Origin: Lacticaseibacillus absianus | Lineage (GTDB): Bacteria; Bacillota; Bacilli; Lactobacillales; Lactobacillaceae | Direction: 5' to 3' | Assembly: GCF_013407595.1 (NCBI RefSeq) | Contig: NZ_JABEKX010000005.1 | Coordinates: 1 to 64,000 of the forward strand | DNA: 64,000 bases | Shown: one piece after another, positions 1 to 64,000 of the stretch | Layout of the letters: every line of letters begins with the position of its first letter | Numbering within the stretch: position 1 is the stretch's first letter | Notes under the pieces: model-generated | Databases searched by the model: none | What the model saw: the letters and a program-made list of their open reading frames with translations, nothing else | Told to the model about the DNA's origin: nothing | Position numbers and translations under genes: made by a program

Positions 1-31
1 GCATGGTCATGCGCTGAATTGTAACGCCTGA
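1..31 (+). CDS. IS3-family transposase OrfB, last nine codons
   Basis: The plus strand reads HGHALNCNA followed by TGA at 29-31. This is the same C-terminus as the complete OrfB at 51491-52390. Only the tail is inside the window, so the integrity of this copy cannot be judged. Confidence 0.8.
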   Translation, partial: HGHALNCNA

Positions 32-92
32 CTATAAACTCGGAACACACAAATCAAATAGATTCACTGTCTCGAAACTTGACTTAAATCCA
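1..92 (+). mobile_element. End of an IS3-family insertion sequence (body lies before the window)
   Basis: These 92 bases are the exact reverse complement of 51430-51521, the transposase-3' end of the complete IS3-family copy in this window. Identity stops at base 92, where the reverse-complement strand begins TGG; this fixes the IS terminus. The rest of this copy lies to the left of base 1, with its genes on the plus strand. It is therefore inverted relative to the 51.4-52.7 kb copy and has inserted into the older IS remnant that starts at base 93. Confidence 0.85.
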
Positions 93-802
93 GGCCTCGT
101 ACTTGTCGCCTTGAGCGATGGCGTCACGTTGATAGAAGTAGCTACTCTTCGACAGTTGAAGTGCTTTGAGTAACGTATTGAGTGAGTGTTTGTCACGCAG
201 GGCATCAATCACCTGAACCTTTTCTCGGTTGGTTAGATTGAGATGGTCGATGCCCAGATCTTTTTTAGAAGGGCGTTCACCTGGAGGAGGATATCATTTT
301 CAAGCTCAAGGTCTTGGACGTGTTGAAGAAGTTCGTCGTGGGATAACGAGGTCAAGCGCGTGGATGAATCCTTTGGGGTCGGTTTCTTCTGTTTCTTTTG
401 AATGTTTGCAATTCGCATAAGTGCAGTATTTTGGGGAGCTTTTCTCGGAAAGCTCGGGTGATTCACTCGGTCCGGCCCAACTGGGAGTTCAATCGCGAAT
501 CGAGGGTCTTTGCGCACCCAAATATCCAAGAGCGATCGAGATGGAAAACCTAGTTTTTTTACAGTACGGGCGCTACTGCGGCCGTGATTGAAGTAATATT
601 AAACCGCTTCATGGCGTTGCTCGTCTGAAAACTTTCCGGTCTTTTTCCGCTCAAAGACATCTGGATCTTTCTCGTATTGCTTGACCCAAAGCTTTAGGGC
701 TCCACGCGAAGGATAACCCAATTCTCGAAGCACTTTAGCCCAAGCCCGATCATATTGATGAAATAGTTTTACTGCTCTACATTTATCTGCGTTTGAATAC
801 AT
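93..802 (-). pseudogene. IS3-family OrfA (nonsense-interrupted) plus the start of OrfB (truncated)
   Basis: Translation from 802 gives an OrfA start with a helix-turn-helix of the type GYPSRGALKLWVKQY. A TAA at 599-601 interrupts the frame. The same frame then continues with a second helix-turn-helix (FNHGRSSARTVKKLGFPSR) and a leucine-zipper segment (DELLQHVQDLELENDILLQ) to a natural stop at 233. An A-rich slippery stretch (CTAAAAAAG) just before that stop would allow the usual -1 frameshift into OrfB, which is readable as NLTNREKVQVIDALRDK and SKSSYFYQRDA before it is cut at base 93. Two independent lesions, the nonsense codon and the truncation, make this a dead element. Confidence 0.8.
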
Positions 803-825
803 AATGACATCATACCCGAAGTCCA
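93..825 (-). mobile_element. Decayed IS3-family (IS150-like) element, truncated by another IS
   Basis: An older IS3-family element on the minus strand. Its 5' end probably starts with TGGA at about 825, shortly upstream of the OrfA start at 802. Its 3' part is cut off at base 93 by the IS that enters from the left. OrfA has an in-frame stop and OrfB keeps only its first ~50 codons, so it cannot make a working transposase. Confidence 0.75.
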
Positions 826-1031
826 GGATTTTGTCCGCACGCCAGTTACAAGAAGCCCGAACTCAGTATAACGTTTTGCTAGTAAAAAAAAGAAGCCAAC
901 ACGCTTCTCTTTTTTCGTGGGGTGGCACGTTTGTGGCACATTCCATCAGCACATTATATAATATTGATTTAGCAAAGTGTCCTAAAGGGCAGTTTACACC
1001 GCGATTCTGAATTTCATTCGTTTGAGACGTT
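826..1031. other. Noncoding stretch resembling the end of an integrative element
   Basis: No credible gene is present. The segment has a small terminator-like hairpin (GAAGC/GCTTC with A-run before and T-run after, about 886-913) and two GTGGCAC direct repeats at about 925-941. Similar paired GGCACA motifs occur at both ends of the integrative element at 46.0-54.0 kb, close to its integrase and at its far end. This may be the edge of another, older or partly lost element; the assignment is inferred only from those motifs. Confidence 0.3.
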
Positions 1032-1047
1032 TATTTCCCGGGCAATA
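1032..1047. other. Candidate Noc-binding site (NBS)
   Basis: TATTTCCCGGGCAATA matches the Bacillus subtilis NBS consensus TATTTCCCGGGAAATA at 15 of 16 positions. A noc homologue is encoded at 54934-55815 in this window. It lies in the intergenic space downstream of lysE. No second match of this quality was seen in the window. Confidence 0.55.
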
Positions 1048-1075
1048 ACGGTCAGCTGGTTCGATCACCTGGCCC

Positions 1076-1693
1076 TTACCAGAGCGCGCGGATCGCCTGC
1101 CAGATCAGCGTCAGGCCGTAGCCCATCACGATCGCGCCGGAGCCGATGTTGACCCACAGCAAAAAGCGGCGGGGCAGGCGGTTTTTCAGGGTGCCGATCA
1201 CTAAGGTCACGCCGAAGAACCACAGTGCGGTGCTGGACAGGATGCCGAGCAAAAACGGTAGGACCTCGCCGTTCGTCAGTGTGCTACGCATCGCACCGAA
1301 CGAGACGCTGGTGTCGATGATCGCCTGCGGGTTGGCGAAGGCGACGACCCAGGCGCCGGTGAACGCCTCGCGTAGCGACATCACGCGGTCGTCGCTACCG
1401 ATGGCGGTCTGGTTCGCGCTGCGCAGGATGCCCCAGCCCATCCAGATCACGATCCCGCCGCCGATCAGCAGGATCACCAAGCGCAGCCAGGTGTAGTGGG
1501 TGATCAGGGCGCCCATGCCGAGAAACGCGATGACGGTCAGGGCGGTGTCGGCGAGCCAGACGAATCCGGCGATCAGGAACGCTCGGCGCAGGCGATTGCT
1601 CATCGCGCTGTTAAAGACGAACAGGTTTTGCATTCCAATGGAGCTGACAAGGGCGATGCTGATCAGCAGGCCGCGTAGATAGACAGATAACAT
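1076..1693 (-). CDS. LysE/ArgO-family amino-acid exporter
   Basis: A 205-residue integral membrane protein with the LysE-family pattern: N-terminal MLSVYLRGLLISIALVSSIG, a near-N-terminal MQN motif, and about six hydrophobic segments, with the conserved ANPQAI motif near the middle. The family exports basic or other amino acids at the cytoplasmic membrane. The start at 1693 is preferred to the longer frame from 1723 because GAGGAGG lies five bases upstream and the family normally begins MLSxYxxG. The gene stands alone and is divergent from the Gdx exporter. A promoter and a terminator hairpin lie in its leader, so it is probably controlled by attenuation. The substrate cannot be told from sequence. 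Confidence 0.85.
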   Translation of the reverse strand: MLSVYLRGLLISIALVSSIGMQNLFVFNSAMSNRLRRAFLIAGFVWLADTALTVIAFLGMGALITHYTWLRLVILLIGGGIVIWMGWGILRSANQTAIGSDDRVMSLREAFTGAWVVAFANPQAIIDTSVSFGAMRSTLTNGEVLPFLLGILSSTALWFFGVTLVIGTLKNRLPRRFLLWVNIGSGAIVMGYGLTLIWQAIRALW

Positions 1694-1710
1694 GGTGGCC
1701 TCCTCAAGCA

Positions 1711-1776
1711 AAAAGGCACCCACACCACGATCTTCCGACGCTGAAGCGCCGTGCCTACGATCGTGGTGTGCGTGCC
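1711..1776 (-). terminator. Leader attenuator hairpin directly upstream of lysE
   Basis: Arms 1715-1732 and 1759-1776 form an 18-bp stem with one mismatch. On the minus strand it is followed by CTTTTTGC and then the lysE ribosome binding site. It is an intrinsic terminator between the lysE promoter (1831-1859) and the lysE start, preceded by a second hairpin at about 1779-1805. This is the layout of a riboswitch or attenuator; no known aptamer class was recognised. Confidence 0.6.
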
Positions 1777-1830
1777 TAGGTCGGTCGCCCGACGACGGGC
1801 CGACCCAATAGCGATATTTCGATAATCTGT

Positions 1831-1859
1831 ATCTTAGCGGACCGGTCGCGCGTTGTCAA
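1831..1859 (-). promoter_or_regulatory. Promoter of lysE
   Basis: On the minus strand TTGACA (1854-1859), 17 bases, then TAAGAT (1831-1836). Transcription would start near 1824, giving a leader of about 130 nt before the lysE ATG. Confidence 0.6.
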
Positions 1860-1895
1860 ACCCCGGTTGACGGTCAAGCGATCGACGTGCTATCC

Positions 1896-1990
1896 TCTGG
1901 GACAGGTGATGTAACCACTACCGCCGGGTAGACACCGCTCCTCCACGCCTTAGGCTCAATGGCGTGGGGGAGCGGTGTTTTTATTTTTTC
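1896..1990 (+). promoter_or_regulatory. Putative guanidine-IV (mepA-type) riboswitch with terminator, upstream of gdx
   Basis: The segment 1901-1931 holds GACAGGTGATGTAACC followed by a small hairpin CTACC-GCCG-GGTAG. This resembles, from memory, the guanidine-IV (mepA motif) aptamer. It runs directly into an 18-bp terminator stem (1932-1949 with 1961-1978, one wobble) followed by a T-run. The next gene is an SMR protein of the guanidine-exporter type, the usual partner of guanidine riboswitches. A possible promoter is TTGACG (1867-1872), 18 bases, TATCCT (1891-1896). The terminator is seen directly; the aptamer class is inferred. Confidence 0.55.
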
Positions 1991-2007
1991 GAGGAGTGTT
2001 AGTGAGC

Positions 2008-2325
2008 ATGGCTTGGCTATATTTAGTGATCGCAGGGGTATTCGAGGTGATCTGGGCGACGTTCATGAAGCTGAGTGACGGCTTCCACCGGTTCGGTTTC
2101 TCGGTGCTGACCGTGATCGGTATGGTGATCAGCTTTATCTGCTTAGCGGAAGCGACCCACCGCCTGCCGATGAGTCTTGCGTATCCGATCTGGACGGGTA
2201 TCGGCGCGGTCGGTAGCGTGATCGTTGGGGTCATTTTTTTCGGTGACCGCGTCGGCCCGTGGACGTGGGTGTTCGTTGGCGTGCTGCTAGTGGGGTTGAT
2301 CGGGATCAAGGTGACAAGTCGGTGA
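2008..2325 (+). CDS. gdx: SMR-family transporter, Gdx/SugE type (guanidinium exporter)
   Basis: A 105-residue four-helix small multidrug resistance protein. Features of the Gdx (formerly SugE) branch are MAWLYLVIAGVFEV at the start with the essential glutamate in helix 1, a WATFMKLSDGF loop and the YPIWTGIGAVGS motif in helix 3. Gdx proteins exchange guanidinium for protons as antiparallel dimers in the membrane. ATG at 2008 is chosen because the family starts MAW; GTG at 2002 has better spacing to GAGGAG (1991-1996) and would add two residues. A single gene is present rather than a heteromeric pair. Expression probably depends on the upstream riboswitch-like terminator. Confidence 0.88.
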   Translation: MAWLYLVIAGVFEVIWATFMKLSDGFHRFGFSVLTVIGMVISFICLAEATHRLPMSLAYPIWTGIGAVGSVIVGVIFFGDRVGPWTWVFVGVLLVGLIGIKVTSR

Positions 2326-2331
2326 GGGGCG

Positions 2332-2515
2332 GCGGGGCTTGGCGAAGTTAGCCGACCCGCTAAACCCGCGCCCCCTGCGCGCTGGGCACGTCGAGCTCCG
2401 GGCGCGCAACGCGGGCGCGTCTAGCCACGCCAAACGCCTCGCGCCCAAAAGCGGACCAACGGGCTTGGCTAAGCTAGCCGATCCGCTAAGCCCGCACCCC
2501 CTGCGCGCTGGGCAC
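2332..2515. repeat. Intergenic direct repeat pair (first locus)
   Basis: Two ~57-bp imperfect direct repeats, 2332-2389 and 2459-2514, share a core GCTTGGC(G/T)AAG(T/C)TAGCCGA, then CCGCTAA(A/G)CCCGC and CCCCTGCGCGCTGGGCAC. Related sequence recurs at about 16440-16650, including CGTCGAGCT and CGCAACGCGGGC. The stretch fills the gap between gdx and the next gene and has no credible ORF. Confidence 0.5.
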
Positions 2516-2541
2516 AAAAAAACCACGAGCAAGCTCGTGGC
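2514..2541 (-). terminator. Intrinsic terminator of the XRE-membrane gene
   Basis: Perfect 8-bp stem CCACGAGC/GCTCGTGG (2523-2540) with a two-base loop. On the minus strand it is followed by a T-run (A-run 2515-2522 on the plus strand). It serves the gene ending at 2650. Confidence 0.65.
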
Positions 2542-2649
2542 TGTGGTCGGTTGCGGAAACCTTCAGAACGCCGAAGCGCCGATCTCGTTCACCGACCGTG
2601 GTTTGGCACCGCAAGTAGTATCGCATGCGGCGTGCGGTCGTGTCAATGG

Positions 2650-3171
2650 TCACCAGCCGAGCAAGGTCCGCTTGACGAGAACGGCGACGCCCAAGCCAAT
2701 GAAGACGAGCCAGTAGCCCCATTGGAGCTGCCGCCAAGGCGTTGCGGTCCCGTTGCGTGCCCCGCGGCGAATGAAGTACTGGCCAGCGAGTGCGTTAGCG
2801 GCGATCGCCCCGACGAGCAAGCCGAGCATCGCGTCGGGGAGTGCCGGCCAGTTGAACAGGAACGGGCCAAGGAGCATCAGGGCCAAGAACAGGCTCGTGA
2901 GTTGCGGGCCGATCATGAACCACTTTTGGAACGCGGCCATTTGTTCCTTCTGCTGCATATCAGTCACCCAATCAGATCCTTCCGTGAGTAGATGGTCGAG
3001 TGAGAGGCCGTAGAGGTGGCTCAGCTTGATCAGACTTGCGATGTCGGGCATGGTGCGGTCGTTCTCCCAATTGGAGATCGTTTTGACCGACACGCCGAGG
3101 AACTCGGCGAGTGTCGCCTGTGTCCATTGCTGCGCGGTGCGTCTGTCGCGAAGAAGCGGTCCTACTGCCAT
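2650..3171 (-). CDS. XRE-family regulator with C-terminal membrane domain
   Basis: A 173-residue protein. Residues 1-60 form an HTH_XRE DNA-binding domain (LRDRRTAQQWTQATLAEFLGVSVKTISNWENDRTMPD). After a short linker come about three hydrophobic segments (roughly 88-110, 115-135 and 148-168), which would anchor it in the membrane. This domain order is common in Firmicutes as small membrane-tethered regulators, often acting on an adjacent gene or on themselves. The perfect palindrome 3210-3224 just upstream is a likely operator. The signal sensed is unknown. Confidence 0.8.
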   Translation of the reverse strand: MAVGPLLRDRRTAQQWTQATLAEFLGVSVKTISNWENDRTMPDIASLIKLSHLYGLSLDHLLTEGSDWVTDMQQKEQMAAFQKWFMIGPQLTSLFLALMLLGPFLFNWPALPDAMLGLLVGAIAANALAGQYFIRRGARNGTATPWRQLQWGYWLVFIGLGVAVLVKRTLLGW

Positions 3172-3209
3172 CTCACTGTACCCCCATCATGTCGGTTCTG
3201 CGGTGTGCT

Positions 3210-3224
3210 GTACATCCAATGTAC
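3210..3224. promoter_or_regulatory. Palindromic operator candidate upstream of the XRE-membrane gene
   Basis: GTACATCCAATGTAC has 6-bp inverted arms with a 3-base centre. It lies about 40 bases upstream of the XRE start codon, a typical position for autoregulation. Confidence 0.4.
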
Positions 3225-3277
3225 GTCTAGTCGGGCCTGAATGCACGAGTAAATCCTTGCCGGTAGCGGTGGGCGCA

Positions 3278-3313
3278 TCAAACAACGCCTGCGTTCCACA
3301 TGGAACGCAGGCG
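3278..3313 (-). terminator. Terminator of the LLM oxidoreductase gene
   Basis: Perfect 12-bp stem (3286-3297 with 3302-3313, loop ACAT). On the minus strand it is followed by TTGTTTGATG. It ends transcription coming from 3322-4344. Confidence 0.65.
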
Positions 3314-3321
3314 GCAGTGGC

Positions 3322-4344
3322 TCAGCGCCAACCCAGCTGCGGGGCGATGTCTTTCATGATCGTGTCCAGGACGTGGACGTTGTACTCGATGCCCAGCGTG
3401 GACGGAATGGTGATCAGGACCGTGTCGGCTTCCTTGATCGCTTCGTCTTCTGCGAGCTCCTTGACCAGCTTGTCCGGCTCACCGACGAAGGTCTTGCCGA
3501 AGATGGTCGGGTTCTGGTGGTAGGCGAGGTAGCCGACCTCGTCGTTGGTCTGGCTCCCGTCGGCGAACAGGCGGGCGTCCAGGTCGTTGACGATCGGCAT
3601 GATCGAGCGGGTGACCAAGGTGCGCGGCTGCCAGGCGTGGCCAGCCTTGGCCCACGCGTCCTTGAAGGCGCGGAGCTGGTTGGCCTGCTGCACGTGGAAC
3701 GGTTCGTTGGTCTCGTAGTTGACCAGCGTGGAGGACTGCAGGTTCATGCCTTGCTCAGCGGCCCAGATCGCGGTCGCCCGGCTGCCCGCTCCCCACCAGA
3801 TGCGGTGGCGCAGGGTCGGGGAGAACGGTTCGAGCCGGCGTAGCCCGGGCTCCTGCGGGAACATCGGCATCGCGTTAGGTTCCGCGAACGGCTCCCCGTT
3901 GAGCAGGTCGAGGAACTTCAGCGTCCGCTTGCGCGCGATGTCCTTGATCTCCTCTTCCGTGTAGTCGTAGCCCCAGTAACGCCAGCCGTCTTGGACTTGC
4001 TCCGGGGACCCACGACCGACGCCGAGCTGCACCCGGTTTTGGCTCAACACGTCGGTGGACATCGCGTTTTCCGCCATCATGAAGGGGTTCTCGTAGCGCA
4101 TGTCGACCAGGCCAGTGCCGATCTCGATCTTGTGGGTCTTGGCCCCGATCGCCGCCATCAGCGGGTAGGGCGTGCCGATCTGGTCGGCGAAGTGGTGGAC
4201 CCGGTACCAGGCGCCGTCGACACCGAGTTTCTCGGCCTCGACCGCCAGATCGACGGATTCCTCGTAGCTTTGCTGCGCGGATGTCACCACGGAGTTGTTC
4301 TTCTGCCAAAAACCAAAACTCAAAAAGCCGATTTTTTTGGTCAT
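3322..4344 (-). CDS. LLM-class flavin-dependent oxidoreductase
   Basis: A 340-residue luciferase-like monooxygenase-family protein with the (beta/alpha)8 pattern: N-terminal KIGFLSFGFWQ, IEIGTGLVDMRYENPFMMAE, the VQLGVGRGSPEQ motif, and RIWWGAGSRATAIWAAEQGM for flavin/phosphate contacts. Members use FMNH2 or F420 for oxygenation or reduction of small substrates; in lactobacilli the substrate is usually unknown. ATG at 4344 is chosen because GAGGTG lies six bases upstream; the in-frame ATG at 4368 has no ribosome binding site. It is monocistronic with its own terminator. An inverted repeat at 4435-4451 may hold an operator. Confidence 0.8.
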   Translation of the reverse strand: MTKKIGFLSFGFWQKNNSVVTSAQQSYEESVDLAVEAEKLGVDGAWYRVHHFADQIGTPYPLMAAIGAKTHKIEIGTGLVDMRYENPFMMAENAMSTDVLSQNRVQLGVGRGSPEQVQDGWRYWGYDYTEEEIKDIARKRTLKFLDLLNGEPFAEPNAMPMFPQEPGLRRLEPFSPTLRHRIWWGAGSRATAIWAAEQGMNLQSSTLVNYETNEPFHVQQANQLRAFKDAWAKAGHAWQPRTLVTRSIMPIVNDLDARLFADGSQTNDEVGYLAYHQNPTIFGKTFVGEPDKLVKELAEDEAIKEADTVLITIPSTLGIEYNVHVLDTIMKDIAPQLGWR

Positions 4345-4434
4345 CTTGGTCACCTCATCTCTCTGCATCTTGCAGGTCTGGCGGGCGGTGTCTGACGTTG
4401 CCCCACGACCTTGTGCATAGCGTAGCGCATTTGG

Positions 4435-4451
4435 TTACTTTTTACAAGTAA
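4435..4451. promoter_or_regulatory. Inverted repeat in the LLM promoter region
   Basis: TTACTT and AAGTAA arms separated by five bases, about 90 bases upstream of the LLM start. It may be an operator for a redox-sensing winged-helix repressor; no regulator gene is adjacent. Confidence 0.3.
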
Positions 4452-4529
4452 AATCATCAAAGGCCGGTGCGGATCGTGCCTCAGACGTCATCGGGGTCGT
4501 ATTGGCGCCCCACCGCTGCGGGGTCGGCG

Positions 4530-4664
4530 TCAGACAACCTGGTCGGCCAACTGAACCACCGGGGCCCGGTGCGTGAGGACCACCGCTGCCTCGAACAGGC
4601 GATGACCGGCAGGCGGGCCGCTGATCGTCGAGACGTTGAGCACCTTGAGCGACTGGATCGACAT
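4530..4664 (-). CDS. Possible 44-residue protein
   Basis: A short minus-strand frame starting ATG at 4662-4664 with AGAGGGG seven bases upstream and ending at 4530. The product begins MSIQSLKVLNVSTIS. No family is recognised, it is antisense to nothing known, and composition alone does not prove coding. It may be a fragment of a lost gene. Apart from this frame and the promoter array, the interval 4345-4833 holds nothing recognisable. Confidence 0.2.
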   Translation of the reverse strand: MSIQSLKVLNVSTISGPPAGHRLFEAAVVLTHRAPVVQLADQVV

Positions 4665-4752
4665 GGTGAAGCCCCTCTGCCACATCAGCAACGGTCACCT
4701 CATTATCCATGCTGGCGGCGTGGCTGGCAACTGAGACGCCTCGGCGCGCGAC

Positions 4753-4807
4753 CTAAGGAAGAATTAAGAGTGGGTTAAGACCCGAATTAAGGAACGGCGC
4801 GTAAACT
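4753..4807 (+). promoter_or_regulatory. Promoter with four (C/T)TAAG direct repeats
   Basis: CTAAG at 4753 and TTAAG at 4764, 4775 and 4787 are spaced 11, 11 and 12 bases, i.e. on one face of the helix. A -10-like TAAACT follows at 4802-4807. The array ends where the -35 box should be, as for a promoter activated by an OmpR-family response regulator. Such a regulator is the third gene of this operon (6583-7242). A similar array lies upstream of xfp. Confidence 0.55.
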
Positions 4808-4833
4808 ATGGGTATCGAGTGAGGTGAATGAAT

Positions 4834-5757
4834 ATGGAAGAAACAGTGATACAGTTACGCGATGTGAGCAAGCACTTCGGGCACTACCAGGCGTTGTCGC
4901 ATGTGACGATGGCGGTCAAGCGTGGGGACATCTACGCGCTGATCGGTGAGAATGGGGCGGGCAAAACAACGCTGATGCGGCTGATCCTCGGGCTGTCGCC
5001 GACGCCCAGCGGCGAGGTGATGGTCCTGGGCGAGCACGCCGGGCATTACCGCCACGCGCTCAGCCGGGTCGGGGCGATCATCGAGGCACCCGCGGCGTTC
5101 AGCAAGCTGACCGTGCGGCAGAACCTTGAGGTGATCGCGATCCAGCACGGGTTGAACGACCCCCAGGCGATCACCGACGCGATCCAGTTCGTTGGGCTGA
5201 CGGCCAAGGTTCGCACCCAAGCCAAGCACCTGTCGCTGGGGCAGCGGCAGCGGCTGGGGCTGGCGACTGCGATCCTGGCCCACCCGGACCTGCTGATCCT
5301 CGATGAGCCGATCAACGGGCTGGACCCGACCGGGATCGTCGAGTTCCGCACGCTGCTACAGCGGCTGAATCAGGAGCAGCAGACGACAATCTTGATCTCG
5401 AGTCACATTCTCACGGAGCTCTACCAGGTCGCGACGCAGTTCGGGTTCCTCCACCATGGCACCCTGATCCAGACGCTGAGTAAGCCAGCGCTGGACGCGG
5501 CGAATCAGGCCGGGCTGGTGGTCACGGTGTCGGATGTGAACGCGGCCGCCAGCTTGCTGGATGCGCAGCAGATCAAGCAGTTCAAGGTGCTCAACGAGCG
5601 CGACCTGCTGGTGGCAGCGGGGCAGATCGAACCCGCCGCGTTGAACCGGCTGCTGGTCGATCACCAGCTTGAAGTGATGAGCATCGCGATGAAGGAAGGG
5701 TCACTGGAGGATTACTACACTGACCTGATCGCACACAGTCAGGAGGGACGCGCATGA
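4834..5757 (+). CDS. ABC transporter ATP-binding protein (BcrA/bacitracin-type)
   Basis: A 307-residue ABC ATPase: Walker A GENGAGKTT near residue 40, signature LSLGQRQRL, Walker B LLILDEPINGLD, then an ~80-residue C-terminal extension typical of the BcrA-like subfamily that powers export of, or immunity to, peptide antibiotics. ATG at 4834 is chosen over 4828 because GAGGTG (4821-4826) is then correctly spaced. It overlaps the permease gene by four bases and is followed by a response regulator and kinase, the classic bacitracin/lantibiotic-sensing operon. The substrate is not predictable. Confidence 0.88.
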   Translation: MEETVIQLRDVSKHFGHYQALSHVTMAVKRGDIYALIGENGAGKTTLMRLILGLSPTPSGEVMVLGEHAGHYRHALSRVGAIIEAPAAFSKLTVRQNLEVIAIQHGLNDPQAITDAIQFVGLTAKVRTQAKHLSLGQRQRLGLATAILAHPDLLILDEPINGLDPTGIVEFRTLLQRLNQEQQTTILISSHILTELYQVATQFGFLHHGTLIQTLSKPALDAANQAGLVVTVSDVNAAASLLDAQQIKQFKVLNERDLLVAAGQIEPAALNRLLVDHQLEVMSIAMKEGSLEDYYTDLIAHSQEGRA

Positions 5758-6524
5758 TCAATCAGATCAGAGCCGATTTTTACCGTCAGTTGCGAACGTG
5801 GGGGTTCGGCCTTGTCATGGGCCTGACCGTGGTCTACTGTGCCGTGTGCGTGTGGTTCAAAAGCGTCGGTGGCGTGATGGTCAATGCGCCGCTCAGTGCG
5901 CTTGACGAGCTGACGGCGAAGCAGACGACGGTGCGCGCCGGGATCCGCGGGGCGACCATCAACAGCAGTGTCCTGCTCTATGTCTTCATCGCGCTGTTCG
6001 TGATCGTGATCGGCTACGAGTTCAGCCAGCAGACCTACAAGAACACGCTGATCTCCGGCATCTCGCGGTTGCAGTTCATCTTGGCGAAGTACCTGACGCT
6101 CCTGCTGGACCTGTTCATCGCGCTGGCGCTGTTTTACCTGACCGCACTCATCACCGGGCGACTGGCGGGCCGCGCGTGGGGCACGGCCCTGCCACACCTG
6201 CTCCAGGAGACGGGGTTGACGCTGGTGACCAGCACCTTTTTCATCAGTGTCGTGTTCAGCCTGGCGATGCTGGTCCTGATCGCCTCGGGCTCGCTGGTGA
6301 TCAGCGCAGTGTTCATCGTGATCTGGCCGCTGGCCGTGTCGCTTGGGAGCATCCTGACCAACTGGCACTGGCTCTCGTACATCGACTTCTTCAACGTGGC
6401 CGCAGGCATCTCGTTTGGCACGATCCACACCGGGGAGCTGTGGCGCTACCTGCTCGTCAGCGTGGTGGCCTTGACGGTCAGTGTGCTGGCCGGCGCTGAG
6501 CTGATCCAGCACAAGGAACTGTGA
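5754..6524 (+). CDS. ABC-2 type permease of the antibiotic-type exporter
   Basis: A 256-residue membrane protein with about six hydrophobic helices (near 18-35, 75-95, 115-135, 155-180, 185-205 and 230-250). It has an ATGA overlap with the ATPase gene and is almost certainly its membrane partner. Similar permeases belong to the BcrB/LanFEG-like group. It lacks the large extracellular loop of BceB-type permeases, which argues for an immunity-type exporter rather than a Bce-type sensor-transporter. Confidence 0.82.
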   Translation: MINQIRADFYRQLRTWGFGLVMGLTVVYCAVCVWFKSVGGVMVNAPLSALDELTAKQTTVRAGIRGATINSSVLLYVFIALFVIVIGYEFSQQTYKNTLISGISRLQFILAKYLTLLLDLFIALALFYLTALITGRLAGRAWGTALPHLLQETGLTLVTSTFFISVVFSLAMLVLIASGSLVISAVFIVIWPLAVSLGSILTNWHWLSYIDFFNVAAGISFGTIHTGELWRYLLVSVVALTVSVLAGAELIQHKEL

Positions 6525-6582
6525 TTGCAACTCGGGGGTCAGACGTTTAGACTGAGCCTATCGATGAGAAAAAGGGGTGGGG

Positions 6583-7242
6583 ATGATCGCCGAGATCCTT
6601 GTGGTGGAAGATAACCCAGACATTCAGGCGCTGTTGCACGATGTGTTGACGCCAACCTATACCGTGGTGGCGGCCACAGACGGTGGTCAGGCGCTCAGCC
6701 TATTTCGCGCCCGGCCCGCCGACCTGATCATCTTGGACCTGATGCTGCCCGGTGTGACGGGGGAAAGCGTGCTCGCGACCATCCGCAAACGCTCGACCGT
6801 GCCGGTCCTCGTGCTGACTGCGATCCAGGACAAGGCGCACATCGTGACGGTGCTCAACGCCGGGGCCAACGACTACCTGACGAAGCCCTTCGACGTTGAC
6901 GAGCTGCTTGCCCGGGTGCAGGTCCAACTGCGCGCGGCGGCGGTGCCGACGCAACTGCAAGTTGGGGAGCTGACGCTGGATCAGACGACCCATGCCGTGT
7001 CGGTGGCCGGCCAGCCCATCGAGCTGACCCGCAAGGAGTTTGCGCTGCTGGCGACCCTGATGGCCCAGCCGCAGCAGGTGTTCGAGAAAGCCGCCCTGTA
7101 CGAGCGGGTGTGGCAGGAGCCGTACCTGGACGCGGAGAACACCTTCAACGTCCACCTCAGTCAGCTGCGCCACAAACTCAACCAGTACAGCCAGCGCCCC
7201 TACATCACCACGGTGTGGGGGATCGGCGTCCGGTTGATGTGA
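6583..7242 (+). CDS. OmpR-family response regulator
   Basis: A 219-residue two-domain regulator. The receiver domain (1-115) has acidic residues VVEDN, the phospho-acceptor in LIILDLMLPG and the conserved lysine in NDYLTKPFD. The C-terminal winged helix (125-218) contains LTRKEFALLATLM and YITTVWGIGVRL. ATG at 6583 is preferred over GTG at 6577, which lies inside the ribosome binding site. It is the cytoplasmic regulator paired with the kinase that starts at 7252 and the likely binder of the TTAAG repeats at 4753-4791. Confidence 0.88.
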   Translation: MIAEILVVEDNPDIQALLHDVLTPTYTVVAATDGGQALSLFRARPADLIILDLMLPGVTGESVLATIRKRSTVPVLVLTAIQDKAHIVTVLNAGANDYLTKPFDVDELLARVQVQLRAAAVPTQLQVGELTLDQTTHAVSVAGQPIELTRKEFALLATLMAQPQQVFEKAALYERVWQEPYLDAENTFNVHLSQLRHKLNQYSQRPYITTVWGIGVRLM

Positions 7243-7251
7243 GGTGGCGCG

Positions 7252-8136
7252 ATGCAGATCATCTTATGGGGCCTGCTCGGGCTCGCCGCGTTGGCGCTCA
7301 CGGTGCTGGGACTCGACTTGCGGCGGATCGGGCGCGAGCTCGACTATATCAACACGCACGAGACCAACGCCGAACTGACGACCAGCACGCGCCTGCCGGT
7401 GTTCGCCCGGCTCGTCGCGGCGATCAACCTGAACTTGGTGCGCACGCGCCAGCTGCGCACGCAGCAGGTGCAACAAGACGCGCGGGTCCACGCGCTGCTG
7501 ACGAACCTGACCCATGACATCAAGACGCCGCTGACCGTGGCCAGCGGCTACGTGCAGCTGATGGTCAAGCGCACGCCCGCCGACGACCAGCTGGTGCGCG
7601 TGGCCCACAACCTGGCGATCGTGAACGATTACTTGCGCTACCTGATGGATTTTAACCTGATCCAAGAACAAAACGCGCAGCTGACGCTTGTCGAGCTGGA
7701 TCTCTCGGCCTTCGTGGAACAGTGCCTCTTCGACGCCTTCGATGAGCTGCAGGCCCGGGGGCTGACCCTGGCGCCAGCGCTGACCCCGCACATCCGTCTG
7801 ATCAGCGACGAGACACTGCTGCGCCGGGTGCTGGATAACCTGATCGGCAACTGGCTCAAATACGCGCAGGGTGAGCTGCGCGTGACGCTCGACCACGACG
7901 CGCAAGGGCGCGTCCAGCTGACCTTCAGCAACGAGACCGCGGCGCCGCTGCCGCCGGTCGAGCGCCTGACCGAGCGGTTCTACACGGCCGACCGCGCGCG
8001 ACGCGACAGCACCGGCCTGGGCCTGAGCATCGTCCAAGCGCTGATGGTGCGCCTGAACGGGCGCCTGACCCTGCGCACCGAGCAGGCGTGGTTCATCGCG
8101 ACGCTGACGTTCTATGGCCCAGCAGACGGGGCGTGA
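7252..8136 (+). CDS. Sensor histidine kinase with a short N-terminal sensor
   Basis: A 294-residue kinase with a single N-terminal hydrophobic helix (about 1-22) and essentially no extracellular domain. The H-box is NLTHDIKTPLTVASGY near residue 85, the N-box DNLIGNWLKYA, and the G-box GLGLSIVQAL near the C-terminus. Intramembrane-sensing kinases of this size usually take their signal from an associated ABC transporter, which is encoded just upstream. GAGGTG sits five bases before ATG. It ends the four-gene operon 4834-8136. Confidence 0.88.
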   Translation: MQIILWGLLGLAALALTVLGLDLRRIGRELDYINTHETNAELTTSTRLPVFARLVAAINLNLVRTRQLRTQQVQQDARVHALLTNLTHDIKTPLTVASGYVQLMVKRTPADDQLVRVAHNLAIVNDYLRYLMDFNLIQEQNAQLTLVELDLSAFVEQCLFDAFDELQARGLTLAPALTPHIRLISDETLLRRVLDNLIGNWLKYAQGELRVTLDHDAQGRVQLTFSNETAAPLPPVERLTERFYTADRARRDSTGLGLSIVQALMVRLNGRLTLRTEQAWFIATLTFYGPADGA

Positions 8137-8214
8137 TGGGCGCCTCGCCCGGCACAGGGTGGCGCCACGCTTGTGGTGAGTTGGTCTAGTGATCGAATGC
8201 CTGCCCCGATGCCA

Positions 8215-8288
8215 TTTACAACTGATGATCGCGGCGGTATAATGCCCAAAATATCACTGGCGGTCTAGTCAAATTATGATAATTTGAC
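8215..8288 (+). promoter_or_regulatory. Promoter and palindrome upstream of a small membrane protein
   Basis: TTTACA (8215-8220), 17 bases, TATAAT (8238-8243): a strong sigma-A promoter. Downstream, 8268-8288 is a 21-base palindrome with perfect 9-base arms (GTCAAATTA/TAATTTGAC), placed at about +18 to +38. This suits a repressor site or a leader hairpin. Confidence 0.55.
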
Positions 8289-8310
8289 AGCCAGGGAGTG
8301 GGGGCGTGCG

Positions 8311-8571
8311 ATGCCAAAGCAAGAAGCGTTATCGAAATGGACCTTGGGGTTCCACGTACTGTATCCGGTGCTGATCATCGGGTCCTGGTTCGCGCCGCCA
8401 TTCAGCGGCATCGGTGTCGTCTACATGGGGCTGATCGCTCTGGCCGCGGTGGTCGGCGACGTGAAGGCGTTGAAGCACCAGGCTGGGCGCCGCGCGCAGC
8501 AGACCTGGATCGACATCGGCGTGTTTGGGGTCGGCTTTCTCAGTATTTTGGTCCACGCGTTGATCGGATAG
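8311..8571 (+). CDS. Small membrane protein, 86 residues
   Basis: Starts MPKQEALSKWTLGFHV. It has three hydrophobic segments (about 14-28, 35-48 and 68-84) with a positively charged loop KALKHQAGRRAQQTW before the last. No family is recognised. The start at 8311 removes nine residues from the longest frame and leaves a purine-rich GGGAGTGGGGG region upstream. It has its own strong promoter and palindrome and a terminator after the stop, so it is a separate transcription unit. Confidence 0.65.
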   Translation: MPKQEALSKWTLGFHVLYPVLIIGSWFAPPFSGIGVVYMGLIALAAVVGDVKALKHQAGRRAQQTWIDIGVFGVGFLSILVHALIG

Positions 8572-8576
8572 CGCCC

Positions 8577-8610
8577 AAAAAAGCCGGCAGGACTCGCCCT
8601 GTCGGCTTTT
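8577..8610 (+). terminator. Bidirectional terminator
   Basis: 10-bp stem with one mismatch (8582-8591 with 8598-8607), flanked by an A-run and a T-run. It can stop both the small membrane protein transcript and the converging ddl transcript. Confidence 0.65.
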
Positions 8611-8642
8611 GGTGTGGTGGTGCGCAGTGTGAGCGCGGTCGG

Positions 8643-9704
8643 TCAGTTGGCCATCCCGTCTGCGTACAGCTTGAGTTTGCCTTGCACGATGCTTTCGACG
8701 AGGTCGCCGTAGCGCACGCCTTCTGCCTCGGCCTCCTGCGGCAGGAGGGAGAGCGGGGTCATGCCCGGCAGGTTGTTGGCTTCGATCACCCAGACGCCGT
8801 CGTCGTTGGCGAAGAAGTCGACCCGCCCGTAGTTTTGTAGGCCGAGCACTTGCATGGTCTGGACGGCGACGCGCTTCATCTCGTCGTGGACGGCCGGCGC
8901 GAGGTCATCCGGTGGGGTGACGAAGTCGGTGTGGCCCTCTTGGAACTTGTGCTCGAAGTCGTACCACCCGTCGTGGACCTTGATCTCGATGGCCGGGAAC
9001 GCGTGGCCGTTCACGACGCCGAGGGAGAACTCGCGGCCGGTGACGAAGGCCTCGATGATCGCGCTGTTGTCGAAGCGGAACACGTCGACCAGGCTCGCTT
9101 CGAGCTCGGCGTCATCGTGCACGATGTGGGTGCCGACCGAGGAGCCGCCGGACGTCGGCTTCACAACGACCGGGTAGCCGAATGGCAGTTGGTGGCCGGT
9201 CGTGCCCTGGTCGCGGGTGATCTCGACGAACGCCGCGGTCTTGATGCCGTGGTACAGCATGATCTCCTTGCTGTACACCTTGTTCATGGTGATGCCAGAA
9301 GCGGTCGACCCGCTGCCGGTGTAGCGGATGTTGTTCAGGTCCAGGTAAGCCTGCACCTTCCCGTTCTCCCCGTCACCGCCGTGCAGGCCGAGGAACACGA
9401 TGTCGGCGGCCTTGCAGATGTCGAGGACGTTCGGGCCAAACAGCTGGGTCGTGCCGTCGGTCCGCATGGCGTTGATGTCGTCGTCGGTGAGGACAGCATC
9501 AGAGATCTTCAGGTCCTTACTGGTGTTGGCGTCGGCAAAAACGGTGCTGGCGTCGGCGCCGTCTGGCAGGGCGTAACCGAGGAACAGGTCGATGAACGTG
9601 GCTTGATGGCCCATCTCGCGCAAGGCGTTGGTGATGCGGTAGCCACTGGAGATCGAGACGTTTCGCTCGGTGCTTCGCCCGCCGGCTAAAACGACAATTT
9701 TCAT
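8643..9704 (-). CDS. ddl: D-alanine--D-alanine/D-lactate ligase homologue
   Basis: A 353-residue ATP-grasp enzyme. Recognisable are the N-terminal [18 protein letters not shown] loop, [19 protein letters not shown] (ATP lid) and the C-terminal GRVDFF and [13 protein letters not shown] (metal and product site). In the omega loop EHKFQEGHT, residue 254 is Phe where strict D-Ala-D-Ala ligases have Tyr. The Phe form is known from Leuconostoc and lactobacilli that make D-Ala-D-Lac termini and tolerate vancomycin. This may be the main Ddl or a second copy; the rest of the genome would tell. It is divergent from a D-lactate dehydrogenase that could supply D-lactate. Confidence 0.85.
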
Positions 9705-9888
9705 AGGTATGAATACCTCCCGATAGTTTTAGAACCTTAAGCATAGCATACCGACGGGCTGTTATGATACAGATTCATCAATTTTTTATTTTTCTGGCGA
9801 GATTAAAGGTGGGTGAGGTGGGCTAGCCAAACCGGTTGTTCATTAGATATACTGGACACAACCTAAATTCGATTGAGGAGTGACAAGC

Positions 9889-10884
9889 GTGAAGATCATT
9901 GTTTACGGTGCCCATGATGACGAGATCCCTTACTTGACCCAATGGCAGGCGAAGACCGGCCACACGGTGGAGGTCCACCAGGAGCTCCTGGACGCGCAGA
10001 CCGTTGCGTGGGCCGCAGGGTTCGACGGCATCAACGCCTTGCAGACGACGCCGTACTCGCGTGAGGTGTTCGCGCAGATGGCGGCGTTCGGGATCCACTT
10101 CCTGACGATCCGCAATGTCGGAACGGATAACATCGACCTAGCCGCCGCCGCTGAGTATGGCGTGCGCATCGCCAACGTCCCGGCGTATTCGCCGAACGCG
10201 ATCGCCGAGTTCGCGGTGACGATGACGCTGCACCTTTTGCGGCGGCTCGGCGCGGTCGAGGCGACGCTTGCGACCGGTGATTACCAAGGCGCGACCAAGT
10301 TCATCGGGCGTGAGCTGGCCCAGCAGACCGTCGGCGTCGTCGGCGCGGGCCGGATTGGCCGCGCCGCGATCCACCTGTTCAATGGCTTCGGCGCCAAGGT
10401 CCTGGCGTACGACCCGCACCCCGTGCAAGACGACGGCCTGGCTTGCCGCTATGTTGAACTGGACGAGCTGCTCGCGCAAGCGGACATCATCGACCTCCAC
10501 ATCCCGGGCATCCCGGCCAACGATCACATCATCGACGCCGATGCGCTGGCCAAGATGAAGCGTGGGGCGCTCCTGATCAACACGGCGCGCGGGAATCTGA
10601 TCGACACCCAGGCGATGTTGGCCGCCTTGACCAGTGGCCAGCTCGGTGGGGCCGGGATCGACACCTATGAGCATGAGACCGAGAACCTGCTGGCGATCAA
10701 CGCCACCGGCCGCTTCGCTGACCCACTTTGGGACCGCCTGCGCGCGCTGCCGAACGTGGTCCTGACGCCGCATATCGCCTACCACACCGAGACGGCGGTG
10801 CAGAACATGGTCGATTACTCCCTGAATTACCTGATCGAGTTCCTCACCCAAGGGGCGACTGAGACCGAAGTCGCCGCACGCTGA
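9889..10884 (+). CDS. D-2-hydroxyacid dehydrogenase (D-lactate dehydrogenase type)
   Basis: A 331-residue NAD-dependent dehydrogenase. Rossmann motif GAGRIG, catalytic Arg in NTARGNLID, Glu in YEHE and His in TPHIAYHT are present. The start KIIVYGAHDDE matches D-LDH and D-hydroxyisocaproate dehydrogenases of lactobacilli, so either pyruvate or branched 2-oxoacids could be substrate. GTG at 9889 is chosen because GAGGAG lies eight bases upstream; GTG at 9880 would sit inside it. It is divergent from ddl and is followed by a terminator. Confidence 0.88.
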   Translation: MKIIVYGAHDDEIPYLTQWQAKTGHTVEVHQELLDAQTVAWAAGFDGINALQTTPYSREVFAQMAAFGIHFLTIRNVGTDNIDLAAAAEYGVRIANVPAYSPNAIAEFAVTMTLHLLRRLGAVEATLATGDYQGATKFIGRELAQQTVGVVGAGRIGRAAIHLFNGFGAKVLAYDPHPVQDDGLACRYVELDELLAQADIIDLHIPGIPANDHIIDADALAKMKRGALLINTARGNLIDTQAMLAALTSGQLGGAGIDTYEHETENLLAINATGRFADPLWDRLRALPNVVLTPHIAYHTETAVQNMVDYSLNYLIEFLTQGATETEVAAR

Positions 10885-10930
10885 GGTGATCGTTCGGCTT
10901 TACGCACACTGATTGAGCCGAGCAGCTGAA

Positions 10931-10976
10931 CAGGCGCTGGTCTACCGCATTCGTGGTAGGCTGGCGCCTGCTTTTT
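10931..10976 (+). terminator. Terminator of the D-hydroxyacid dehydrogenase gene
   Basis: Arms 10931-10946 and 10955-10970 form a long stem with few mismatches, followed by CTTTTTGG. Confidence 0.7.
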
Positions 10977-11020
10977 GGCCGCAGGACGGTGAGCGGGGAT
11001 AATTGGGCGATTTTTGGCAT

Positions 11021-11035
11021 AAACACGAACGATCG
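11021..11035. promoter_or_regulatory. PurR-box-like element upstream of the purine permease
   Basis: AAACACGAACGATCG resembles the Gram-positive PurBox (AWWWCCGAACWWT). A second, reverse-oriented copy (AAAGCCGAACGATC on the minus strand) lies at about 10888-10902. The same ACGAACGA core occurs in the guaB leader at 59521-59530. That both loci concern purines supports, but does not prove, PurR control. Confidence 0.4.
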
Positions 11036-11068
11036 AGTCAATTAAATTAAGATAAGCCGGATTTGATG

Positions 11069-11097
11069 TTGAACTTTCGCCGCCGGTCGGGTAGACT
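11069..11097 (+). promoter_or_regulatory. Promoter of the NCS2 purine permease
   Basis: TTGAAC (11069-11074), 17 bases, TAGACT (11092-11097), about 33 bases before the start codon. No room remains for a purine riboswitch. Confidence 0.55.
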
Positions 11098-11129
11098 ATC
11101 CCTATCAAACGCGAACGAAAGGGACCATC

Positions 11130-12587
11130 ATGGAAAAATTCTTTCAGCTCAAAGCGAATAATACCAAAGTTTCGACCGAAATTATGGCGGGTCTGACGAC
11201 ATTCTTTGCGATGTCGTACATTCTCTTCGTTAACCCGCAAGTGCTCTCCCTGGCCGGCATGCCGAGCCAGGCCGTCTTCCTCGCCACCATCATCGCCAGC
11301 GCCGTCGGGACGCTGGTGATGGGCCTGTTCGCCAACGTTCCTTACGCGCTGGCCCCGGGCATGGGCCTCAACGCCTTTTTCACCTACACCGTGGTCTTCG
11401 CCCTCGGCTACAACTGGAAGCAGGCGCTGGCGCTCGTGTTCATCTGCGGGCTGATCAACATCCTGATCACCGTCACCAAGGTGCGGAAGATGATCATCAT
11501 GGCGATCCCCGAAGTGATGCAGCACGCGATCGGCGGCGGGATCGGTGTCTTCATCGCCTACATCGGGCTGAAGAACGCCGGGTTCCTGCAGTTCACCTCG
11601 GATTCCTCGAACATCCTGAGCATCAACAACGCGGCCTACAATGCCGCGACCAGCAACTACAAGGACGGCGTCACCGGCGTCGTGACCGGCGGGGGCATCG
11701 TCCCGGCGCTGGTCAACTTCACCCAGCCCGGCGCGATCCTCGCGCTGATCGGCTTGGTCCTGATGACCATCTTGGTGGTCAAAAAGGTCCCGGGTGCGGT
11801 CCTCATCGGCATTATCGCGACCACGCTGATCGGCATCCCGCTGGGCGTGACCGACCTGTCCTTCAGCGGTGCCAACTCGCTGGGTAGCGCGGTCAGCGCG
11901 CTCGGCACGACCTTCGGCGCCGCCTTCAGCGGTGACGGCATGGGCGCGCTGTTCAACGACCCGAGCAAGATCCTGATGTCGCTGATGACGATCTTCGCCT
12001 TCAGCTTCTCTGACACCTTCGACACCCTTGGCACCTTCATCGGCACCGGGCGGCGCACCGGGATCTTCTCTGCGCAGGATGAAAAAGAGATGGAAGAGGG
12101 CCACGGCTTCTCCTCTAAGATGGACAAGGCGCTGTTCGCCGACTCCATCGCGACCAGCATCGGTGCGATCTTCGGGACGTCCAACACGACGACCTACGTG
12201 GAATCTGCCGCCGGGATCGGCGCCGGCGGTCGCACCGGCCTGACCGCGGTCACCACTGCCGTCGCCTTCCTCGTCTCTGCCGTGTTCGCCCCGCTGATCA
12301 GCGTGGTGCCGGCCCAAGCCGTGGCCCCGGCCCTGATCCTCGTCGGCGTGATGATGCTGTCGAGCCTCAAGGAAGTCAACTGGGCGGACCTGGCCGAGGC
12401 CGTGCCGGCCTTCATGGCCTCCGTCGTGATGGGGCTGGTCTACAACATCTCGTACGGCATCGCCGCGGGCTTCATCTTCTACTGCCTGATCAAGCTGATC
12501 ACTGGCAAGGCCCGTGACATTCACCCGATCCTCGCGATCGTGACGGTTGGCTTCATTCTGAACTTCGTGGTGCTGGCGGTGCTCTAG
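11130..12587 (+). CDS. pbuG: NCS2-family guanine/hypoxanthine permease (PbuG/AzgA type)
   Basis: A 485-residue membrane transporter with 12-14 hydrophobic segments. Diagnostic stretches of the AzgA-like NCS2 branch are GLTTFFAMSYILFVNP, LAPGMGLNAFFTYTVV, a bulky insertion near residues 160-195, FSFSDTFDTLGTFIG and TTTYVESAAGIGAGGRTGLTA. It imports guanine and hypoxanthine with protons. It has a good promoter with PurR-like elements upstream and a very stable hairpin downstream. Confidence 0.9.
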   Translation: MEKFFQLKANNTKVSTEIMAGLTTFFAMSYILFVNPQVLSLAGMPSQAVFLATIIASAVGTLVMGLFANVPYALAPGMGLNAFFTYTVVFALGYNWKQALALVFICGLINILITVTKVRKMIIMAIPEVMQHAIGGGIGVFIAYIGLKNAGFLQFTSDSSNILSINNAAYNAATSNYKDGVTGVVTGGGIVPALVNFTQPGAILALIGLVLMTILVVKKVPGAVLIGIIATTLIGIPLGVTDLSFSGANSLGSAVSALGTTFGAAFSGDGMGALFNDPSKILMSLMTIFAFSFSDTFDTLGTFIGTGRRTGIFSAQDEKEMEEGHGFSSKMDKALFADSIATSIGAIFGTSNTTTYVESAAGIGAGGRTGLTAVTTAVAFLVSAVFAPLISVVPAQAVAPALILVGVMMLSSLKEVNWADLAEAVPAFMASVVMGLVYNISYGIAAGFIFYCLIKLITGKARDIHPILAIVTVGFILNFVVLAVL

Positions 12588-12592
12588 CCAGC

Positions 12593-12641
12593 GATCAGAC
12601 ACTAAAGGGCCCCCTTACTGGGGGCCCTTTAGTGTCTGATC
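12593..12641. terminator. Perfect 22-bp stem terminator between convergent genes
   Basis: Arms 12593-12614 and 12620-12641 are perfectly complementary around the loop TTACT. The inner part CCC/GGG plus CTTT gives terminator character. It separates pbuG from the converging GNAT gene and overlaps the space just outside both stop codons. Confidence 0.75.
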
Positions 12642-12642
12642 G

Positions 12643-13212
12643 TTAGAACTGAAACGCCGGGTCCGTCGCCACGGTCGTCGCGTCGAGCGCGAGGCGCAGG
12701 AGCGGGACCTTGGTGCCGTCCGGCAGGGTGCGGGTGCGCTCGGTCGGCGCCGCGGTGAAGCGGCTAGCTTCCAGCGCGGTCCGCATGGTGGTGGCCGTTG
12801 CCGGTAGCAGGACGTAGAGGTGAGCGAGTCCGAGCTCGAAGAACGCGAACCCGGCGACACGCGGCAGGATCTCGGTCAGCACGGCCGCATCCACCTCGGG
12901 CAGGAGCTCGACGCGCAGCTGTGCCGTGGTGCGCGCCGCGTCGAAGTGCCAGAGGCAGATGCTGCCGAGAAAGGCCTTGGACTGCCGGTCGCCGATGCCG
13001 TACAGGAGCGACTCGTCGGCCATCACCAGGCGCATCGCCCGGTTGACATAGCGGGCGGTCGCCTCGATCGAGTCATCGACGGCTCGACCAGAGACCGCGG
13101 CCTGCAAGGGGTCTTGGCGCAGGCGCGCGACGTCCTTGAGGCGGTACAGGGTCAGCCAGTCCAGCTGGTAGTGCGCGGACAGCAGCGGGTGGTACTTTTC
13201 GAAGTGTGGCAT
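12643..13212 (-). CDS. GNAT-family N-acetyltransferase (RimJ/RimL-like)
   Basis: A 189-residue protein with the layout of the acetyltransf_3 group: an N-terminal strand DWLTLYRLKDVARLRQDP, a central GIGDRQSKAFLGSICLWHFD segment, then LRVELLPE and ILPRVAGFAFFELGLAHLYVLLPA. The acetyl-CoA loop is degenerate (RxxGxG is not evident), so activity is uncertain. The start at 13212 has AAGGAG upstream. It lies just downstream of a small unknown gene on the same strand. Confidence 0.6.
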   Translation of the reverse strand: MPHFEKYHPLLSAHYQLDWLTLYRLKDVARLRQDPLQAAVSGRAVDDSIEATARYVNRAMRLVMADESLLYGIGDRQSKAFLGSICLWHFDAARTTAQLRVELLPEVDAAVLTEILPRVAGFAFFELGLAHLYVLLPATATTMRTALEASRFTAAPTERTRTLPDGTKVPLLRLALDATTVATDPAFQF

Positions 13213-13222
13213 AAGCGGCTCC

Positions 13223-13546
13223 TTAGAAGATCCCCTGATCGTCGTCGTCGGTCAAGGGCGCGTTGAAGTTCTTGTGGTAGTAGTCGGCGTCGATCACCTT
13301 GTATTTGCCGTTGACGAACTTGGCGATCAGGTTGCCTGGCGTCGCGATCTGGCTCTCGGTGTGCGGGATGTGGATCTCGACGGCCGGCACCGGGGTCAGC
13401 GCGACGAATTTGGCGTCGGCCCCGAAGAAGGCGTCGACGACCTCACGGGTGATGTCGTCGCGCACCGGCAGGAAGTAGGACATTTTCGCCGTGGAAAAAG
13501 CGGCGAATTCGCCCTTGGGAAACTCGGTTGGAGTGGATTCAGACAT
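13223..13546 (-). CDS. Conserved-looking protein of unknown function, 107 residues
   Basis: Starts MSESTPTEFPKGEFAAFSTAKMSYFLP with GAGGTG seven bases upstream; the longer frame from 13573 has no ribosome binding site. It is soluble and acidic (ends TDDDDQGIF), with a predicted mixed alpha/beta composition and no signal peptide or membrane helix. The stop lies 11 bases before the GNAT start, so the two are probably cotranscribed. No family was recognised. Confidence 0.6.
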   Translation of the reverse strand: MSESTPTEFPKGEFAAFSTAKMSYFLPVRDDITREVVDAFFGADAKFVALTPVPAVEIHIPHTESQIATPGNLIAKFVNGKYKVIDADYYHKNFNAPLTDDDDQGIF

Positions 13547-13669
13547 GATGAGCACCTCGCTATCTATAATCATGCACGTGTCCAGTTTAGCATATCCCCG
13601 CGCGATGTTATCATAAAGTCAGTCGATCGTGGTGCGGGCGGGGTCACTTGCCCGCAGGAAGGAGTCAGG

Positions 13670-15010
13670 ATGGGGAATTTATTCGAAGCAGGAAGCCGCC
13701 AGCTTCAGCCGCTGGCAAGCCGGATGCGGCCGCGGGAGCTGGCCGAATTCGTCGGGCAGCAGCACCTGGTCGGGCCCGATGCGGTATTGACGAAGCTGAT
13801 CGAGAACGATGAGATCCCGTCGATGATCTTCTGGGGGCCGCCCGGCGTCGGGAAGACCACGCTGGCGCAGATTATCGCACGCCAGACCAAGGCGCAGTTC
13901 GTCAACTTCTCGGCGGTCACCAGCGGCATCAAGGAGATCAAGACGGTGATGGCTGAGGCCGAGCAGAACCGCGCTTTGGGCAGCAAGACCATCGTCTTTG
14001 TCGACGAGATCCACCGCTTCAACAAGGCCCAGCAGGACGCGTTTTTGCCTTACGTCGAGCGCGGCAGCATCACGTTGATCGGTGCGACCACCGAGAATCC
14101 GTCCTTCGAGGTCAATGCGGCGCTCCTGTCGCGCACGCGGGTGTTCGTGTTGCAGCAGCTGACCACCGCCGACTTGGTGGACCTGTTGCAGCGCGCCTTG
14201 CAGGATCCGCGCGGCTATGGGCTGGCGCAGGTGACGATCGACCAGGACTTGCTGCACGCGATCGCTGAGTTCGCCAATGGGGACGCGCGCGTGGCGCTGA
14301 ACACGCTGGAAATGGCGGTGACGAACGCGACGACCACCCCCGACGCACCGATCACGGTGACGGCCGCGACGGTCGGCCAGTTGCTGACCAAAAAAGCGCT
14401 GCTGTACGACAAGAACGGCGAGGCGCACTACAACCTGATCTCGGCGCTGCACAAGTCGATGCGCAACTCGGACGTTGACGCCGCGGTGTACTGGCTGAGC
14501 CGGATGCTCGAAGCCGGCGAGGACCCACTGTACGTCGCGCGGCGGCTGGTGCGCTTCGCCTCCGAAGACGTCGGGATGGCCGACAGCCGGGCGCTTGAGA
14601 TCACCACCAGCGTCTTCCAGGCGTGTCAGTTCATCGGCATGCCGGAGTGCGCGGTGCACTTGACCCACGCGGTCGTCTACTTGAGCCTCGCGCCGAAGTC
14701 CAACGCCTTGTACACGGCGTATGAAGGAGCCAAAAAAGACGCCTTGGAGACCCTAGCCGAGCCGGTGCCGCTGCAGATCCGCAACGGCGTGACCGACTTG
14801 ATGAAGGACCTCGGCTACGGCAAGGATTACGAATATGCACACGACACAGCAGATAAGTTGACGGCGATGCAGACAATGCCTGACAATTTAGTTAACCACC
14901 ATTATTACGTGCCCACCGATCAGGGCAGCGAGGTCAAGGTCCAGCAGCGCCTCGCCCAGATCAAGCACTGGCACGACACCCACCCGGCCCCAGGCGCCGA
15001 GGGGGAATGA
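13670..15010 (+). CDS. rarA: Replication-associated recombination protein A (RarA/MgsA)
   Basis: A 446-residue AAA+ ATPase. Walker A GPPGVGKTT lies near residues 56-64, Walker B IVFVDEIHRF near 110, and sensor GATTENPSFEVN follows. The C-terminal tetramerisation part includes DAAVYWLSRMLEAGEDP and RRLVRFASEDVGMAD. RarA acts at stalled replication forks and gapped DNA. ATG at 13670 follows GGAAGGAG. The in-frame extension back to 13274 is antisense to the previous gene and is not coding. The gene is closely followed by ackA. Confidence 0.93.
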   Translation: MGNLFEAGSRQLQPLASRMRPRELAEFVGQQHLVGPDAVLTKLIENDEIPSMIFWGPPGVGKTTLAQIIARQTKAQFVNFSAVTSGIKEIKTVMAEAEQNRALGSKTIVFVDEIHRFNKAQQDAFLPYVERGSITLIGATTENPSFEVNAALLSRTRVFVLQQLTTADLVDLLQRALQDPRGYGLAQVTIDQDLLHAIAEFANGDARVALNTLEMAVTNATTTPDAPITVTAATVGQLLTKKALLYDKNGEAHYNLISALHKSMRNSDVDAAVYWLSRMLEAGEDPLYVARRLVRFASEDVGMADSRALEITTSVFQACQFIGMPECAVHLTHAVVYLSLAPKSNALYTAYEGAKKDALETLAEPVPLQIRNGVTDLMKDLGYGKDYEYAHDTADKLTAMQTMPDNLVNHHYYVPTDQGSEVKVQQRLAQIKHWHDTHPAPGAEGE

Positions 15011-15046
15011 CGCATGGCTGAGGCCGACACGAAAGGAAGCGGGACA

Positions 15047-16246
15047 ATGACGAAAGTATTAGCGATCAACGCAGGGAGCTCAACGCTGAAGTGGAAGCTC
15101 TTCGACATGCCCGAAGAAGTGGAGCTGGCCGATGGTTTGATCGATCGCCTCGGTCAGCCGGAGTCGACCGTGAAGATCAAGTACGGCGGGCAGGTCTACC
15201 GCTCAGGGCAGCCGATCCGCAACTACCATGAGGCTGTCGCGGATGTGATGACCCAGCTCAAGGACCTTGGCTTGGTCCGCCACCTGCACGAGATCAGTGG
15301 GGTCGGTCACCGCGTGGTCGCAGGCGGTGAGCGGTACAGCGAATCCGTGGTGATCACCCCGGAGGTGCTGCAGCACATCGAGGCGCTCGGCGAGTTTGCC
15401 CCGTTGCACAACCCGGTCGAGGCGAAGTACATCGACATCTTCCGCCGCGAGATGCCGTGGGCGGTGCACGTCGCCGTGTTCGACACGGCGTTTCACCAGA
15501 CCATGTCGGCGGAGAATTTTCTCTACAGCATCCCGTACCAGTACTACCAACAGTACGGGGCGCGCAAGTACGGGGCGCACGGGACCTCCGTGCGCTACGT
15601 CGCCCAGCGCGCAGCGACGCTTCTGCATCGCCCCAGCGGCCCGCTACGGCTGGTGGTGATGCACCTCGGCTCGGTCTCCAGCGTCACCGCGGTGCGCGAC
15701 GGTCGCTCCGTCGACACCTCGATGGGCTTCACGCCGGTCGTCGGCGTGACCATGGGCACGCGCAGCGGCGACGTCGATCCGTCGCTGCTCGCCTACCTGA
15801 TGGGCAAGCTGGGCTTGACGGATATCAATGACATGATCACCATTTTGAACCAAAAATCCGGCCTGCTGGGCCTCTCCGAGCTTTCGCCGGACCAGCGCGA
15901 CCTGGAGGCGGTGGAGGACGAGGCGCCGCTGGCGAAGCTCGCGCTGGACATCTACGCCAACCGCGTTGCCAAGTACGTCGGGAGCTACGCCGCGGTGATG
16001 AACGGCATCGATGCCTTGGTCTTCACCGGTGGCGTGGGCGAGAACGGCGGCGAGATGCGCGCGCGCATCATGCAGCACCTGACCTACCTGGGCGCGACCA
16101 TCGACCCCGAGGCGAATCAGGCCCGCGGTAAGGAGATCGACCTGACCGCGCCGGGTGCGGCGGTCCGTACACTGGTCGTGCCGACCAACGAGGAGCTGAT
16201 GATCGTCCGGGACGTCTACGGCTTCGAGGACGTGCGCACCCACTGA
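15047..16246 (+). CDS. ackA: Acetate kinase
   Basis: A 399-residue kinase with the acetokinase signatures VLAINAGSSTLKWKLF at the start, VHVAVFDTAFHQTM, HGTSVRYVA, HLGSVSSVTAVRDG and FTGGVGENGGEMR. It interconverts acetyl-phosphate plus ADP and acetate plus ATP in the cytoplasm. This is the energy-yielding step after phosphoketolase, which is encoded at 21033. ATG at 15047 has AAAGGAAG upstream; the longer frame from 15014 lacks one. It is probably cotranscribed with rarA. Confidence 0.93.
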   Translation: MTKVLAINAGSSTLKWKLFDMPEEVELADGLIDRLGQPESTVKIKYGGQVYRSGQPIRNYHEAVADVMTQLKDLGLVRHLHEISGVGHRVVAGGERYSESVVITPEVLQHIEALGEFAPLHNPVEAKYIDIFRREMPWAVHVAVFDTAFHQTMSAENFLYSIPYQYYQQYGARKYGAHGTSVRYVAQRAATLLHRPSGPLRLVVMHLGSVSSVTAVRDGRSVDTSMGFTPVVGVTMGTRSGDVDPSLLAYLMGKLGLTDINDMITILNQKSGLLGLSELSPDQRDLEAVEDEAPLAKLALDIYANRVAKYVGSYAAVMNGIDALVFTGGVGENGGEMRARIMQHLTYLGATIDPEANQARGKEIDLTAPGAAVRTLVVPTNEELMIVRDVYGFEDVRTH

Positions 16247-16302
16247 CCGTAGCTGACCGAACGCGTTTGTCGCGTTCGGGTGGCCATGGTATAGACAAAG
16301 CG

Positions 16303-16349
16303 GAGGTCTGCCAGACCGGCGTGAAAGCGCGGGGCGGCAGACCTCTTTT
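16303..16349 (+). terminator. Terminator of ackA
   Basis: Perfect 10-bp outer stem GAGGTCTGCC/GGCAGACCTC (16303-16312 with 16336-16345) followed by TTTT. Another 9-bp hairpin lies just upstream at about 16258-16280. Confidence 0.75.
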
Positions 16350-17219
16350 GGCTGTTTTTCGGGCGGTGGGGCAGCGCACAATATTGTGGCTTTGGGGGGG
16401 CTGACGTTGGGCGGGGACTCACCAACGGTTGGGTGCTTGCTGACTGCTTCCCGACTTTCGTCGAGCTGCGGACTCGCAACGCGGGCATGTCTTGCTTCCG
16501 TTCGGCTTCGCCTCACGCCGCAGGACACATGAAGCATCGCTGCATGTGTCAGCTACGCCGGACACCTTGGACCCATGAGCGGTCCAAGGCGCCCGGCTAG
16601 GCTAGTCGTCCCGCTAAGCCCACGAGTTCTCCGCTCTGGTTCGTCGAGCTGCGAAGCGCATGTGGGTGCGGTCTAAGTCGTCCCAACGCAAGGCCCAAGC
16701 CCGGGGCCTCACGTTAGGCCGCCTTAGCCCAACCCGCATGACCGCGCTTCTCCGCTCTGGAGTTTTCAGACGCACCAAAGCCGCCCTCAGGGCACCTGAG
16801 GACGCCTTTGGCTGACTACCGCGGCTGCCCCGCGGGGGCGCCCGGCCGGGGGTGAACGGTCTGCCATCGACCGGCCGGGTGGTGACGCGGTCAGTCTGCG
16901 TCACCGTCTTGATTATCCCGCCAGATTCAGACCGTCTGGCGTGGCAGCGTGCAGTTGCACCGATCACCACCGTCTTGCCTTGTGCCCGGTGGTGTCATCC
17001 GACTTAGACCAGCTAACGTGAGCATACTCATCACGCCTCACCGTATCGATACTCCGGCCTAGCCTACTGAGGAAGCAATATCCCCTGGATGATTTCGGCT
17101 ACCCGTCGGTGAACGACCGCGTTGCGCTGACGCGATCACCAGGCGAGCTCCCCTTGGATTATCTGCAGTCTACTGCGGGCCCGTGGGTTTGACAACTAAA
17201 ACGACTCGGCCCGGACACC
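16350..17219. other. 870-bp noncoding region rich in hairpins
   Basis: No convincing ORF. Stable inverted repeats follow one another: 16524-16531/16543-16550 (8 bp), 16565-16573/16581-16589 (9 bp, loop CATGAGC), 16775-16811 (long imperfect stem), 16881-16888/16898-16905 (8 bp), 16920-16925/16935-16940 (6 bp) and 16965-16972/16987-16994 (8 bp). The first third is related to the repeats at 2332-2515. It lies between the terminators of two convergent units. It could be a structured RNA gene, repeat debris or both. RNase P, tmRNA, 6S and SRP RNA motifs were looked for and not seen. Confidence 0.4.
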
Positions 17220-17253
17220 AAAACAACGCGCCCCATCAGGAGGCGCGTTGTTT
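17220..17253 (-). terminator. Terminator of the YhgE/Pip gene
   Basis: Perfect 12-bp stem AAACAACGCGCC/GGCGCGTTGTTT (17221-17232 with 17242-17253). On the minus strand the stem ends in TTT and lies just past the stop at 17261. Confidence 0.7.
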
Positions 17254-17260
17254 GCTCGGA

Positions 17261-19798
17261 TCATTTTTCGACCGCTTGGAGCTTCTGGTTGTCATCCAGC
17301 TGGGAGACACCCATCAGGTGCTTGCGCTGGAGCCATTGCATGACGACCCAGAGCAAGGCCAGGGAAGCGCCGGCGACGCCGATCAGGAAGATGATCGCGC
17401 CGGTGATCGTGTGACTGGCGATCCCGCTGGTCAGGGCCTGACGGAAGCCCATGATCGAGTAGCTCATCGGCAGGAATGGGTGGATGGCGTTGTAGAACCC
17501 GTTGGTGATCTCCATCGGGAACGTCCCGCCGGCCCCACCGAGTTGCAGCATCAGGAGGACCATCGCGACGAAGCGGCCTGGATTATCCAGCCACATGGAC
17601 AGGAACATGACCAGGTACATCGAGGCGAGCGCGAACAGCCAAGCGAACAGGTAGAACAGCCCGACGTGTTGCACTTGCAGGCCGAACGCCATGATCATCG
17701 TGGCCTCGACCAGGGCCATGCCGGTCGCCACGAGGCCACCGAGCACGATCTTGGAGAGGAACCACTGCGTTGCCGTTCCCCCTTCGTGGGACACTTTGCG
17801 GATCGGGTAGGCAAAGTTGAAGACCAGTGCGCCGACGTACAGGGCGAGAGACAGGACGTAAGGTGCCAGCGCGTGGCCGTAGTTGGCGACCTTGCTGAAG
17901 AAGGTGTGGTTGACCTTCGTCGGCGCGGCCATCATGTCGGCGGTCTTATCGGTCAGATTGATGCCGTTGACCTGCTTGGCGCCAGACTTCAGGGCCTTTG
18001 CCAGCGTCTTGGACCCGTCCTTGAGCTGGCCGGCACCATCGGTGAGCTGACTGCTGTTGTTGGTCAACTGCGTGGTGCCGTCGAGGAGCTGGGACACGCC
18101 GTCCGTCAGCTGTGGCAGCTGCGCGGCACCGGCGGTCAGCTTGGTGGCGAGCTCGTTGCTACCAGCTTGAAGTTGGCTGACGCCACTGGTGAGTTGTGGC
18201 AGTTGGCTACTCATTGTGCCGAGACCGCCAGCCAGCTGGGTGGCGCCGCTGTTCAGGGCCTGGCTGTTGGCGCTGAGCTGTTGCGCACCGGCGTCAAGTT
18301 GCTTGATGCCGGCGAGCAGCGCGGGCATGCCGGCCGTGAGCTTCTGGGTGCCGTCATTGAGTCCAGTCATGCCATCGGTCAGTTCCTTGCCTTTGGCGAC
18401 TAGCTGCTGGCTACCGGCTAGTAGCTGCGTGAGCGAACCGGCTTTTGTGATATCCTCGTTAGTCGCTGTGGCGGCACTGAGCGCCGCCATCAGCTGCTGG
18501 CTACCGGCCTGCAAGGTGTTGAGCCCTGCGTACAGGGTTTCCTTGTCGGTATCGCTGGCGTTACCGGTGGCAGTGCTTTGGGTAGTCGCAAACGTGTTGA
18601 AGTCCGCGTACATCTTGTTGAGTGACTGCATGGCAGCGGAATCGTCGTCAAGCCCGGCCGCCTTGAGCTGTGCCTTTGCTTTGTTGTAGTCCATGACAAC
18701 GGCAAAGCCTTGCGTGGTGGCATCGGACTTGGTTTTGGCCACGCGGGCCTTGATGGCATCAACGCCATCACTGATCTGCTGGAGCCCGCCTTGCAGCTTG
18801 GTAAAGCTTGCTGGGAGCTGCTTGATACCGGCGTCAAGCTGGGTGACGCCGGCGACGTACTCGCTGGTGCCTTTGGTCAGATCGCTGCTGCCTTTTTGAA
18901 GCTTGGCGACCTGCGCGGGATCGATCTGATCCGTTTCGGTTTTCATCGTGTGAATTCCAGCGGTCAGCTTGGTGCTGCCGGCGGTGTACGCCGCGACCCC
19001 GCTTTGCAACTGGTTGGCCCCGCTGTTCAGCTGTGTCACGCCGCTGGTAAGCGGCCCAACCTTGCTGCCCAGCGTGTTGAGCCCGTTGTTGATCTTCGTG
19101 GCCCCGGCCGCGGCGGCCTTCATCTGGCTCGTCAGCGGGCTGACCTTCAGGCTCATGGTCTGGATCCCGTCGTGCACTTTGGAAACGCCGACCGTATAGG
19201 TGTCAATGCCGTCGTCCAGCTTGACAGTCCCTTCGTTGAGCTGCGTGGCCCCGCTGGCCGCCGTCTTGAAGCCTTTGCCGACCGTTTTGATCTGGTCAAA
19301 AATGGCGCTGGCGTAAGCGTTCGTGACGTTGGCGCGGATCTCCTTGTCGAGCTTGTCGACACCGATACCGGAGATGACCTGGCTCAGATAGTTCAGGGAG
19401 TCGTTGGTCTTGTAGGTCAGCTGCATTTTCTTCGGGTGCTCATCCAACAGCGTTGCGGCGTTCTTGGAGAAGTTCGAAGGGATCGTGACGACCGTGTAGT
19501 ACTTGTTGTCTTTCAGTCCTTTGGCGGCCTGCTTGGCGGTCACGAACCGCCAGCCGAGCTCATGGTTCTTCTTGAGCTTCTTGACCGTTTGCTTCCCGAC
19601 GTCAAGTGTCGTGCCTTGGTACTTGACGGACTGGTCGTTATTGACGACGGCGACGGGCAGGGCCTGCGTGTCGCCGTAAGGATCCCACACGGACTTCAGG
19701 AAGAAGACACAGTATAGGAAGGGGATGATCATGATGACCAGCACGGACAGCATGATCAGCTTGTTTTTCTTGATGAAGCCGAACTCATCTTTGATCAT
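17261..19798 (-). CDS. YhgE/Pip domain membrane protein
   Basis: An 845-residue protein with one N-terminal helix (about 13-34). A very long extracellular part follows, with dozens of short G-x-x-x-L repeats such as GVTQLNSGANQLQSG, GLNDGTQKL and GAQQLSANSQAL, which form extended coiled coil. Six C-terminal helices (about 645-830) belong to the ABC-2 membrane fold. YhgE/Pip proteins include phage receptors (Lactococcus Pip) and are linked to type VII-like secretion or drug efflux, but the cellular role is unsettled. It is cotranscribed with a TetR gene upstream (33-bp gap). Confidence 0.88.
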   Translation of the reverse strand: MIKDEFGFIKKNKLIMLSVLVIMIIPFLYCVFFLKSVWDPYGDTQALPVAVVNNDQSVKYQGTTLDVGKQTVKKLKKNHELGWRFVTAKQAAKGLKDNKYYTVVTIPSNFSKNAATLLDEHPKKMQLTYKTNDSLNYLSQVISGIGVDKLDKEIRANVTNAYASAIFDQIKTVGKGFKTAASGATQLNEGTVKLDDGIDTYTVGVSKVHDGIQTMSLKVSPLTSQMKAAAAGATKINNGLNTLGSKVGPLTSGVTQLNSGANQLQSGVAAYTAGSTKLTAGIHTMKTETDQIDPAQVAKLQKGSSDLTKGTSEYVAGVTQLDAGIKQLPASFTKLQGGLQQISDGVDAIKARVAKTKSDATTQGFAVVMDYNKAKAQLKAAGLDDDSAAMQSLNKMYADFNTFATTQSTATGNASDTDKETLYAGLNTLQAGSQQLMAALSAATATNEDITKAGSLTQLLAGSQQLVAKGKELTDGMTGLNDGTQKLTAGMPALLAGIKQLDAGAQQLSANSQALNSGATQLAGGLGTMSSQLPQLTSGVSQLQAGSNELATKLTAGAAQLPQLTDGVSQLLDGTTQLTNNSSQLTDGAGQLKDGSKTLAKALKSGAKQVNGINLTDKTADMMAAPTKVNHTFFSKVANYGHALAPYVLSLALYVGALVFNFAYPIRKVSHEGGTATQWFLSKIVLGGLVATGMALVEATMIMAFGLQVQHVGLFYLFAWLFALASMYLVMFLSMWLDNPGRFVAMVLLMLQLGGAGGTFPMEITNGFYNAIHPFLPMSYSIMGFRQALTSGIASHTITGAIIFLIGVAGASLALLWVVMQWLQRKHLMGVSQLDDNQKLQAVEK

Positions 19799-19830
19799 AT
19801 CTTATGAAACACTCCTTCATGCGGCCGCGC

Positions 19831-20400
19831 TCACGCGTCGGCCGCGACTTCATTGAGGTACAACGTCGTCAGCTGCGAATAGGAATCGGCCTGGTCAGGG
19901 TCGGGAGGCAAAAAGCCCATCACCTCGAGCACGGAGAACCCGAGCACGCTGGAGATCAGCGCCTGGACGTAGGCCTCGTGGGACATGTGACGCAGCTTGA
20001 CGTGGTTGATCAGCCGCTTGAGCAGCTGGATCACTTTGCCGGTCGCCTGGACGAATGGGCTGTTCTCCGGGTAGTGGTGCACGTAGTAGATCAGCTGCAC
20101 CAGCGCGCCGTGCGACTGGAAGAACGCGTGGGCGTTCTCGGCGTAAGCTTGTAGCGCTGCACGGCCCGACAAGCCCGTCGCCGCTTCGATCAGCTGGGCG
20201 TACAGGGTCGTCATGAACTCGGTGCCCATCGCCTCGATCACGCCATCGATGTTGTCGTAGTAGTTGTACAGCGACTGCGACCGGATATCGAGGCGCTTGG
20301 CGAGCGTCTGGAATGAGAGCTGTTGGAACCCGTCTTCGCATGCGATCGTCTGAGCAGCGGCCACGATCTTCTGGTGATCGAGCGTCCGGTGTTTGACCAT
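19831..20400 (-). CDS. TetR/AcrR-family regulator
   Basis: A 189-residue repressor-type protein. The N-terminal HTH (about 10-55) reads KIVAAAQTIACEDGFQQLSFQTLAKRLDIRSQ followed by SLYNYYDNIDGV. The C-terminal ligand domain has the WHG-like pattern near ISSVLGFSVLEVMGF. It precedes the YhgE/Pip gene in the same direction, so it most likely controls that operon. A good ribosome binding site (AAAGGAG) lies before ATG. Palindromes at 20485-20497 and 20505-20517 are operator candidates. Confidence 0.87.
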   Translation of the reverse strand: MVKHRTLDHQKIVAAAQTIACEDGFQQLSFQTLAKRLDIRSQSLYNYYDNIDGVIEAMGTEFMTTLYAQLIEAATGLSGRAALQAYAENAHAFFQSHGALVQLIYYVHHYPENSPFVQATGKVIQLLKRLINHVKLRHMSHEAYVQALISSVLGFSVLEVMGFLPPDPDQADSYSQLTTLYLNEVAADA

Positions 20401-20484
20401 GGTGAGACTCCTTTCGTTGGCTAGTATTCTGCTTAATGAATATTACGAAAAGTAAATATAGACCGAATCGCTGAAGAATGCAAG

Positions 20485-20517
20485 CTACAATTTGTAGTTT
20501 AAGTCCAAAAGTTTTGG
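20485..20517. promoter_or_regulatory. Palindromes upstream of tetR
   Basis: CTACAATTTGTAG (20485-20497) and CCAAAAGTTTTGG (20505-20517) are short perfect inverted repeats about 85-115 bases upstream of the tetR start. Either could be an operator. Confidence 0.3.
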
Positions 20518-20522
20518 CCCTG

Positions 20523-20565
20523 GAGACGTCAAGGGGGGTGAGACTTGACGTCTCACCCCCCTTGA
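20523..20565. terminator. Two overlapping, mutually exclusive hairpins
   Basis: Hairpin B pairs 20529-20544 with 20550-20565 (16 bp perfect, loop TTGAC). Hairpin A pairs 20523-20533 with 20544-20554 (11 bp perfect, loop 10). They share bases and cannot coexist. There is no T-run on either strand, so this is not a standard terminator. It lies between the tetR promoter region and the stop of the 52-residue gene. Confidence 0.5.
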
Positions 20566-20580
20566 TAACGATGACTTAGG

Positions 20581-20739
20581 CTACGCTTGGCGGCCGCCTT
20601 GATGACGGTCCAGCGCCACCACGGCGACCATCAGCGCCGCCACGACGACGGCCTCGATGGCAGCGTGAAACGTGATCAGCAGCGCGAGCGCGCAGGCCGC
20701 GAAGCCGAGAATGACCCAATCGAACGATGAGAATTTCAT
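20581..20739 (-). CDS. Small hydrophobic protein, 52 residues
   Basis: Starts MKFSSFDWVILGFAACALALL with AAAGGAGAGG at good distance. The first half and the segment EAVVVAALMVAVVAL are hydrophobic, giving two membrane-spanning segments with a basic tail DRHQGGRQA. No family recognised. It is upstream of and codirectional with tetR, but the alternative hairpins between them make cotranscription doubtful. Confidence 0.55.
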   Translation of the reverse strand: MKFSSFDWVILGFAACALALLITFHAAIEAVVVAALMVAVVALDRHQGGRQA

Positions 20740-20946
20740 CTGTATCCTCTCCTTTGAAGACCCGGCCGAGTGTCTGGCGGTCGGTGGGTGCGCCCCCGCA
20801 CCCCGATCTCACCCATAGTGTACCACCACCGCGAGGCGACGGCGTGATGAATTGGGCAGGGCGGGCGAATTGCCTGGCACAAGCATATTCGTTGGGGGTC
20901 ACGCGGTTGGTGGCCTATACTAAAACTAAGTAGATGTCACGACAAT

Positions 20947-20999
20947 TTAAGCACTTTTAAGCGGAATTAAGTGATTTTTGTTTTTCCAGGTGGTATACT
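20947..20999 (+). promoter_or_regulatory. xfp promoter with three TTAAG direct repeats
   Basis: TTAAG occurs at 20947, 20957 and 20967 with exactly 10-base periods, just upstream of where the -35 box should be. TATACT lies at 20994-20999, with transcription start expected near 21006. The repeats resemble those before the ABC/two-component operon at 4753-4791, suggesting control by an OmpR-family response regulator. Confidence 0.5.
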
Positions 21000-21032
21000 G
21001 AAGCCAACAATTCAAAAAAGGGTGGTATCGTC

Positions 21033-23408
21033 ATGACGACAGCCGTTGACTATTCTTCACAAGACTACTTTGACAAAATGACCGCATACTGGCGGGCAAC
21101 GAACTACATCTCCGTGGGGCAGCTCTACCTCGCGGATAACCCGCTACTGAAGCGCCCGCTGGAATCCGGCGACGTGAAGTTCTATCCGATCGGCCACTGG
21201 GGCACGATCTCTGGCCAAAACTTCATCTACACGCACCTGAACCGGGTGATCAACAAATATGACCTGAACATGTTCTACATCGAAGGCCCTGGTCACGGTG
21301 GCCAAGTGATGATCTCCAACGCCTACCTCGATGGCACCTACACCGAGACTTACCCGAATATCACGCAGGACGCTAAGGGCATGAAGATCCTCTTCAAGCG
21401 CTTCTCCTTCCCGGGTGGGGCGGCGAGCCACGCCAACGCGCAGATCCCAGGCTCCATTCACGAAGGGGGCGAGCTCGGTTACGCGCTGAGCCATGCGACC
21501 GGCGCGATCCTCGACAACCCCGACGTGATCGCCGCGGCGGTGACCGGTGACGGGGAGACCGAGACTGGCCCACTGGCGGCTAGCTGGTTCTCCAACACCT
21601 TCATCAACCCGATCACCGATGGCGCGGTCCTGCCGATCGTGCACATGAACGGGTTCAAGATCTCCAACCCGACCATCCTGTCGCGCAAGTCCGATGACGA
21701 TCTGCGCAAGTACTTCGAGGGGATGGGCTGGGACCCGTACTTCGTCGAGGGCGACGATGCGGACAAGCTCAACCCGCTGATGGCTAAGGCGATGGACACC
21801 GCCATTGAGAAGATCAAGGCGATCCAGAAGCACGCCCGCGAGACCGGTGACGCGACGATGCCGCATTGGCCAGTGCTGATCGTGCGCACACCGAAGGGCT
21901 GGACTGGCCCGAAGAGCTGGGACGGCGAGCCGATCGAAGGCTCCTTCCGTGCCCACCAGATCCCGATCCCAGTCAAGCGTGACGACATGACCCATGCAGA
22001 GTCGCTCGAAGACTGGCTGAAGTCCTACAAGCCAGAGGAGCTGTTCGACGACAACGGCGTGTTGAAGCCGGAGCTGAAGGCGCTGACCCCGAAGGGCGAC
22101 AAGCGCATGGCGGCTAACCCGATCACGAACATGGGCTACAACACTAAGCCACTGGTGCTGCCAGACTTCCGCGACTATGCGCTGGACAACACCGAGCGTG
22201 GCAAGAACGTGAAGCAAGACATGCTCGTCTGGTCGGACTACCTGCGCGACATGATCCGCCACAACCCGGACAACTTCCGCGTCTTTGGCCCAGATGAGAC
22301 GATGAGTAACCGCCTGTACGGCTTGTTCGAAGCGACGAACCGGCAGTGGTTAGAACCGATCGATCCGAACGGTTGCGACGAGAAGCTGGCCCCGGCTGGC
22401 CGGATCATCGACTCGCAGCTCTCCGAGCACCAGGCGGAAGGCTTCGCCGAGGGGTACACGCTGACTGGCCGCCACGGGCTGTTCACCTCCTACGAGGCGT
22501 TCCTGCGCGTCGTGGATTCCATGCTGACGCAGCACTTCAAGTGGATGCGCGAAGCCAGCAAGGAGCAGTGGCACAAGCCGTACCCGTCCTTGAACGTGGT
22601 CTCCACCTCCACCAGCTTCCAGCAGGATCATAATGGCTACACCCACCAGGATCCAGGGATCTTGACCCATCTGGCGGAGAAAAAAGGCGAGTTCATCCGC
22701 GAGTACCTGCCGGCGGACGCCAACTCCCTGCTGGCGATCTCGCCGAAGCTGTTCACCAGCCAGAACACGATCAACCTGCTGATCGCCTCTAAGCAGCCAC
22801 GGCCGCAGTTCTTCTCCATCGACGAGGCGCAGGTGCTGGCGACGAACGGGTTGAAGCGCATCGACTGGGCCTCCAACGATGACGGGGTGGCACCAGACGT
22901 CGTGATCGCGGCGGCCGGGACCGAACCGAACATGGAGAGCCTGGCGGCGATCAACTTGCTGCATGCCAGCTTCCCAGACCTGAAGATCCGCTTCATCAAC
23001 GTGGTTGACCTGCTGAAGTTGCGGTCGCCAGAGCGTGACCCACGCGGCCTGAGCGACGAGGCATTCGATCGCTACTTCACCACCGACGCGCCGATCTTCT
23101 TCGGCTTCCACGGGTTCGAAGACCTGATCCGCGACATCTTCTTCGACCGGCACAACCACAACCTGCACGTGCACGGCTACCGTGAAGAAGGCGCGATCAC
23201 CACGCCGTTCGACATGCGTGTCCTCAACGAGCTCGACCGCTTCCACCTGGCCAAGGACATCATTGCCCATGTGCCTGGCTACGCGGAGAAGGCGGGCGCC
23301 TTCATCCAGAAGATGGACGACACCCTCCAGTACCACCACGATTACATCCGCGAACACGGCGAGGATATCCAAGAAGTCCTCGACTGGACGTGGACGCCGA
23401 TCAAGTAA
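21033..23408 (+). CDS. xfp: Xylulose-5-phosphate/fructose-6-phosphate phosphoketolase
   Basis: A 791-residue thiamine-diphosphate enzyme of normal length. Family signatures include [28 protein letters not shown], the TPP motif [14 protein letters not shown], and the C-terminal [13 protein letters not shown]. It splits xylulose-5-P (or fructose-6-P) with phosphate to acetyl-phosphate plus glyceraldehyde-3-P (or erythrose-4-P). This is the key step of heterofermentative or pentose metabolism and feeds AckA. Strong ribosome binding site AAAGGGTGG, monocistronic, with a palindromic terminator. Confidence 0.96.
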
Positions 23409-23425
23409 GCAGGCACCCAAAAAGT

Positions 23426-23469
23426 GACGTCAAAAAAGCTGAGCGCATGCGCTCAGCTTTTTTGACGTC
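23426..23469 (+). terminator. Terminator of xfp (perfect 44-base palindrome)
   Basis: Arms of 21 bases (23426-23446 with 23449-23469) including AAAAAAGC/GCTTTTTT, so it works in both directions. Its centre AGCTGAGCGCATGCGCTCAG is shared with the terminator at 39433-39484. Confidence 0.85.
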
Positions 23470-23494
23470 TGCTTGTGATCGGGCGATGGGCTCA

Positions 23495-23710
23495 TCAGTT
23501 GTGGTCGTGCCACCGGTCGAGCTGGGCCTGCAACCGGTCGCGGTGCTTCTCGGCTGCCGCCAGGTCGGCGGTGACTTCCGCTAGCGTGGCACCGCTGGCG
23601 CTGTAGCCTTTGGCCATTGCGGTGGGCGTGTCGACGTCTTCGAGTTGGCGGATGCGCTCGTTCACCGCACTCAGGCGGGCGATCAGGCGATCGAATGGGT
23701 CTGAAGTCAT
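23495..23710 (-). CDS. Small coiled-coil protein, 71 residues
   Basis: Starts MTSDPFDRLIARLSAVNERIRQLEDVD with GAGAGGGGG upstream. The product is almost entirely helical with heptad-like spacing, the second half being LAEVTADLAAAEKHRDRLQAQLDRW. The longer frame from 23800 overlaps the upstream gene and is not used. It is the last gene of a MarR-led unit (24743 to 23495). Function unknown. Confidence 0.6.
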   Translation of the reverse strand: MTSDPFDRLIARLSAVNERIRQLEDVDTPTAMAKGYSASGATLAEVTADLAAAEKHRDRLQAQLDRWHDHN

Positions 23711-23724
23711 CCCTGTACCCCCTC

Positions 23725-24306
23725 TCAGGCGAGGGCCTCTGGCGCTGCCGGCTTTGGCCCTTGACCGCGCCGCGCGAGCACCCAAGCGTCGTAGTTCCAT
23801 TCTTCGGTGAGGCGGCGGTTGTGTCGATAATCCCAGTAGGACTCACGCTCGACTTCCACGATGCGCCCCTGCGCGCTGACCGACACCCAGTTATAGCTGC
23901 CGTTGGGGTGCGCGAATTTGACCCACAGGAGCGAGACGGCGGTGCGCTGACCGGTCGCATCGTGGACGTCACGAGATTGGCGGTCAATGCGCATGAACTG
24001 AAGCGCTGCGGCGTACTGGGGGTCGAGTGCTTGGAACGTGGCCAGCGCGATCGCCAGGGCCGTATCTGTGGCCGGCAAGGGGCCGGTGGTGGTCCGCGCC
24101 GCATCGTTGAAACTGATCAGGCGCTGGTCTTGACCGTAGACCAGCGAAATGTGCGGGGCGAACGGGCGCGCCGGCCCGTTCGCTTGGTAGCGTTCGATCG
24201 TTACGACTTCCTGGTTGCGACGTTCGGTCAGCGTGGCGACTTGACGGTAATCATCGGGTAGGGTGAGCCGCGTCTGGGTGCGGCCGAGCACGATCAATGG
24301 GGTCAT
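23725..24306 (-). CDS. Unknown protein in a MarR operon, 193 residues
   Basis: A soluble protein, MTPLIVLGRTQTRLTLPDDYRQV at the start and NGSYNWVSVSAQGRIVEVERESYW near the end. It has no signal peptide, membrane helix or recognised domain. Its ATG overlaps the stop region of the marR gene by four bases (ATGA-type), so the two are translationally coupled. It may respond to the same signal as MarR. Confidence 0.6.
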   Translation of the reverse strand: MTPLIVLGRTQTRLTLPDDYRQVATLTERRNQEVVTIERYQANGPARPFAPHISLVYGQDQRLISFNDAARTTTGPLPATDTALAIALATFQALDPQYAAALQFMRIDRQSRDVHDATGQRTAVSLLWVKFAHPNGSYNWVSVSAQGRIVEVERESYWDYRHNRRLTEEWNYDAWVLARRGQGPKPAAPEALA

Positions 24307-24743
24307 ACGTCATGCACCTCCGTTGTGTCTAAGTTCTGGCTGATCTGCGCGAAGGCCGCCTGCAAGGTCTGGGTCTGCGCCGTGCTCAGGCCGGCAAACA
24401 AGGTGGCGTTGGCCGCGCGCAGGGCCTGGTCGATCTGCGGCAGGCGCGCCTGGCCCGCCGGCGTTAGCCGGATGATCCGGGCGCGACGGTCGGTGGGGTC
24501 CGGGGTCCGCTCGACCAGGCCCTGGCGCGTCAGCTGATCGAGTCGGCGGGTGACGTTGCTGGGGTTGAGGAAGACCCGCTGGAAGAGCTGGTCTTGCGTG
24601 AGTTGCCCGGCCTGGTCGATCTTGATCAAAAAATAATACGTGCTCGCGCTCAACGCGAGCGGCGCCAGCACTTTGTCCAGGTAGGTGGTGAGCCGGCGTG
24701 ACAGGATGTTGATCGCGGTGATCTGTTCGTCTACTTCATGCAT
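24303..24743 (-). CDS. MarR-family transcriptional regulator
   Basis: A 146-residue winged-helix protein: dimerisation helix at the N-terminus, HTH in LTQDQLFQRVFLNPSNVTRRLDQL, and the wing GLVERTPDPTDRRARIIRLT. MarR proteins repress their own operon until a ligand or oxidant binds. Upstream is a perfect 32-base palindrome (24798-24829) that is almost surely its operator. It is divergent from the baeRF gene, which could share control. Confidence 0.87.
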   Translation of the reverse strand: MHEVDEQITAINILSRRLTTYLDKVLAPLALSASTYYFLIKIDQAGQLTQDQLFQRVFLNPSNVTRRLDQLTRQGLVERTPDPTDRRARIIRLTPAGQARLPQIDQALRAANATLFAGLSTAQTQTLQAAFAQISQNLDTTEVHDV

Positions 24744-24797
24744 GGGGAGCCTCCTTGATGCGGTTTACGCCCACTAGTGGGTGGGACCACTTTAACA

Positions 24798-24829
24798 CCA
24801 TTTAATTGCTTGCGCAAGCAATTAAATGG
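24798..24829. promoter_or_regulatory. Perfect 32-base palindrome, likely MarR operator
   Basis: Arms CCATTTAATTGCTTGC and its exact complement meet without a spacer. It lies in the divergent region between marR (start 24743) and the baeRF gene (start 24933). It could act as a hairpin too, but no T-run follows. Confidence 0.65.
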
Positions 24830-24932
24830 GCGGACGCGTTCGAGTCGCGGTGGGCCACCGTTAGGCCGAAACTTTGCGCCGACGTGGCTCGGCCTGATAG
24901 GCTGGAGGTAGGAACGAAGAAAGGAGATCAAT

Positions 24933-26066
24933 ATGCCGATCCAGACAGAATTATCCTTGCAACAGTTTCTCGCCACTGCCAATACGCCGACCGTCTCGCT
25001 GTATTTGCCCGTCGAGCCGAACCAGGGGGACAAGGTGCGCCTCACACTGCGCCACCTGATCGATCACGCCAAAGACGTGATGGCGCAGACTTGGGCGGCG
25101 GTCGATTGGACGCCGTATCAAACCGCGCTTCAGCCTTGGCTGGATGACCCGCTGCGACTGGCCGACGTAACGGCCCCAGGCCTAGGCTTGCTCTGCGACG
25201 GGGTGAACCTGTACGCCCGTGAACTTGAGTACCCGGTGAGCGAAAGCGCGATGGTCACCGCGATGCCGCAGGTGCTCCCGATGCTGCTCGACATGCAGCG
25301 CCACTTTGAATTCGACCTGTTGACCCTACAACGCGACAGCATCGCCTTGTACCACAACGCCGGGGATGTGCTGACGGCGACCGCACTGCCGGCAGACGCG
25401 CCGCTGACGCTCAAAGGGACGCTGGGGACCGAGCTGCGTGGCGGGGCCACGAACTCGATCCCGCAAGGTAGTGGTCATGTCAGCTACCACGGGCACAACG
25501 ATAAGGCGGCCGAGGATGCGATCGATCAGCGGCGCTACTACCAGGCGGTCGATACCTACATCGCCGACCACTACTCCAAGCCGAACCAACGGCGCCTGGT
25601 CCTGTTCGGGCTTCCGCAGAATCTAGCCGTGTTCCGCGAAGTCAGCCGCAACAGCTACTTAAGCGGGACGATGCAGATCGAGCAGAGCCCGAACAACCTG
25701 ACGCTGGCGGACCTCGATGACGCATTGGCCATCTTGCGCCTCGATAATGGCATCCGGCGTCACCAGCAGACACTGGCAGACCTTGACCACGCCCGCGGCA
25801 CTGGCCGTTTCCGTGCGGATCTTCCGGCGGTGATCGCCGCGCTCGATCGCCACGCGGTCGCCACGCTCGTGATCCGCCAAGGTGCGCGGGTCAACGCTCG
25901 CTTCGTCGACGGCCAACTCGATGCGCAGTCGGACCGCGCGAAGCACAACAACTTGCTGAACGACCTCGCCGATATGGCGATCGCGCAAGGCGGGACCGTG
26001 CAGGTTTTGCCGGAGAACATGATGGATCAGCCGATCGTTGCGGTGCTGCGGTATACGCACGACTGA
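24933..26066 (+). CDS. baeRF-type protein (bacterial archaeo-eukaryotic release-factor-like)
   Basis: A 377-residue soluble protein. It starts with a segment typical of these families (SLQQFLATANTPTVSLYLPVEPNQGDKVRLTLRHLIDHAK). A middle domain contains GVNLYARELEYPVSE, and the C-terminal half resembles the eRF1-like Rossmann domain (RRLVLFGLPQNLAVFREVS, AVATLVIRQGARVNARF). The families were defined by comparison with eukaryotic release factor 1; their biochemistry is unknown, and roles in ribosome rescue or stress have been suggested. AAAGGAG lies before ATG. It is divergent from marR. Confidence 0.65.
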   Translation: MPIQTELSLQQFLATANTPTVSLYLPVEPNQGDKVRLTLRHLIDHAKDVMAQTWAAVDWTPYQTALQPWLDDPLRLADVTAPGLGLLCDGVNLYARELEYPVSESAMVTAMPQVLPMLLDMQRHFEFDLLTLQRDSIALYHNAGDVLTATALPADAPLTLKGTLGTELRGGATNSIPQGSGHVSYHGHNDKAAEDAIDQRRYYQAVDTYIADHYSKPNQRRLVLFGLPQNLAVFREVSRNSYLSGTMQIEQSPNNLTLADLDDALAILRLDNGIRRHQQTLADLDHARGTGRFRADLPAVIAALDRHAVATLVIRQGARVNARFVDGQLDAQSDRAKHNNLLNDLADMAIAQGGTVQVLPENMMDQPIVAVLRYTHD

Positions 26067-26080
26067 TGCACGAAGACGTA

Positions 26081-26114
26081 ACAAGGCCCCTGAGCAACCG
26101 CTCAGGGGCCTTGT
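26081..26114. terminator. Bidirectional terminator
   Basis: Perfect 15-bp stem (26081-26095 with 26100-26114, loop AACC), GC-rich with ACAA/TTGT ends. It separates the convergent baeRF and amidotransferase-like genes. Confidence 0.7.
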
Positions 26115-26119
26115 TGCGC

Positions 26120-26893
26120 TCACGCCGGCTGGGCGCCAGCCGCTTCGCGGTGGATGCGGTGGGCGATCGCCCGCTCGATGAAGTCGGAGTAGATGTTCAG
26201 CTGCTCCGGTGCGCTGGCCCACAGGTTCTCGGGGTGCCACTGGAGGCCGAGCACGAGGTCGTTTTCCACGCTTTCGAAGCCCTCGATCGTCCCGTCGAGG
26301 GCGGTCGCGGCGACGCGCATGCCGGCGCCGACGGTCCGCACGGCCTGATGGTGGCGGGAGTTGACGTAGGCGGTGTCTCCGATCGCCCGGTGCAGGCGCG
26401 AGTCTGGCGCGATCTGCACGTGGTGGGTCGGGTACTCCCCCGAGGTGCGCTGCAGGTGGCGCACGGCGTCTGGCTTTTGGGTCGCTAGGTCTTGGTAGAG
26501 CTTGCCCCCGAACGCGACGTTCAAGATGTGGCTCCCGCGGCAGAGCCCGAACATTGGCTTGCCGGCGGCGTAAGTGGCGCGGATCAGCGCCAGCTCAAAC
26601 TGGTCGCGCGGCGGGTTGGTCTCGCCGATCTCTTGGCGCGGCTGCTCACCGTACAGCGTCGGGTCGACGTCTGGACCACCCGGGATCAGCAGGCCGTCGA
26701 ACAGGGGCACGAACGCAGCGATCAGCTCGGCGCGCAAGGCGGCGTTGGTTGGGAACGGGATGATGATCGGCACGCCGCCCGCTTGGACGATGGTGTCTTT
26801 GAACATCGTCGGCGAGATGTCGACGGTGTTGGGTTTGGTGTAGACGGTGGTGTCGGGCATGGTATCTGCGGCGATAGCGATGATCGGGCGCAT
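26120..26893 (-). CDS. Gamma-glutamyl-gamma-aminobutyrate hydrolase family protein (PuuD-like), copy 1
   Basis: A 257-residue class I glutamine-amidotransferase-fold hydrolase. The nucleophile is in MFGLCRGSHILNVAFGG; the His and Glu are in LGLQWHPENL. LLIPGGPDVDPTLYGE is the family's GGxDVxP motif. Relatives cleave gamma-glutamyl bonds (PuuD) or act on related amides; the true substrate in lactobacilli is not established. A second paralogue is encoded at 29826-30572. The gene is divergent from a LytTR regulator. Confidence 0.85.
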   Translation of the reverse strand: MRPIIAIAADTMPDTTVYTKPNTVDISPTMFKDTIVQAGGVPIIIPFPTNAALRAELIAAFVPLFDGLLIPGGPDVDPTLYGEQPRQEIGETNPPRDQFELALIRATYAAGKPMFGLCRGSHILNVAFGGKLYQDLATQKPDAVRHLQRTSGEYPTHHVQIAPDSRLHRAIGDTAYVNSRHHQAVRTVGAGMRVAATALDGTIEGFESVENDLVLGLQWHPENLWASAPEQLNIYSDFIERAIAHRIHREAAGAQPA

Positions 26894-26940
26894 GGGCTCA
26901 CTTCCTCTCTCGAGATTCTCTATTTTTAGTGTAACGTGTT

Positions 26941-26994
26941 GACCATTCGGCTGTCGCGTACCAGACCGTTCACCCGGAAAATTTGACCGTTCAC
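26941..26994 (+). promoter_or_regulatory. Three direct repeats upstream of the LytTR gene
   Basis: GACCATTCGG (26941), GACCGTTCAC (26964) and GACCGTTCAC (26985) are spaced 23 and 21 bases, i.e. two helical turns. LytTR domains bind paired direct repeats at about this spacing, so autoregulation by the gene at 27061 is likely. The array also lies 50-100 bases upstream of the divergent hydrolase start. Confidence 0.5.
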
Positions 26995-27060
26995 GCAGAA
27001 ATCATTCCATTTTCTCATTATTAGGGTTGTAATAGACTCATACCGAAGAAGGGGGTGGTG

Positions 27061-27507
27061 ATGATCCGAGTCGAAGTGATCCCAGATCCAGAGGCGCAAG
27101 AGGCCAGCGTCGTGATCCGTGGCCGGGCCGATGATCCGGTCGTTGCGCAGCTCCAGGCGCTGCTGGCGCCGACCACCACCACCCTGAGTGTCACGCAACG
27201 CGGCACCGAGCACTTCTTGCCCCTCGCGGACATCCTGTTCATCGAGACGGAAGGGCGGCAGCTTCAGGTGCACACGGCAACGGCGATCTACGTCAGTCGG
27301 CGCACGCTGAGCGCGCTGATCCAGACGCTGCCGGGTAATTTCATGCAGGTGGCCAAATCCACGGTCATCAACCTCGATCAGGTGGCCGCGGTGACGCGCT
27401 CGCTGTCCAGCTGCGCAGTCGCCTTTCGTCAGTCACACAAGCAGGTCTTCGCGTCGAGGCGCAATGTCAAACCGCTGCTGGCGCGCCTCGACGCACGCCG
27501 CGGTTAA
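27061..27507 (+). CDS. LytTR-domain DNA-binding protein
   Basis: A 148-residue protein without a receiver domain. An ~50-residue N-terminal region precedes the LytTR domain (about 50-145), recognisable by FLPLADILFIETEGRQLQVHT, YVSRRTLSALIQTLPGNFMQVAKSTVINLDQV. Stand-alone LytTR regulators are often paired with a small membrane protein that inhibits them; the next gene is such a membrane protein. ATG at 27061 follows GAAGAAGGGGG. Confidence 0.87.
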   Translation: MIRVEVIPDPEAQEASVVIRGRADDPVVAQLQALLAPTTTTLSVTQRGTEHFLPLADILFIETEGRQLQVHTATAIYVSRRTLSALIQTLPGNFMQVAKSTVINLDQVAAVTRSLSSCAVAFRQSHKQVFASRRNVKPLLARLDARRG

Positions 27508-27522
27508 GGAGGAGAAGCGAGA

Positions 27523-28263
27523 ATGAAGACAAAAACAACGGTGAGTCAGCTCTTCTGGGGCCTGTTTTTCCTCACAGGCGGCGGCGTCTTGCTCGCCAGC
27601 AAAATGGGGTGGCTGACGGTGACGATCGGCTTTTGGCCGTGGCTCTTTACCCTGATCCTGGCCGCCGCGACGCTCAAGGCGCTGGCGAACCTCGAGGTGG
27701 CGACGGCGGTGTTCGCCCTCGCACTGCTTGCGATGGTGTGGGCTGGGCCGCTGGGCATTCAGCGGCTGGTGCCTTGGACGCTGCTTGGCGGTGCGTTGCT
27801 GATCAGCATCGGCCTGTCGATCATCGTCGCGCCGTGGCGCCGGCACCGGCAGCGTCACGTCTATGTGAACGGCCGCAGCTGGCGCGACACGCAGGTGCCA
27901 CCGGTCGAATCGGCGTCGTACGACGGCAAGGACGCGACGGTGCGGGTGATGGTGCGCATGGCCAACGCTGTGCGGTACGTGCAGACCGACCAGTTCGAGT
28001 CCGCTGAGATCAGCGTGACGATGGGCGACGTCAAGCTCTACCTCGACCAGGCCCAGATGGCGGGCGAGCAGGCGCTGGTGACGATCAACGGGACGATGGG
28101 CGACGTCACGCTGTACCTGCCGCGCGAGTGGCGGCTGGACTTCAAGGTCAGTCTGTTGCTCGGCGAGTACCGGGAAAAAGGGGCGACGCCAACGGGCACG
28201 GGCCCGCTGCTGACGGTCATCGGCCAGTTCAAGATGGGCGACATCACGGTGCACTATGTCTGA
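27523..28263 (+). CDS. Membrane protein with LiaF-like architecture
   Basis: A 246-residue protein. Four hydrophobic segments fill residues 10-105, and a soluble beta-rich C-terminal domain (about 130-246) has repeats MGDVKLYLDQAQM, MGDVTLYLPREW and FKMGDITVHYV. This is the pattern of the LiaF/cell-wall-active-antibiotics-response domain. Cotranscribed 15 bases after the LytTR gene, it probably keeps that regulator inactive until envelope stress, by analogy with other LytTR-membrane pairs and LiaF. Confidence 0.75.
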   Translation: MKTKTTVSQLFWGLFFLTGGGVLLASKMGWLTVTIGFWPWLFTLILAAATLKALANLEVATAVFALALLAMVWAGPLGIQRLVPWTLLGGALLISIGLSIIVAPWRRHRQRHVYVNGRSWRDTQVPPVESASYDGKDATVRVMVRMANAVRYVQTDQFESAEISVTMGDVKLYLDQAQMAGEQALVTINGTMGDVTLYLPREWRLDFKVSLLLGEYREKGATPTGTGPLLTVIGQFKMGDITVHYV

Positions 28264-28305
28264 GCGCGGTCAGCGACCACGCCGAGCGCGAAAGGAGGGG
28301 GCGAC

Positions 28306-29580
28306 ATGCATCGGGTGACCCCACAGATGGTTAAGTTATTGCTCAGTCGATTCGCCGGGACCTTCGGCAGCAGCATGCTGGCGTTTGCCATCGGGCTGTA
28401 CATCCTGCGCCGCACCGGCTCGGCGCTGGGCATGGGCGTCACGATGATCACCGGGCCGCTGGTGTCGCTGGCGCTGACCCCGTTCGTCGGCTACGCGGTC
28501 GATAATTGGGCGCACCGGCGGCTGATGGTGTGCGCGCAAGTCGGCACCACCGTTGGCCTGATCGCCTTTGCCCTCGCGTTCGCCCTGTGGCCGGGCGCGT
28601 ACTACCAGGAGCTGATCGCGCTGATCATCGTGCTACAGATCGCCGACAACTTCTTCGGGACCACCTTGTCGGCGAGCCTCGTGCAGCTGTTCGAAGGCGA
28701 CGAGCTACAACGGGTCAACGCGCTGAACCAATCTCTGCAGTCACTGGCCGGCTTTTTGGCGCCGGTGGTCGGCGCGCTGGTCTACACCTGGGTCTCGATC
28801 GGGCAGTTCGCCCTGATCGAGGTGGGCTTCGAGCTGGTGGCACTGGCCGGGATCCTGGCGCTGCGCTTCGACGTGGGGCCCCAAGCGACCCCTGTGGCCC
28901 CTGCAGCCGCTGCGGCGCCTAAGCCGACGGTGTGGCAGAATTTTGTCGAAGGGTTCCGCTACCTGGTGGGGGCGCGGTTGATCCTGCTCGTGTTCCTGAC
29001 GTCTGCAGGGATCAATTTCTTTGCCGCCGCGCTCAATGTCGGATTGCCGTACATGATGATCCAGACGTTGCACCTGAGCAACAATCAGTACGGGTGGACC
29101 GAAGCGGCCTTTGCGATCGGGATGTTCCTCGGGGGACTCCTGCTCAGCCAGCTGACGCTGCGACGGCACCCGATCCTGGTCTCATTCACTTGGCTCATGG
29201 TGATCGGGGTGTTCACGTTCTTCTACGCCCTGCCGACGCTGACAGGCTGGTCCAGTGGGCTCAACACGACCGTCTACATCGTGCTCAACGTCCTTCAAGG
29301 CGGGAGCCTGGTGTTCATCAACGCCCCGGTCGGCACGTTCATGCAGCAGCAGATCCCGCCGGCGGTGCAAGGGCGCGTCTTCTCCCTGTCCGGCACGGTC
29401 GCGACTCTGTTGATGCCACTGGGCACACTGCTGTACGGGGTCCTGTTCGACCGCGTCGCCGCGCTACCGATCCTTGGGGTGACTGCCTTGACCATGATCA
29501 CCCTGACCACTTGCAGTATGGTCTACATGCACCGGCATCACCTGCTGACACCGGCGCCTGCGAAGTCTTCGGCGGCGTGA
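28306..29580 (+). CDS. MFS transporter (macrolide-efflux-like)
   Basis: A 424-residue permease with 12 predicted helices. The early region QMVKLLLSRFAGTFGSSMLAFAIGLYILRRTG, the motif-A-like loop VGYAVDNWAHRRLMVCAQ, and the middle linker of Ala/Pro (about residues 195-210) fit the MFS_3/MefA-like group. Such proteins export drugs or small metabolites. AAAGGAGGGGG lies before ATG. It is the third gene after LytTR and LiaF-like genes, so it may be part of their regulon. Confidence 0.83.
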   Translation: MHRVTPQMVKLLLSRFAGTFGSSMLAFAIGLYILRRTGSALGMGVTMITGPLVSLALTPFVGYAVDNWAHRRLMVCAQVGTTVGLIAFALAFALWPGAYYQELIALIIVLQIADNFFGTTLSASLVQLFEGDELQRVNALNQSLQSLAGFLAPVVGALVYTWVSIGQFALIEVGFELVALAGILALRFDVGPQATPVAPAAAAAPKPTVWQNFVEGFRYLVGARLILLVFLTSAGINFFAAALNVGLPYMMIQTLHLSNNQYGWTEAAFAIGMFLGGLLLSQLTLRRHPILVSFTWLMVIGVFTFFYALPTLTGWSSGLNTTVYIVLNVLQGGSLVFINAPVGTFMQQQIPPAVQGRVFSLSGTVATLLMPLGTLLYGVLFDRVAALPILGVTALTMITLTTCSMVYMHRHHLLTPAPAKSSAA

Positions 29581-29599
29581 GGCAGATCACATCAAAAGC

Positions 29600-29809
29600 G
29601 CTGTGCCATAACCTCTGGTGGCACGACTATTCCATAACGTGACGTGCCATAACGCAACGCCCTTTCTAACGCATGTCTGCCTGTAACTCACTCCGTTCGA
29701 ACGGGCAGCGCAAGCCGTATAAGAGCGATCCCCTGTAAAACCTAAGTTCGGGTTTTTCAGGGGATCGCTCTTATACTCTGGGCTAAAACCGCGTTATGGC
29801 ACAGCCCCT
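29600..29809. repeat. Intergenic repeat family, copy A (complete)
   Basis: Flanked by 13-base terminal inverted repeats GCTGTGCCATAAC (29600-29612) and its complement (29793-29805). The centre forms a perfect 19-bp stem (29717-29735 with 29758-29776) topped by AAAACC/GGTTTT and the loop TAAGTTCG. It fills the space between the MFS gene and the convergent hydrolase gene and contains no ORF. It may also act as terminator. Confidence 0.8.
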
Positions 29810-29825
29810 TCGTTATGGTCATGGG

Positions 29826-30572
29826 TCAGATCCGGCGACCCTGCGCCCGCCGCACGAGGTCGGCGAACAGGCGCAGTTGCAGGTGGTCGTTCAGGTAGAG
29901 GTTCTCGGGGTGCCACTGCACACCGAGGCATTGATCGCCGTGGGTGCTCTCGATCGCCTCGACCACGCCGTCGGGGGCGGTCGCACTGACCTGCAGGCCG
30001 GCACCGAGCCGCTGAACGGCCTGGTGGTGGCGGGAGTTGACGGTCGCGCGCTTGCCGATCAGCGCGTGCAGGTGGCTGCCGTCGCGCACCCGCACGGGGT
30101 GGGTCGGGTACTGGCCGTTGGGCCCGATCCCGTGCCGGATGGTCGCGGTGGGAAAATCGGTCTCGAGGTCTTGGTAGAGGTTGCCCCCCAGCGCGACGTT
30201 CAGGATCTGCATCCCGCGGCAGATCGCGAAGATCGGTTTCCCCTGCTTGACCGTGGCGCGGATCAGCGCGAGCTCGAACACGTCCTCAGGGTAGACGACC
30301 TCACCCATCTGTGGGGTGGGGTCTTCCCCGTAAAACTGCGGATCGATGTCCGGGCCACCGGGCAGCATCAGCCCATCGAACAGGTGGATGTACTGGTCGA
30401 CCAGTGTGTTGACCAGGCCGTACTGTTCCGGAAACGGTAGGACGATCGGCGTCCCACCGGTTTGGATGATCGCGTTTTTGATCATGTTCGGAATGATATC
30501 CGCATTGTTATAGTTGATCACCGGCGACGGTTCGGACATTGTGTCGGCGACGATCGCGATAGTTGGGCGCAT
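29826..30572 (-). CDS. Gamma-glutamyl-gamma-aminobutyrate hydrolase family protein (PuuD-like), copy 2
   Basis: A 248-residue paralogue of the protein at 26120. Nucleophile in IFAICRGMQILNVALGG, His/Glu in CLGVQWHPENL, motif MLPGGPDIDPQFYGE. ATG at 30572 has GAGAAAGGTGGTGG upstream; the frame could extend to 30668 but lacks a site there. Both copies begin with MRPxIAIxADTM and share the SRHHQAV segment, so they probably arose by duplication. The two flank the LytTR-LiaF-MFS cluster. Confidence 0.84.
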   Translation of the reverse strand: MRPTIAIVADTMSEPSPVINYNNADIIPNMIKNAIIQTGGTPIVLPFPEQYGLVNTLVDQYIHLFDGLMLPGGPDIDPQFYGEDPTPQMGEVVYPEDVFELALIRATVKQGKPIFAICRGMQILNVALGGNLYQDLETDFPTATIRHGIGPNGQYPTHPVRVRDGSHLHALIGKRATVNSRHHQAVQRLGAGLQVSATAPDGVVEAIESTHGDQCLGVQWHPENLYLNDHLQLRLFADLVRRAQGRRI

Positions 30573-30718
30573 CACACCACCACCTTTCTCCTCTATCGTA
30601 TCGAATCCGAGGGGGTGACCGCCATTTTGCCGCTTTTTGGAGATGAGCCCCACTTTTTTGGGGTGCACCTGTCAGAATTCAACGCTCGGGTGCGTATGAT
30701 AGGTGTAGGGGAAAGCGG

Positions 30719-31258
30719 GTGAAGATGATGACCGACCAAGAACTAGTCGCACAGCTACGGGCCCAGACGGACACCGCACTGGTGGCCTTGATCAACGCGT
30801 ATGGGGTCCTCATTCGGCAGGTCGCACTGCGCTATCTGAGTGATGAATATGGCCGAGGATACTTGAGTGACGTCGAGAATCGCGTTTACTACAAGGTGTG
30901 GACGCGTATCGCGACCTATGATCCAACGAAGGGGACGCTCGCGGCGTGGCTCGCGGCGGTCGCCAAACATCAAGCGCTTGACTATCAGCGCGGGTTAGCG
31001 GCTGACTTGCGGGTGCTCGATATCGACACGGTGGACGTGGTCGCGCCGTCGGTAGGCGAACCGCTGGAGTGGGCAGTCCTCTTCGCACCGCTGACGTCGA
31101 TCGAGCGGCAAGTCTTCGAGCTGTTCTTCGTGCAGGGGTTAGATGCAAGCGGCGTGGCCCAGCGCCTCCATATGCGGCGTAGCGCAGTCTACCAGCATCT
31201 GTCTCGAGGCCGCAAAAAACTGCGGCAAGGAGGTGGTATCAATGGCGATCCTCAGTAA
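30719..31258 (+). CDS. Sigma-70-family (ECF-like) RNA polymerase sigma factor
   Basis: A 179-residue protein with an N-terminal region-2-like helix bundle (about 10-90, including YLSDVENRVYYKVWTRIATYDPTKGTLAAWLAAVAKHQALDYQRG) and a C-terminal region-4 HTH (LTSIERQVFELFFVQGLDASGVAQRLHMRRSAVYQHLSRGRKKLRQ). GTG at 30719 follows AGGGGAAAG; ATG codons at 30725 and 30728 are alternatives. It overlaps the next gene by 17 bases, so the two are coupled, and that partner is the best candidate for its control. Confidence 0.82.
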   Translation: MKMMTDQELVAQLRAQTDTALVALINAYGVLIRQVALRYLSDEYGRGYLSDVENRVYYKVWTRIATYDPTKGTLAAWLAAVAKHQALDYQRGLAADLRVLDIDTVDVVAPSVGEPLEWAVLFAPLTSIERQVFELFFVQGLDASGVAQRLHMRRSAVYQHLSRGRKKLRQGGGINGDPQ

Positions 31259-32006
31259 TCCGTTCATCCACGTCGTTGAGGCAATGAACGGGACACCGAC
31301 GCGCCCTGTCGGGTTGACAACGGCGTTGACCCAACGCTACAAGGCGCGTGAAGCGGCGCTGTATATCACAATGCACCAGGTGATGGCACAGGTCGGCACG
31401 TTGCTAACACCTGGCGAGCGAGTCGTCAACCTGATGCCGATGACTAACGAGGCGAACTCTGGCGTCGCAACGGACGGTCTGATGGGGATGTACGCACCCA
31501 AGAATGCAGCGGCTAAGCAGTACGCGGCGGCGCAGGACAGCCTGCGTGGCAATCGGCTGTGGGTCTTCACGACGCAACGCCTCCTGTTCTTTACCGTGAT
31601 TGAGTTTCTGGATGATCCGGGGGCATACCAGGCATACCCGTACGCGCGTATTCGGCGAATGAAGCTGGCCGAGCGGCACATCAGTATTCCGGGCAACGCG
31701 CACTTCTGGCAGCGGACGCGGGTCAGCTGGTACGCGGTGGACTTCCAGACTGAGGACGGCAACATCTTCACGGAGACATTGACGCCAGCGAATGCGGCCT
31801 TACTCAAGCGAAATCTGTTACAACTTCCAGCGATGGCAGACATTGAGCTGACCGATGGCGTGACGCGCAATAACCGGTGGGACGCTGTGATGAGTAATTC
31901 GGCGTTGCATGGTAAGCTCTTGATGGGCTTCTTTTGGGTCGTCGCCATCCCGTTTCTTCTATGGCTGACCTGGATGGCGATCATGGCGGGGATGGGGCGT
32001 GCTTGA
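31242..32006 (+). CDS. Membrane-anchored protein coupled to the sigma factor
   Basis: A 254-residue protein starting MAILSNPFIHVVEAMNG with AAGGAGG inside the sigma gene. The middle (about 95-200) looks like a PH-like domain (RLWVFTTQRLLFFTVIEF, YARIRRMKLAERHISI, WYAVDFQTEDGNIF). One C-terminal hydrophobic helix (about 228-250) would leave the bulk in the cytoplasm. The 17-base overlap and topology fit an anti-sigma or sensor role, although no known anti-sigma domain is seen. Confidence 0.6.
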   Translation: MAILSNPFIHVVEAMNGTPTRPVGLTTALTQRYKAREAALYITMHQVMAQVGTLLTPGERVVNLMPMTNEANSGVATDGLMGMYAPKNAAAKQYAAAQDSLRGNRLWVFTTQRLLFFTVIEFLDDPGAYQAYPYARIRRMKLAERHISIPGNAHFWQRTRVSWYAVDFQTEDGNIFTETLTPANAALLKRNLLQLPAMADIELTDGVTRNNRWDAVMSNSALHGKLLMGFFWVVAIPFLLWLTWMAIMAGMGRA

Positions 32007-32023
32007 TGCCCGACCGTTGCCAA

Positions 32024-32243
32024 GGGGCCGTGACATAATTAACGGCCTAAAAATGAATCACCACTATTCCAGAATAGTACGACCAAAAAGCAACGCCCTT
32101 TCTACGTATGTCTGCCCGTCACTCACGACGTTCGAACGAGCAGAGCAAGCCGTATAAGACAGGCTCCCCACAAAACCTAAGTTCGGGTTTTGCAGGGAGC
32201 CTGTCTGATACTCTGGGCTAAAACCGCTCTATGGCTCAGCCTC
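32024..32243. repeat. Intergenic repeat family, copy B
   Basis: Same layout as copy A, with degraded ends (GGGGCCGTGACATAATTAA and its partner near 32231-32243). Its stem 32152-32168/32195-32211 has different bases from copy A but is still paired with one mismatch. The apical AAAACC, loop TAAGTTCG and GGTTTT are identical. It lies between the sigma-linked gene and a small membrane protein gene. Confidence 0.78.
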
Positions 32244-32251
32244 TTTGTGGG

Positions 32252-32470
32252 TCACGACTGGTCGCTGTCGTCAGTCGTGTCGTGGTGCTTGTGCTTGCGG
32301 CGAGTCATCATCCAGAAGCCGCCGAGGACGAAGGCGACGCCGATCGTCAGCATGCCTGGACGGATGTTCGTCGTTCCTGGGCCGGCCGGTGAAAGCATGA
32401 TGATGTAGAAGCCGATCGCCAAGAACAGTAATCCGGCGGTCGACGACCAGGACCCGGACTGCTTTTTCAT
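32252..32470 (-). CDS. Small membrane protein, 72 residues
   Basis: Two hydrophobic segments (SSTAGLLFLAIGFYIIML and MLTIGVAFVLGGFWMM) joined by PAGPGTTNIRPG. The cytoplasmic tail is highly charged and His-rich (TRRKHKHHDTTDDSDQS). No family is recognised. It starts one base after the stop of the 74-residue gene upstream, so the two form a unit. Confidence 0.6.
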   Translation of the reverse strand: MKKQSGSWSSTAGLLFLAIGFYIIMLSPAGPGTTNIRPGMLTIGVAFVLGGFWMMTRRKHKHHDTTDDSDQS

Positions 32471-32471
32471 A

Positions 32472-32696
32472 TCAGCCCTCTACGCCGACTTGGAAGTAGA
32501 GAACAGACGCCCAGCGTTGCGCCTTGATCGTGGCTTTGGCCAACTTAGCGGCGGCTTCAAGGTCGTCCATGTTGGTCTCGAACAGCAGCTTCATGCCGTT
32601 TTTGGAGACGAACTTGAAGGTGACGCCGTTTTCGTTGTAAGCCTCGAGGGTCTCGATCATCTTGTCAGCAGAGATGGGTGCGTTGATAAAAATCAT
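32472..32696 (-). CDS. Small soluble protein of unknown function, 74 residues
   Basis: Starts MIFINAPISADKMIETLEAYNENGVTFKF with AAAGGAG upstream. It has alternating strand and helix segments and ends ASVLYFQVGVEG. No recognised domain. First gene of a two-gene unit with the small membrane protein; downstream of a PTS permease on the same strand with a 100-bp gap. Confidence 0.6.
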   Translation of the reverse strand: MIFINAPISADKMIETLEAYNENGVTFKFVSKNGMKLLFETNMDDLEAAAKLAKATIKAQRWASVLYFQVGVEG

Positions 32697-32797
32697 GGTA
32701 TTGGCTCCTTTTGTGTCTCAATATTTGGTTTCACCGATAATAATAAGCCACCGGCCCGCGTAAACGCAACCAATGGCTTATCATCAGGCGTTCAGGA

Positions 32798-34162
32798 TCA
32801 GCCTTCCAGCTCCTCTTCCTGCATCCGGCTGGACGCCATAACGAATGGCAGCCAGATGAAGAAGGCGATGACCATGTTGACCAAGGCCAACAGTGCGGCG
32901 CGGAAGTCGAAGTTCGTGGCCATGAACGCGTTGAGGATCGGTGGTGTGATCCATGGGACCGCGATCTGGACTGGGTTGACCCAGCCAGCCATCGTCACGA
33001 AGTACGCGATCAGCGTGTTCAGGACAGGCGCAACGATGAACGGGATGAAGTAGATGGCGTTCAGCACGATCGGCAGCCCGAACATCACAGGTTCGTTGAT
33101 GTTGAACAGCCCAGGGGCAAAGGCCAGCTTCGCGACCGTCTTTTCATCGGCACGCTTGGAGAAGATCAGGATCGCCAGCAGTAAGACGATCGTCCCACCG
33201 GAACCGCCGAACCAAACGTAAGCATCGAAGGAACCGCGGACCCACTTGAACGGAAGCGGATCGCCGGCTTGCAATGCCGCGATGTTTTGGATCTGGGACG
33301 TGCCCCAGATGGATTCCAGAACGGGACCGAGCACGTTCGGGCCGTGGATCCCGAAGAACCAGAAGACCTGAACGAGCAGGGAAACCAGGATCACCATCCA
33401 GCCGGACTGCCCAGCGTGCAGCAGTGGGGCTTGGATCGTGGCGGACAGCCAGTCGCCGAAGACCTTACCAGTCACGCTGGTGAAGATCCAGTTGACGATC
33501 GAGACGGTGTACAGGGCCGCGATCCCTGGGATCAGGGACGTGAAGGCCTTGGACACAGCCGGTGGAACGGTGTCTGGCATCTTGATGCAGATGTCTTTCT
33601 TCATCAGGAAAATGTAAACAACGAGGGCCAGTGCACCGAAAATCATGGCAGTAAACAGACTGGCGGAACCTAAGTTACCCGTTGAGAAGGCGCCGTTGAC
33701 GGTGACGGACTTGTCACCGACCACAGCCCCGGCATCGGTCAGGACCTTAGCGGCGCTGCTGGACAGGTTCTTGCCCAACGCGACGCTGGTGGTGCCGTTG
33801 ATGCCCATGAAGAATGCGGCCAGTGAGACCAGCGTCCCGGCAACGCCATCGACTTCATACTGCGTGGACAGGTTGTAGCCCCACATGGCAGCGAAGAAGA
33901 TCGCGAAGATCGTCAGAGATGCTGTCCCCACCGTGTTGTCGATCGCGATGATCGGCTGGACCGCGTTGACGAAGCCGGTCCAGCCCCACTGTGTTGGATA
34001 CGTTTGCAAAAGCGCATTCAACAAGGTGGCTAAAGAGCCGGCCATGGTGATCGGTAACGTGGCGATGAACGCGTCACGCAGTGCGACCAACCACCGAATT
34101 GAGCCGATTTTCGCCGCGACAGGCACGACGTACTTTTCAAGCCAATTCATAATTGCTTGCAT
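32798..34162 (-). CDS. PTS cellobiose/lactose-family EIIC permease
   Basis: A 454-residue EIIC. The start MQAIMNWLEKYVVPVAAKIGS and FIATLPITMAGSLATLLN are typical of CelB/LacE-type components; later GIHGPNVLGPVLESIWGTSQIQN and APGLFNINEPVMFGLPIVLN hold the substrate-site motif NEP. It transports a beta-glucoside or related disaccharide during phosphorylation by separate EIIA and EIIB proteins, which are not in this window. ATG at 34162 has GGGAGG seven bases upstream; the frame's extension to 34489 is leader. It follows its likely regulator, an RpiR protein. Confidence 0.9.
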   Translation of the reverse strand: MQAIMNWLEKYVVPVAAKIGSIRWLVALRDAFIATLPITMAGSLATLLNALLQTYPTQWGWTGFVNAVQPIIAIDNTVGTASLTIFAIFFAAMWGYNLSTQYEVDGVAGTLVSLAAFFMGINGTTSVALGKNLSSSAAKVLTDAGAVVGDKSVTVNGAFSTGNLGSASLFTAMIFGALALVVYIFLMKKDICIKMPDTVPPAVSKAFTSLIPGIAALYTVSIVNWIFTSVTGKVFGDWLSATIQAPLLHAGQSGWMVILVSLLVQVFWFFGIHGPNVLGPVLESIWGTSQIQNIAALQAGDPLPFKWVRGSFDAYVWFGGSGGTIVLLLAILIFSKRADEKTVAKLAFAPGLFNINEPVMFGLPIVLNAIYFIPFIVAPVLNTLIAYFVTMAGWVNPVQIAVPWITPPILNAFMATNFDFRAALLALVNMVIAFFIWLPFVMASSRMQEEELEG

Positions 34163-34531
34163 ATAGTTGACCTCCCATAGTATATGAGTTGACCCAGCTG
34201 CGTGAATGCCGCGCGTCGCCGCCGTCCAGAAAATGTTCCGGATTGGTGGGGACCCATTAGCAGATCGCGCATGACTATGATCGAATAAAGTTGCCTGGAC
34301 ACGCCTAACGCCATGCCTGACGCTGAAGCGCGCTTGAGGTGTCCCCCCGGGCACATCAAGCTGACAACGGTGATTCTGGCCAGAATCGTGTGGTGTCAGT
34401 GACCACATTTTTAGTGTAACCGGTTGCAGTCCAAAAGTATAGAATTTAAGTATACAAAAAAACAAAAATGCAAAACAAAAACATGTCATCTACCCGTGAC
34501 ATGTTCCGCTGTTTTCTTATTAATTTTCTTA
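34163..34531 (-). promoter_or_regulatory. Long leader/intergenic region between rpiR and the EIIC gene
   Basis: No gene is seen in 370 bp. A perfect 16-base palindrome GATTCTGGCCAGAATC lies at 34372-34387, followed by the imperfect palindrome GTGGTGTCAGTGACCAC; both are candidate sites for the RpiR regulator. The part 34195-34330 is GC-rich with small inverted repeats and could be a structured 5' leader of the EIIC transcript. No clear promoter hexamers were fixed. Confidence 0.4.
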
Positions 34532-35290
34532 TCATTCAGTAAGTTGATTATGAAGTGGCTGCTCGGCCAGCCGGTGCGCGATCAGCTCGATCAGGTAGAC
34601 GATCGGGACCTGGGTGGTCAGATTTAGGTCGCCGTGCTTGATCTCTGGCATGTAGTAGGCGATCACGAGGTCGCTCATGTGCGCGAGCGTCGAATCACTG
34701 CGGTTGGTGACCGCGATCACGTAGACGCCGTTTTGCTGCGCGCGGCTGGCCATCTCGATCACCTGGTGGCTCTCGCCGGAGACGGACAAGACGATCATCA
34801 CCGTGTCCTTGAGGATCGGGTTGTGGGTCGGGAAGGGGTAGTACGGGTCGGTGATCGACAGGCTGAACTTGCCCGCGTTGGACCAGTAGCGGGCACCGTA
34901 TTGGGCGAGCGACTGGCCGGTGCCGATGCCGCACAGCAGGACCATCGGGGCTGGGGCGATGTGGCCCAGCGCCTGGTCGATCAGCTTGGCGAAGTCGACG
35001 GTGTTGACGTTCTCGAAGAATTCCGCGATCGGGACCGTGATGTCGTAGCCGGCCTCTTCCTTGGCCTGCACGAGGCTCGCGCGGTGTTGCTTGATCGCGT
35101 AGCGCAGCTCGGAGTAGCCTTCGAAGCCCATCTTGTTGGCGAAGCGCAGGATGGTGGTGGTGCTGACGTGGGCTTTTTCTGCCAGTTCGCGGATGGTCAT
35201 TTTCTCCACGATGGCTTGGTGCTGGTTGATATAGGTATAAACTGCGGACTCAAGCCCGTTCAGCGTCCGTAACTTGTCATACGGGAACAT
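34532..35290 (-). CDS. MurR/RpiR-family transcriptional regulator
   Basis: A 252-residue regulator. The N-terminal HTH (about 1-75) contains MTIRELAEKAHVSTTTILRFANKMGFEGYSELRYAIK. The C-terminal SIS sugar-phosphate domain (about 110-240) has LLCGIGTGQSLAQYGARYW and VLSVSGESHQVIEMASRAQ. These proteins sense phosphosugars and control the adjacent catabolic or transport gene, here the PTS EIIC. ATG at 35290 with AGGAGG eight bases upstream is used; the frame's extension to 35347 lies in the promoter region. Confidence 0.88.
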   Translation of the reverse strand: MFPYDKLRTLNGLESAVYTYINQHQAIVEKMTIRELAEKAHVSTTTILRFANKMGFEGYSELRYAIKQHRASLVQAKEEAGYDITVPIAEFFENVNTVDFAKLIDQALGHIAPAPMVLLCGIGTGQSLAQYGARYWSNAGKFSLSITDPYYPFPTHNPILKDTVMIVLSVSGESHQVIEMASRAQQNGVYVIAVTNRSDSTLAHMSDLVIAYYMPEIKHGDLNLTTQVPIVYLIELIAHRLAEQPLHNQLTE

Positions 35291-35351
35291 GGCAGCTGGC
35301 CTCCTACGGCAAAATATTGATGCCTTCATCATAACATAATTTGTCACGTCA

Positions 35352-35396
35352 AAAAAACGCTTTCGGCCAGCCGGTAACAGCCGGCGCCAAAGCGTT
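35352..35396 (-). terminator. Terminator of the FAD/NAD(P)-binding protein gene
   Basis: Arms AACGCTTT (35356-35363) and AAAGCGTT (35389-35396) enclose an inner GCCGG/CCGGC hairpin. On the minus strand a T-run follows. It lies between the stop at 35427 and the rpiR start. Confidence 0.6.
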
Positions 35397-35426
35397 CAGT
35401 GACCGCGGTGCCGGTGCCCGGTCAGG

Positions 35427-37229
35427 TCAAGCCAGGCACTGGCGCGCGATGCGGTTGGCGAAGCGGAGGTTCACGTCATTGACGAACGGGCGCGGACTGG
35501 CAGTCGTCAGCCAGTTCACGCCTTCCGTCGGCACGCCCCAGAAGAACAGCTTGCCCTGCGGCTGGTGCGCAGCGTTGAGCAGCTGCTGGGTCTGGCGGTC
35601 GACTAGGACCGCACCGGTCTGGAAGCGGCGGTCGCCGGGCAACTGCAGTTCCGCCAGCGTTGCCAGGTCGGCGTGCAGCAGCTGGGCCAGTAGCGGGTTC
35701 TGGGCGGTGGGGGCGTTGGCCGCTGGGACGCGCGCCTCGATCAGCGCGGTCCCGCGGTAGACCGGTGCGCCCGGCGCTGTCGCCAGGAAGTAGCCGTGTG
35801 CCGCGGTGACGTCGATGCCCGGGGGCAGGATGGTGATCACCCCCGCCTCGATCAGTGCCAGCAGCTGTTCGAGGCGAAACACCGGTGGCCCGATCGACAG
35901 GAAGTCATTGGTGCCGTTGAACCAGCGAAAGAAGAAGTCGAGGAGCTCCTCGTCGGACAGCAGCCCCTGCTCGATCACGGCGCGGACGCGGTCGCGTAGG
36001 TCGCGCAAGACTTCCAGTGCGCTGGTCAGCGGCCCGGTGGTCGTGCCAGCCTGGGCGGCGGCGATATCGGCGCGCAAGTAAGCCTTGATCGCGGCGGTCG
36101 GTGTCCCGGCCGGTGGGGTCAAGAGGCTGGCCCAGTCGAGACGAAGGGCCGCCGGTAGCGTCAGTTCAGCTACTGCCTGCTCCGGGTCGCGCAGGTGGGC
36201 GGCCTGGAACTGCGCCAACGCATCGGCGTCGACGCGTTCGGCCAAGACCTTACTGTAATACGTGTGCTCGACTTCGTGTTGCAGCGCCTGCCAGAAGGTC
36301 AACCCGGCCAGTGGCCCCGCTGTTGCCCAGCGGGTGAGCTGTGGCGGGGTGAGGAAGTGTGCGGGGGTCAGCTCGCCGGGGGCTTTTTGGTTGCGGCCCT
36401 TGGCATGGTAAGGCAGCCCACGCCGCGAACCGGCCACCAGCCGGGGCTCGCGGCCGCTCGGATGGTAGGTCAAGCCGGTGGCGGTGCGGGTGAAGTGGCC
36501 GCCGCGGCCTTCGGTGAAGCGGCTCATGAAGTCGAAGAAGCTCAGGCCCAGTCCGCGCAGGATCACAACGTCGTCTGCCGTGAGCGTCTCCAGGTCCCCT
36601 TCAGCGGGAAAACTCGGCGGCCAGTACAGCGCCGCATGGGTATCGGCGAAGCGCAACAGATCGTTTTGCTCCCGGGTCGGGGTGTTGGGGCTGGTTCCCA
36701 GCGCCATGACCACGGCGTCGTAGTGTGCGGGGCGCTCGGCCGTCACGGTGAATCCCGTCGCCTGTGGGGTGACGGCGCTGACCAGTGTGCGGCGGTGGGT
36801 GATCGTCACGTTCGCGGCGGCGCGCCGCTGCAATTCGGTGAAGGTCCAGCGTTGGTATTCCCCGAACAAGGCGCGTGGGGGAAAGTCGTTGGGTCCAAGC
36901 GCCGCGGCGGCCGCTTGCAGGGCAGCCGGGGCATCGGTCTCGCGTAAGTACTCGGCGGCTGGTCCCTGCGCCCATTGTGCCATGTCGGGTCCGGGCCACA
37001 GTGGCCCCGGGTCGGCGACGGTCTGATCGTAAAACAGGGTCAGGTGCTGGGCGATGGTGTTCGTGACGAGCTGGGCCGGCTGATCGCGGCGCCAGACGCG
37101 CCCGCCGATCGGATAAGGGTCGAATAAGGTGATGGTCAATGGGGTCAACGGTTGCTCGCGGTGCCAGGCGATCAGCCGCTCCAAGACGAGCAGGCCGCGG
37201 GGACCGGCACCGATCAGGGCGATTCGCAT
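35427..37229 (-). CDS. FAD/NAD(P)-binding protein (PF13454-like), 600 residues
   Basis: Starts MRIALIGAGPRGLLVLERL, a dinucleotide-binding GxGxxG loop, followed by FDPYPIGGRVWRRDQPAQLVTNT. A second nucleotide segment YDAVVMALGTSP is near residue 185. LGLSFFDFMSRFTEGRGG and GREPRLVAGSRRGLPYHAKG are hallmarks of this uncharacterised flavoprotein group found in lactobacilli and other Gram-positives. The reaction is unknown. It stands alone with its own terminator and lies back-to-back with a NADH oxidase gene. Confidence 0.8.
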   Translation of the reverse strand: MRIALIGAGPRGLLVLERLIAWHREQPLTPLTITLFDPYPIGGRVWRRDQPAQLVTNTIAQHLTLFYDQTVADPGPLWPGPDMAQWAQGPAAEYLRETDAPAALQAAAAALGPNDFPPRALFGEYQRWTFTELQRRAAANVTITHRRTLVSAVTPQATGFTVTAERPAHYDAVVMALGTSPNTPTREQNDLLRFADTHAALYWPPSFPAEGDLETLTADDVVILRGLGLSFFDFMSRFTEGRGGHFTRTATGLTYHPSGREPRLVAGSRRGLPYHAKGRNQKAPGELTPAHFLTPPQLTRWATAGPLAGLTFWQALQHEVEHTYYSKVLAERVDADALAQFQAAHLRDPEQAVAELTLPAALRLDWASLLTPPAGTPTAAIKAYLRADIAAAQAGTTTGPLTSALEVLRDLRDRVRAVIEQGLLSDEELLDFFFRWFNGTNDFLSIGPPVFRLEQLLALIEAGVITILPPGIDVTAAHGYFLATAPGAPVYRGTALIEARVPAANAPTAQNPLLAQLLHADLATLAELQLPGDRRFQTGAVLVDRQTQQLLNAAHQPQGKLFFWGVPTEGVNWLTTASPRPFVNDVNLRFANRIARQCLA

Positions 37230-37392
37230 AAGGGTTCCCTCCTTGTCAGGCCACGATGGTGGGCCACTTTGATTATACCTTGCTTCGCGCGAGTTCCGAA
37301 GTGAGATGGCTTTTGCTTTGGTTTTATTCGTGCGATAATAGTAAGCAGAGACTTGTTAACGTACTTAAAGAAGAAGCGAAAGGGTGGCGACC

Positions 37393-38748
37393 ATGAAAAT
37401 CGCAGTTGTGGGATGCACACACGCCGGGACAGCGGCGGTCCGCCAGATCCTTACCGAGCAGCCGGAGACGCAGGTCGAGGTCTATGAGCGCCGCGCGGAC
37501 ATCTCGTTTTTGTCCTGCGGCATCGCCTTATACCTGGAGGGCCTGGTCGAACGGCTAGAATCCATGTTCTACGCGGACGCCGAGGAACTTGAGCGGCTGG
37601 GGCCGAATGTGCACGTGCACCTGCGCCATGATGTGCTGTCGATCGACGCTGCCGCGCACCTGATCAGTGTGCAGGACATGGCCGACGGGCACACATACAC
37701 CGAAGCTTACGACAAGCTGATCATGGCGACGGGCAGCTACCCGGTCGTCCCGCCGATCCAAGGGGTCAGCCAGCCGCGGGTGCTGATGTGCAAAAACGCG
37801 GATGACGCGACGGCCATCAAGCTGGCTGCCGCCGACGCCAAGACGATCGCGATCGTCGGCGGGGGATACATCGGCGTTGAACTGACCGAGGCCTTCAGCC
37901 ACACCGGCAAGTCGGTGCTCCTGATCAACGGGGTGCACGGCTTGCTCAGTCATTACGTCGATAGCGAGATCAGCGACCAGGTCGCCGCGGAGCTGGCGCA
38001 ACACGGGGTGGTGACGCGGCTCAACGAGACGGCGCTGAAGTTCGAAAGCGACGCCGAGCGTGTCTACATCCGCACCGATGTGGCCGAACGCACCGCCGAC
38101 ATCGCCGTGGTCTGCGTCGGATTTCAGCCGATGACGGAGCTACTCGACGATCAGGTGATGATGAACACCGACCACTCGATCCACGTGAACGACTACATGC
38201 AGACCAGCGACCCGGATATTTACGCCGCAGGGGATGCGGTCGCCGTGCATTTTAACCCGACCGGTACCGATGCGTACACGCCGCTGGCGACCAATGCAGT
38301 GCGTCAGGGCAAGCTGGCGGGGATCAACGTGCTGGGCAACCGCGTGCGCTACATGGGCACGCAGGCGACCAGTGCCTTGCGCTTGTACGACAAGACGTTG
38401 GCGTGCACCGGCATCACGGCGGCACGGGCGCGCAAGTATGGGCTGAACGTCGACGCGGTGACCGTGGTCGAGAACTACCGCCCAGAGTTCATGCCGACGA
38501 CCGCACCGATCACCATGCGCCTGGTGTACGACCGGGACACTCGGCAGATCCTCGGGGCGCAGCTGTTCAGTGCTTACGACATCACCCAGTCTGCCAACTT
38601 GCTGTCGGTGATGATCCAGAACCGCAACACGATCGACGAACTGGCGTATGTCGACATGCTGTTCAATCCGCACTACGATAAGCCGTGGCATTACTTGAAC
38701 CTACTCGGCCAGGCGGCGGTCACGCAGTGCGACGCCAAGCGCAACTAG
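37393..38748 (+). CDS. nox: FAD-dependent NADH oxidase (H2O-forming type)
   Basis: A 451-residue flavoenzyme of the NADH oxidase/CoA-disulfide reductase family. The N-terminus MKIAVVGCTHAGTAAV has the FAD-binding loop with His10. The redox Cys42 is in SFLSCGIALYLEG. The NADH loop is AIVGGGYIGVELTEAF; IYAAGDAV contacts FAD; the C-terminal dimer domain follows. It reoxidises NADH with O2, usually giving water. ATG at 37393 is preferred over GTG at 37384, which lies in the ribosome binding site. It is followed after 40 bp by an unknown membrane protein. Confidence 0.9.
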   Translation: MKIAVVGCTHAGTAAVRQILTEQPETQVEVYERRADISFLSCGIALYLEGLVERLESMFYADAEELERLGPNVHVHLRHDVLSIDAAAHLISVQDMADGHTYTEAYDKLIMATGSYPVVPPIQGVSQPRVLMCKNADDATAIKLAAADAKTIAIVGGGYIGVELTEAFSHTGKSVLLINGVHGLLSHYVDSEISDQVAAELAQHGVVTRLNETALKFESDAERVYIRTDVAERTADIAVVCVGFQPMTELLDDQVMMNTDHSIHVNDYMQTSDPDIYAAGDAVAVHFNPTGTDAYTPLATNAVRQGKLAGINVLGNRVRYMGTQATSALRLYDKTLACTGITAARARKYGLNVDAVTVVENYRPEFMPTTAPITMRLVYDRDTRQILGAQLFSAYDITQSANLLSVMIQNRNTIDELAYVDMLFNPHYDKPWHYLNLLGQAAVTQCDAKRN

Positions 38749-38788
38749 CCCTGGCCCGACCCATGAATCGAACTGGAGGACAACTGTT

Positions 38789-39418
38789 ATGTGGAACCTG
38801 ATCGGCATCATCGCCTGGGCGGGCCTGCTCGCCTACCTGATCTTCGTGATCGTCAACATCCGTAGCCGGCACTTACGAATGCTGGTGCGCCACCAGCAGG
38901 CCCGCGCGTGGCGGACGGTCTTGATCGACGTTCTGGAGCTGCTCGTGCTGGTCGCTGCCGCGTACGGGATGGTCTGGGTCACCTGGCTGCGGCCCGTCGA
39001 CTACACGGACCGCGCGGCGGTCTCGGTCGCGTATCGCTATGACAAGCTGATCATTCAACCAGACGCGAGCCAGTCGTATTACGTGACGGTCGAGTCTGGT
39101 AACGGCAAGACGCCGACGCGCTATTACACGTATTGGACCGCCGGCGCGAAGAATCAGGTGACCAGTCGCAACGCGGACCTGTCGACCAGCACCGGCCCAC
39201 TGTCCATCAAGGCTAGCGGTTACCCTTGGGACGTCCAAAAACTGGCTGACCTCGACCGCACCGCCGAGCGCGCGTGGGTCGCGGTGTTCACCAGCACCTA
39301 CAAGCCGACGTGGCTGAACGGGCTGGGGATGCACGTCGGCCATAGCGCAGGGCGCTTCGACTTGATCCGCGTGCCGAACGAGACCGTGGTCAAGGTCCTG
39401 CCGCTGGATCGCAACTGA
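38789..39418 (+). CDS. Membrane protein of unknown function (LVIS_2131-like)
   Basis: A 209-residue protein with two N-terminal hydrophobic segments (about 4-24 and 48-68) separated by a basic loop. An extracytoplasmic beta-rich domain follows, with VSVAYRYDKLIIQPDASQSYYVTVESGNGKTPTRYYTYWTAG split over 85-135. It resembles lactobacillus proteins annotated as LVIS_2131 family; this is from memory. TGGAGG lies before ATG. It probably shares the nox transcript. Confidence 0.65.
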   Translation: MWNLIGIIAWAGLLAYLIFVIVNIRSRHLRMLVRHQQARAWRTVLIDVLELLVLVAAAYGMVWVTWLRPVDYTDRAAVSVAYRYDKLIIQPDASQSYYVTVESGNGKTPTRYYTYWTAGAKNQVTSRNADLSTSTGPLSIKASGYPWDVQKLADLDRTAERAWVAVFTSTYKPTWLNGLGMHVGHSAGRFDLIRVPNETVVKVLPLDRN

Positions 39419-39432
39419 GCGCTTCGGCCGGC

Positions 39433-39484
39433 GCCGACACCAAAAAGAGCTGAGCGCATGCGCTCAGCTCTTTTTGGTGTCGGC
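39433..39484 (+). terminator. Terminator, perfect 52-base palindrome
   Basis: 25-base arms around the central AT, with AAAAAGAG/CTCTTTTT giving terminator function in both directions. The centre AGCTGAGCGCATGCGCTCAG is identical to the xfp terminator, although the outer arms differ. Confidence 0.85.
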
Positions 39485-39489
39485 TTATT

Positions 39490-39551
39490 GGGACTGTGCC
39501 ATAACGCAACGCTCTGGACTAGTCGTGCCACCAGCGTGCTGGCACAACCCC
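39490..39551. repeat. Intergenic repeat family, copy C (internal deletion form)
   Basis: Only the two ends of the repeat remain: GGGACTGTGCCATAACGC at the left, then CTCTGGACTAGTCGTGCCACC and GCTGGCACAACCCC at the right. The hairpin core is missing. It is inverted relative to copy A. It sits between a terminator and the stop codon of the next gene. Confidence 0.7.
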
Positions 39552-39758
39552 TTATTTACCGGTGGGTTTGTGCTCCATGTAGTCGCAGAGACTCGCGATG
39601 ATGGTTGGATCCGGAGCCTCGCGCATCGCCTTGATGTTGTGGATGTGTTCGACGGACACGTGACTGTTGAGCGCCATTTCGGTATCGGTCAGATTGTTCT
39701 TACGCTGGAACGCGATGATCTCACGCGAGAATTCGCTCACTTGCTCTTTTTCACTCAC
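39552..39758 (-). CDS. Small helical protein, possibly LBP_cg2779 family
   Basis: A 68-residue protein, SEFSREIIAFQRKNNLTDTEMALNS followed by HVSVEHIHNIKAMREAPDP. The arrangement resembles a minimal XRE-like helix-turn-helix with a predicted recognition helix at VSVEHIHNIKA. It looks like the small lactobacillus family annotated LBP_cg2779 (recollection). GAGGAGG is placed before the ATG. Single gene with no obvious partner. Confidence 0.6.
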   Translation of the reverse strand: MSEKEQVSEFSREIIAFQRKNNLTDTEMALNSHVSVEHIHNIKAMREAPDPTIIASLCDYMEHKPTGK

Positions 39759-39873
39759 TGTAATGAACCTCCTCGATTTGCTTCCCCCTTAGTATACCGA
39801 ACTTTGGCCCAAAAGCGCAGGGAAACTCTCGGCGGGCACGTGGAAGGGGACCGAAAAAAACGCGTCACTAAAC

Positions 39874-39902
39874 TTGCGTAAGCAAACGTTTGTTTGTATA
39901 AT
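39874..39902 (+). promoter_or_regulatory. Promoter of the 97-residue protein gene
   Basis: TTGCGT (39874-39879), 17 bases, TATAAT (39897-39902). The palindrome CAAACGTTTG at 39884-39893 lies in the spacer and could be a repressor site. Confidence 0.55.
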
Positions 39903-39948
39903 AACAGTAGGAAGGTGTCGCATCACGACCAGAAAGGGTGTGTGGACG

Positions 39949-40242
39949 ATGGACTTTGCCTATCTGAACGAATTGGCCCAGCAGCAGGCCACCCCGCTGC
40001 GCGTTCGGCGCTTCGAGAACAAGAACGTGATCATTCGGCGCAACTTGGCGAACGATGCCGGGTTGGTGACTGCCGTCTGGGACGCTTGGTTGCGGCGTGA
40101 ACTGCGCGACTTTGGCGGCTTCGAGCCCGTCATTGAGATCGATAACCTCGGTTCGCGTAAGGACATCCGCTTCTTCTCCGAGCGCCAGCTTGCCGAAGCG
40201 GTGCATTACATTCTGGGCGTCGACAAGGTCGTCGCCGTTTAA
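39949..40242 (+). CDS. Unknown soluble protein, 97 residues
   Basis: Starts MDFAYLNELAQQQATPLRVRRF after AAAGGGTGTG; the longer frame from 39874 overlaps the promoter. Charged and mixed alpha/beta, ending LAEAVHYILGVDKVVAV. No signal peptide, membrane segment or recognised domain. It has its own strong promoter. Confidence 0.6.
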   Translation: MDFAYLNELAQQQATPLRVRRFENKNVIIRRNLANDAGLVTAVWDAWLRRELRDFGGFEPVIEIDNLGSRKDIRFFSERQLAEAVHYILGVDKVVAV

Positions 40243-40335
40243 CTGACCAAAAGTGAGTGGTTTTGCTTTACTTCTTTTTCGTAAGTGCTATGCTTATCCC
40301 ATAACAGCGAACAAGCAGATATGGGAGGTTCTATC

Positions 40336-41451
40336 ATGACAACAGTGAATGGGTACGAACAGAGCGATAACGAGCAGCGGTTGGCGATCCTCAACCTGCC
40401 GAGCTTAGAGGCCAAGGCTAAGGCGATCATCCCGACCGGCGGCTTCGGCTACATTGTCGGTGGGGCCGAGGATGATTGGACGCTACGTCAGAACACGAAG
40501 GCGTTCACGCACGCCCAGATCGTGCCCAAGGCGCTGTCGGACATCGAGGCACCGAGCACCGCGACGACGGTCTTCGGCTTAGACCTCAAGACGCCGATCA
40601 TGATGGCACCGGTGGCTGCGCAGGGCCTAGCCCACGCCAAGGGTGAGACGGATACCGCTAAGGGTGTGGCCGCCGTCGGGGCGCTGATGAGCCAGAGCAC
40701 GTACAGCTCCACGTCGATCGCCGACACAGCGGCGGCCGGCGCCGGGGCACCGCAATTCTTCCAGTTGTATATGAGCAAGGACTGGGCCTTCAATTACAGT
40801 CTGCTGGATGAAGCCAAGAAGGCGGGGGTCAAAGCGATCCTCCTGACCGTTGACGCGACGGTCGACGGCTACCGTGAGCAGGACATCATCAACGACTTCC
40901 AGTTCCCGATCCCAATGGCGAACCTGCAGAAGTTCTCCGAAGGCGACGGCGCAGGCAAGGGGATCGGTGAGATCTACGCAGCAGCGGCCCAGAAGATCGG
41001 CCCGGATGACGTGCGGCGGATCGCCGAATACACGGACCTACCGGTGATCGTCAAAGGCATCCAATCACCAGAAGACGCCATGCGCGCGATCGGTGCCGGG
41101 GCGGCTGGCCTCTATGTCTCGAACCACGGTGGGCGTCAGCTCAACGGTGGCCCGGCGTCCTTCGACGTCCTGCCGGCGATCGCCAAGGCGGTCAACCACC
41201 GGGTCCCGATCATCTTCGACTCCGGGATCCGGCGCGGGAGCCATGTTTTCAAGGCGCTAGCCAGCGGGGCTGACCTCGTGGCGATCGGCCGGCCAGTGCT
41301 TTACGGCTTGGCGCTTGGCGGTGCAGAAGGGGTCCAGAGTGTGTTCGAGGCCCTGAATCACGAGCTTGAGATCACGATGCAGCTGGCGGGCACCAAGACG
41401 ATCGAAGACGTCAAGCACGCGCCGCTGACGCACTTCCAGTACGCAGACTGA
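40336..41451 (+). CDS. L-lactate oxidase (FMN-dependent alpha-hydroxyacid oxidase)
   Basis: A 371-residue TIM-barrel flavoprotein. All active-site residues known for lactate oxidase are in place: Tyr40, Tyr145 (FFQLY), Asp173, Arg180, Lys240, and His264 with Arg267 in YVSNHGGRQLNGG. It oxidises L-lactate with O2 to pyruvate and H2O2. In lactobacilli it recycles lactate toward acetate in aerobic stationary phase. ATG at 40336 has TGGGAGG upstream; the frame's extension to 40285 is promoter DNA. The promoter has an extended -10 (TGCTATGCT, 40286-40294). Glycolate or other hydroxyacids are possible alternatives. Confidence 0.9.
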   Translation: MTTVNGYEQSDNEQRLAILNLPSLEAKAKAIIPTGGFGYIVGGAEDDWTLRQNTKAFTHAQIVPKALSDIEAPSTATTVFGLDLKTPIMMAPVAAQGLAHAKGETDTAKGVAAVGALMSQSTYSSTSIADTAAAGAGAPQFFQLYMSKDWAFNYSLLDEAKKAGVKAILLTVDATVDGYREQDIINDFQFPIPMANLQKFSEGDGAGKGIGEIYAAAAQKIGPDDVRRIAEYTDLPVIVKGIQSPEDAMRAIGAGAAGLYVSNHGGRQLNGGPASFDVLPAIAKAVNHRVPIIFDSGIRRGSHVFKALASGADLVAIGRPVLYGLALGGAEGVQSVFEALNHELEITMQLAGTKTIEDVKHAPLTHFQYAD

Positions 41452-41463
41452 CGCATGATGCGT

Positions 41464-41500
41464 GAAGCCCCGGTCACCGTTTCGCGGTGACCGGGGCTTC
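41464..41500 (+). terminator. Terminator of the lactate oxidase gene
   Basis: Perfect 16-bp GC-rich stem (41464-41479 with 41485-41500), loop TTTCG. The T-run is weak. Confidence 0.65.
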
Positions 41501-41590
41501 GTCGTGGGGCTGAGTTGGTTGTCTGCGTGGGCTTGAAAGCTTTTACAACGCCGGTGGAGCGGGTATAATTGAGGGAGGAAGGTGAACGCA

Positions 41591-42058
41591 ATGAAAGTCT
41601 TGATTTTGTACGCATCCATCACGGGCAACGCCAAAGGCATGGCCCGGATCTTGGAACAGTTCTTCGACCACGTCGGGGCGACGGTCACTGTCGGCACGAT
41701 GCAACAGACGGATGCCGCGACGCTGAACGACTACGATGCGATCATCCTGTCGACCTACACGTGGTCCGGCGGGACGATCCCAGAGGAGGCCGAGGACTTC
41801 TTTGGTGATCTGCAAAGCGTTGACTTCAGCGCCGGCCCGCTGGTATTTGGGGTCGTTGGGACCGGCGATCCGTTCTACGGTGAGGACTACAACACGGCGC
41901 CAGACCTCTTCACGGCTGCACTGCGCGCAAGCGGGGCTGTCCGCGGCGCGACGACGGTCAAGATCGAGCAGAACGCGACAGACGCGGATATGCCTGCCTT
42001 CGCCCAGTTCACCAAGCAGGTCATGGCCAAACTCAAGGAAGTGCACGGGGACGCTTAG
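41591..42058 (+). CDS. Flavodoxin
   Basis: A 155-residue flavodoxin. The FMN-phosphate loop is YASITGNAKGMA near residues 7-18, and the later ring-stacking segments are STYTWSGGTIPEEAEDF and VGTGDPFYGEDYN. It is an FMN electron carrier. ATG at 41591 is used; GTG at 41582 would lie on the ribosome binding site GGAGGAAGG. The next gene follows 22 bases after its stop, so the two are likely cotranscribed. Confidence 0.9.
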   Translation: MKVLILYASITGNAKGMARILEQFFDHVGATVTVGTMQQTDAATLNDYDAIILSTYTWSGGTIPEEAEDFFGDLQSVDFSAGPLVFGVVGTGDPFYGEDYNTAPDLFTAALRASGAVRGATTVKIEQNATDADMPAFAQFTKQVMAKLKEVHGDA

Positions 42059-42080
42059 CGCCCCAGAAGGGAGCGAGAAC

Positions 42081-42311
42081 ATGGACAACACCATCTTTTT
42101 CAATCCTGGCGACGCGATCGCCAACGAGTTCGACTATCAGGCGGCTCGCCGTAGCGCCGAGATCTTCAAGGTCCAACACGCGGCGACTGAAGGACTGGTC
42201 GTCGCTTCGGACGCTAACGGCAAGTTTGCGGTGTTCTACGAAGCCGCGGCGGTCGAGCCGGATGCTGGCGCGCAGCCAGCCGAGCGATACACGATCTTAG
42301 CGCATCTATGA
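42081..42311 (+). CDS. Unknown small protein downstream of flavodoxin, 76 residues
   Basis: Starts MDNTIFFNPGDAIANEFDYQAARRSAEIFKV with AGGGAGCGAG before the ATG. Mixed alpha/beta with an acidic tail. No family is recognised. Its position in the flavodoxin unit suggests a redox-related or accessory role, which is only an inference. Confidence 0.6.
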   Translation: MDNTIFFNPGDAIANEFDYQAARRSAEIFKVQHAATEGLVVASDANGKFAVFYEAAAVEPDAGAQPAERYTILAHL

Positions 42312-42313
42312 CC

Positions 42314-42346
42314 GACCAAAGACGCCTGACTCAGGCGCCTTTGGTC
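42314..42346 (+). terminator. Terminator of the flavodoxin unit
   Basis: 16-bp stem with one mismatch (42314-42329 with 42331-42346), GACCAAAG at the base. It starts two bases after the stop codon. Confidence 0.65.
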
Positions 42347-42364
42347 GCTTAAGGGGGAATGCAT

Positions 42365-42544
42365 ATGATGACCAAACGGATCTGGTGGACCGCCGGCCTG
42401 TTGGTGCTTCTCGCTGGACTGGGGGCAGGCTGCGCCTGGCTATTGCGGCAGCCGCTACCCAATGTCTGGGGCGTGGGCCTGCTCGGCGTGGTGGCAGGGA
42501 TCGACCTGGCGTTGATCATCGCGTTGTGGTGGACCAAACGTTAG
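42365..42544 (+). CDS. Small membrane protein, 59 residues
   Basis: MMTKRIWWTAGLLVLLAGLGAGCAWLL forms the first helix and VWGVGLLGVVAGIDLALIIALWW the second, with a short basic C-terminus. AAGGGGGA (42350-42357) best fits ATG at 42365. Function unknown; it stands between the flavodoxin unit and the PNPOx-like gene. Confidence 0.6.
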   Translation: MMTKRIWWTAGLLVLLAGLGAGCAWLLRQPLPNVWGVGLLGVVAGIDLALIIALWWTKR

Positions 42545-42609
42545 GGTCGCTTTCTTACTTACTTTTTGATAGAATGTAAGAGATGAGACGAAGAAAGGAT
42601 CTGATTCTT

Positions 42610-43014
42610 GTGGCAACATTGACAGATGAGATGCAAGCGATGGTCGCCAACCAACTCAACTTCCTGGCGACCGCGGATGCCCAGGGCAATCCGCAAGTCG
42701 GCCCCAAGGGGACCATGCGGGTGCTGGATGCGCACCGCCTGATCTACAACGAAGAGACCGGCAAGCAAGCGTGGGCGAACCTGCAGGCCAGCGGCAAGGT
42801 CGCCGTGGCGGTCGTCGATCGGCCTCACTTGAAGGGCTTCCGCTTCGAAGGGACGGTCGAGTTCCACGTCGATGACCAGATCTTCGCGGACGCGGTGGCC
42901 TTTGCCGAGGCGCGCCACCTGCCACCGGCGATCGCTGCGGTGGTGATCAACGTTCACCGGATCTACAAGCTCGACGCCGGCCCGACTGCGGGCGACTTGA
43001 TCGAGGCGGATTAA
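42610..43014 (+). CDS. Pyridoxamine 5'-phosphate oxidase-family (FMN-binding split barrel) protein
   Basis: A 134-residue split-barrel protein with the usual start LTDEMQAMVANQLNFLATADAQGNPQVGPKGTMRV and the strand GKVAVAVVDRPHLKGFRFEGTVEF. Small members bind FMN, F420 or haem and act as reductases or oxidases; the substrate is not known. GTG at 42610 (after GAAAGGA) gives the family's typical start; ATG at 42583 has no ribosome binding site. A terminator follows. Confidence 0.8.
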   Translation: MATLTDEMQAMVANQLNFLATADAQGNPQVGPKGTMRVLDAHRLIYNEETGKQAWANLQASGKVAVAVVDRPHLKGFRFEGTVEFHVDDQIFADAVAFAEARHLPPAIAAVVINVHRIYKLDAGPTAGDLIEAD

Positions 43015-43027
43015 GAAGCACAATGTG

Positions 43028-43053
43028 GACTCGCGCATGCGCGGGTCTTTTTT
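43028..43053 (+). terminator. Terminator of the PNPOx-like gene
   Basis: 8-bp stem with one wobble (43028-43035 with 43040-43047) followed by TTTTTT. Confidence 0.75.
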
Positions 43054-43097
43054 GTGGGCCTTGACCGCTGGTTGGCGGGGTGCGGAACTCAAAAAGC

Positions 43098-43137
43098 GGG
43101 GCCGCCGACTTGTCATTCAAAACAAGTCGACGGCCCC
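43098..43137 (-). terminator. Terminator of the SGNH pseudogene
   Basis: 16-bp stem with one mismatch (43098-43113 with 43122-43137). On the minus strand a C-then-T-rich stretch (CTTTTTGAG) follows. Confidence 0.65.
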
Positions 43138-43147
43138 GTCAGCATCA

Positions 43148-43798
43148 CTAGAGCCGGGTCTTGACGTAGGTCACCAGCTTGGCGTACCCCTGATCGTTCA
43201 CGTGTAGCCCGTCTTTGAAATCAGCTGGATCGACCTGACCGGCCCGGTCCAGCAACGCGTCGAACATGTTGATCAGATGCACATACGTGTACGGGATCAT
43301 CCGCTGATATTCGGCGAACACCATCCGCAGTGTCGCGTTGCTGCGAAGCGAGTTGCCTTTGGCCTGATAGCCCTGCAGGGATTCCACGCAAGGGATACAG
43401 CTCAAGAGGTTGATGCGGCAGTTCGGCAGGTTCAGGTGGATGATCTCGACGATCTCCTTAACGTTCAATGCGATCTGTCACGGGGAGGCCATCGTCGTGT
43501 TGCCGAGGTCGTTGGTCCCGACCATCAAGAACACGGTGCTGGGGCGGCATTTCAGCACGCCTTGGTCGATGAAGTGCAGGAGCATGTCGGAGGTGGTCCC
43601 GGCGAGGCCGCAGTTATAGGCCGACGGATATTCAGGAAAAAACTTCTTCAGGTCCATGAACTGCGTGAGCGAATCCCCGATAAAGACGACGCCGCCCGGG
43701 CGGGCTGTTTGGTTGGCCGCGATCACCTCGGCCATTCGGGCGACAAAGTCGCCGCGCAACTGGAAGCGATTGGTATCGTAAAGCATGTTTTCTCGCAT
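43148..43798 (-). pseudogene. SGNH/GDSL hydrolase interrupted by one in-frame stop
   Basis: The reading frame from 43798 gives an SGNH esterase: FIGDSLTQFMDL (block I, Ser), GLAGTTSDMLLH (block II, Gly) and FLMVGTNDLG (block III, Asn). It meets TGA at 43478-43480. The same frame continues immediately with QIALNVKEIVEIIHLNLPNC and reaches the catalytic block V as FKDGLHVNDQGY (Asp and His) before the normal stop at 43148. A single base change, for example CGA to TGA, explains the break. It may be a true pseudogene, recent mutation or sequencing error. Confidence 0.82.
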
Positions 43799-43885
43799 TT
43801 TTTTCCTTAGATGATCTCACATGGCCAGGGGCGTTCGCGCTGGCCATCGGATTGATGTGGCTTGACCAGCGGGGCGAGCGCCCCA

Positions 43886-43913
43886 AAAAGCCCTCGCCGC
43901 AATGGCGAGGGCT
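43886..43913 (-). terminator. Terminator of the GatD-like gene
   Basis: Perfect 10-bp stem AGCCCTCGCC/GGCGAGGGCT (43889-43898 with 43904-43913). A-run before it on the plus strand gives the T-run on the minus strand. Confidence 0.75.
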
Positions 43914-43928
43914 AGTGGCGTATCTGAG

Positions 43929-44594
43929 TTAGGCGTTGACGGTGTCGCGGTGGTAGGCGATGATCAGCTGCGCGATACCCTTGGCGATGTTGGCGTTGCG
44001 CAGGATCGGTCCGTGGGCGTAGCTGCCGAAGGTGTTCTTGTAGCGCATGCCCTCGACGCCATCGTCAGGGTTGTTGCCATAGCCCTGGATCATCCGGCCC
44101 AGCGGCTTGAGCTTGTCGGCGTCGTCGAAGTACGTGCGACCGCTGTGGTTCTCGAAGGCGCGCACGGTGCCGAATTCGGTCTCGAACTCGGTATCGCCGA
44201 TCATGCGGCTGTCGGCCTTGAACACCGTATGCAGGGGCAGGATACCCAGACCGGGGATGACCGTGCCGGAGGCCGTCTTGTAGTAACTGCCGAGCAGCTG
44301 GTAGCCGCCGCAGATCGCGAGCATCGGCTTACCGGCCTCGATGTAGGTACTCAGGGTGTCCTTGAAGCGCGGCAGGTCCTTCGCAACGACGGTCTGCTCG
44401 TAGTCCTGCCCACCGCCGAAGAAGACAAAATCATACTGCATCGCGTCGAAGTCGGCGGCCAAGCTGACATTGTCGACGGTGACGGTGTAGCCTTCTTGCT
44501 CGAGCCAGTAGCGCAGGATCTTGACATCACCGCTGTCGCCGTAAGTGTTCATCAGGTCCTCATAGAGGTACGCGATCCGGATCGTTTGAGTCAT
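43929..44594 (-). CDS. gatD: Class I glutamine amidotransferase, GatD-like (lipid II amidation)
   Basis: A 221-residue CobB/CobQ-type amidotransferase. It has FFGGGQDYEQ near the N-terminal third, the nucleophile in MLAICGGYQLLGSYY, and the His in FGSYAHGPIL. GatD partners MurT to amidate D-glutamate in lipid II of Gram-positives, but no Mur-ligase gene is adjacent here. ATG at 44594 starts MTQTIRIAYLYEDLMNTYGD, the usual GatD start; the longer frame from 44690 overlaps the next gene. It is 62 bp downstream of an NmrA-like gene on the same strand. Confidence 0.83.
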   Translation of the reverse strand: MTQTIRIAYLYEDLMNTYGDSGDVKILRYWLEQEGYTVTVDNVSLAADFDAMQYDFVFFGGGQDYEQTVVAKDLPRFKDTLSTYIEAGKPMLAICGGYQLLGSYYKTASGTVIPGLGILPLHTVFKADSRMIGDTEFETEFGTVRAFENHSGRTYFDDADKLKPLGRMIQGYGNNPDDGVEGMRYKNTFGSYAHGPILRNANIAKGIAQLIIAYHRDTVNA

Positions 44595-44656
44595 GGTATC
44601 GTCCTTTCTGTCCACGCTTAGATAGGGAGATTTTAGCACAGATCGCGCGAACGTGC

Positions 44657-45523
44657 TCACTGCCCGGCGCGCAGACGGGGCGCGCAGCACTCGCGGGCGA
44701 ACTGGGTGAACGTGCGGGCCGGGTGGCCGAGCACCTGCGGGAGCGTCGCGGTCACGGCCTTGGCGTTGCCTAGGCGGGTGATGACGTAGAGCATCACCAT
44801 CACGTTGACGAAGTCTGCAGCCAGGCCGCGCTGGCGCATCGTGCGGCGGAACCGCAGGAGCCCGGGGTGGCTGTAGGTGATCGGCTGCCCGGCGACTTCG
44901 GTCAGAATGGCGGCGGCTTGAGTGTAGGTTAGCGCTTCGGGGCCGGTCAGCGTCAACGCCTGGCCGCGGTAGCGGTCGTCTTGTAGCGCGACGGCGGCCG
45001 CTTCGGCGATGTCACGGCTGTCGATGAAGCTGGTGCGCGCCCGCCCGGCGGGGATGAAGAGGTCGTGGCGCTGGAACAGGTCCTCGCCGTGAGTGGTGGT
45101 CAGGTTCTGCATGAAGAAGCTCGGGCGCAGGAACGTGTACGGCAAGTCGAGTTGCTGGATCAGCTGCTCGATCTTGCGGTGTGGCACCATCGGGTTGTGT
45201 TCGACGCCCATCAGCGAGACGAAGACGACCTGCTTGACGCCGTGCTGCTTGGCGGCAGTCAGGAAGGGCAGCATGTCGTGCGCGGGGTCGGCGAGCTGCG
45301 GCGGGCGCACGAAGAAGAGCTTGTCGACCCCGGCGAGCGCCGTATCGAAGGTCGTCGGCGTGAGAAAATCAAACGGGACGGTGGCGACACCAAGCGCCTG
45401 CATCGCCGCGGGGACGTGCTGATGCACCCCGGCGACGACCGAGACCTCAGGGGTCTGGGTGAGTAGCTGGACGAGCGGCCAGCCGATGTTACCGGTGCTG
45501 CCGAGAACGAGGATCTTAGTCAT
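44657..45523 (-). CDS. NmrA/atypical SDR-family NAD(P)-binding protein
   Basis: A 288-residue Rossmann protein. MTKILVLGSTGNIGWPLVQLL carries the GxxGxxG motif; VVFVSLMGVEHNPMVPHRKIEQLI and PYTFLRPSFFMQNL are typical of NmrA/YtfG-like quinone or redox sensors. It may reduce a quinone or act as a redox-dependent regulator. It overlaps the upstream MarR gene by eight bases, so the pair is coupled and MarR probably controls it. Confidence 0.85.
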   Translation of the reverse strand: MTKILVLGSTGNIGWPLVQLLTQTPEVSVVAGVHQHVPAAMQALGVATVPFDFLTPTTFDTALAGVDKLFFVRPPQLADPAHDMLPFLTAAKQHGVKQVVFVSLMGVEHNPMVPHRKIEQLIQQLDLPYTFLRPSFFMQNLTTTHGEDLFQRHDLFIPAGRARTSFIDSRDIAEAAAVALQDDRYRGQALTLTGPEALTYTQAAAILTEVAGQPITYSHPGLLRFRRTMRQRGLAADFVNVMVMLYVITRLGNAKAVTATLPQVLGHPARTFTQFARECCAPRLRAGQ

Positions 45524-45929
45524 GAGGGGCTCCTTCTAGACTGGCAAGCAGCGCGGTGAGCTGCTCACGTTGACTGAGTGACAGCGGGGTCAGAAATGTC
45601 TCGACCACCTGGTCTGCGATCGCCGCGCAGGTGCCATAGGCCGCTTCACCGGCTGGCGTCAGGGCCAGCAGCTTTGCGCGGCGGTCGCCAGGCTTCGGGC
45701 GGCTGGTGATCAGGCCCTTGGCGCTTAGGCGTCGCACGACGTCTGAGACCGTGGGTTTGTCGATGTCTAGCGCTTGCACCAGCTCGGCTGCCGTTTGCGG
45801 ACTGTGCCGGTGCAGGCCGGCGACCAGCGCCCACTGGGTGACAGTGACGTCGTGGTCGGCGAGCGCCCGGTTGAGCGCCGTCTTGAGTTGCTTCGTCAGG
45901 GTGATGAGCGTGTAGCCGAGATCTGGCAT
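45516..45929 (-). CDS. MarR-family regulator of the NmrA-like gene
   Basis: A 137-residue MarR protein: HTH in SPQTAAELVQALDIDKPTVSDVVRRLSAKGLI and wing TSRPKPGDRRAKLLALTPAG. ATG at 45929 with AAGGAGG upstream is used; the longer frame runs back into the integrative-element boundary and is not coding. Upstream palindrome GTTCGTGCACGAAC (45947-45960) is its likely operator. The integrative element starts only ~65 bp upstream of the gene. Confidence 0.87.
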   Translation of the reverse strand: MPDLGYTLITLTKQLKTALNRALADHDVTVTQWALVAGLHRHSPQTAAELVQALDIDKPTVSDVVRRLSAKGLITSRPKPGDRRAKLLALTPAGEAAYGTCAAIADQVVETFLTPLSLSQREQLTALLASLEGAPHD

Positions 45930-45946
45930 CGTGGCCTCCTTGAATA

Positions 45947-45960
45947 GTTCGTGCACGAAC
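45947..45960. promoter_or_regulatory. Palindromic operator candidate of marR
   Basis: GTTCGTGCACGAAC is a perfect 14-base palindrome 17 bases upstream of the marR start codon. Confidence 0.5.
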
Positions 45961-45995
45961 GATATTATGCGCGCAGCCGGGGCCGAATGCAAGCT

Positions 45996-46011
45996 GGTTT
46001 CACATGAAACA
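45996..46011. other. parS-like palindrome, putative attL core
   Basis: GGTTTCACATGAAACA matches the parS consensus TGTTTCACGTGAAACA at 14 of 16 positions. It shares TTTCAC-TGAAACA with the site at 53966-53981, and the pair brackets the integrase-bearing element. Between it and the integrase gene lies a hairpin CTGACAAA/TTTGTCGG (about 46021-46044) followed by TTTTTG, then paired GGCACAC motifs (about 46055-46075) that resemble integrase arm sites. Confidence 0.45.
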
Positions 46012-46087
46012 TTTTTAAGCTGACAAACGCTGATTTGTCGGCTTTTTGTTTTATTATGGCACACACTCGGCACACTCTGAAAGATTT

Positions 46088-47206
46088 TCATTCTGATAGC
46101 ACTGTGACCAATCCTTCCAGTCGTTTAGAAGCCTCAATGTCACTCTTGGGGTAGAGGTGACCGTAAATCTCTAAAGTCGTCCGCACATCCTTGTGCCCAA
46201 GGCGATCTCGAATCACTAACGGATTCTCCCCAAGACTGATTAGCAGTGAGGCGTGCGAGTGCCGCAATGCGTGGGCAGTCACAGTCGGCACTTTAGCCAA
46301 CTCACCGTAGTCATGGACAATATCATTGATGTAGGTGCTGTTTAGCGGCGCACCGTCTTGGGATAGAACAAACTCCGAGCGGGTCATCAATCGCTGATCT
46401 TCGTACCACTCTTCCAAGTAATCAATCGTTTGCTTATCAATACTGATGACTCGCATGCTTTGTCGGTTCTTGGTCTTGCCGAGCTTGTAGTTGTTGACAG
46501 ACTTGTAGAGCAGCGACTTGTTGATGTCGATTGTGCCAGCCTTTAGATCAACGTCTGTCCAGGTTAATGCTTTCGCTTCACCGGAACGCATGCCGGTCAT
46601 AAACAAGAACCATAGAATGATGAAATCAAATCGGTGCGTGTAGGTATCCTTGCTGGTTTGCTCAATCACCTTTTGAAATTGATCCTTAGTCCAGAACTCG
46701 ACTTCATCTTGGCTACGCTTGACGTTACCGACAATCTTAGCCGGGTTCTCCTTCATCAAACTCATTAAGATGGCGCGCTCGAATATTTTACCCAACATGG
46801 TATGCGCAACCCGCGTTGTTCCATTGGCATGGTCTTCGAGATAGCCAAGTTGCCATTTCTGAACGTCAAAGGCTGTGATTTTGCTAAGTTTCATTGAATC
46901 AAACTGATTGAACGAACGCTCTACCATGCCTTTACGATGTTCATAGGTCTGCTCTTGCACCGTGAATTTGTACCACGGGAAGAAGTACTTGTCACAGAAC
47001 TCCTTGAACGTAATCGGTGAATTGAACTGCTCGTCCTCAAATTGGGCAACCAGCTTTCGATAGGCTTCCTTTGCGAGCGTTTTGGTTTTGAAACCAGAAC
47101 AACGCTTCTGGCGGCGCTTGCCCGTCCGCTTGTCAAAGCCAAGGCTGGCTCGAAATCCATATGTGCCGTCTGGTGCTTTCTTGATCAGGTCACTTTCTTT
47201 AGTCAT
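46088..47206 (-). CDS. int: Tyrosine-type site-specific integrase
   Basis: A 372-residue phage-type integrase. The N-terminal arm-binding region is GTYGFRASLGFDKRTGKRRQKRCSGFKTKTLAKEAY; a SAM-like core-binding domain follows (about 80-165). The catalytic domain has Arg in LFMTGMRSGEAKALTW, HALRHSHASLLISLG (HxLR-H) and the nucleophile in EIYGHLYPKSD. It recombines attP with the chromosomal site. It lies at the left end of the element with its 3' end outward, and its start lies three bases after the DUF3173 gene. Confidence 0.92.
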   Translation of the reverse strand: MTKESDLIKKAPDGTYGFRASLGFDKRTGKRRQKRCSGFKTKTLAKEAYRKLVAQFEDEQFNSPITFKEFCDKYFFPWYKFTVQEQTYEHRKGMVERSFNQFDSMKLSKITAFDVQKWQLGYLEDHANGTTRVAHTMLGKIFERAILMSLMKENPAKIVGNVKRSQDEVEFWTKDQFQKVIEQTSKDTYTHRFDFIILWFLFMTGMRSGEAKALTWTDVDLKAGTIDINKSLLYKSVNNYKLGKTKNRQSMRVISIDKQTIDYLEEWYEDQRLMTRSEFVLSQDGAPLNSTYINDIVHDYGELAKVPTVTAHALRHSHASLLISLGENPLVIRDRLGHKDVRTTLEIYGHLYPKSDIEASKRLEGLVTVLSE

Positions 47207-47208
47207 TT

Positions 47209-47457
47209 TTAGTACGCTCCTTTGTTTGACCTTGGGAGCGTGTCTCTCTGTGCTTCAAATAATGGACATCCAAGAATTGCTTCGATTGCGTGGGCAGGGA
47301 CGCGACGCCTGCCCCGAATTGCATAATAGTTCAGTCCTTGTTCAACGAGATTGGCCTTAGCCATTCGCAGTAACTGTGCCGCCTCGTAATCGCTGAACCC
47401 GTGCTCTACCAAGTCTTGGCGACTGATAAACAGCGGCGACTGTGCCGGTAAGGCCAT
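47209..47457 (-). CDS. DUF3173-like protein (possible excisionase)
   Basis: An 82-residue protein: SRQDLVEHGFSDYEAAQLLRMAKANLVEQGLNYYAIRGRRRVPAHAIEAILG. This is the pattern of DUF3173, small proteins encoded next to integrases of integrative elements in Firmicutes. By position and size it could direct excision, but this has not been shown. TAGGAGGTGAG precedes ATG. It is cotranscribed with int. Confidence 0.75.
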   Translation of the reverse strand: MALPAQSPLFISRQDLVEHGFSDYEAAQLLRMAKANLVEQGLNYYAIRGRRRVPAHAIEAILGCPLFEAQRDTLPRSNKGAY

Positions 47458-47690
47458 TCGCTCACCTCCTAATTGTGTTGTGGTCTTATCTTGATGGTGC
47501 TATTCTATTTTCAAAGAACTAACATCCATTAGCGTAAAACAAACACTTTGGATTTAAACTTAGTGTACCATCCGCGCTGTTAGTTGTAAACATTTATTAG
47601 CTTTACATCAAACATTAAATATGCTTAAATATTCCATAAAGAGTTACATTATCGACAAACCCCACGTACCACAACGAAAGAGGTGCCAAC
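47458..47690. promoter_or_regulatory. AT-rich divergent promoter region of the element
   Basis: Lies between DUF3173/int (minus) and the XRE gene (plus). TTTACA (47602-47607), 18 bases, TAAATA (47626-47631) is a plausible promoter for the XRE-MTase unit. The base composition is clearly AT-richer than chromosomal intergenic regions nearby. No clear operator palindrome was fixed. Confidence 0.45.
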
Positions 47691-48257
47691 ATGGCAATCG
47701 ATTCAGACAGAAATACCATGAAAAAGAAGCGTCAACCCATCACTGGTGTTCAGTTAAAGCTCACAACGGGACAGATTATCGGCCAAAATATTCGCCGACT
47801 GCGCAAAGCTAATGGCTACACCCAAAAGCAATTTGCAGAAAAACTCGAGACGATTGAGCAAACTGTTTCTAAGATTGAACGGGGAGTGTTTAGCCCCTCA
47901 ACAGACAGCCTGATGAATATTTGTACGATCTTTGGGGTCACACCTAATGATCTCATGCTGGATACTAATAAACTTCAAGCCGTGAATGCACAGGTTATTG
48001 ACCAGCAGGCCGATTCCTTTGTGGCACTGACTAAACACATGACCGAGATCCAACAGCTATTTGCACAGGCTGATAAAGCTCATGACGCGGGTGACGATGC
48101 AGACGAGCGGGCAACAATTCAGCGTATCATTGATCTGTATACGCCACGCATTGATGACTTGCGCCGGGTTGCCGAATGGCTCAATGACAATTACTCCACA
48201 GAAAGTATGCGGAAAATTGAAGCCGAGTTGCGCGCTAACTTAATGAACGAGGAGTAA
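47691..48257 (+). CDS. XRE-family regulator of the restriction-modification gene
   Basis: A 188-residue protein. The HTH (about 28-85) is GQNIRRLRKANGYTQKQFAEKLETIEQTVSKIERG. The C-terminal ~95 residues are acidic and helical (MTEIQQLFAQADKAHDAGDDADERATIQRIIDLYT). It ends four bases before the MmeI-like gene, so it is probably its controller, delaying or limiting nuclease synthesis. AAAGAGGTG precedes ATG; internal methionines at 10 are alternatives. Confidence 0.82.
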   Translation: MAIDSDRNTMKKKRQPITGVQLKLTTGQIIGQNIRRLRKANGYTQKQFAEKLETIEQTVSKIERGVFSPSTDSLMNICTIFGVTPNDLMLDTNKLQAVNAQVIDQQADSFVALTKHMTEIQQLFAQADKAHDAGDDADERATIQRIIDLYTPRIDDLRRVAEWLNDNYSTESMRKIEAELRANLMNEE

Positions 48258-48261
48258 CGCT

Positions 48262-51027
48262 ATGTTAAGACCAGATGAGCAACGGAAAGCCGCCAGTGCG
48301 TTTGTTGAGCGGTGGCAAGATCGTGGTAACGAACGACAGGATAGTCAAACGTTCTGGCTGGACTTGTTGGAGAACGTATATGGCATCGATCAGCCCGGAG
48401 AATATATCAGTTTTGAAGATCAAGTCCACCTTGACCACACTAGTTTTATCGATGGCTATATTACCGCAACTAATGTGATGATCGAGCAAAAAGGTCGCAT
48501 CAAGGACTTACGCAAAGGCATCAAACAGTCCGACGGCACCTTCCTCACGCCATTTCAACAAGCGCAACGTTATGCGATGAATCTACCGTACTCACAGCGT
48601 CCCCGCTGGATCATTACCTGTAACTTCACCGAGTTCTATGTCTATGATATGGAACGTCCAGGTGGCGATCCTGCTGTCATCGCTCTGACCGACTTGCCAG
48701 AAGAATGCTACCGCTTAGACTTCTTGGTTGACCAAGCGAACCCGCATCTTGAAAAAGAAATGCAAGTTTCCATGCAGGCAGGCGAACTGGTCGGACAAAT
48801 CTATGACGAGTTGCTTAAGCAATACCGCGATCCGAACTCTGATGACACCCAACGCGCAATCAACCAGCTATCGGTGCGACTGGTGTTCTGTTTGTACGCC
48901 GAAGATGCCGGCATCTTCGGTCGGCACGGGATGTTCCATGATTATTTAGCCGACTTCGATACGCGTTTTTTGCGTAACGCGGTGATTGACCTGTTTCGAG
49001 TGCTCGATACACCGATTGGTAAGCGCGATCCCTACCTTGATGAGAAACTAGCCGAATTTCCTTATGTGAATGGTGGCATGTTTGCCGATGAAGACATTGA
49101 GATTCCGCAGTTTACTGACGAGTTGCGGACGCTCTTGCTTGAACACGCCAGTGCGGATTTTGACTGGTCGCAAATCAGTCCTACTATTTTCGGTGCGGTG
49201 TTTGAAAGTACCTTGAATCCTGAGACCCGGCGCCAAGGTGGGATGCATTACACGTCCATTGAGAACATCCACAAGCTGATTGACCCACTGTTCCTAAATG
49301 AGTTGCGGACTGAGCTTGAAGACATCAAGAAGCTCAAGCAACCGGCGACGGTCAAGCGACGTGCAGCGGCATTTCAGGATAAACTCGCGGGGCTGACCTT
49401 CCTCGATCCAGCCTGTGGTTCGGGGAACTTCTTGACTGAAACCTATTTGTCGTTACGCAAGCTGGAAAACGATGCTATTCGGTTGATTTACGGCGACCAG
49501 AATATGCTGGCGTTGGAAAAGCAGATCATCAAGGTCTCAATCCAGCAGTTCTACGGCTTCGAGATCAACGACTTCGCTGTTTCAGTCGGGAAGACGGCGC
49601 TGTGGATTGCTGAATCGCAGATGATGGAAGAGACCAAGTCCATTGTTTACACTAATATTGACTTCTTGCCGCTGAAAACCTACACCAACATCACCGAAGG
49701 CAATGCCTTACGGTTCAGCTGGTCGGAACTGGTGCCAGCGAACCAACTCAACTACATCATTGGCAATCCGCCTTTCAATGGTGCGCGGCTGATGAGCAAA
49801 GTGCAAAAGGAGGATCTTCTTCAGGTGGATTCCCAAATTGACGGTATCGGTAGCTTAGATTATGTAGCTGGTTGGTATCTGAAAGCCGCACAGATCATGC
49901 AAGGGCACAGTATTCTCACTGCCTTTGTCTCCACAAACTCTATTACTCAAGGCGAACAGGTAGAGATACTTTGGAAACCAATGCTTGAACGCTACGGTGT
50001 ACACATTGATTTTGCGTATCGTACGTTCAAATGGACAAGCGAAGCGAAGGAAAAGGCATCAGTATTTTGCGTAATTATTGGTTTCAGTAAGACTGCAACC
50101 GGGAGGAAGGTAGTCTATTCAAGTAGCGGACAACCCGAGATTGTTACTCACATCAACCCATACTTGGTTGATGCGCAAGACGCATTTGTAAAAAACAGAT
50201 CTAAGCCATTATGTAGCGTACCGCCAATTAGCATTGGAAATTTACCCATTGATGGCGGCAACTATTTATTTGAAAAAGATGAAATGGAGAGCTTCATAAA
50301 AGCAGAGCCTGAGTCTAAGCGATTCTTCAAACCGTGGTATGGCTCGAGGGAGTTTATCAATCGAAAACCGCGCTATTGCTTATGGGTGGGTGATGCAACT
50401 CCCAGCGAATTGCGCAAAATGCCTCATGTGCTGGAACGCATCGAACGTGTGCAGGAATTTAGGTTAGCTAGTACTCGTGCGGCTACTCGAAAACTTGCTG
50501 ACAAGCCAACCCGATTCCACTTTGAGAACATGCCGACAACCAACTTTCTCGTAATTCCCAAGGTTAGTTCAGAGAAGCGCCGCTATATTCCGATCGGCTA
50601 CATGACACCAGATAACTTAGCAAGTGATTTGGTCTTCGTTGTACCTGATGCCAACTTGTACGAGTTCGGTGTACTGACGTCCAATGTTCATATGGCATGG
50701 ATGCGCACCGTTGCGGGGCGGCTCAAGAGTGATTACCGCTATTCAGCTAAGGTTGTTTACAATAACTTCCCGTGGCCTCACGTTACCGCTGACCAACAAG
50801 CGAAGATTGCTGAAACTGCTCAACAGATATTGGACGCACGTGCGCTTTACCCAGATAGCTCCTACGCTGATCTATATGATGAGCGGACGATGCCGAGTGA
50901 GTTGCGTAAGGCGCACCAGAACAACGATCGCGCAGTTATGCGCGCATACGGTATGGACGTAGCGACCACAACCGAAGGCGACAGTGTGGCGAAGCTCTTT
51001 ACGCTGTACGCGCACCTAGCCAAGTAG
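48262..51027 (+). CDS. MmeI-like type IIL restriction-modification enzyme
   Basis: A 921-residue single-chain enzyme. The N-terminal nuclease motif is D64-X10-E75-Q-K77 (FIDGYITATNVMIEQK), as in MmeI. A helical linker follows, then the gamma-class adenine methyltransferase with motif I FLDPACGSGNF (about 379-389) and motif IV GNPPF (about 501-505). The C-terminal ~350 residues would hold the target-recognition domain. MmeI relatives methylate one strand and cut about 20 bases away. B. subtilis YeeA is a methylase of similar architecture. The gene is intact and preceded by its XRE regulator. Confidence 0.85.
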   Translation: MLRPDEQRKAASAFVERWQDRGNERQDSQTFWLDLLENVYGIDQPGEYISFEDQVHLDHTSFIDGYITATNVMIEQKGRIKDLRKGIKQSDGTFLTPFQQAQRYAMNLPYSQRPRWIITCNFTEFYVYDMERPGGDPAVIALTDLPEECYRLDFLVDQANPHLEKEMQVSMQAGELVGQIYDELLKQYRDPNSDDTQRAINQLSVRLVFCLYAEDAGIFGRHGMFHDYLADFDTRFLRNAVIDLFRVLDTPIGKRDPYLDEKLAEFPYVNGGMFADEDIEIPQFTDELRTLLLEHASADFDWSQISPTIFGAVFESTLNPETRRQGGMHYTSIENIHKLIDPLFLNELRTELEDIKKLKQPATVKRRAAAFQDKLAGLTFLDPACGSGNFLTETYLSLRKLENDAIRLIYGDQNMLALEKQIIKVSIQQFYGFEINDFAVSVGKTALWIAESQMMEETKSIVYTNIDFLPLKTYTNITEGNALRFSWSELVPANQLNYIIGNPPFNGARLMSKVQKEDLLQVDSQIDGIGSLDYVAGWYLKAAQIMQGHSILTAFVSTNSITQGEQVEILWKPMLERYGVHIDFAYRTFKWTSEAKEKASVFCVIIGFSKTATGRKVVYSSSGQPEIVTHINPYLVDAQDAFVKNRSKPLCSVPPISIGNLPIDGGNYLFEKDEMESFIKAEPESKRFFKPWYGSREFINRKPRYCLWVGDATPSELRKMPHVLERIERVQEFRLASTRAATRKLADKPTRFHFENMPTTNFLVIPKVSSEKRRYIPIGYMTPDNLASDLVFVVPDANLYEFGVLTSNVHMAWMRTVAGRLKSDYRYSAKVVYNNFPWPHVTADQQAKIAETAQQILDARALYPDSSYADLYDERTMPSELRKAHQNNDRAVMRAYGMDVATTTEGDSVAKLFTLYAHLAK

Positions 51028-51040
51028 TTGATAACGAAGA

Positions 51041-51096
51041 CGGTGAAGCGTCGAATGTAGGACTATCCTGCTATCCACGTTTCACCGCTTTTTTAT
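51041..51096 (+). terminator. Terminator of the MmeI-like gene
   Basis: 10-bp stem with one wobble (51041-51050 with 51078-51087), a 27-base loop and CTTTTTTATA after it. Confidence 0.65.
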
Positions 51097-51228
51097 AAAT
51101 GATGAACTGGTGTGCCGGATGAGTATCCGCTGAACCCCTGTTACAATGCGAGTTTGGCGACACCTCAAGATTTCATATTCTGACGAAATGATGGATTGGG
51201 TGTGCCATCCACATTTTCACTTTTCACT

Positions 51229-51338
51229 CAAAATTGCCGGTGCATCAATGTTTCTACCCTGTGTTCGGGCAATTTTGTTTTATTTAGTACCCCCCTGTTA
51301 GAGTACTGGGGGTATAGCGGTCGGCTATCGCCGACCGC
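51229..51338. other. Three consecutive hairpins in the element
   Basis: Stem 1: CAAAATTGCC/GGCAATTTTG (51229-51238 with 51268-51277). Stem 2: TACCCCC/GGGGGTA (51288-51294 with 51308-51314). Stem 3: GCGGTCGGC/GCCGACCGC (51317-51325 with 51330-51338, loop TATC). They fill part of the 400-bp noncoding space before the IS. Such clusters occur at single-strand origins or transfer origins, but no replicase or relaxase gene is present. Stem 1 is followed by TTTTATTT and may be a terminator. The rest of 51097-51429 holds nothing recognisable. Confidence 0.45.
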
Positions 51339-51490
51339 TGGCACTCACGCTTGCGGCTTTCGCGTTGCACGCCGCGCGTGGTGCCATCCGAGTCCGTTGT
51401 ATCCAAGTCATGTACAAAGAAGTATGCTATGGATTTAAGTCAAGTTTCGAGACAGTGAATCTATTTGATTTGTGTGTTCCGAGTTTATAG

Positions 51491-52390
51491 TCAGGCGTTA
51501 CAATTCAGCGCATGACCATGCCAGTGAGTTATTTCATATTGAACTGGACTCATCATTTCTAGTCCAGAATGGATCCGAGTGCGGTTATACCACTTCTCGA
51601 TATATTCGAAGATGTTTGTTCGTGCTTGTTCAAAAGTGCGGTAATTCTCTGGGAAAACGTAATGTTCCTCTTTTTTGAATGAGGCATGAAATGACTCGAT
51701 GATTGCATTATCGTACGGCGTTGCTTTACGACTATACGAGTGCTTAGCGCCGACAGAAATCAGGATTTCTTCGAAGGCAACGCCGGTAAACTGACTGCCA
51801 AGATCTGTGTGTACGGTCAATCCTTCAAAGACGTTACGATCAATCAATGCGTTACTAAATGCTTTAATAACTAAGGTTTCGGTCATATCGCGGCCGTACG
51901 CAAAACCGACGATACGGCGTGAAAACAAGTCCATGAAGGTACATAAATAAGTCCAACCATCTTTCGCCGTTTGAACGTAAGTAATATCACCGGCCCATTT
52001 CTGATTGATAGCTGTTGTACTAAAGTCTTGTGCCAATAGGTTGTTCCGCTCAGCTACTGGATTTGCTGCTGGTGCTGCGCGATATTTTCGGCGAGTGATC
52101 GAACGCAATCCTTCTTCACGCATGAGCTTTTGGATCAATTTTTGACCAACGTGGTCCTCCCGTTGTTGGTTGATCATAAAGGTGAGCTTGGGTGCGCCGT
52201 ATCGGCCTTTTGCGGCTTTATAGGCGACGTGTAGTTGTGCTCGTATTTCTTCCCGACGCTTCTCGGTTGGCGTTTCTTCGTGATTGCAGTAGCGATAATA
52301 AGAACCTCGTGGTACGGATAAAGCATCGGTGGCTGTGACGATCGGGAAGTCGTGAGTTTCAATAAAGGCATACAAATCGCGGTTCGTCAC
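51491..52390 (-). CDS. IS3-family transposase OrfB (DDE integrase domain)
   Basis: A 299-residue protein: HTH_21-like start, then the rve domain. The DDE triad appears as WAGDITYVQ, VHTDLGSQFTG and DNAIIESFHASFKKE. It normally works as an OrfAB fusion made by -1 frameshifting in the AAAAAAAG stretch of orfA (about 52421-52428); it can also start at the GTG overlapping the orfA stop. Intact, so the IS may be active. Confidence 0.92.
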   Translation of the reverse strand: MTNRDLYAFIETHDFPIVTATDALSVPRGSYYRYCNHEETPTEKRREEIRAQLHVAYKAAKGRYGAPKLTFMINQQREDHVGQKLIQKLMREEGLRSITRRKYRAAPAANPVAERNNLLAQDFSTTAINQKWAGDITYVQTAKDGWTYLCTFMDLFSRRIVGFAYGRDMTETLVIKAFSNALIDRNVFEGLTVHTDLGSQFTGVAFEEILISVGAKHSYSRKATPYDNAIIESFHASFKKEEHYVFPENYRTFEQARTNIFEYIEKWYNRTRIHSGLEMMSPVQYEITHWHGHALNCNA

Positions 52391-52668
52391 TTGCTTTGTT
52401 TCGCGAAGATGCCCAAGGCTTTTTTTAGGATCTCATTCTCCTGCTTCATTTGAAGGTATTCGGCTCGCATCTTCGCATATTCTGCACTTGAAGGATCCTT
52501 GGTCGATGCTTGTTTATGCTCAGTGAACCATTTGCCCAAAGTTGCGATGGGAACGTCGTAGTCTTTACTTAATTCGCCTGGTCCTTTGCCGGCAGCGTGT
52601 AGTTCGATGAGCATGTCTTTGAAATCTTGGTTGTACTTCTTAGCCATAACAGATCCTCCAGTAATCAT
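52387..52668 (-). CDS. IS3-family OrfA (helix-turn-helix protein)
   Basis: A 93-residue protein: MAKKYNQDFKDMLIELHAAGKGPGELSKDYDVPIATLGKWF is the DNA-binding HTH. The C-terminal half (EYLQMKQENEILKKALGIF) is a leucine zipper. It overlaps orfB by four bases. GGAGGATC precedes ATG. Confidence 0.9.
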   Translation of the reverse strand: MITGGSVMAKKYNQDFKDMLIELHAAGKGPGELSKDYDVPIATLGKWFTEHKQASTKDPSSAEYAKMRAEYLQMKQENEILKKALGIFAKQSK

Positions 52669-52722
52669 ACTTTGATGTCATTATACTAGATTCACTGTCT
52701 CACTTTTGAGGGTAACACCAAG

Positions 52723-53781
52723 CCCCTCCTCAATAGAGCGTTACAGATTGCGAAGACAACCCCGGAAAATCGAAAACTCATATATGCAATCTTAACACGG
52801 TTAGCCATTCGAGATATTACACAAGATTCATTCGTGATGCTGAAACGGTCAGTCGAAAAGTGGTATACAGCAGTATTTGGGAATGAACAACATTCTCAGG
52901 CGGCACTAAAGTCGTGGGTTCAAAACTTCTCGAAGATTGAGGGCGAACCACAAATATTGTCGGTAATATCCAGTGCAATCCCTGATAATGGGCCTCAGAC
53001 TATCGACGAAGTTCTTCAGTGTACGGATGAAGAATATACAATTTCACTTGAAGACATTGAAGAGGGATTTGAAATTGTGTTTGGCGAGGAAGAAGTGCAG
53101 GGCAATCGTCGCGTTCGCGCAAATACAGAAACGATGATTAGTCGTTTCAGGAACTTAAAATCGAGATACGGAGATGAAGGTGGCATATTAAACGCCGCAC
53201 ATGGTATGCCGCTTCAAGTTACAGACTGGACAAGTTCTAATAATCATTCAAAATTTGTTGTATTAAATCTAACGGAGTTCGATGATGATGCGTTGCGACT
53301 GATTTCAAATTATGTCGTGCGTTCGGCGTTTGAAATGAATTACACTCTAGGCCAAAGTGATCGAAACAGTATGCCCTTTTTCTACCTGTACTTAGATGAG
53401 GCACACCGATACGTAAAGACTTCTACTGATGGATCGTCAACCATTTTTGAGCGAATCTCACGAGAAGGTCGGAAGTTTAATGTTTATTTGGGTATTATTA
53501 GTCAGATTCCAAGTGAGCTTTCTAGAGTTGTCCTATCTCAAACCGGAGCATTCTTCATTCATCGAATTCAGAATTCAACAGACTTGGATTTTATTTTGCA
53601 TAACGTACCTTCAGCTACTCAGTCTCTGGTGTCAAGACTTCCAAGCCTAAGAGCAGGCACTGCGCTTTTATCAGGAAACGCGGTTGAAATTCCATTTGAA
53701 TTAACTATTGATGCTGGTAATTACGCAATCGCATCATCCTCAATCTCACCTCTCAATGACAGCAGTGATCAACTAAGGTAA
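52723..53781 (+). pseudogene. HerA-type ATPase, N-terminus lost next to the IS
   Basis: About 352 codons are open from the IS border to the stop at 53781. The C-terminal part of a HerA/DUF87 hexameric translocase is clear: FVVLNLTEFDDDALRLISNYVV, Walker B FFYLYLDEAHRYVK and SREGRKFNVYLGIISQIPSEL. The N-terminal barrel and Walker A are missing; the sequence left of the IS is not HerA, so DNA was deleted. GTG at 52834 could start a fragment, without ATPase activity. HerA partners nucleases in end resection and several anti-phage systems. Confidence 0.8.
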
Positions 53782-53786
53782 ACAGT

Positions 53787-53826
53787 AATACCCTAAGCCA
53801 ATTTAAACGCTTAGGGTATTTTCTTT
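53787..53826 (+). terminator. Terminator after the HerA remnant
   Basis: Perfect 12-bp stem AATACCCTAAGC/GCTTAGGGTATT (53787-53798 with 53809-53820) followed by TTCTTT. Confidence 0.75.
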
Positions 53827-53965
53827 AACATAGAAGGTCTATTCTTGGATGAAGTCGTGGCACAGAGATGGCACACTTCAAAGCATTTTCGTTGTTTTTC
53901 GACGGTTTTAGCTCTGTTAAAACGCCGCAAACTCGCTATTCTTGCCTCAACCAATATGAGGACTT

Positions 53966-53981
53966 GTTTTCACGTGAAACA
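53966..53981. other. parS-like palindrome, putative attR core
   Basis: GTTTTCACGTGAAACA matches parS TGTTTCACGTGAAACA at 14 of 16 positions, with the central 14 bases TTTCACGTGAAACA intact. It corresponds to the site at 45996-46011 at the other end of the element. Paired GGCACA motifs lie about 90 bases inside (53859-53880), mirroring the left end. An inverted pair of half-sites GTGAAAC (54117-54123) and GTTTCAC (54132-54138) follows in the rsmG leader. Confidence 0.5.
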
Positions 53982-54077
53982 AAAAATCTGGTCACCGGAC
54001 CACGACTGGGGCCAGCCAGCTTACTGCGGGCGGGCCGGCGGTGGGCACCGACTGGGCGGACTGGTGGTGACATTCAG

Positions 54078-54106
54078 TTGTGAGCAGGGCCAATTTACGT
54101 TAAACT
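54078..54106 (+). promoter_or_regulatory. Promoter of the rsmG-noc-parAB operon
   Basis: TTGTGA (54078-54083), 17 bases, TAAACT (54101-54106). Transcription would begin near 54113, at the first of the parS-like half-sites, so ParB or Noc binding could influence it. Confidence 0.5.
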
Positions 54107-54181
54107 AGACACGAACGTGAAACGGGTTTCTGTTTCACAAAGACCGTGTCGCCCAGGGCGACACCAAGGAGGTTGACCGGC

Positions 54182-54913
54182 ATGGATGAACGCCAATTCG
54201 CCGCGGCACTGGCGGCGCAGGGATTGCCCCACGCCCCGGCGCAACTGACCCAGTTCAAGCAGTACTATTCGGACTTGGTCGAGGCCAACGAGAAGATGAA
54301 CCTGACGGCGATCACCGAAGAAGGCGAGGTCTACCTCAAGCACTTCTGGGATTCGATCCTGCTGACGCAGGCCGCGCCGCAGGTGGCGACGCCTGGCCTC
54401 AAGCTGTGTGACGTCGGCGCTGGAGCCGGATTTCCGTCGCTGCCGGTGAAGCTCCTGTATCCCGAGTTGGACGTGACGATCGTGGATTCTTTGAACAAGC
54501 GCATCGGGTTTTTGTCCGCTTTGAGCGCACACTTGGGCCTCAAGGACGTGCATCTGTTCCACGACCGCGCCGAGTTGTTTGCCGGCAAGAAGAGCCCGCA
54601 CCGCGAGGCCTATGACTTGGCGACCGCGCGCGCCGTCGCGCCGCTGAACGTGTTGGCGGAGCTGTGCTTGCCGCTGGTCCGAGTCGGCGGGCAGTTCGTC
54701 GCGATGAAGGGCAGTCGGGGTGAAAGTGAGCTCGCGCAGGCCAAGTCGGCGATCGCCCAGCTCGGTGGCGAAGTGATTCAGACGATCGACCTGACGCTTC
54801 CGGAGACGGGCGATCCGCGGTCGCTGGTCGTGGTCGCGAAGGTCAAGGCGACGCCTAAGCAGTTTCCGCGCAAGCCGGGCACGCCGAGCAAGGCGCCGCT
54901 CGGGGCGCATTGA
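54182..54913 (+). CDS. rsmG: 16S rRNA (guanine527-N7)-methyltransferase
   Basis: A 243-residue SAM-dependent enzyme (GidB). Motif I is KLCDVGAGAGFPSLPVKLLYP; MNLTAITEEGEVYLKHFWDSIL and TARAVAPLNVLAELCLPLV are family signatures. It modifies G527 of 16S rRNA; loss gives low-level streptomycin resistance. ATG at 54182 with GGAGGT eight bases upstream is used. It heads the conserved rsmG-noc-parA-parB cluster close to oriC, now separated from its former left neighbour by the integrative element. Confidence 0.95.
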   Translation: MDERQFAAALAAQGLPHAPAQLTQFKQYYSDLVEANEKMNLTAITEEGEVYLKHFWDSILLTQAAPQVATPGLKLCDVGAGAGFPSLPVKLLYPELDVTIVDSLNKRIGFLSALSAHLGLKDVHLFHDRAELFAGKKSPHREAYDLATARAVAPLNVLAELCLPLVRVGGQFVAMKGSRGESELAQAKSAIAQLGGEVIQTIDLTLPETGDPRSLVVVAKVKATPKQFPRKPGTPSKAPLGAH

Positions 54914-54933
54914 GTTGATAGGAGGGCAGCATC

Positions 54934-55815
54934 GTGGCATTGTTTTTTAATAAGAAAAAACCGCAGACACCGGCGGACACCCACACGGTGATCCAAGAGT
55001 TACCGTTGACGGCGATCGTGCCGAACCGCTTCCAGCCGCGCAAGGTGTTCACCGACCAGGCGATCCAGGAGCTGGCGGAGACGATTCAGGCGCACGGGCT
55101 GCTTCAGCCGATGGTGGTGCGCGAGTACGCGCCGTCGCAATACGAGATCATCGCCGGGGAGCGCCGCTTCCGCGCGATGCAGTCGCTTCACATGGAGACG
55201 GCGCCGGCGATCGTGCAGACCATGACGGATGAGGAATCCGCGGCGATGGCGCTGATCGAGAACTTGCAGCGCGAGGGGCTGTCAGCGATCGAAGAGGCGC
55301 AGGCCTATGTCGAGCTGATGAAGCTCAACCAGCTGACACAGCAGGCACTGGCCAAGCAGCTGGGCAAAAGCCAGTCCTTCGTCGCCAACAAGCTGCGTCT
55401 GTTGAAGCTGTCCCAGCCGGTCCAAGACGCGATCATGGCCGGCGAGCTGACGGAGCGCCACGGGCGTGAGCTGCTCAAGGCCGACGACTACCAGCAGCAG
55501 ATCCTGTTGCACGAGATCCTGACCGACGAGCTGACGGTCAAAGAGACGCATGAAGCGGTCGCCCGGATGCTGGATCCGCAGCCTGAGCCGGAAGCGGCAC
55601 CGGCGGACCCGGACGAGCAGGCGTCGGCGGCTAAGTCGAGACCCAAGGCGGCCAAGCGCAAGATGATCCAGACGCACGACACGCGCATGGCGCTCAACAC
55701 GCTGCGCCAGTCCGTGCAGTTGATCCAAAAAAGCGGCATGAAAGCGGCGATCCAGGAAGACGAAACGGCCGATGCCTACCGCTTTATCGTTGAGATCCCG
55801 AAGGAGAAGAGGTAA
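54934..55815 (+). CDS. noc: Nucleoid occlusion protein Noc (ParB family)
   Basis: A 293-residue ParB/Spo0J-family CTPase-type protein, GTG start. The N-terminus MALFFNKKK is hydrophobic then basic, like the membrane-targeting helix of Noc. ParB-N boxes follow: PNRFQPRK, IAGERRFRAM (the GxxRRxxA CTP motif) and LIENLQREGLSAIEEA. The HTH is LTQQALAKQLGKSQSFVANKLRL. A C-terminal linker and dimer domain complete it. In B. subtilis Noc binds NBS sites and blocks division over the nucleoid. A matching NBS is at 1032-1047. Confidence 0.85.
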   Translation: MALFFNKKKPQTPADTHTVIQELPLTAIVPNRFQPRKVFTDQAIQELAETIQAHGLLQPMVVREYAPSQYEIIAGERRFRAMQSLHMETAPAIVQTMTDEESAAMALIENLQREGLSAIEEAQAYVELMKLNQLTQQALAKQLGKSQSFVANKLRLLKLSQPVQDAIMAGELTERHGRELLKADDYQQQILLHEILTDELTVKETHEAVARMLDPQPEPEAAPADPDEQASAAKSRPKAAKRKMIQTHDTRMALNTLRQSVQLIQKSGMKAAIQEDETADAYRFIVEIPKEKR

Positions 55816-55817
55816 CT

Positions 55818-56585
55818 ATGGTGCATGTGATCGCTGTTGCGAACCAAAAAGGTGGCGTTGGCAAGACGACCACCACGATCAACCTGGGCGCGTGTCTCGC
55901 GACTGCTGGCAAGCGTGTCTTGATCGTCGACGCCGATGCGCAGGGCAACGCGACTTCCGGTCTGGGGGTCTCGAAGGCTGAGGTCGGCAAGGATATCTAC
56001 GATGTGCTGGTCAACGAGGATCCGATCCAAGAGGCGATCATCAAGACCAAGCACGAGCGGCTGTCGATCGTCCCGGCGACGATCCAGCTGGCCGGCGCCG
56101 AGATCGAGCTGACGAACCAGATGGCCCGCGAGATGCGGCTGAAGCTGGGGTTGGCCGCGGTCGAAGCCGACTACGATTACATCTTGGTCGACTGCCCGCC
56201 GTCTCTGGGGCAGCTGTCGATCAACGCGTTCACCGCCGCGAACTCGATCCTGATCCCGGTCCAAAGCGAGTACTACGCGCTGGAAGGGTTGAGCCAGCTG
56301 CTCAACACCGTGCGTCTGGTGCAGAAACACTTCAACCCCACCCTCAGCATCGAAGGGGTGCTCTTGACCATGTACGATCGGCGCACGAACCTTGGCGCGC
56401 AGGTGATCGACGAGGTCAAGAAGTACTTCGGGGAGAAGGTCTACACCACCATCATTCCGCGCATCACGCGGCTGGCCGAGGCGCCGAGCTACGGGATGCC
56501 GATCATCGATTACGATCCTAAGTCCAAAGGGGCCGAAGTGTACACGGAACTCGCAAAGGAAGTGTTAGCTGCTCATGGTGAATAA
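55818..56585 (+). CDS. parA: Chromosome partitioning ATPase ParA (Soj)
   Basis: A 255-residue Walker-type ATPase: deviant Walker A KGGVGKTTTTINLG at the N-terminus, DADAQGNATSGLG and ILVDCPPSLGQLSINA. With ParB it segregates the origin region and regulates DnaA. It follows noc by two bases and overlaps parB by eleven bases. Confidence 0.95.
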   Translation: MVHVIAVANQKGGVGKTTTTINLGACLATAGKRVLIVDADAQGNATSGLGVSKAEVGKDIYDVLVNEDPIQEAIIKTKHERLSIVPATIQLAGAEIELTNQMAREMRLKLGLAAVEADYDYILVDCPPSLGQLSINAFTAANSILIPVQSEYYALEGLSQLLNTVRLVQKHFNPTLSIEGVLLTMYDRRTNLGAQVIDEVKKYFGEKVYTTIIPRITRLAEAPSYGMPIIDYDPKSKGAEVYTELAKEVLAAHGE

Positions 56586-57444
56586 GAATAATAAGGGCCT
56601 TGGCCGCGGCATCGAGGCGATCTTCAAGGACTTCGAGAGCCCGGACGTCGAGCTCGCGAACGTGGAAGAGCTGCCGCTAGAAGAGATCCGGCCCAACCCG
56701 TATCAGCCGCGCAAGCAGTTCGACGAAGCGGCACTGAACGACCTGGCGGCCTCGATCGCCCAGACCGGGGTATTTCAGCCGATCATCGTGCGCCACAGCG
56801 TGACCGGCTACGAGATCATCACCGGCGAGCGCCGCTTCCGTGCGTCCAAGCTGGCGGGCAAGACGACCATCCCGGCGATCGTGCGCACCTTCGACGACCC
56901 GGCGATGATGGAGATCGCGGTGCTGGAGAACCTGCAGCGCGAGGACCTCACGCCGCTGGATGAGGCCCAGGCCTACGATACGCTGATCCAGAAGCTCAAC
57001 TTGACCCAAGCCGAGGTCTCCAAGCGCCTGGGCAAGAGCCGGCCGTACATTGCCAACTACCTGCGCCTGCTGACGCTACCACCAGAGGTCAAGAAGTTGC
57101 TCGACACGAAGCAACTCTCGATGGGCCAGGCGCGCACGCTGCTTAGTCTGAAGGACAAGAAGCGGCTGGTCCCGCTGGCCAAGAAGACGGTCAGTGACAA
57201 CCTGACGGTGCGTCAGCTGGAACACCTGATCGCTCAGATGAACGCGGGCACCAAGCCGGCCAAGGCCAAGGAACCGGTGAAGTCGCCCTACTTGCGCGCC
57301 AGTGAGAACCAGCTGGGCGACAAGTTCGGCACCAAGGTCAGCATCGCCCAAAGCGCTAAGGGCAAAGGTAAGATCGAGATCGATTTTACCACCGCCCAGG
57401 ACCTCAACCGGATCCTCGCGCTGCTGGACGTCAACCTGGACTAG
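56575..57444 (+). CDS. parB: Chromosome partitioning protein ParB (Spo0J)
   Basis: A 289-residue CTP-dependent DNA clamp. Typical start NKGLGRGIEAIF; boxes PNPYQPRKQF, ITGERRFRASKLAG (CTP motif), AVLENLQREDLTPLDEA; HTH LTQAEVSKRLGKSRPYIANYLRL; C-terminal dimer domain. It loads at parS near oriC and recruits SMC. ATG at 56575 overlaps the end of parA; GTG at 56578 is an alternative. Near-parS sites lie at 45996, 53966 and, as half-sites, 54117-54138. Confidence 0.95.
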   Translation: MVNKNNKGLGRGIEAIFKDFESPDVELANVEELPLEEIRPNPYQPRKQFDEAALNDLAASIAQTGVFQPIIVRHSVTGYEIITGERRFRASKLAGKTTIPAIVRTFDDPAMMEIAVLENLQREDLTPLDEAQAYDTLIQKLNLTQAEVSKRLGKSRPYIANYLRLLTLPPEVKKLLDTKQLSMGQARTLLSLKDKKRLVPLAKKTVSDNLTVRQLEHLIAQMNAGTKPAKAKEPVKSPYLRASENQLGDKFGTKVSIAQSAKGKGKIEIDFTTAQDLNRILALLDVNLD

Positions 57445-57454
57445 GAGGGATACG

Positions 57455-57646
57455 ATGTACGAGCTACATGACCGCGTGCTGATGAAGAAGCCGCACGCCT
57501 GTGGAACGAATGATTGGGAGATCATCCGCCTTGGCATGGACATCAAGATCCGGTGCACCGGGTGCGGCCACATCGTGATGATGCCCCGCCGCGAGTTCGA
57601 TAAGAAAATGAAAAAAGTCCTCGTCAAAGCGGACGCGAATCAGTAA
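57455..57646 (+). CDS. DUF951 family protein, 63 residues
   Basis: Starts MYELHDRVLMKKPHACGTNDWEIIRLGMDIKI and contains CTGCGHIVMMPRREF, giving three conserved cysteines that could bind metal. DUF951 proteins are almost always encoded between parB and ychF in lactobacilli and related Firmicutes; their function is unknown. AGGAGGGA precedes ATG. Confidence 0.9.
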   Translation: MYELHDRVLMKKPHACGTNDWEIIRLGMDIKIRCTGCGHIVMMPRREFDKKMKKVLVKADANQ

Positions 57647-57668
57647 AGGAAGAGAGTGAGCTAACCTC

Positions 57669-58769
57669 ATGGGTTTAACTGCAGGTATCGTCGGCTTGCC
57701 GAACGTCGGCAAGTCCACATTGTTCAACGCGATCACGAAGGCGGGGGCCGAAATGGCGAACTACCCGTTTGCGACCATCGACCCGAACGTCGGCATGGTC
57801 GAAGTGCCAGACGCGCGCCTGGCGCGCATCGATGAGCTGATCCCGGCCAAGAAGATCATTCGCACGACGTTCGAATTCACTGACATCGCGGGGATCGTCA
57901 AGGGCGCGTCCAAGGGCGAAGGGCTGGGCAATAAGTTCCTGGAGAACATCCGCCAAGTCGATGCGATCGTGCACGTGGTCCGCGCCTTCGACGATGACGA
58001 GATCACGAGCGTGACCGGGACCGTCGATCCACTTGACGACATCGAGACGATCAACTTGGAGCTGGCGCTGGCGGACCTTGAGGCCATCAACAAGCGCTAC
58101 GCGAAGGTCGAAAAAGTCGCCCGCACCAAGGACAAAGAGGCGGTCGCCGAATTCGAAGTCCTCAAGAAGATCAAGCCGGTGCTAGAGGAAGGCGAGCCGG
58201 TGCGTGGCATTGACTTCTCCGATGACGAGCAGAAGATCGTCCGCGGCCTGTTCCTGCTGACGACGAAACCCGTGCTGTACGTCGCCAACATTGCCGAAGC
58301 TGACATGGCAGATCCGGCCGGTTGTGACTACGTGCGGCAGATCCAAGCCTTCGCCGCCAAGGAAGGCGCAGAAGTGATCGCGATCTCTGCCCGGACGGAA
58401 GAGGAGATCGCTGAGCTGGATGATGCCGACAAGGCCGATTTTCTCGAAGCTGAAGGCGTTTCCGAATCAGGGCTGGACAAGCTCATCAAAGCCAGTTACC
58501 ATTTGCTTGGGCTGGCCACGTTCTTCACGGCCGGAGGCAAGGAGACGCGCGCATGGACGTTCAAGCAGGGCATGAAAGCGCCGCAGGTCGCCGGGATCAT
58601 CCACTCCGACTTCGAGCGCGGCTTCATCCGGGCGGAGACCATGTCGTTCGCCGATCTTGATAAGTACGGTTCAGCTCAGGCGGTGCGCGAAGCCGGTCGT
58701 CTGCGGTCTGAAGGCAAAGAATATGCGGTCCAAGATGGGGATATCATCGAGTTCCGCTTCAATGTTTAG
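57669..58769 (+). CDS. ychF: Redox-regulated ATPase YchF (Obg-like GTPase family)
   Basis: A 366-residue P-loop protein: G1 GLPNVGKSTLFN, the YPFATIDPN switch, DIAGIVKGASKGEGLGNKFL (G3), a helical insertion, then the C-terminal TGS domain AWTFKQGMKAPQVAGIIHSDFERGFIRAE. YchF/OLA1 prefers ATP over GTP and is linked to ribosomes and stress. It lies between DUF951 and a DUF1129 gene as in other lactobacilli. Confidence 0.95.
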   Translation: MGLTAGIVGLPNVGKSTLFNAITKAGAEMANYPFATIDPNVGMVEVPDARLARIDELIPAKKIIRTTFEFTDIAGIVKGASKGEGLGNKFLENIRQVDAIVHVVRAFDDDEITSVTGTVDPLDDIETINLELALADLEAINKRYAKVEKVARTKDKEAVAEFEVLKKIKPVLEEGEPVRGIDFSDDEQKIVRGLFLLTTKPVLYVANIAEADMADPAGCDYVRQIQAFAAKEGAEVIAISARTEEEIAELDDADKADFLEAEGVSESGLDKLIKASYHLLGLATFFTAGGKETRAWTFKQGMKAPQVAGIIHSDFERGFIRAETMSFADLDKYGSAQAVREAGRLRSEGKEYAVQDGDIIEFRFNV

Positions 58770-58780
58770 GGGGATGCATT

Positions 58781-59455
58781 TTGGCAGTTAAGGAAGTAGA
58801 ATCACCGACGGAGACGGTCGACGTGGACGACTTGATCGATCAACTCTCTAAGAAGAACGCGGACTACGTGTTCAAGCTGCGACGCATCCTGACTGAGCAC
58901 CAGTGGCCAGAAGAGAAGCAGCGTCGGACTTTGGCGACCATGCTCCCGGAGATGCTCGACGCACAGCACCAAGGTAAGCCGGCGAACCAGCTGTACGGCC
59001 CAGTCACGGAAAAAGCCGAGAGCCTGGTCCACGCGCCGAAGCCGCACAAGAAGGCCAGCATCTGGCTGAGCGGGTTGGACCTTAGTCTGTTTTTCGTCAG
59101 CGTGTTCGCGCTGGTCTATGGCATCACGACTTACCTGCGCCCGAAGCAAGTCGCAGTCGGGAACGGGGCCTTGTCCTTGCTTGTGATGGCTACCGCAGCG
59201 GGCTACATGTTCGCTTATTTCAACGAGTGGAGCCGCACGCCGAAGGGCAAGCGCGGCAAGACCTGGGTCATCCTGCTGATCGGCATGGGGCTGGTGTTCG
59301 CAGCGTCCGCCGTCTCTGGGGCTTTGGGTTACATCAACTCGCCACTGACACAACAGCTCCCGTGGCAAGGTTATGCGGTCCTGGCCGTCGTCGGTTATGG
59401 GGCGCACTTCTACTTGAAGCGGCGTTACAATCTGAAGGGGATCATGGCGGCATGA
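58781..59455 (+). CDS. DUF1129 family membrane protein
   Basis: A 224-residue protein with a ~95-residue N-terminal helical domain (DDLIDQLSKKNADYVFKLRRILTEH, LATMLPEMLDAQHQGKPANQLYG) and four hydrophobic segments from about residue 98 on. DUF1129 (YhgE-unrelated) is common in Lactobacillales next to ychF; role unknown. TTG at 58781 is the only start with a proper ribosome binding site (AGGGGGA). Confidence 0.85.
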   Translation: MAVKEVESPTETVDVDDLIDQLSKKNADYVFKLRRILTEHQWPEEKQRRTLATMLPEMLDAQHQGKPANQLYGPVTEKAESLVHAPKPHKKASIWLSGLDLSLFFVSVFALVYGITTYLRPKQVAVGNGALSLLVMATAAGYMFAYFNEWSRTPKGKRGKTWVILLIGMGLVFAASAVSGALGYINSPLTQQLPWQGYAVLAVVGYGAHFYLKRRYNLKGIMAA

Positions 59456-59462
59456 TCACGGG

Positions 59463-59492
59463 AAGTTCGGCGGAATAGAGCCGAACTTTTTT
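59463..59492 (+). terminator. Terminator of the rsmG-to-DUF1129 operon
   Basis: 9-bp stem AAGTTCGGC/GCCGAACTT (59463-59471 with 59480-59488) followed by TTTT. Confidence 0.75.
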
Positions 59493-59515
59493 GTTTATCA
59501 AAGGCTGTTTATCCG

Positions 59516-59547
59516 GAAGAATACGAACGAAATTTTTCGTATCCGGC
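59516..59547. promoter_or_regulatory. Inverted repeat with PurR-box-like core upstream of guaB
   Basis: ATACGAACGA (59521-59530) shares ACGAACGA with the element upstream of the purine permease. With TTCGTAT and CCGG flanks it forms an inverted repeat with a bulge. It is about 100 bases upstream of the guaB promoter, so it may act as a PurR site or as a hairpin. Confidence 0.35.
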
Positions 59548-59587
59548 TGACGATCAATATTTGTTCGGGGCTAGAAACGCGGAATGA

Positions 59588-61198
<1,611 letters not shown>

Positions 61199-61214
61199 GC
61201 AACCACCCCGAAGG

Positions 61215-61239
61215 CCTCGCGAGTTGCGAGGTCTTTTTT
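61215..61239 (+). terminator. Terminator of guaB
   Basis: 6-bp stem CCTCGC/GCGAGG (61215-61220 with 61226-61231) followed by TCTTTTTTG. It abuts repeat copy D. Confidence 0.75.
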
Positions 61240-61392
61240 GGGCTGAGCGATACGCGGCTTTAGCCCAGCGTATCAGCGTGGTCCTCAGTGAAACCCCGGA
61301 CGTAGGGGGTGCTGAGGGTCAGGTCTTACGGTGCGGGCGTCACTTTAGGGCGCGGACGGGTCTGGAATAGTCGTGCATCGACCGTGAGCCGT
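61240..61392. repeat. Intergenic repeat family, copy D (inverted)
   Basis: Reads as the reverse complement of copy A: GGCTGAGCGATACGCGG, TTTAGCCCAGCGTATCAG, a hairpin, then TCTGGAATAGTCGTGC near the end. The hairpin stem bases differ from copies A and B but still pair (CCTCAG/CTGAGG, ACCCC/GGGGT). On the opposite strand the apex reads CCTACGTCCGGG against CCTAAGTTCGGG in copies A and B. Confidence 0.7.
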
Positions 61393-61541
61393 TGATCATT
61401 GTCTCATTGCCACTTGGCGTCGCCGCGGCGGGGCACGCATACCTTAAGATTTTTCAGTCGTTCCCTGCGCGACAAGCGCGGCGGCGGCGGGTTTGGTACA
61501 ATGGGAACGATGCGAACACACACGAGAGGTGGGACGTGAGG

Positions 61542-62228
61542 ATGAAGATCCTGATTGTTGATGACGACAAGGAGATCGTCGAGTTACTCAGTATTTACGT
61601 GAAGAACGAAGGCTATGACCCCGTGCTGGCGTATAGCGGCAAGGAGGCCATCACGAAGTTGGCGACCAACCCCGACATCGCGCTGATGATCCTCGACATC
61701 ATGATGCCGAACATGTCCGGCATCGAGGTCGTGCGGCAGGTGCGCAAGGATTCACAGCTCCCGATCATCATCGTGTCGGCCAAGACCGGCGATATGGACA
61801 AGATCCAGGGGCTGATCACTGGGGCGGATGACTATGTCACCAAGCCGTTCAATCCGCTGGAAGTAATGGCGCGGGTCAAGAGCTTGCTGCGGCGCAGTGC
61901 GAACAACGTGACGAACCCGGAACCCGATCAGCTTGAGGTCGGCCCGCTGACGATCAAGAAGGACAGTCACGAGGTGACGACGCTGACCGGCAAGAGCATT
62001 CAGCTGACGGCGCTTGAGTTTGGGATCCTTTACCTGCTTGCGTCGCATCCGAACCGCGTGTTTTCTGCCGACGAGATCTTCGAGCGCGTCTGGCAGCAAG
62101 AGTCGATCGTGTCCGCCAAGACGGTCATGGTCCATGTCTCGCACTTGCGCGATAAGATCGAAGAGGCGACCGGCGGGGAAAAGGTGATCGAGACCGTCTG
62201 GGGCGTCGGGTATAAGGTCGAGGGCTAG
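61542..62228 (+). CDS. OmpR-family response regulator (VanR-like)
   Basis: A 228-residue regulator. Receiver with VDDDKEIVELL, the phospho-site in LMILDIMMPN and DDYVTKPFNP; winged helix with QLTALEFGILYLLASHPNRVFSADEIFERVWQ and VIETVWGVGYKVEG. The length and motifs fit the VanR/CssR group. ATG at 61542 is used (GAGAGGTGGG upstream). Three bases separate it from the kinase gene, and dacA follows, so the operon probably adjusts cell-wall metabolism. Confidence 0.9.
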   Translation: MKILIVDDDKEIVELLSIYVKNEGYDPVLAYSGKEAITKLATNPDIALMILDIMMPNMSGIEVVRQVRKDSQLPIIIVSAKTGDMDKIQGLITGADDYVTKPFNPLEVMARVKSLLRRSANNVTNPEPDQLEVGPLTIKKDSHEVTTLTGKSIQLTALEFGILYLLASHPNRVFSADEIFERVWQQESIVSAKTVMVHVSHLRDKIEEATGGEKVIETVWGVGYKVEG

Positions 62229-62230
62229 CG

Positions 62231-63406
62231 ATGGGAGAAAAGGTCCGCCTCACCGGTAAGGAGCAATCCGAGCTGTGGTTCGAAGGGCTCGTGACGACCG
62301 TGCTGCTGTTGATGCTGAATTTTGCCCTGTTCGTGCTGCTCAAGCAGATGATCGCGACCAACGCGACGCTGCAAGACACGATCTGGAGCGTGAAGAACGT
62401 CTTGACGTTCGGGCAGAACCGGGCCCACCTCTGGAGCTGGCGCAATGTGTTCGTCGGCGCGATGGTGGTGCTGGACCTGCTCGTGCTCTACTGGCGGTTG
62501 ATCCGGCGTTACCGGCAGATGCAGATGCGCCACGTGATCCAGGAGTTACACTACATCGCCGATGGACACCTCGACCACCGCGTGCGCCTGGCCGTGAACA
62601 CGGACTTGCAAAAAGTGATCAATAGCATCAACGCGCTGGTCGACTCGACCGTTAACTCGATGGAAGAGGAGCGGAAGATCGAGCAGAGCAAAGATGAGCT
62701 GATCACGAATGTCAGTCACGACATTCGCACGCCGCTGACCTCGATCATCGGCTACCTCGGGCTGATCGAGGACAAGCAGTATCGCAGCGAAGAAGAGCTG
62801 GTGCGCTACACACACACGGCTTACCTTAAGGCCAAGCAGATGAAGGTGCTGGTCGAGGACCTGTTCGAGTACACGAAGGTCCGCCAGACCACCACCCCGC
62901 TGAACAACGTTGAGTTCAACATGGTTGCGATGCTCGAGCAGCTCGCCGCCAGCTTCGAGCTGGAAGGGGAGAAAAAAGGGATGCAGTTCGTCGTGTCCGG
63001 CGAACCCGATCCGCTGATGATGACGGCAGACACGGAGAAGCTCGGCCGCGTGTTCAACAACCTGATCGCCAACGCCTTGAAGTACGGACGCGGCGGTCAG
63101 CATATCTACCTCAACGCGCAGAAGGTCGGCTCTGAGGTCGTGATCAAGGTCTCCAACGACGGCCCGCAGATCCCCAACGACGCGCTGAGCCAGCTCTTCG
63201 ACCGCTTCTACCGGGTCGAGGAATCACGCTCGCAAGAGACTGGCGGCACCGGACTGGGGTTGGCGATCGCCCAGAGCATCGTCACGCTGCACGGTGGCTA
63301 CATCTACGCCGAATCCGGGCCAGAGCTGACCAGTTTTGTGATCCACATGCCGCTGAAGGTCGGCCAGACGCTGACCCGTAAGTCGGTACCCACTAAGACA
63401 AACTAA
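62231..63406 (+). CDS. Sensor histidine kinase (VanS-like)
   Basis: A 391-residue kinase with two helices (about 17-38 and 74-94) flanking a short extracytoplasmic loop, a HAMP-like stretch, an H-box NVSHDIRTPLTSIIGYL, N-box NNLIANALKYG and G-boxes RFYRVEESRSQETGGTGLGLAI. Partner of the preceding regulator. The similarity to VanS concerns architecture; glycopeptide sensing is not implied. It is followed after 11 bases by dacA. Confidence 0.9.
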   Translation: MGEKVRLTGKEQSELWFEGLVTTVLLLMLNFALFVLLKQMIATNATLQDTIWSVKNVLTFGQNRAHLWSWRNVFVGAMVVLDLLVLYWRLIRRYRQMQMRHVIQELHYIADGHLDHRVRLAVNTDLQKVINSINALVDSTVNSMEEERKIEQSKDELITNVSHDIRTPLTSIIGYLGLIEDKQYRSEEELVRYTHTAYLKAKQMKVLVEDLFEYTKVRQTTTPLNNVEFNMVAMLEQLAASFELEGEKKGMQFVVSGEPDPLMMTADTEKLGRVFNNLIANALKYGRGGQHIYLNAQKVGSEVVIKVSNDGPQIPNDALSQLFDRFYRVEESRSQETGGTGLGLAIAQSIVTLHGGYIYAESGPELTSFVIHMPLKVGQTLTRKSVPTKTN

Positions 63407-63417
63407 GGAGTTTTGAC

Positions 63418-64000
63418 ATGAAGAAAGTATGGCGCGGGCTGATCCTCGTGGTCGCCGCGATCAGTGTATGGGCGGGCGTGGCGCCGGCCGCGACCGTCAG
63501 TGCTGCAACGACTGTCGATATCGACGCGAAGGCGGCGCTAGCGATCGAAGCGAAGACTGGGAAGGTGTTGTACGCCAAGAACGCCGATGCGAAGTTGCCG
63601 ATCGCCTCGATGACCAAGATGCTCTCCTTGTACCTCGTGCTGGAGGCGATCCATGACGGCAAGCTGCAGTGGACGCAAAAAGTGACGCCGGATCAGGCGA
63701 TCTACACGATCTCACAGGACAATTCGCTGTCCAACGTCCCGCTGCGCCTTGACGGGAGCTACTCGGTCGAGGAGCTCTACGAGGCCAGCTTCATCTACTC
63801 CGCCAACGCGGCGATGATGTTGTTGGGCAACGCCGTGGCCGGGACGCAGGATAAGTTCGTCGACCTGATGAAAGCCAAGCTCAAAGCTTGGGGGATCAAC
63901 GATGCGACCATCGTCAACGCGACCGGGTTGCCGAACGGCCAGCTCAAGGCGGACATCTACCCGGGCAGCACCGCGGCGGATGAGAATGCGATGACCGCGA
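63418..64000 (+). CDS. dacA: D-alanyl-D-alanine carboxypeptidase (partial, runs off the window)
   Basis: The first 194 residues of a penicillin-binding protein 5-type enzyme. A signal peptide (about 1-30, ending SAATT) is followed by the catalytic SxxK as IASMTKM and the SxN as YSANAAM. The KTG motif lies beyond the window. It trims the terminal D-Ala from peptidoglycan pentapeptides at the cell surface. TAAGGAG precedes ATG. Being third in an operon with a VanRS-like system suggests envelope-responsive expression. Confidence 0.9.
   Translation, partial: MKKVWRGLILVVAAISVWAGVAPAATVSAATTVDIDAKAALAIEAKTGKVLYAKNADAKLPIASMTKMLSLYLVLEAIHDGKLQWTQKVTPDQAIYTISQDNSLSNVPLRLDGSYSVEELYEASFIYSANAAMMLLGNAVAGTQDKFVDLMKAKLKAWGINDATIVNATGLPNGQLKADIYPGSTAADENAMTA

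Follow-up and report, generated by a model that had tools for sequence, protein, structure and literature searches.

Positions 1903–1990 on the forward strand of the window, the 64,000-nt stretch of Lacticaseibacillus absianus DNA that was analyzed, very probably hold a guanidine-IV-type transcriptional ON switch in a compact, short-loop variant. This candidate leader lies ahead of a gene for a Gdx-like SMR exporter. The assignment was made by analogy: as in the architecture described in the text of PMC7736828, a Gdx-type SMR gene is preceded by a pair of hairpins whose loops are complementary, with an intrinsic terminator as the second hairpin. The preliminary description of this DNA had named the same class, and our results agree with it. 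The observed evidence comprises the sequence anatomy, its conservation, the covariation of the kissing loops, and the gene family. The letter G72 (L. lactis numbering) is absent, with a possible U68–A71 compensation, and the leader was therefore classed as a guanidine-IV variant.

A consensus scan located the promoter (forward strand), with a −35 element TTGACG at 1867–1872, an 18-nt spacer, and a TG-extended −10 element TATCCT at 1891–1896 (9 of 12 matches). Transcription is expected to start near 1903, and the string GACAGGTGATGTAACC (1901–1916) forms the 5' end of the transcript. The P1 hairpin, CTACC-GCCG-GGTAG (1918–1931), provides the first aptamer half through its kissing bases GCC at 1923–1925. 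The intrinsic terminator (1932–1978) has an 18-bp stem (1932–1949/1961–1978) and an 11-nt loop, UUAGGCUCAAU (1950–1960), with the kissing bases GGC at 1953–1955. This loop is the functional second aptamer half, and it was not named in the preliminary description. Only five loop bases follow the kissing triplet (1956–1960). Within them we propose an intraloop pair, U1956–A1959 (68:71 in L. lactis numbering), on the basis of counts across leaders. The U-rich tail TTTTTATTTTTT occupies 1978–1989, and a Shine–Dalgarno sequence, GAGGAG (1991–1996), is presumably spaced for the GTG at 2002. The preliminary description had correctly placed GACAGGTGATGTAACC, the P1 string, and the adjoining terminator. 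The overlap of about one base that it gave for P1 and the terminator does not exist, as P1 ends at 1931 and abuts the terminator at 1932. The genome contains a single copy of the leader.

The gene behind the leader, gdx (2002–2325, forward strand), starts at the GTG at 2002, and the ATG at 2008 is a possible start. Its product matched Pfam PF00893 with 104 bits. Comparison with PDB entries gave the 6wk5 group, which we take to be Gdx-Clo, as the best match (E = 1.6e-29), versus 4.2e-10 for EmrE. Residues E13, W16, S42, Y59, and W62 are present and were invariant in a five-protein alignment; these are presumably the Gdx residues, in the numbering of the Gdx-Clo work. The NCBIfam SugE model scored 91.2 bits where its cut-off is 126 bits, so the Gdx subtype rests on the structure and residue comparison and not on the SugE model. 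These comparisons place the predicted product nearer to Gdx than to EmrE/Qac within the SMR family, in line with the earlier assignment as a guanidinium-type exporter. An intergenic repeat of 55 bases was observed 3' of gdx, in two direct copies (2335–2389 and 2461–2515) that are 91% alike.

In folds of partial transcripts, P1 was stably formed from the outset, while the terminator grew to 18 pairs. The terminator hairpin alone had a folding energy of −38.7 kcal/mol. For the stretch 1890–1990, which includes promoter bases, a z value of −6.1 was obtained, and none of 200 shuffles was equally stable. The leader fold is beyond chance.

Covariance models were built from 20 genus leaders (R1) and from 67 leaders (R2). 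The window sequence is part of both models; therefore, its own R1 and R2 E-values are circular. Sequence-only profiles made without the window row each returned one site in the 64 kb. The profile of 19 genus leaders aligned to 1915–1987 (E = 1.4e-10) and that of 66 leaders to 1911–1988 (E = 9.6e-8). With 55 rows, after the window and 11 near relatives were dropped, the site was again 1911–1988 (E = 3.2e-5). All three alignments start at 1911 or later, leaving the first ten bases of GACAGGTGATGTAACC outside. The Rfam scan of the window gave no guanidine-IV match and no RNA family at its gathering score. A RybB match at 1928–1985 was far below its gathering score and covered mainly the terminator; it was rejected. 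The sugE leader of Lactococcus cremoris (L233), used as a positive control with Rfam 15, was likewise unmatched to guanidine-IV, as were 12 further loci whose leaders are canonical or nearly so. The copy of Rfam that was searched seems to lack the guanidine-IV model. The silence of Rfam on the window is thus not evidence against the class, and the Rfam search, which had been offered earlier as a way to refute it, turned out to be uninformative.

The distribution of the leader was followed in 30 Lacticaseibacillus genomes, the window's own included. An SMR protein search found one close gdx homologue in each of 20 genomes; five further weak matches were other proteins. Both hairpins were present upstream of all 20 homologues, so that a known type of guanidine sensor appears to precede gdx in each of the 20 same-genus genomes in which the gene was found, and the window's form of it is compact. 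The P1 loop reads [AG]CCG in 20 of 20 leaders, and the terminator loop contains AGG in each. In the genus alignment, CCGG and AGG are invariant columns (20/20), and the paired positions covary in both stems, that of P1 and that of the terminator. Among the 15 genus genomes listed, all 11 with a model match have gdx, and the four without a match lack it.

Beyond the genus, R1 matched 127 of the 301 genomes searched in the family and 48 of the 198 searched in the order, weak matches included; 20 weaker R1 matches of these scans were kept outside the leader set. R2 matched 20 of 147 genomes of another family in the order, three of which (G567, G593, and G607) had only matches without the motif when inspected by eye. 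It also matched 37 of 398 phylum genomes, many of them weakly. For named Gdx loci, 62 of 80 had an R2 match on the strand of the gene, a count that includes the weak and far-upstream match of L285 and many records from genomes already behind R2. A script parsed 156 of the 167 leaders, leaving 11 unparsed. The genes that it found after the parsed leaders were SMR (131), MATE (6), and other (10), with none found for nine. Its labels were corrected to SMR for L004 and L166, to MATE for L183, and for L042 to two leaders, one of which precedes an SMR gene. Pfam confirmed MATE after L071, L074, L183, and L209, GNAT after L042 and L157, and a B3/4 domain gene after L066. MATE and GNAT are among the gene classes named for guanidine-IV in the text of PMC9788692.

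Two of these loci merit separate mention. L042 (G308) carries two guanidine-IV elements within 1 kb (1501–1601 and 2150–2257, −); one precedes gdx and the other a GNAT acetyltransferase. L291 (1394–1484), from Enterococcus nangangensis, has a P1 and loop near-identical to those of Lacticaseibacillus porcinae, in the U68 form. This likeness suggests horizontal transfer of the switch together with gdx.

In the window, the P1 loop GCC is complementary to the terminator loop GGC, and a kissing contact between them is predicted. In general form, RCC in the P1 loop faces GGY in the terminator loop. For the third kissing pair, 141 distinct leaders gave A–U in 88, G–C in 41, G–U in 12, and A–C in none (Fisher p = 4e-25); this value, like that for 68:71, overstates the evidence, as related leaders are counted separately. 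The 80 named loci are outside these counts. Among them, 20 had no parsed motif, and L260 and L283 were parsed at the wrong site, which produced a false A–C. Inspection of the 11 unparsed leaders by eye showed A–U as the third pair in seven (L148, L155, L162, L165, L169, L180, and L182). In L167, P1 was present and the AGG loop absent; L117, L172, and L173 carry no third-pair call. One leader that does not belong to the counted set, L247 from Tetragenococcus, shows U facing C, unpaired, at this position. A Gdx tree with 133 rows required at least 16 changes of the first P1 loop nucleotide and at least eight of nucleotide 67. The tree-based test of independence yielded only four well-supported independent pairs, too few with a protein of 100 residues; therefore, relatedness may still contribute to the association. 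Guanidine-IV-like leaders with altered kissing bases were also observed (L222, L194, L199, L247, and L167), showing a P1 loop ACAG, AAG for AGG, UCC facing GGC, or no AGG loop. These have possibly decayed or changed.

The terminator loop was compared with published mutants. In the L. lactis RNA, which binds guanidine with a KD of 0.21 mM, the second-loop mutations G66C, U67A, and G72C abolish binding and G62C weakens it, and the published consensus gives 97% conservation for U67 and G72 (text of PMC7736828). The numbering was transferred through L233, which has an ACCG-capped P1 hairpin and a loop containing AGUAGGUCUGAG. G62, U63, G66, U67, A71, and G72 of the 95 Lla construct fit L233 under one numbering. 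The match is inexact, as U33 of 95 Lla does not fit under that numbering, so the strain or the numbering differs. With R2, L233 scored 59.7 bits without being in the model, and the window scored 60.9 bits as a member of it.

In this numbering, the window loop reads U62 U63 A64 G65 G66 C67 U68 C69 A70 A71 U72. It retains only G66 (G1954) of the four positions tested by the mutants, differing at 62, 67, and 72. Position 67 is C1955, complementary to G1923 of P1, where canonical leaders have an A–U pair. Position 72 is U1960, and G is likewise absent from 71. Among 126 distinct leaders with C68, G was found at 71 or 72 in 125 and at 73 in one. Fifteen distinct leaders have U68, and 13 of them are without G at 71/72, having A71 (12) or A72 (L007); the remaining two have both A71 and G72. 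Counted over 22 distinct 11-nt loops, the combination of 68 with 71/72 was C..G in 11, U..A in 10, and other in one. U68 occurs in five genus groups (g1, g20, g24, g27, and g33), as well as in Enterococcus nangangensis (L291) and one distant MATE leader (L209). All 17 U68 leaders of the five genus groups carry the G–C kissing pair. The tree requires at least four events for the U68 change and provides one well-supported independent pair.

The shift from C68...G71/72 to U68...A71/72 is apparently a compensated change, as judged from the leader counts. This leads us to a tentative joint reading, which we hold to be a real possibility and just short of probable. Position 68 would pair with 71/72 inside the loop, mostly as C–G and as U–A in the window clade, and G72 would be a pairing partner and not an irreplaceable ligand contact. 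The same pair would form the base of the extra hairpin in Gd4v, and the two forms would stand back to back in the window. The harm done by G72C may then arise because the mutation breaks the 68:72 pair. The text of the guanidine-IV publications, figures and supplements aside, does not describe a pair of 68 with 71/72. The question raised is whether position 72 is a ligand contact or a pairing partner.

For the ligand, the ON direction, and the competition mechanism, we infer the following from published guanidine-IV work. The polymerase would start near 1903, and P1 would form at once, followed by the 5' strand of the terminator and its loop. As long as the terminator is formed only at its top, the bases from 1932 to about 1940, which later belong to the lower part of the stem, would serve as a flexible linker. 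The P1 loop GCC could kiss the loop GGC during this linker stage, and guanidinium, by analogy, would stabilize the kissing complex. Once complete, the 18-bp stem would hold the loops far from each other. Because P1 abuts the terminator and leaves no linker, kissing and the full terminator would be mutually exclusive. With guanidine present, the lower stem would be delayed, resulting in readthrough into gdx; in its absence, the terminator would win. The decision would fall between the completion of the loop (1960) and that of the lower stem (1978). Gdx would then export guanidinium. For the guanidine-IV RNA of C. botulinum, the text of Gao et al. 2024 (PMC11611296) describes a kissing loop in competition with the growing second stem and proposes that the lengthening of this stem shortens the linker. 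Steric exclusion is likewise suggested in the text of Lenkeit et al. 2020 (PMC7736828). The earlier proposal that guanidine favors readthrough gains support, by analogy, from the ON-switch architecture published there.

The string GACAGGTGATGTAACC had been regarded as the aptamer core in the preliminary description. It lies at the start of the transcript and, apart from its last bases, outside the profile alignments. A working role for it in the switch, as an antiterminator (P0) pairing with the terminator base, is most improbable in our judgment. In window partial transcripts, GGUG.UGU can indeed pair with ACA.CGCU, and AGGU recurs at the same place in near relatives, but AGGU is missing there in most other genus leaders. 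Moreover, when the P0 pairing of 156 leaders was compared with shuffled 5' ends, eight of the 156 had no more than 10 of 200 shuffles as good, where about eight were expected; for the window itself, 19 of 200 shuffles paired as well. The pairing is at chance level, and GACAGGTGATGTAACC was rejected both as aptamer core and as antiterminator. The tetramer AGGU is located at 1905–1908, near the 5' end of the transcript, and recurs only in the near relatives L003–L009 and L033. We consider it equally improbable that the two hairpins are a plain terminator or attenuator that responds to no ligand and merely sets the basal level of gdx. The high stability of the terminator (−38.7 kcal/mol) and the lack of an Rfam family at its gathering score would suit such an element. 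However, it would account neither for the constancy of CCGG and AGG nor for the covariation of the kissing bases in 141 distinct leaders, nor for the guanidine-IV gene classes.

The loop change could instead mark a relative with a shifted ligand: the same switch would sense, through its short U68–A71 loop, a different small cation, in the way suggested for Gd4v. Methylguanidine, an amine, or a guanidino compound would be candidates. In L. lactis, G72 is needed, since G72C abolishes binding (text of PMC7736828). In the transaminase-linked set of Gd4v, G never occurs at D1, a position where guanidine-IV needs a conserved G (text of PMC9788692), and the window clade likewise lacks that kind of G in 13 of 15 distinct U68 leaders. 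On the other hand, 16 of the 17 U68 leaders precede an SMR/Gdx gene (15 by script and L004 on a further look; none was found for L154), a gene class (COG2076) that never occurs with Gd4v according to the text of PMC9788692. The terminator top of the window gdx leader is without the extra hairpin, and both partners have changed together, to U68 and A, consistent with a preserved structure. A shifted ligand is therefore unlikely in our view, if less so than the two alternatives above, and the guanidine-responsive ON switch is the reading that we prefer.

A second leader of related design was found on the minus strand, in divergent orientation. A LysE/ArgO-type exporter gene (1076–1693, −; Pfam PF01810, 79.6 bits) is preceded by a candidate Gd4v-like leader (1709–1825, −), detected by a model (R3) and covariation, and by a promoter-like site from the consensus scan (1859–1831, −). 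The P1 loop of this leader is GUCG, and the terminator loop starts with GUAGGCA, followed by a top hairpin and then GGAAG. P1, the terminator, and the top hairpin covary in nine sequences. The kissing triplets were seen by eye to change together: GUC/GGC in the genus, AUC/GAU in L338 and L341, GUC/GAC in L340, and ACC/GGU in L339. R2 gave no match to this leader. Beside the LysE gene, the reading frame 599–802 (−) had a borderline HTH_Tnp_1 match (24.3 bits, cut-off 24.1) and is perhaps an IS3-type orfA.

LysE homologues were present in 23 of the 30 genus genomes. Strong R3 matches occurred in 12 of the 30, each no more than about 400 bases upstream of a LysE homologue; eight further genus matches were weak, and five of these hit the same places on the opposite strand. 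In three g20 genomes, too, R3 matched before LysE-like genes (Pfam LysE, 88 bits for L338). L339 (G178, g6; 1501–1607) stands before a gene of the ornithine cyclodeaminase/mu-crystallin family (PF02423, 186.6 bits) and is the only link between the R3 set and such a gene; the 37 genomes of its genus gave one further R3 match, a weak one (E = 0.07). Among 398 phylum genomes, R3 found only the window, with no link to transaminase-linked Gd4v RNAs outside the family.

The likeness to Gd4v lies in the extra top hairpin, which corresponds to the Gd4v D2 feature (text of PMC9788692). As described there, Gd4v is an orphan guanidine-IV variant found in the context of transaminase, GNAT, and MATE genes; genes of the ornithine cyclodeaminase family occur in the same operons as genes under Gd4v control. 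A single word starting with 'lyse' occurs in the paper's main text, and no LysE gene was seen in the passages covered, gene tables in figures and supplements aside. The minus-strand leader is thus a candidate Gd4v-like riboswitch and would link an orphan riboswitch design to a LysE-type exporter. If this is true, the LysE-type gene hints at the Gd4v ligand, which may be an exported basic amino acid or guanidino compound.

In comparison with known systems, guanidine-II (mini-ykkC) shares the loop–loop interaction and the guanidine exporter genes with the gdx leader. It has two conserved ACG trimers (text of PMC7736828) and acts by translational control (text of PMC12186494); the window leader differs in having no pair of ACG loops. 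The Gd4v motif shares the two-hairpin kissing design and the absence of the G needed by guanidine-IV, if D1 corresponds to G72, as is presumed here. The gdx leader differs from it in that its terminator top carries no additional hairpin and in its downstream SMR gene, a class never associated with Gd4v (COG2076; text of PMC9788692). Guanidine-IV (GGAM-1, mepA motif) consists of two hairpins and a pseudoknot, with the second hairpin as the terminator, and is a transcriptional ON switch found mainly upstream of sugE (text of PMC7736828). Shared features are the P1 and terminator hairpins, their complementary loops, the terminator as expression platform, the downstream sugE/gdx gene, and G66. The window leader departs from the published form through its 11-nt terminator loop, the third kissing pair (G–C instead of A–U), the abutment of P1 on the terminator, and the bases at 62, 67, 68, and 72, with U68–A71 replacing C68–G72. 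In function, the switch would be an ordinary member of guanidine-IV, and its variant structure is the new point.
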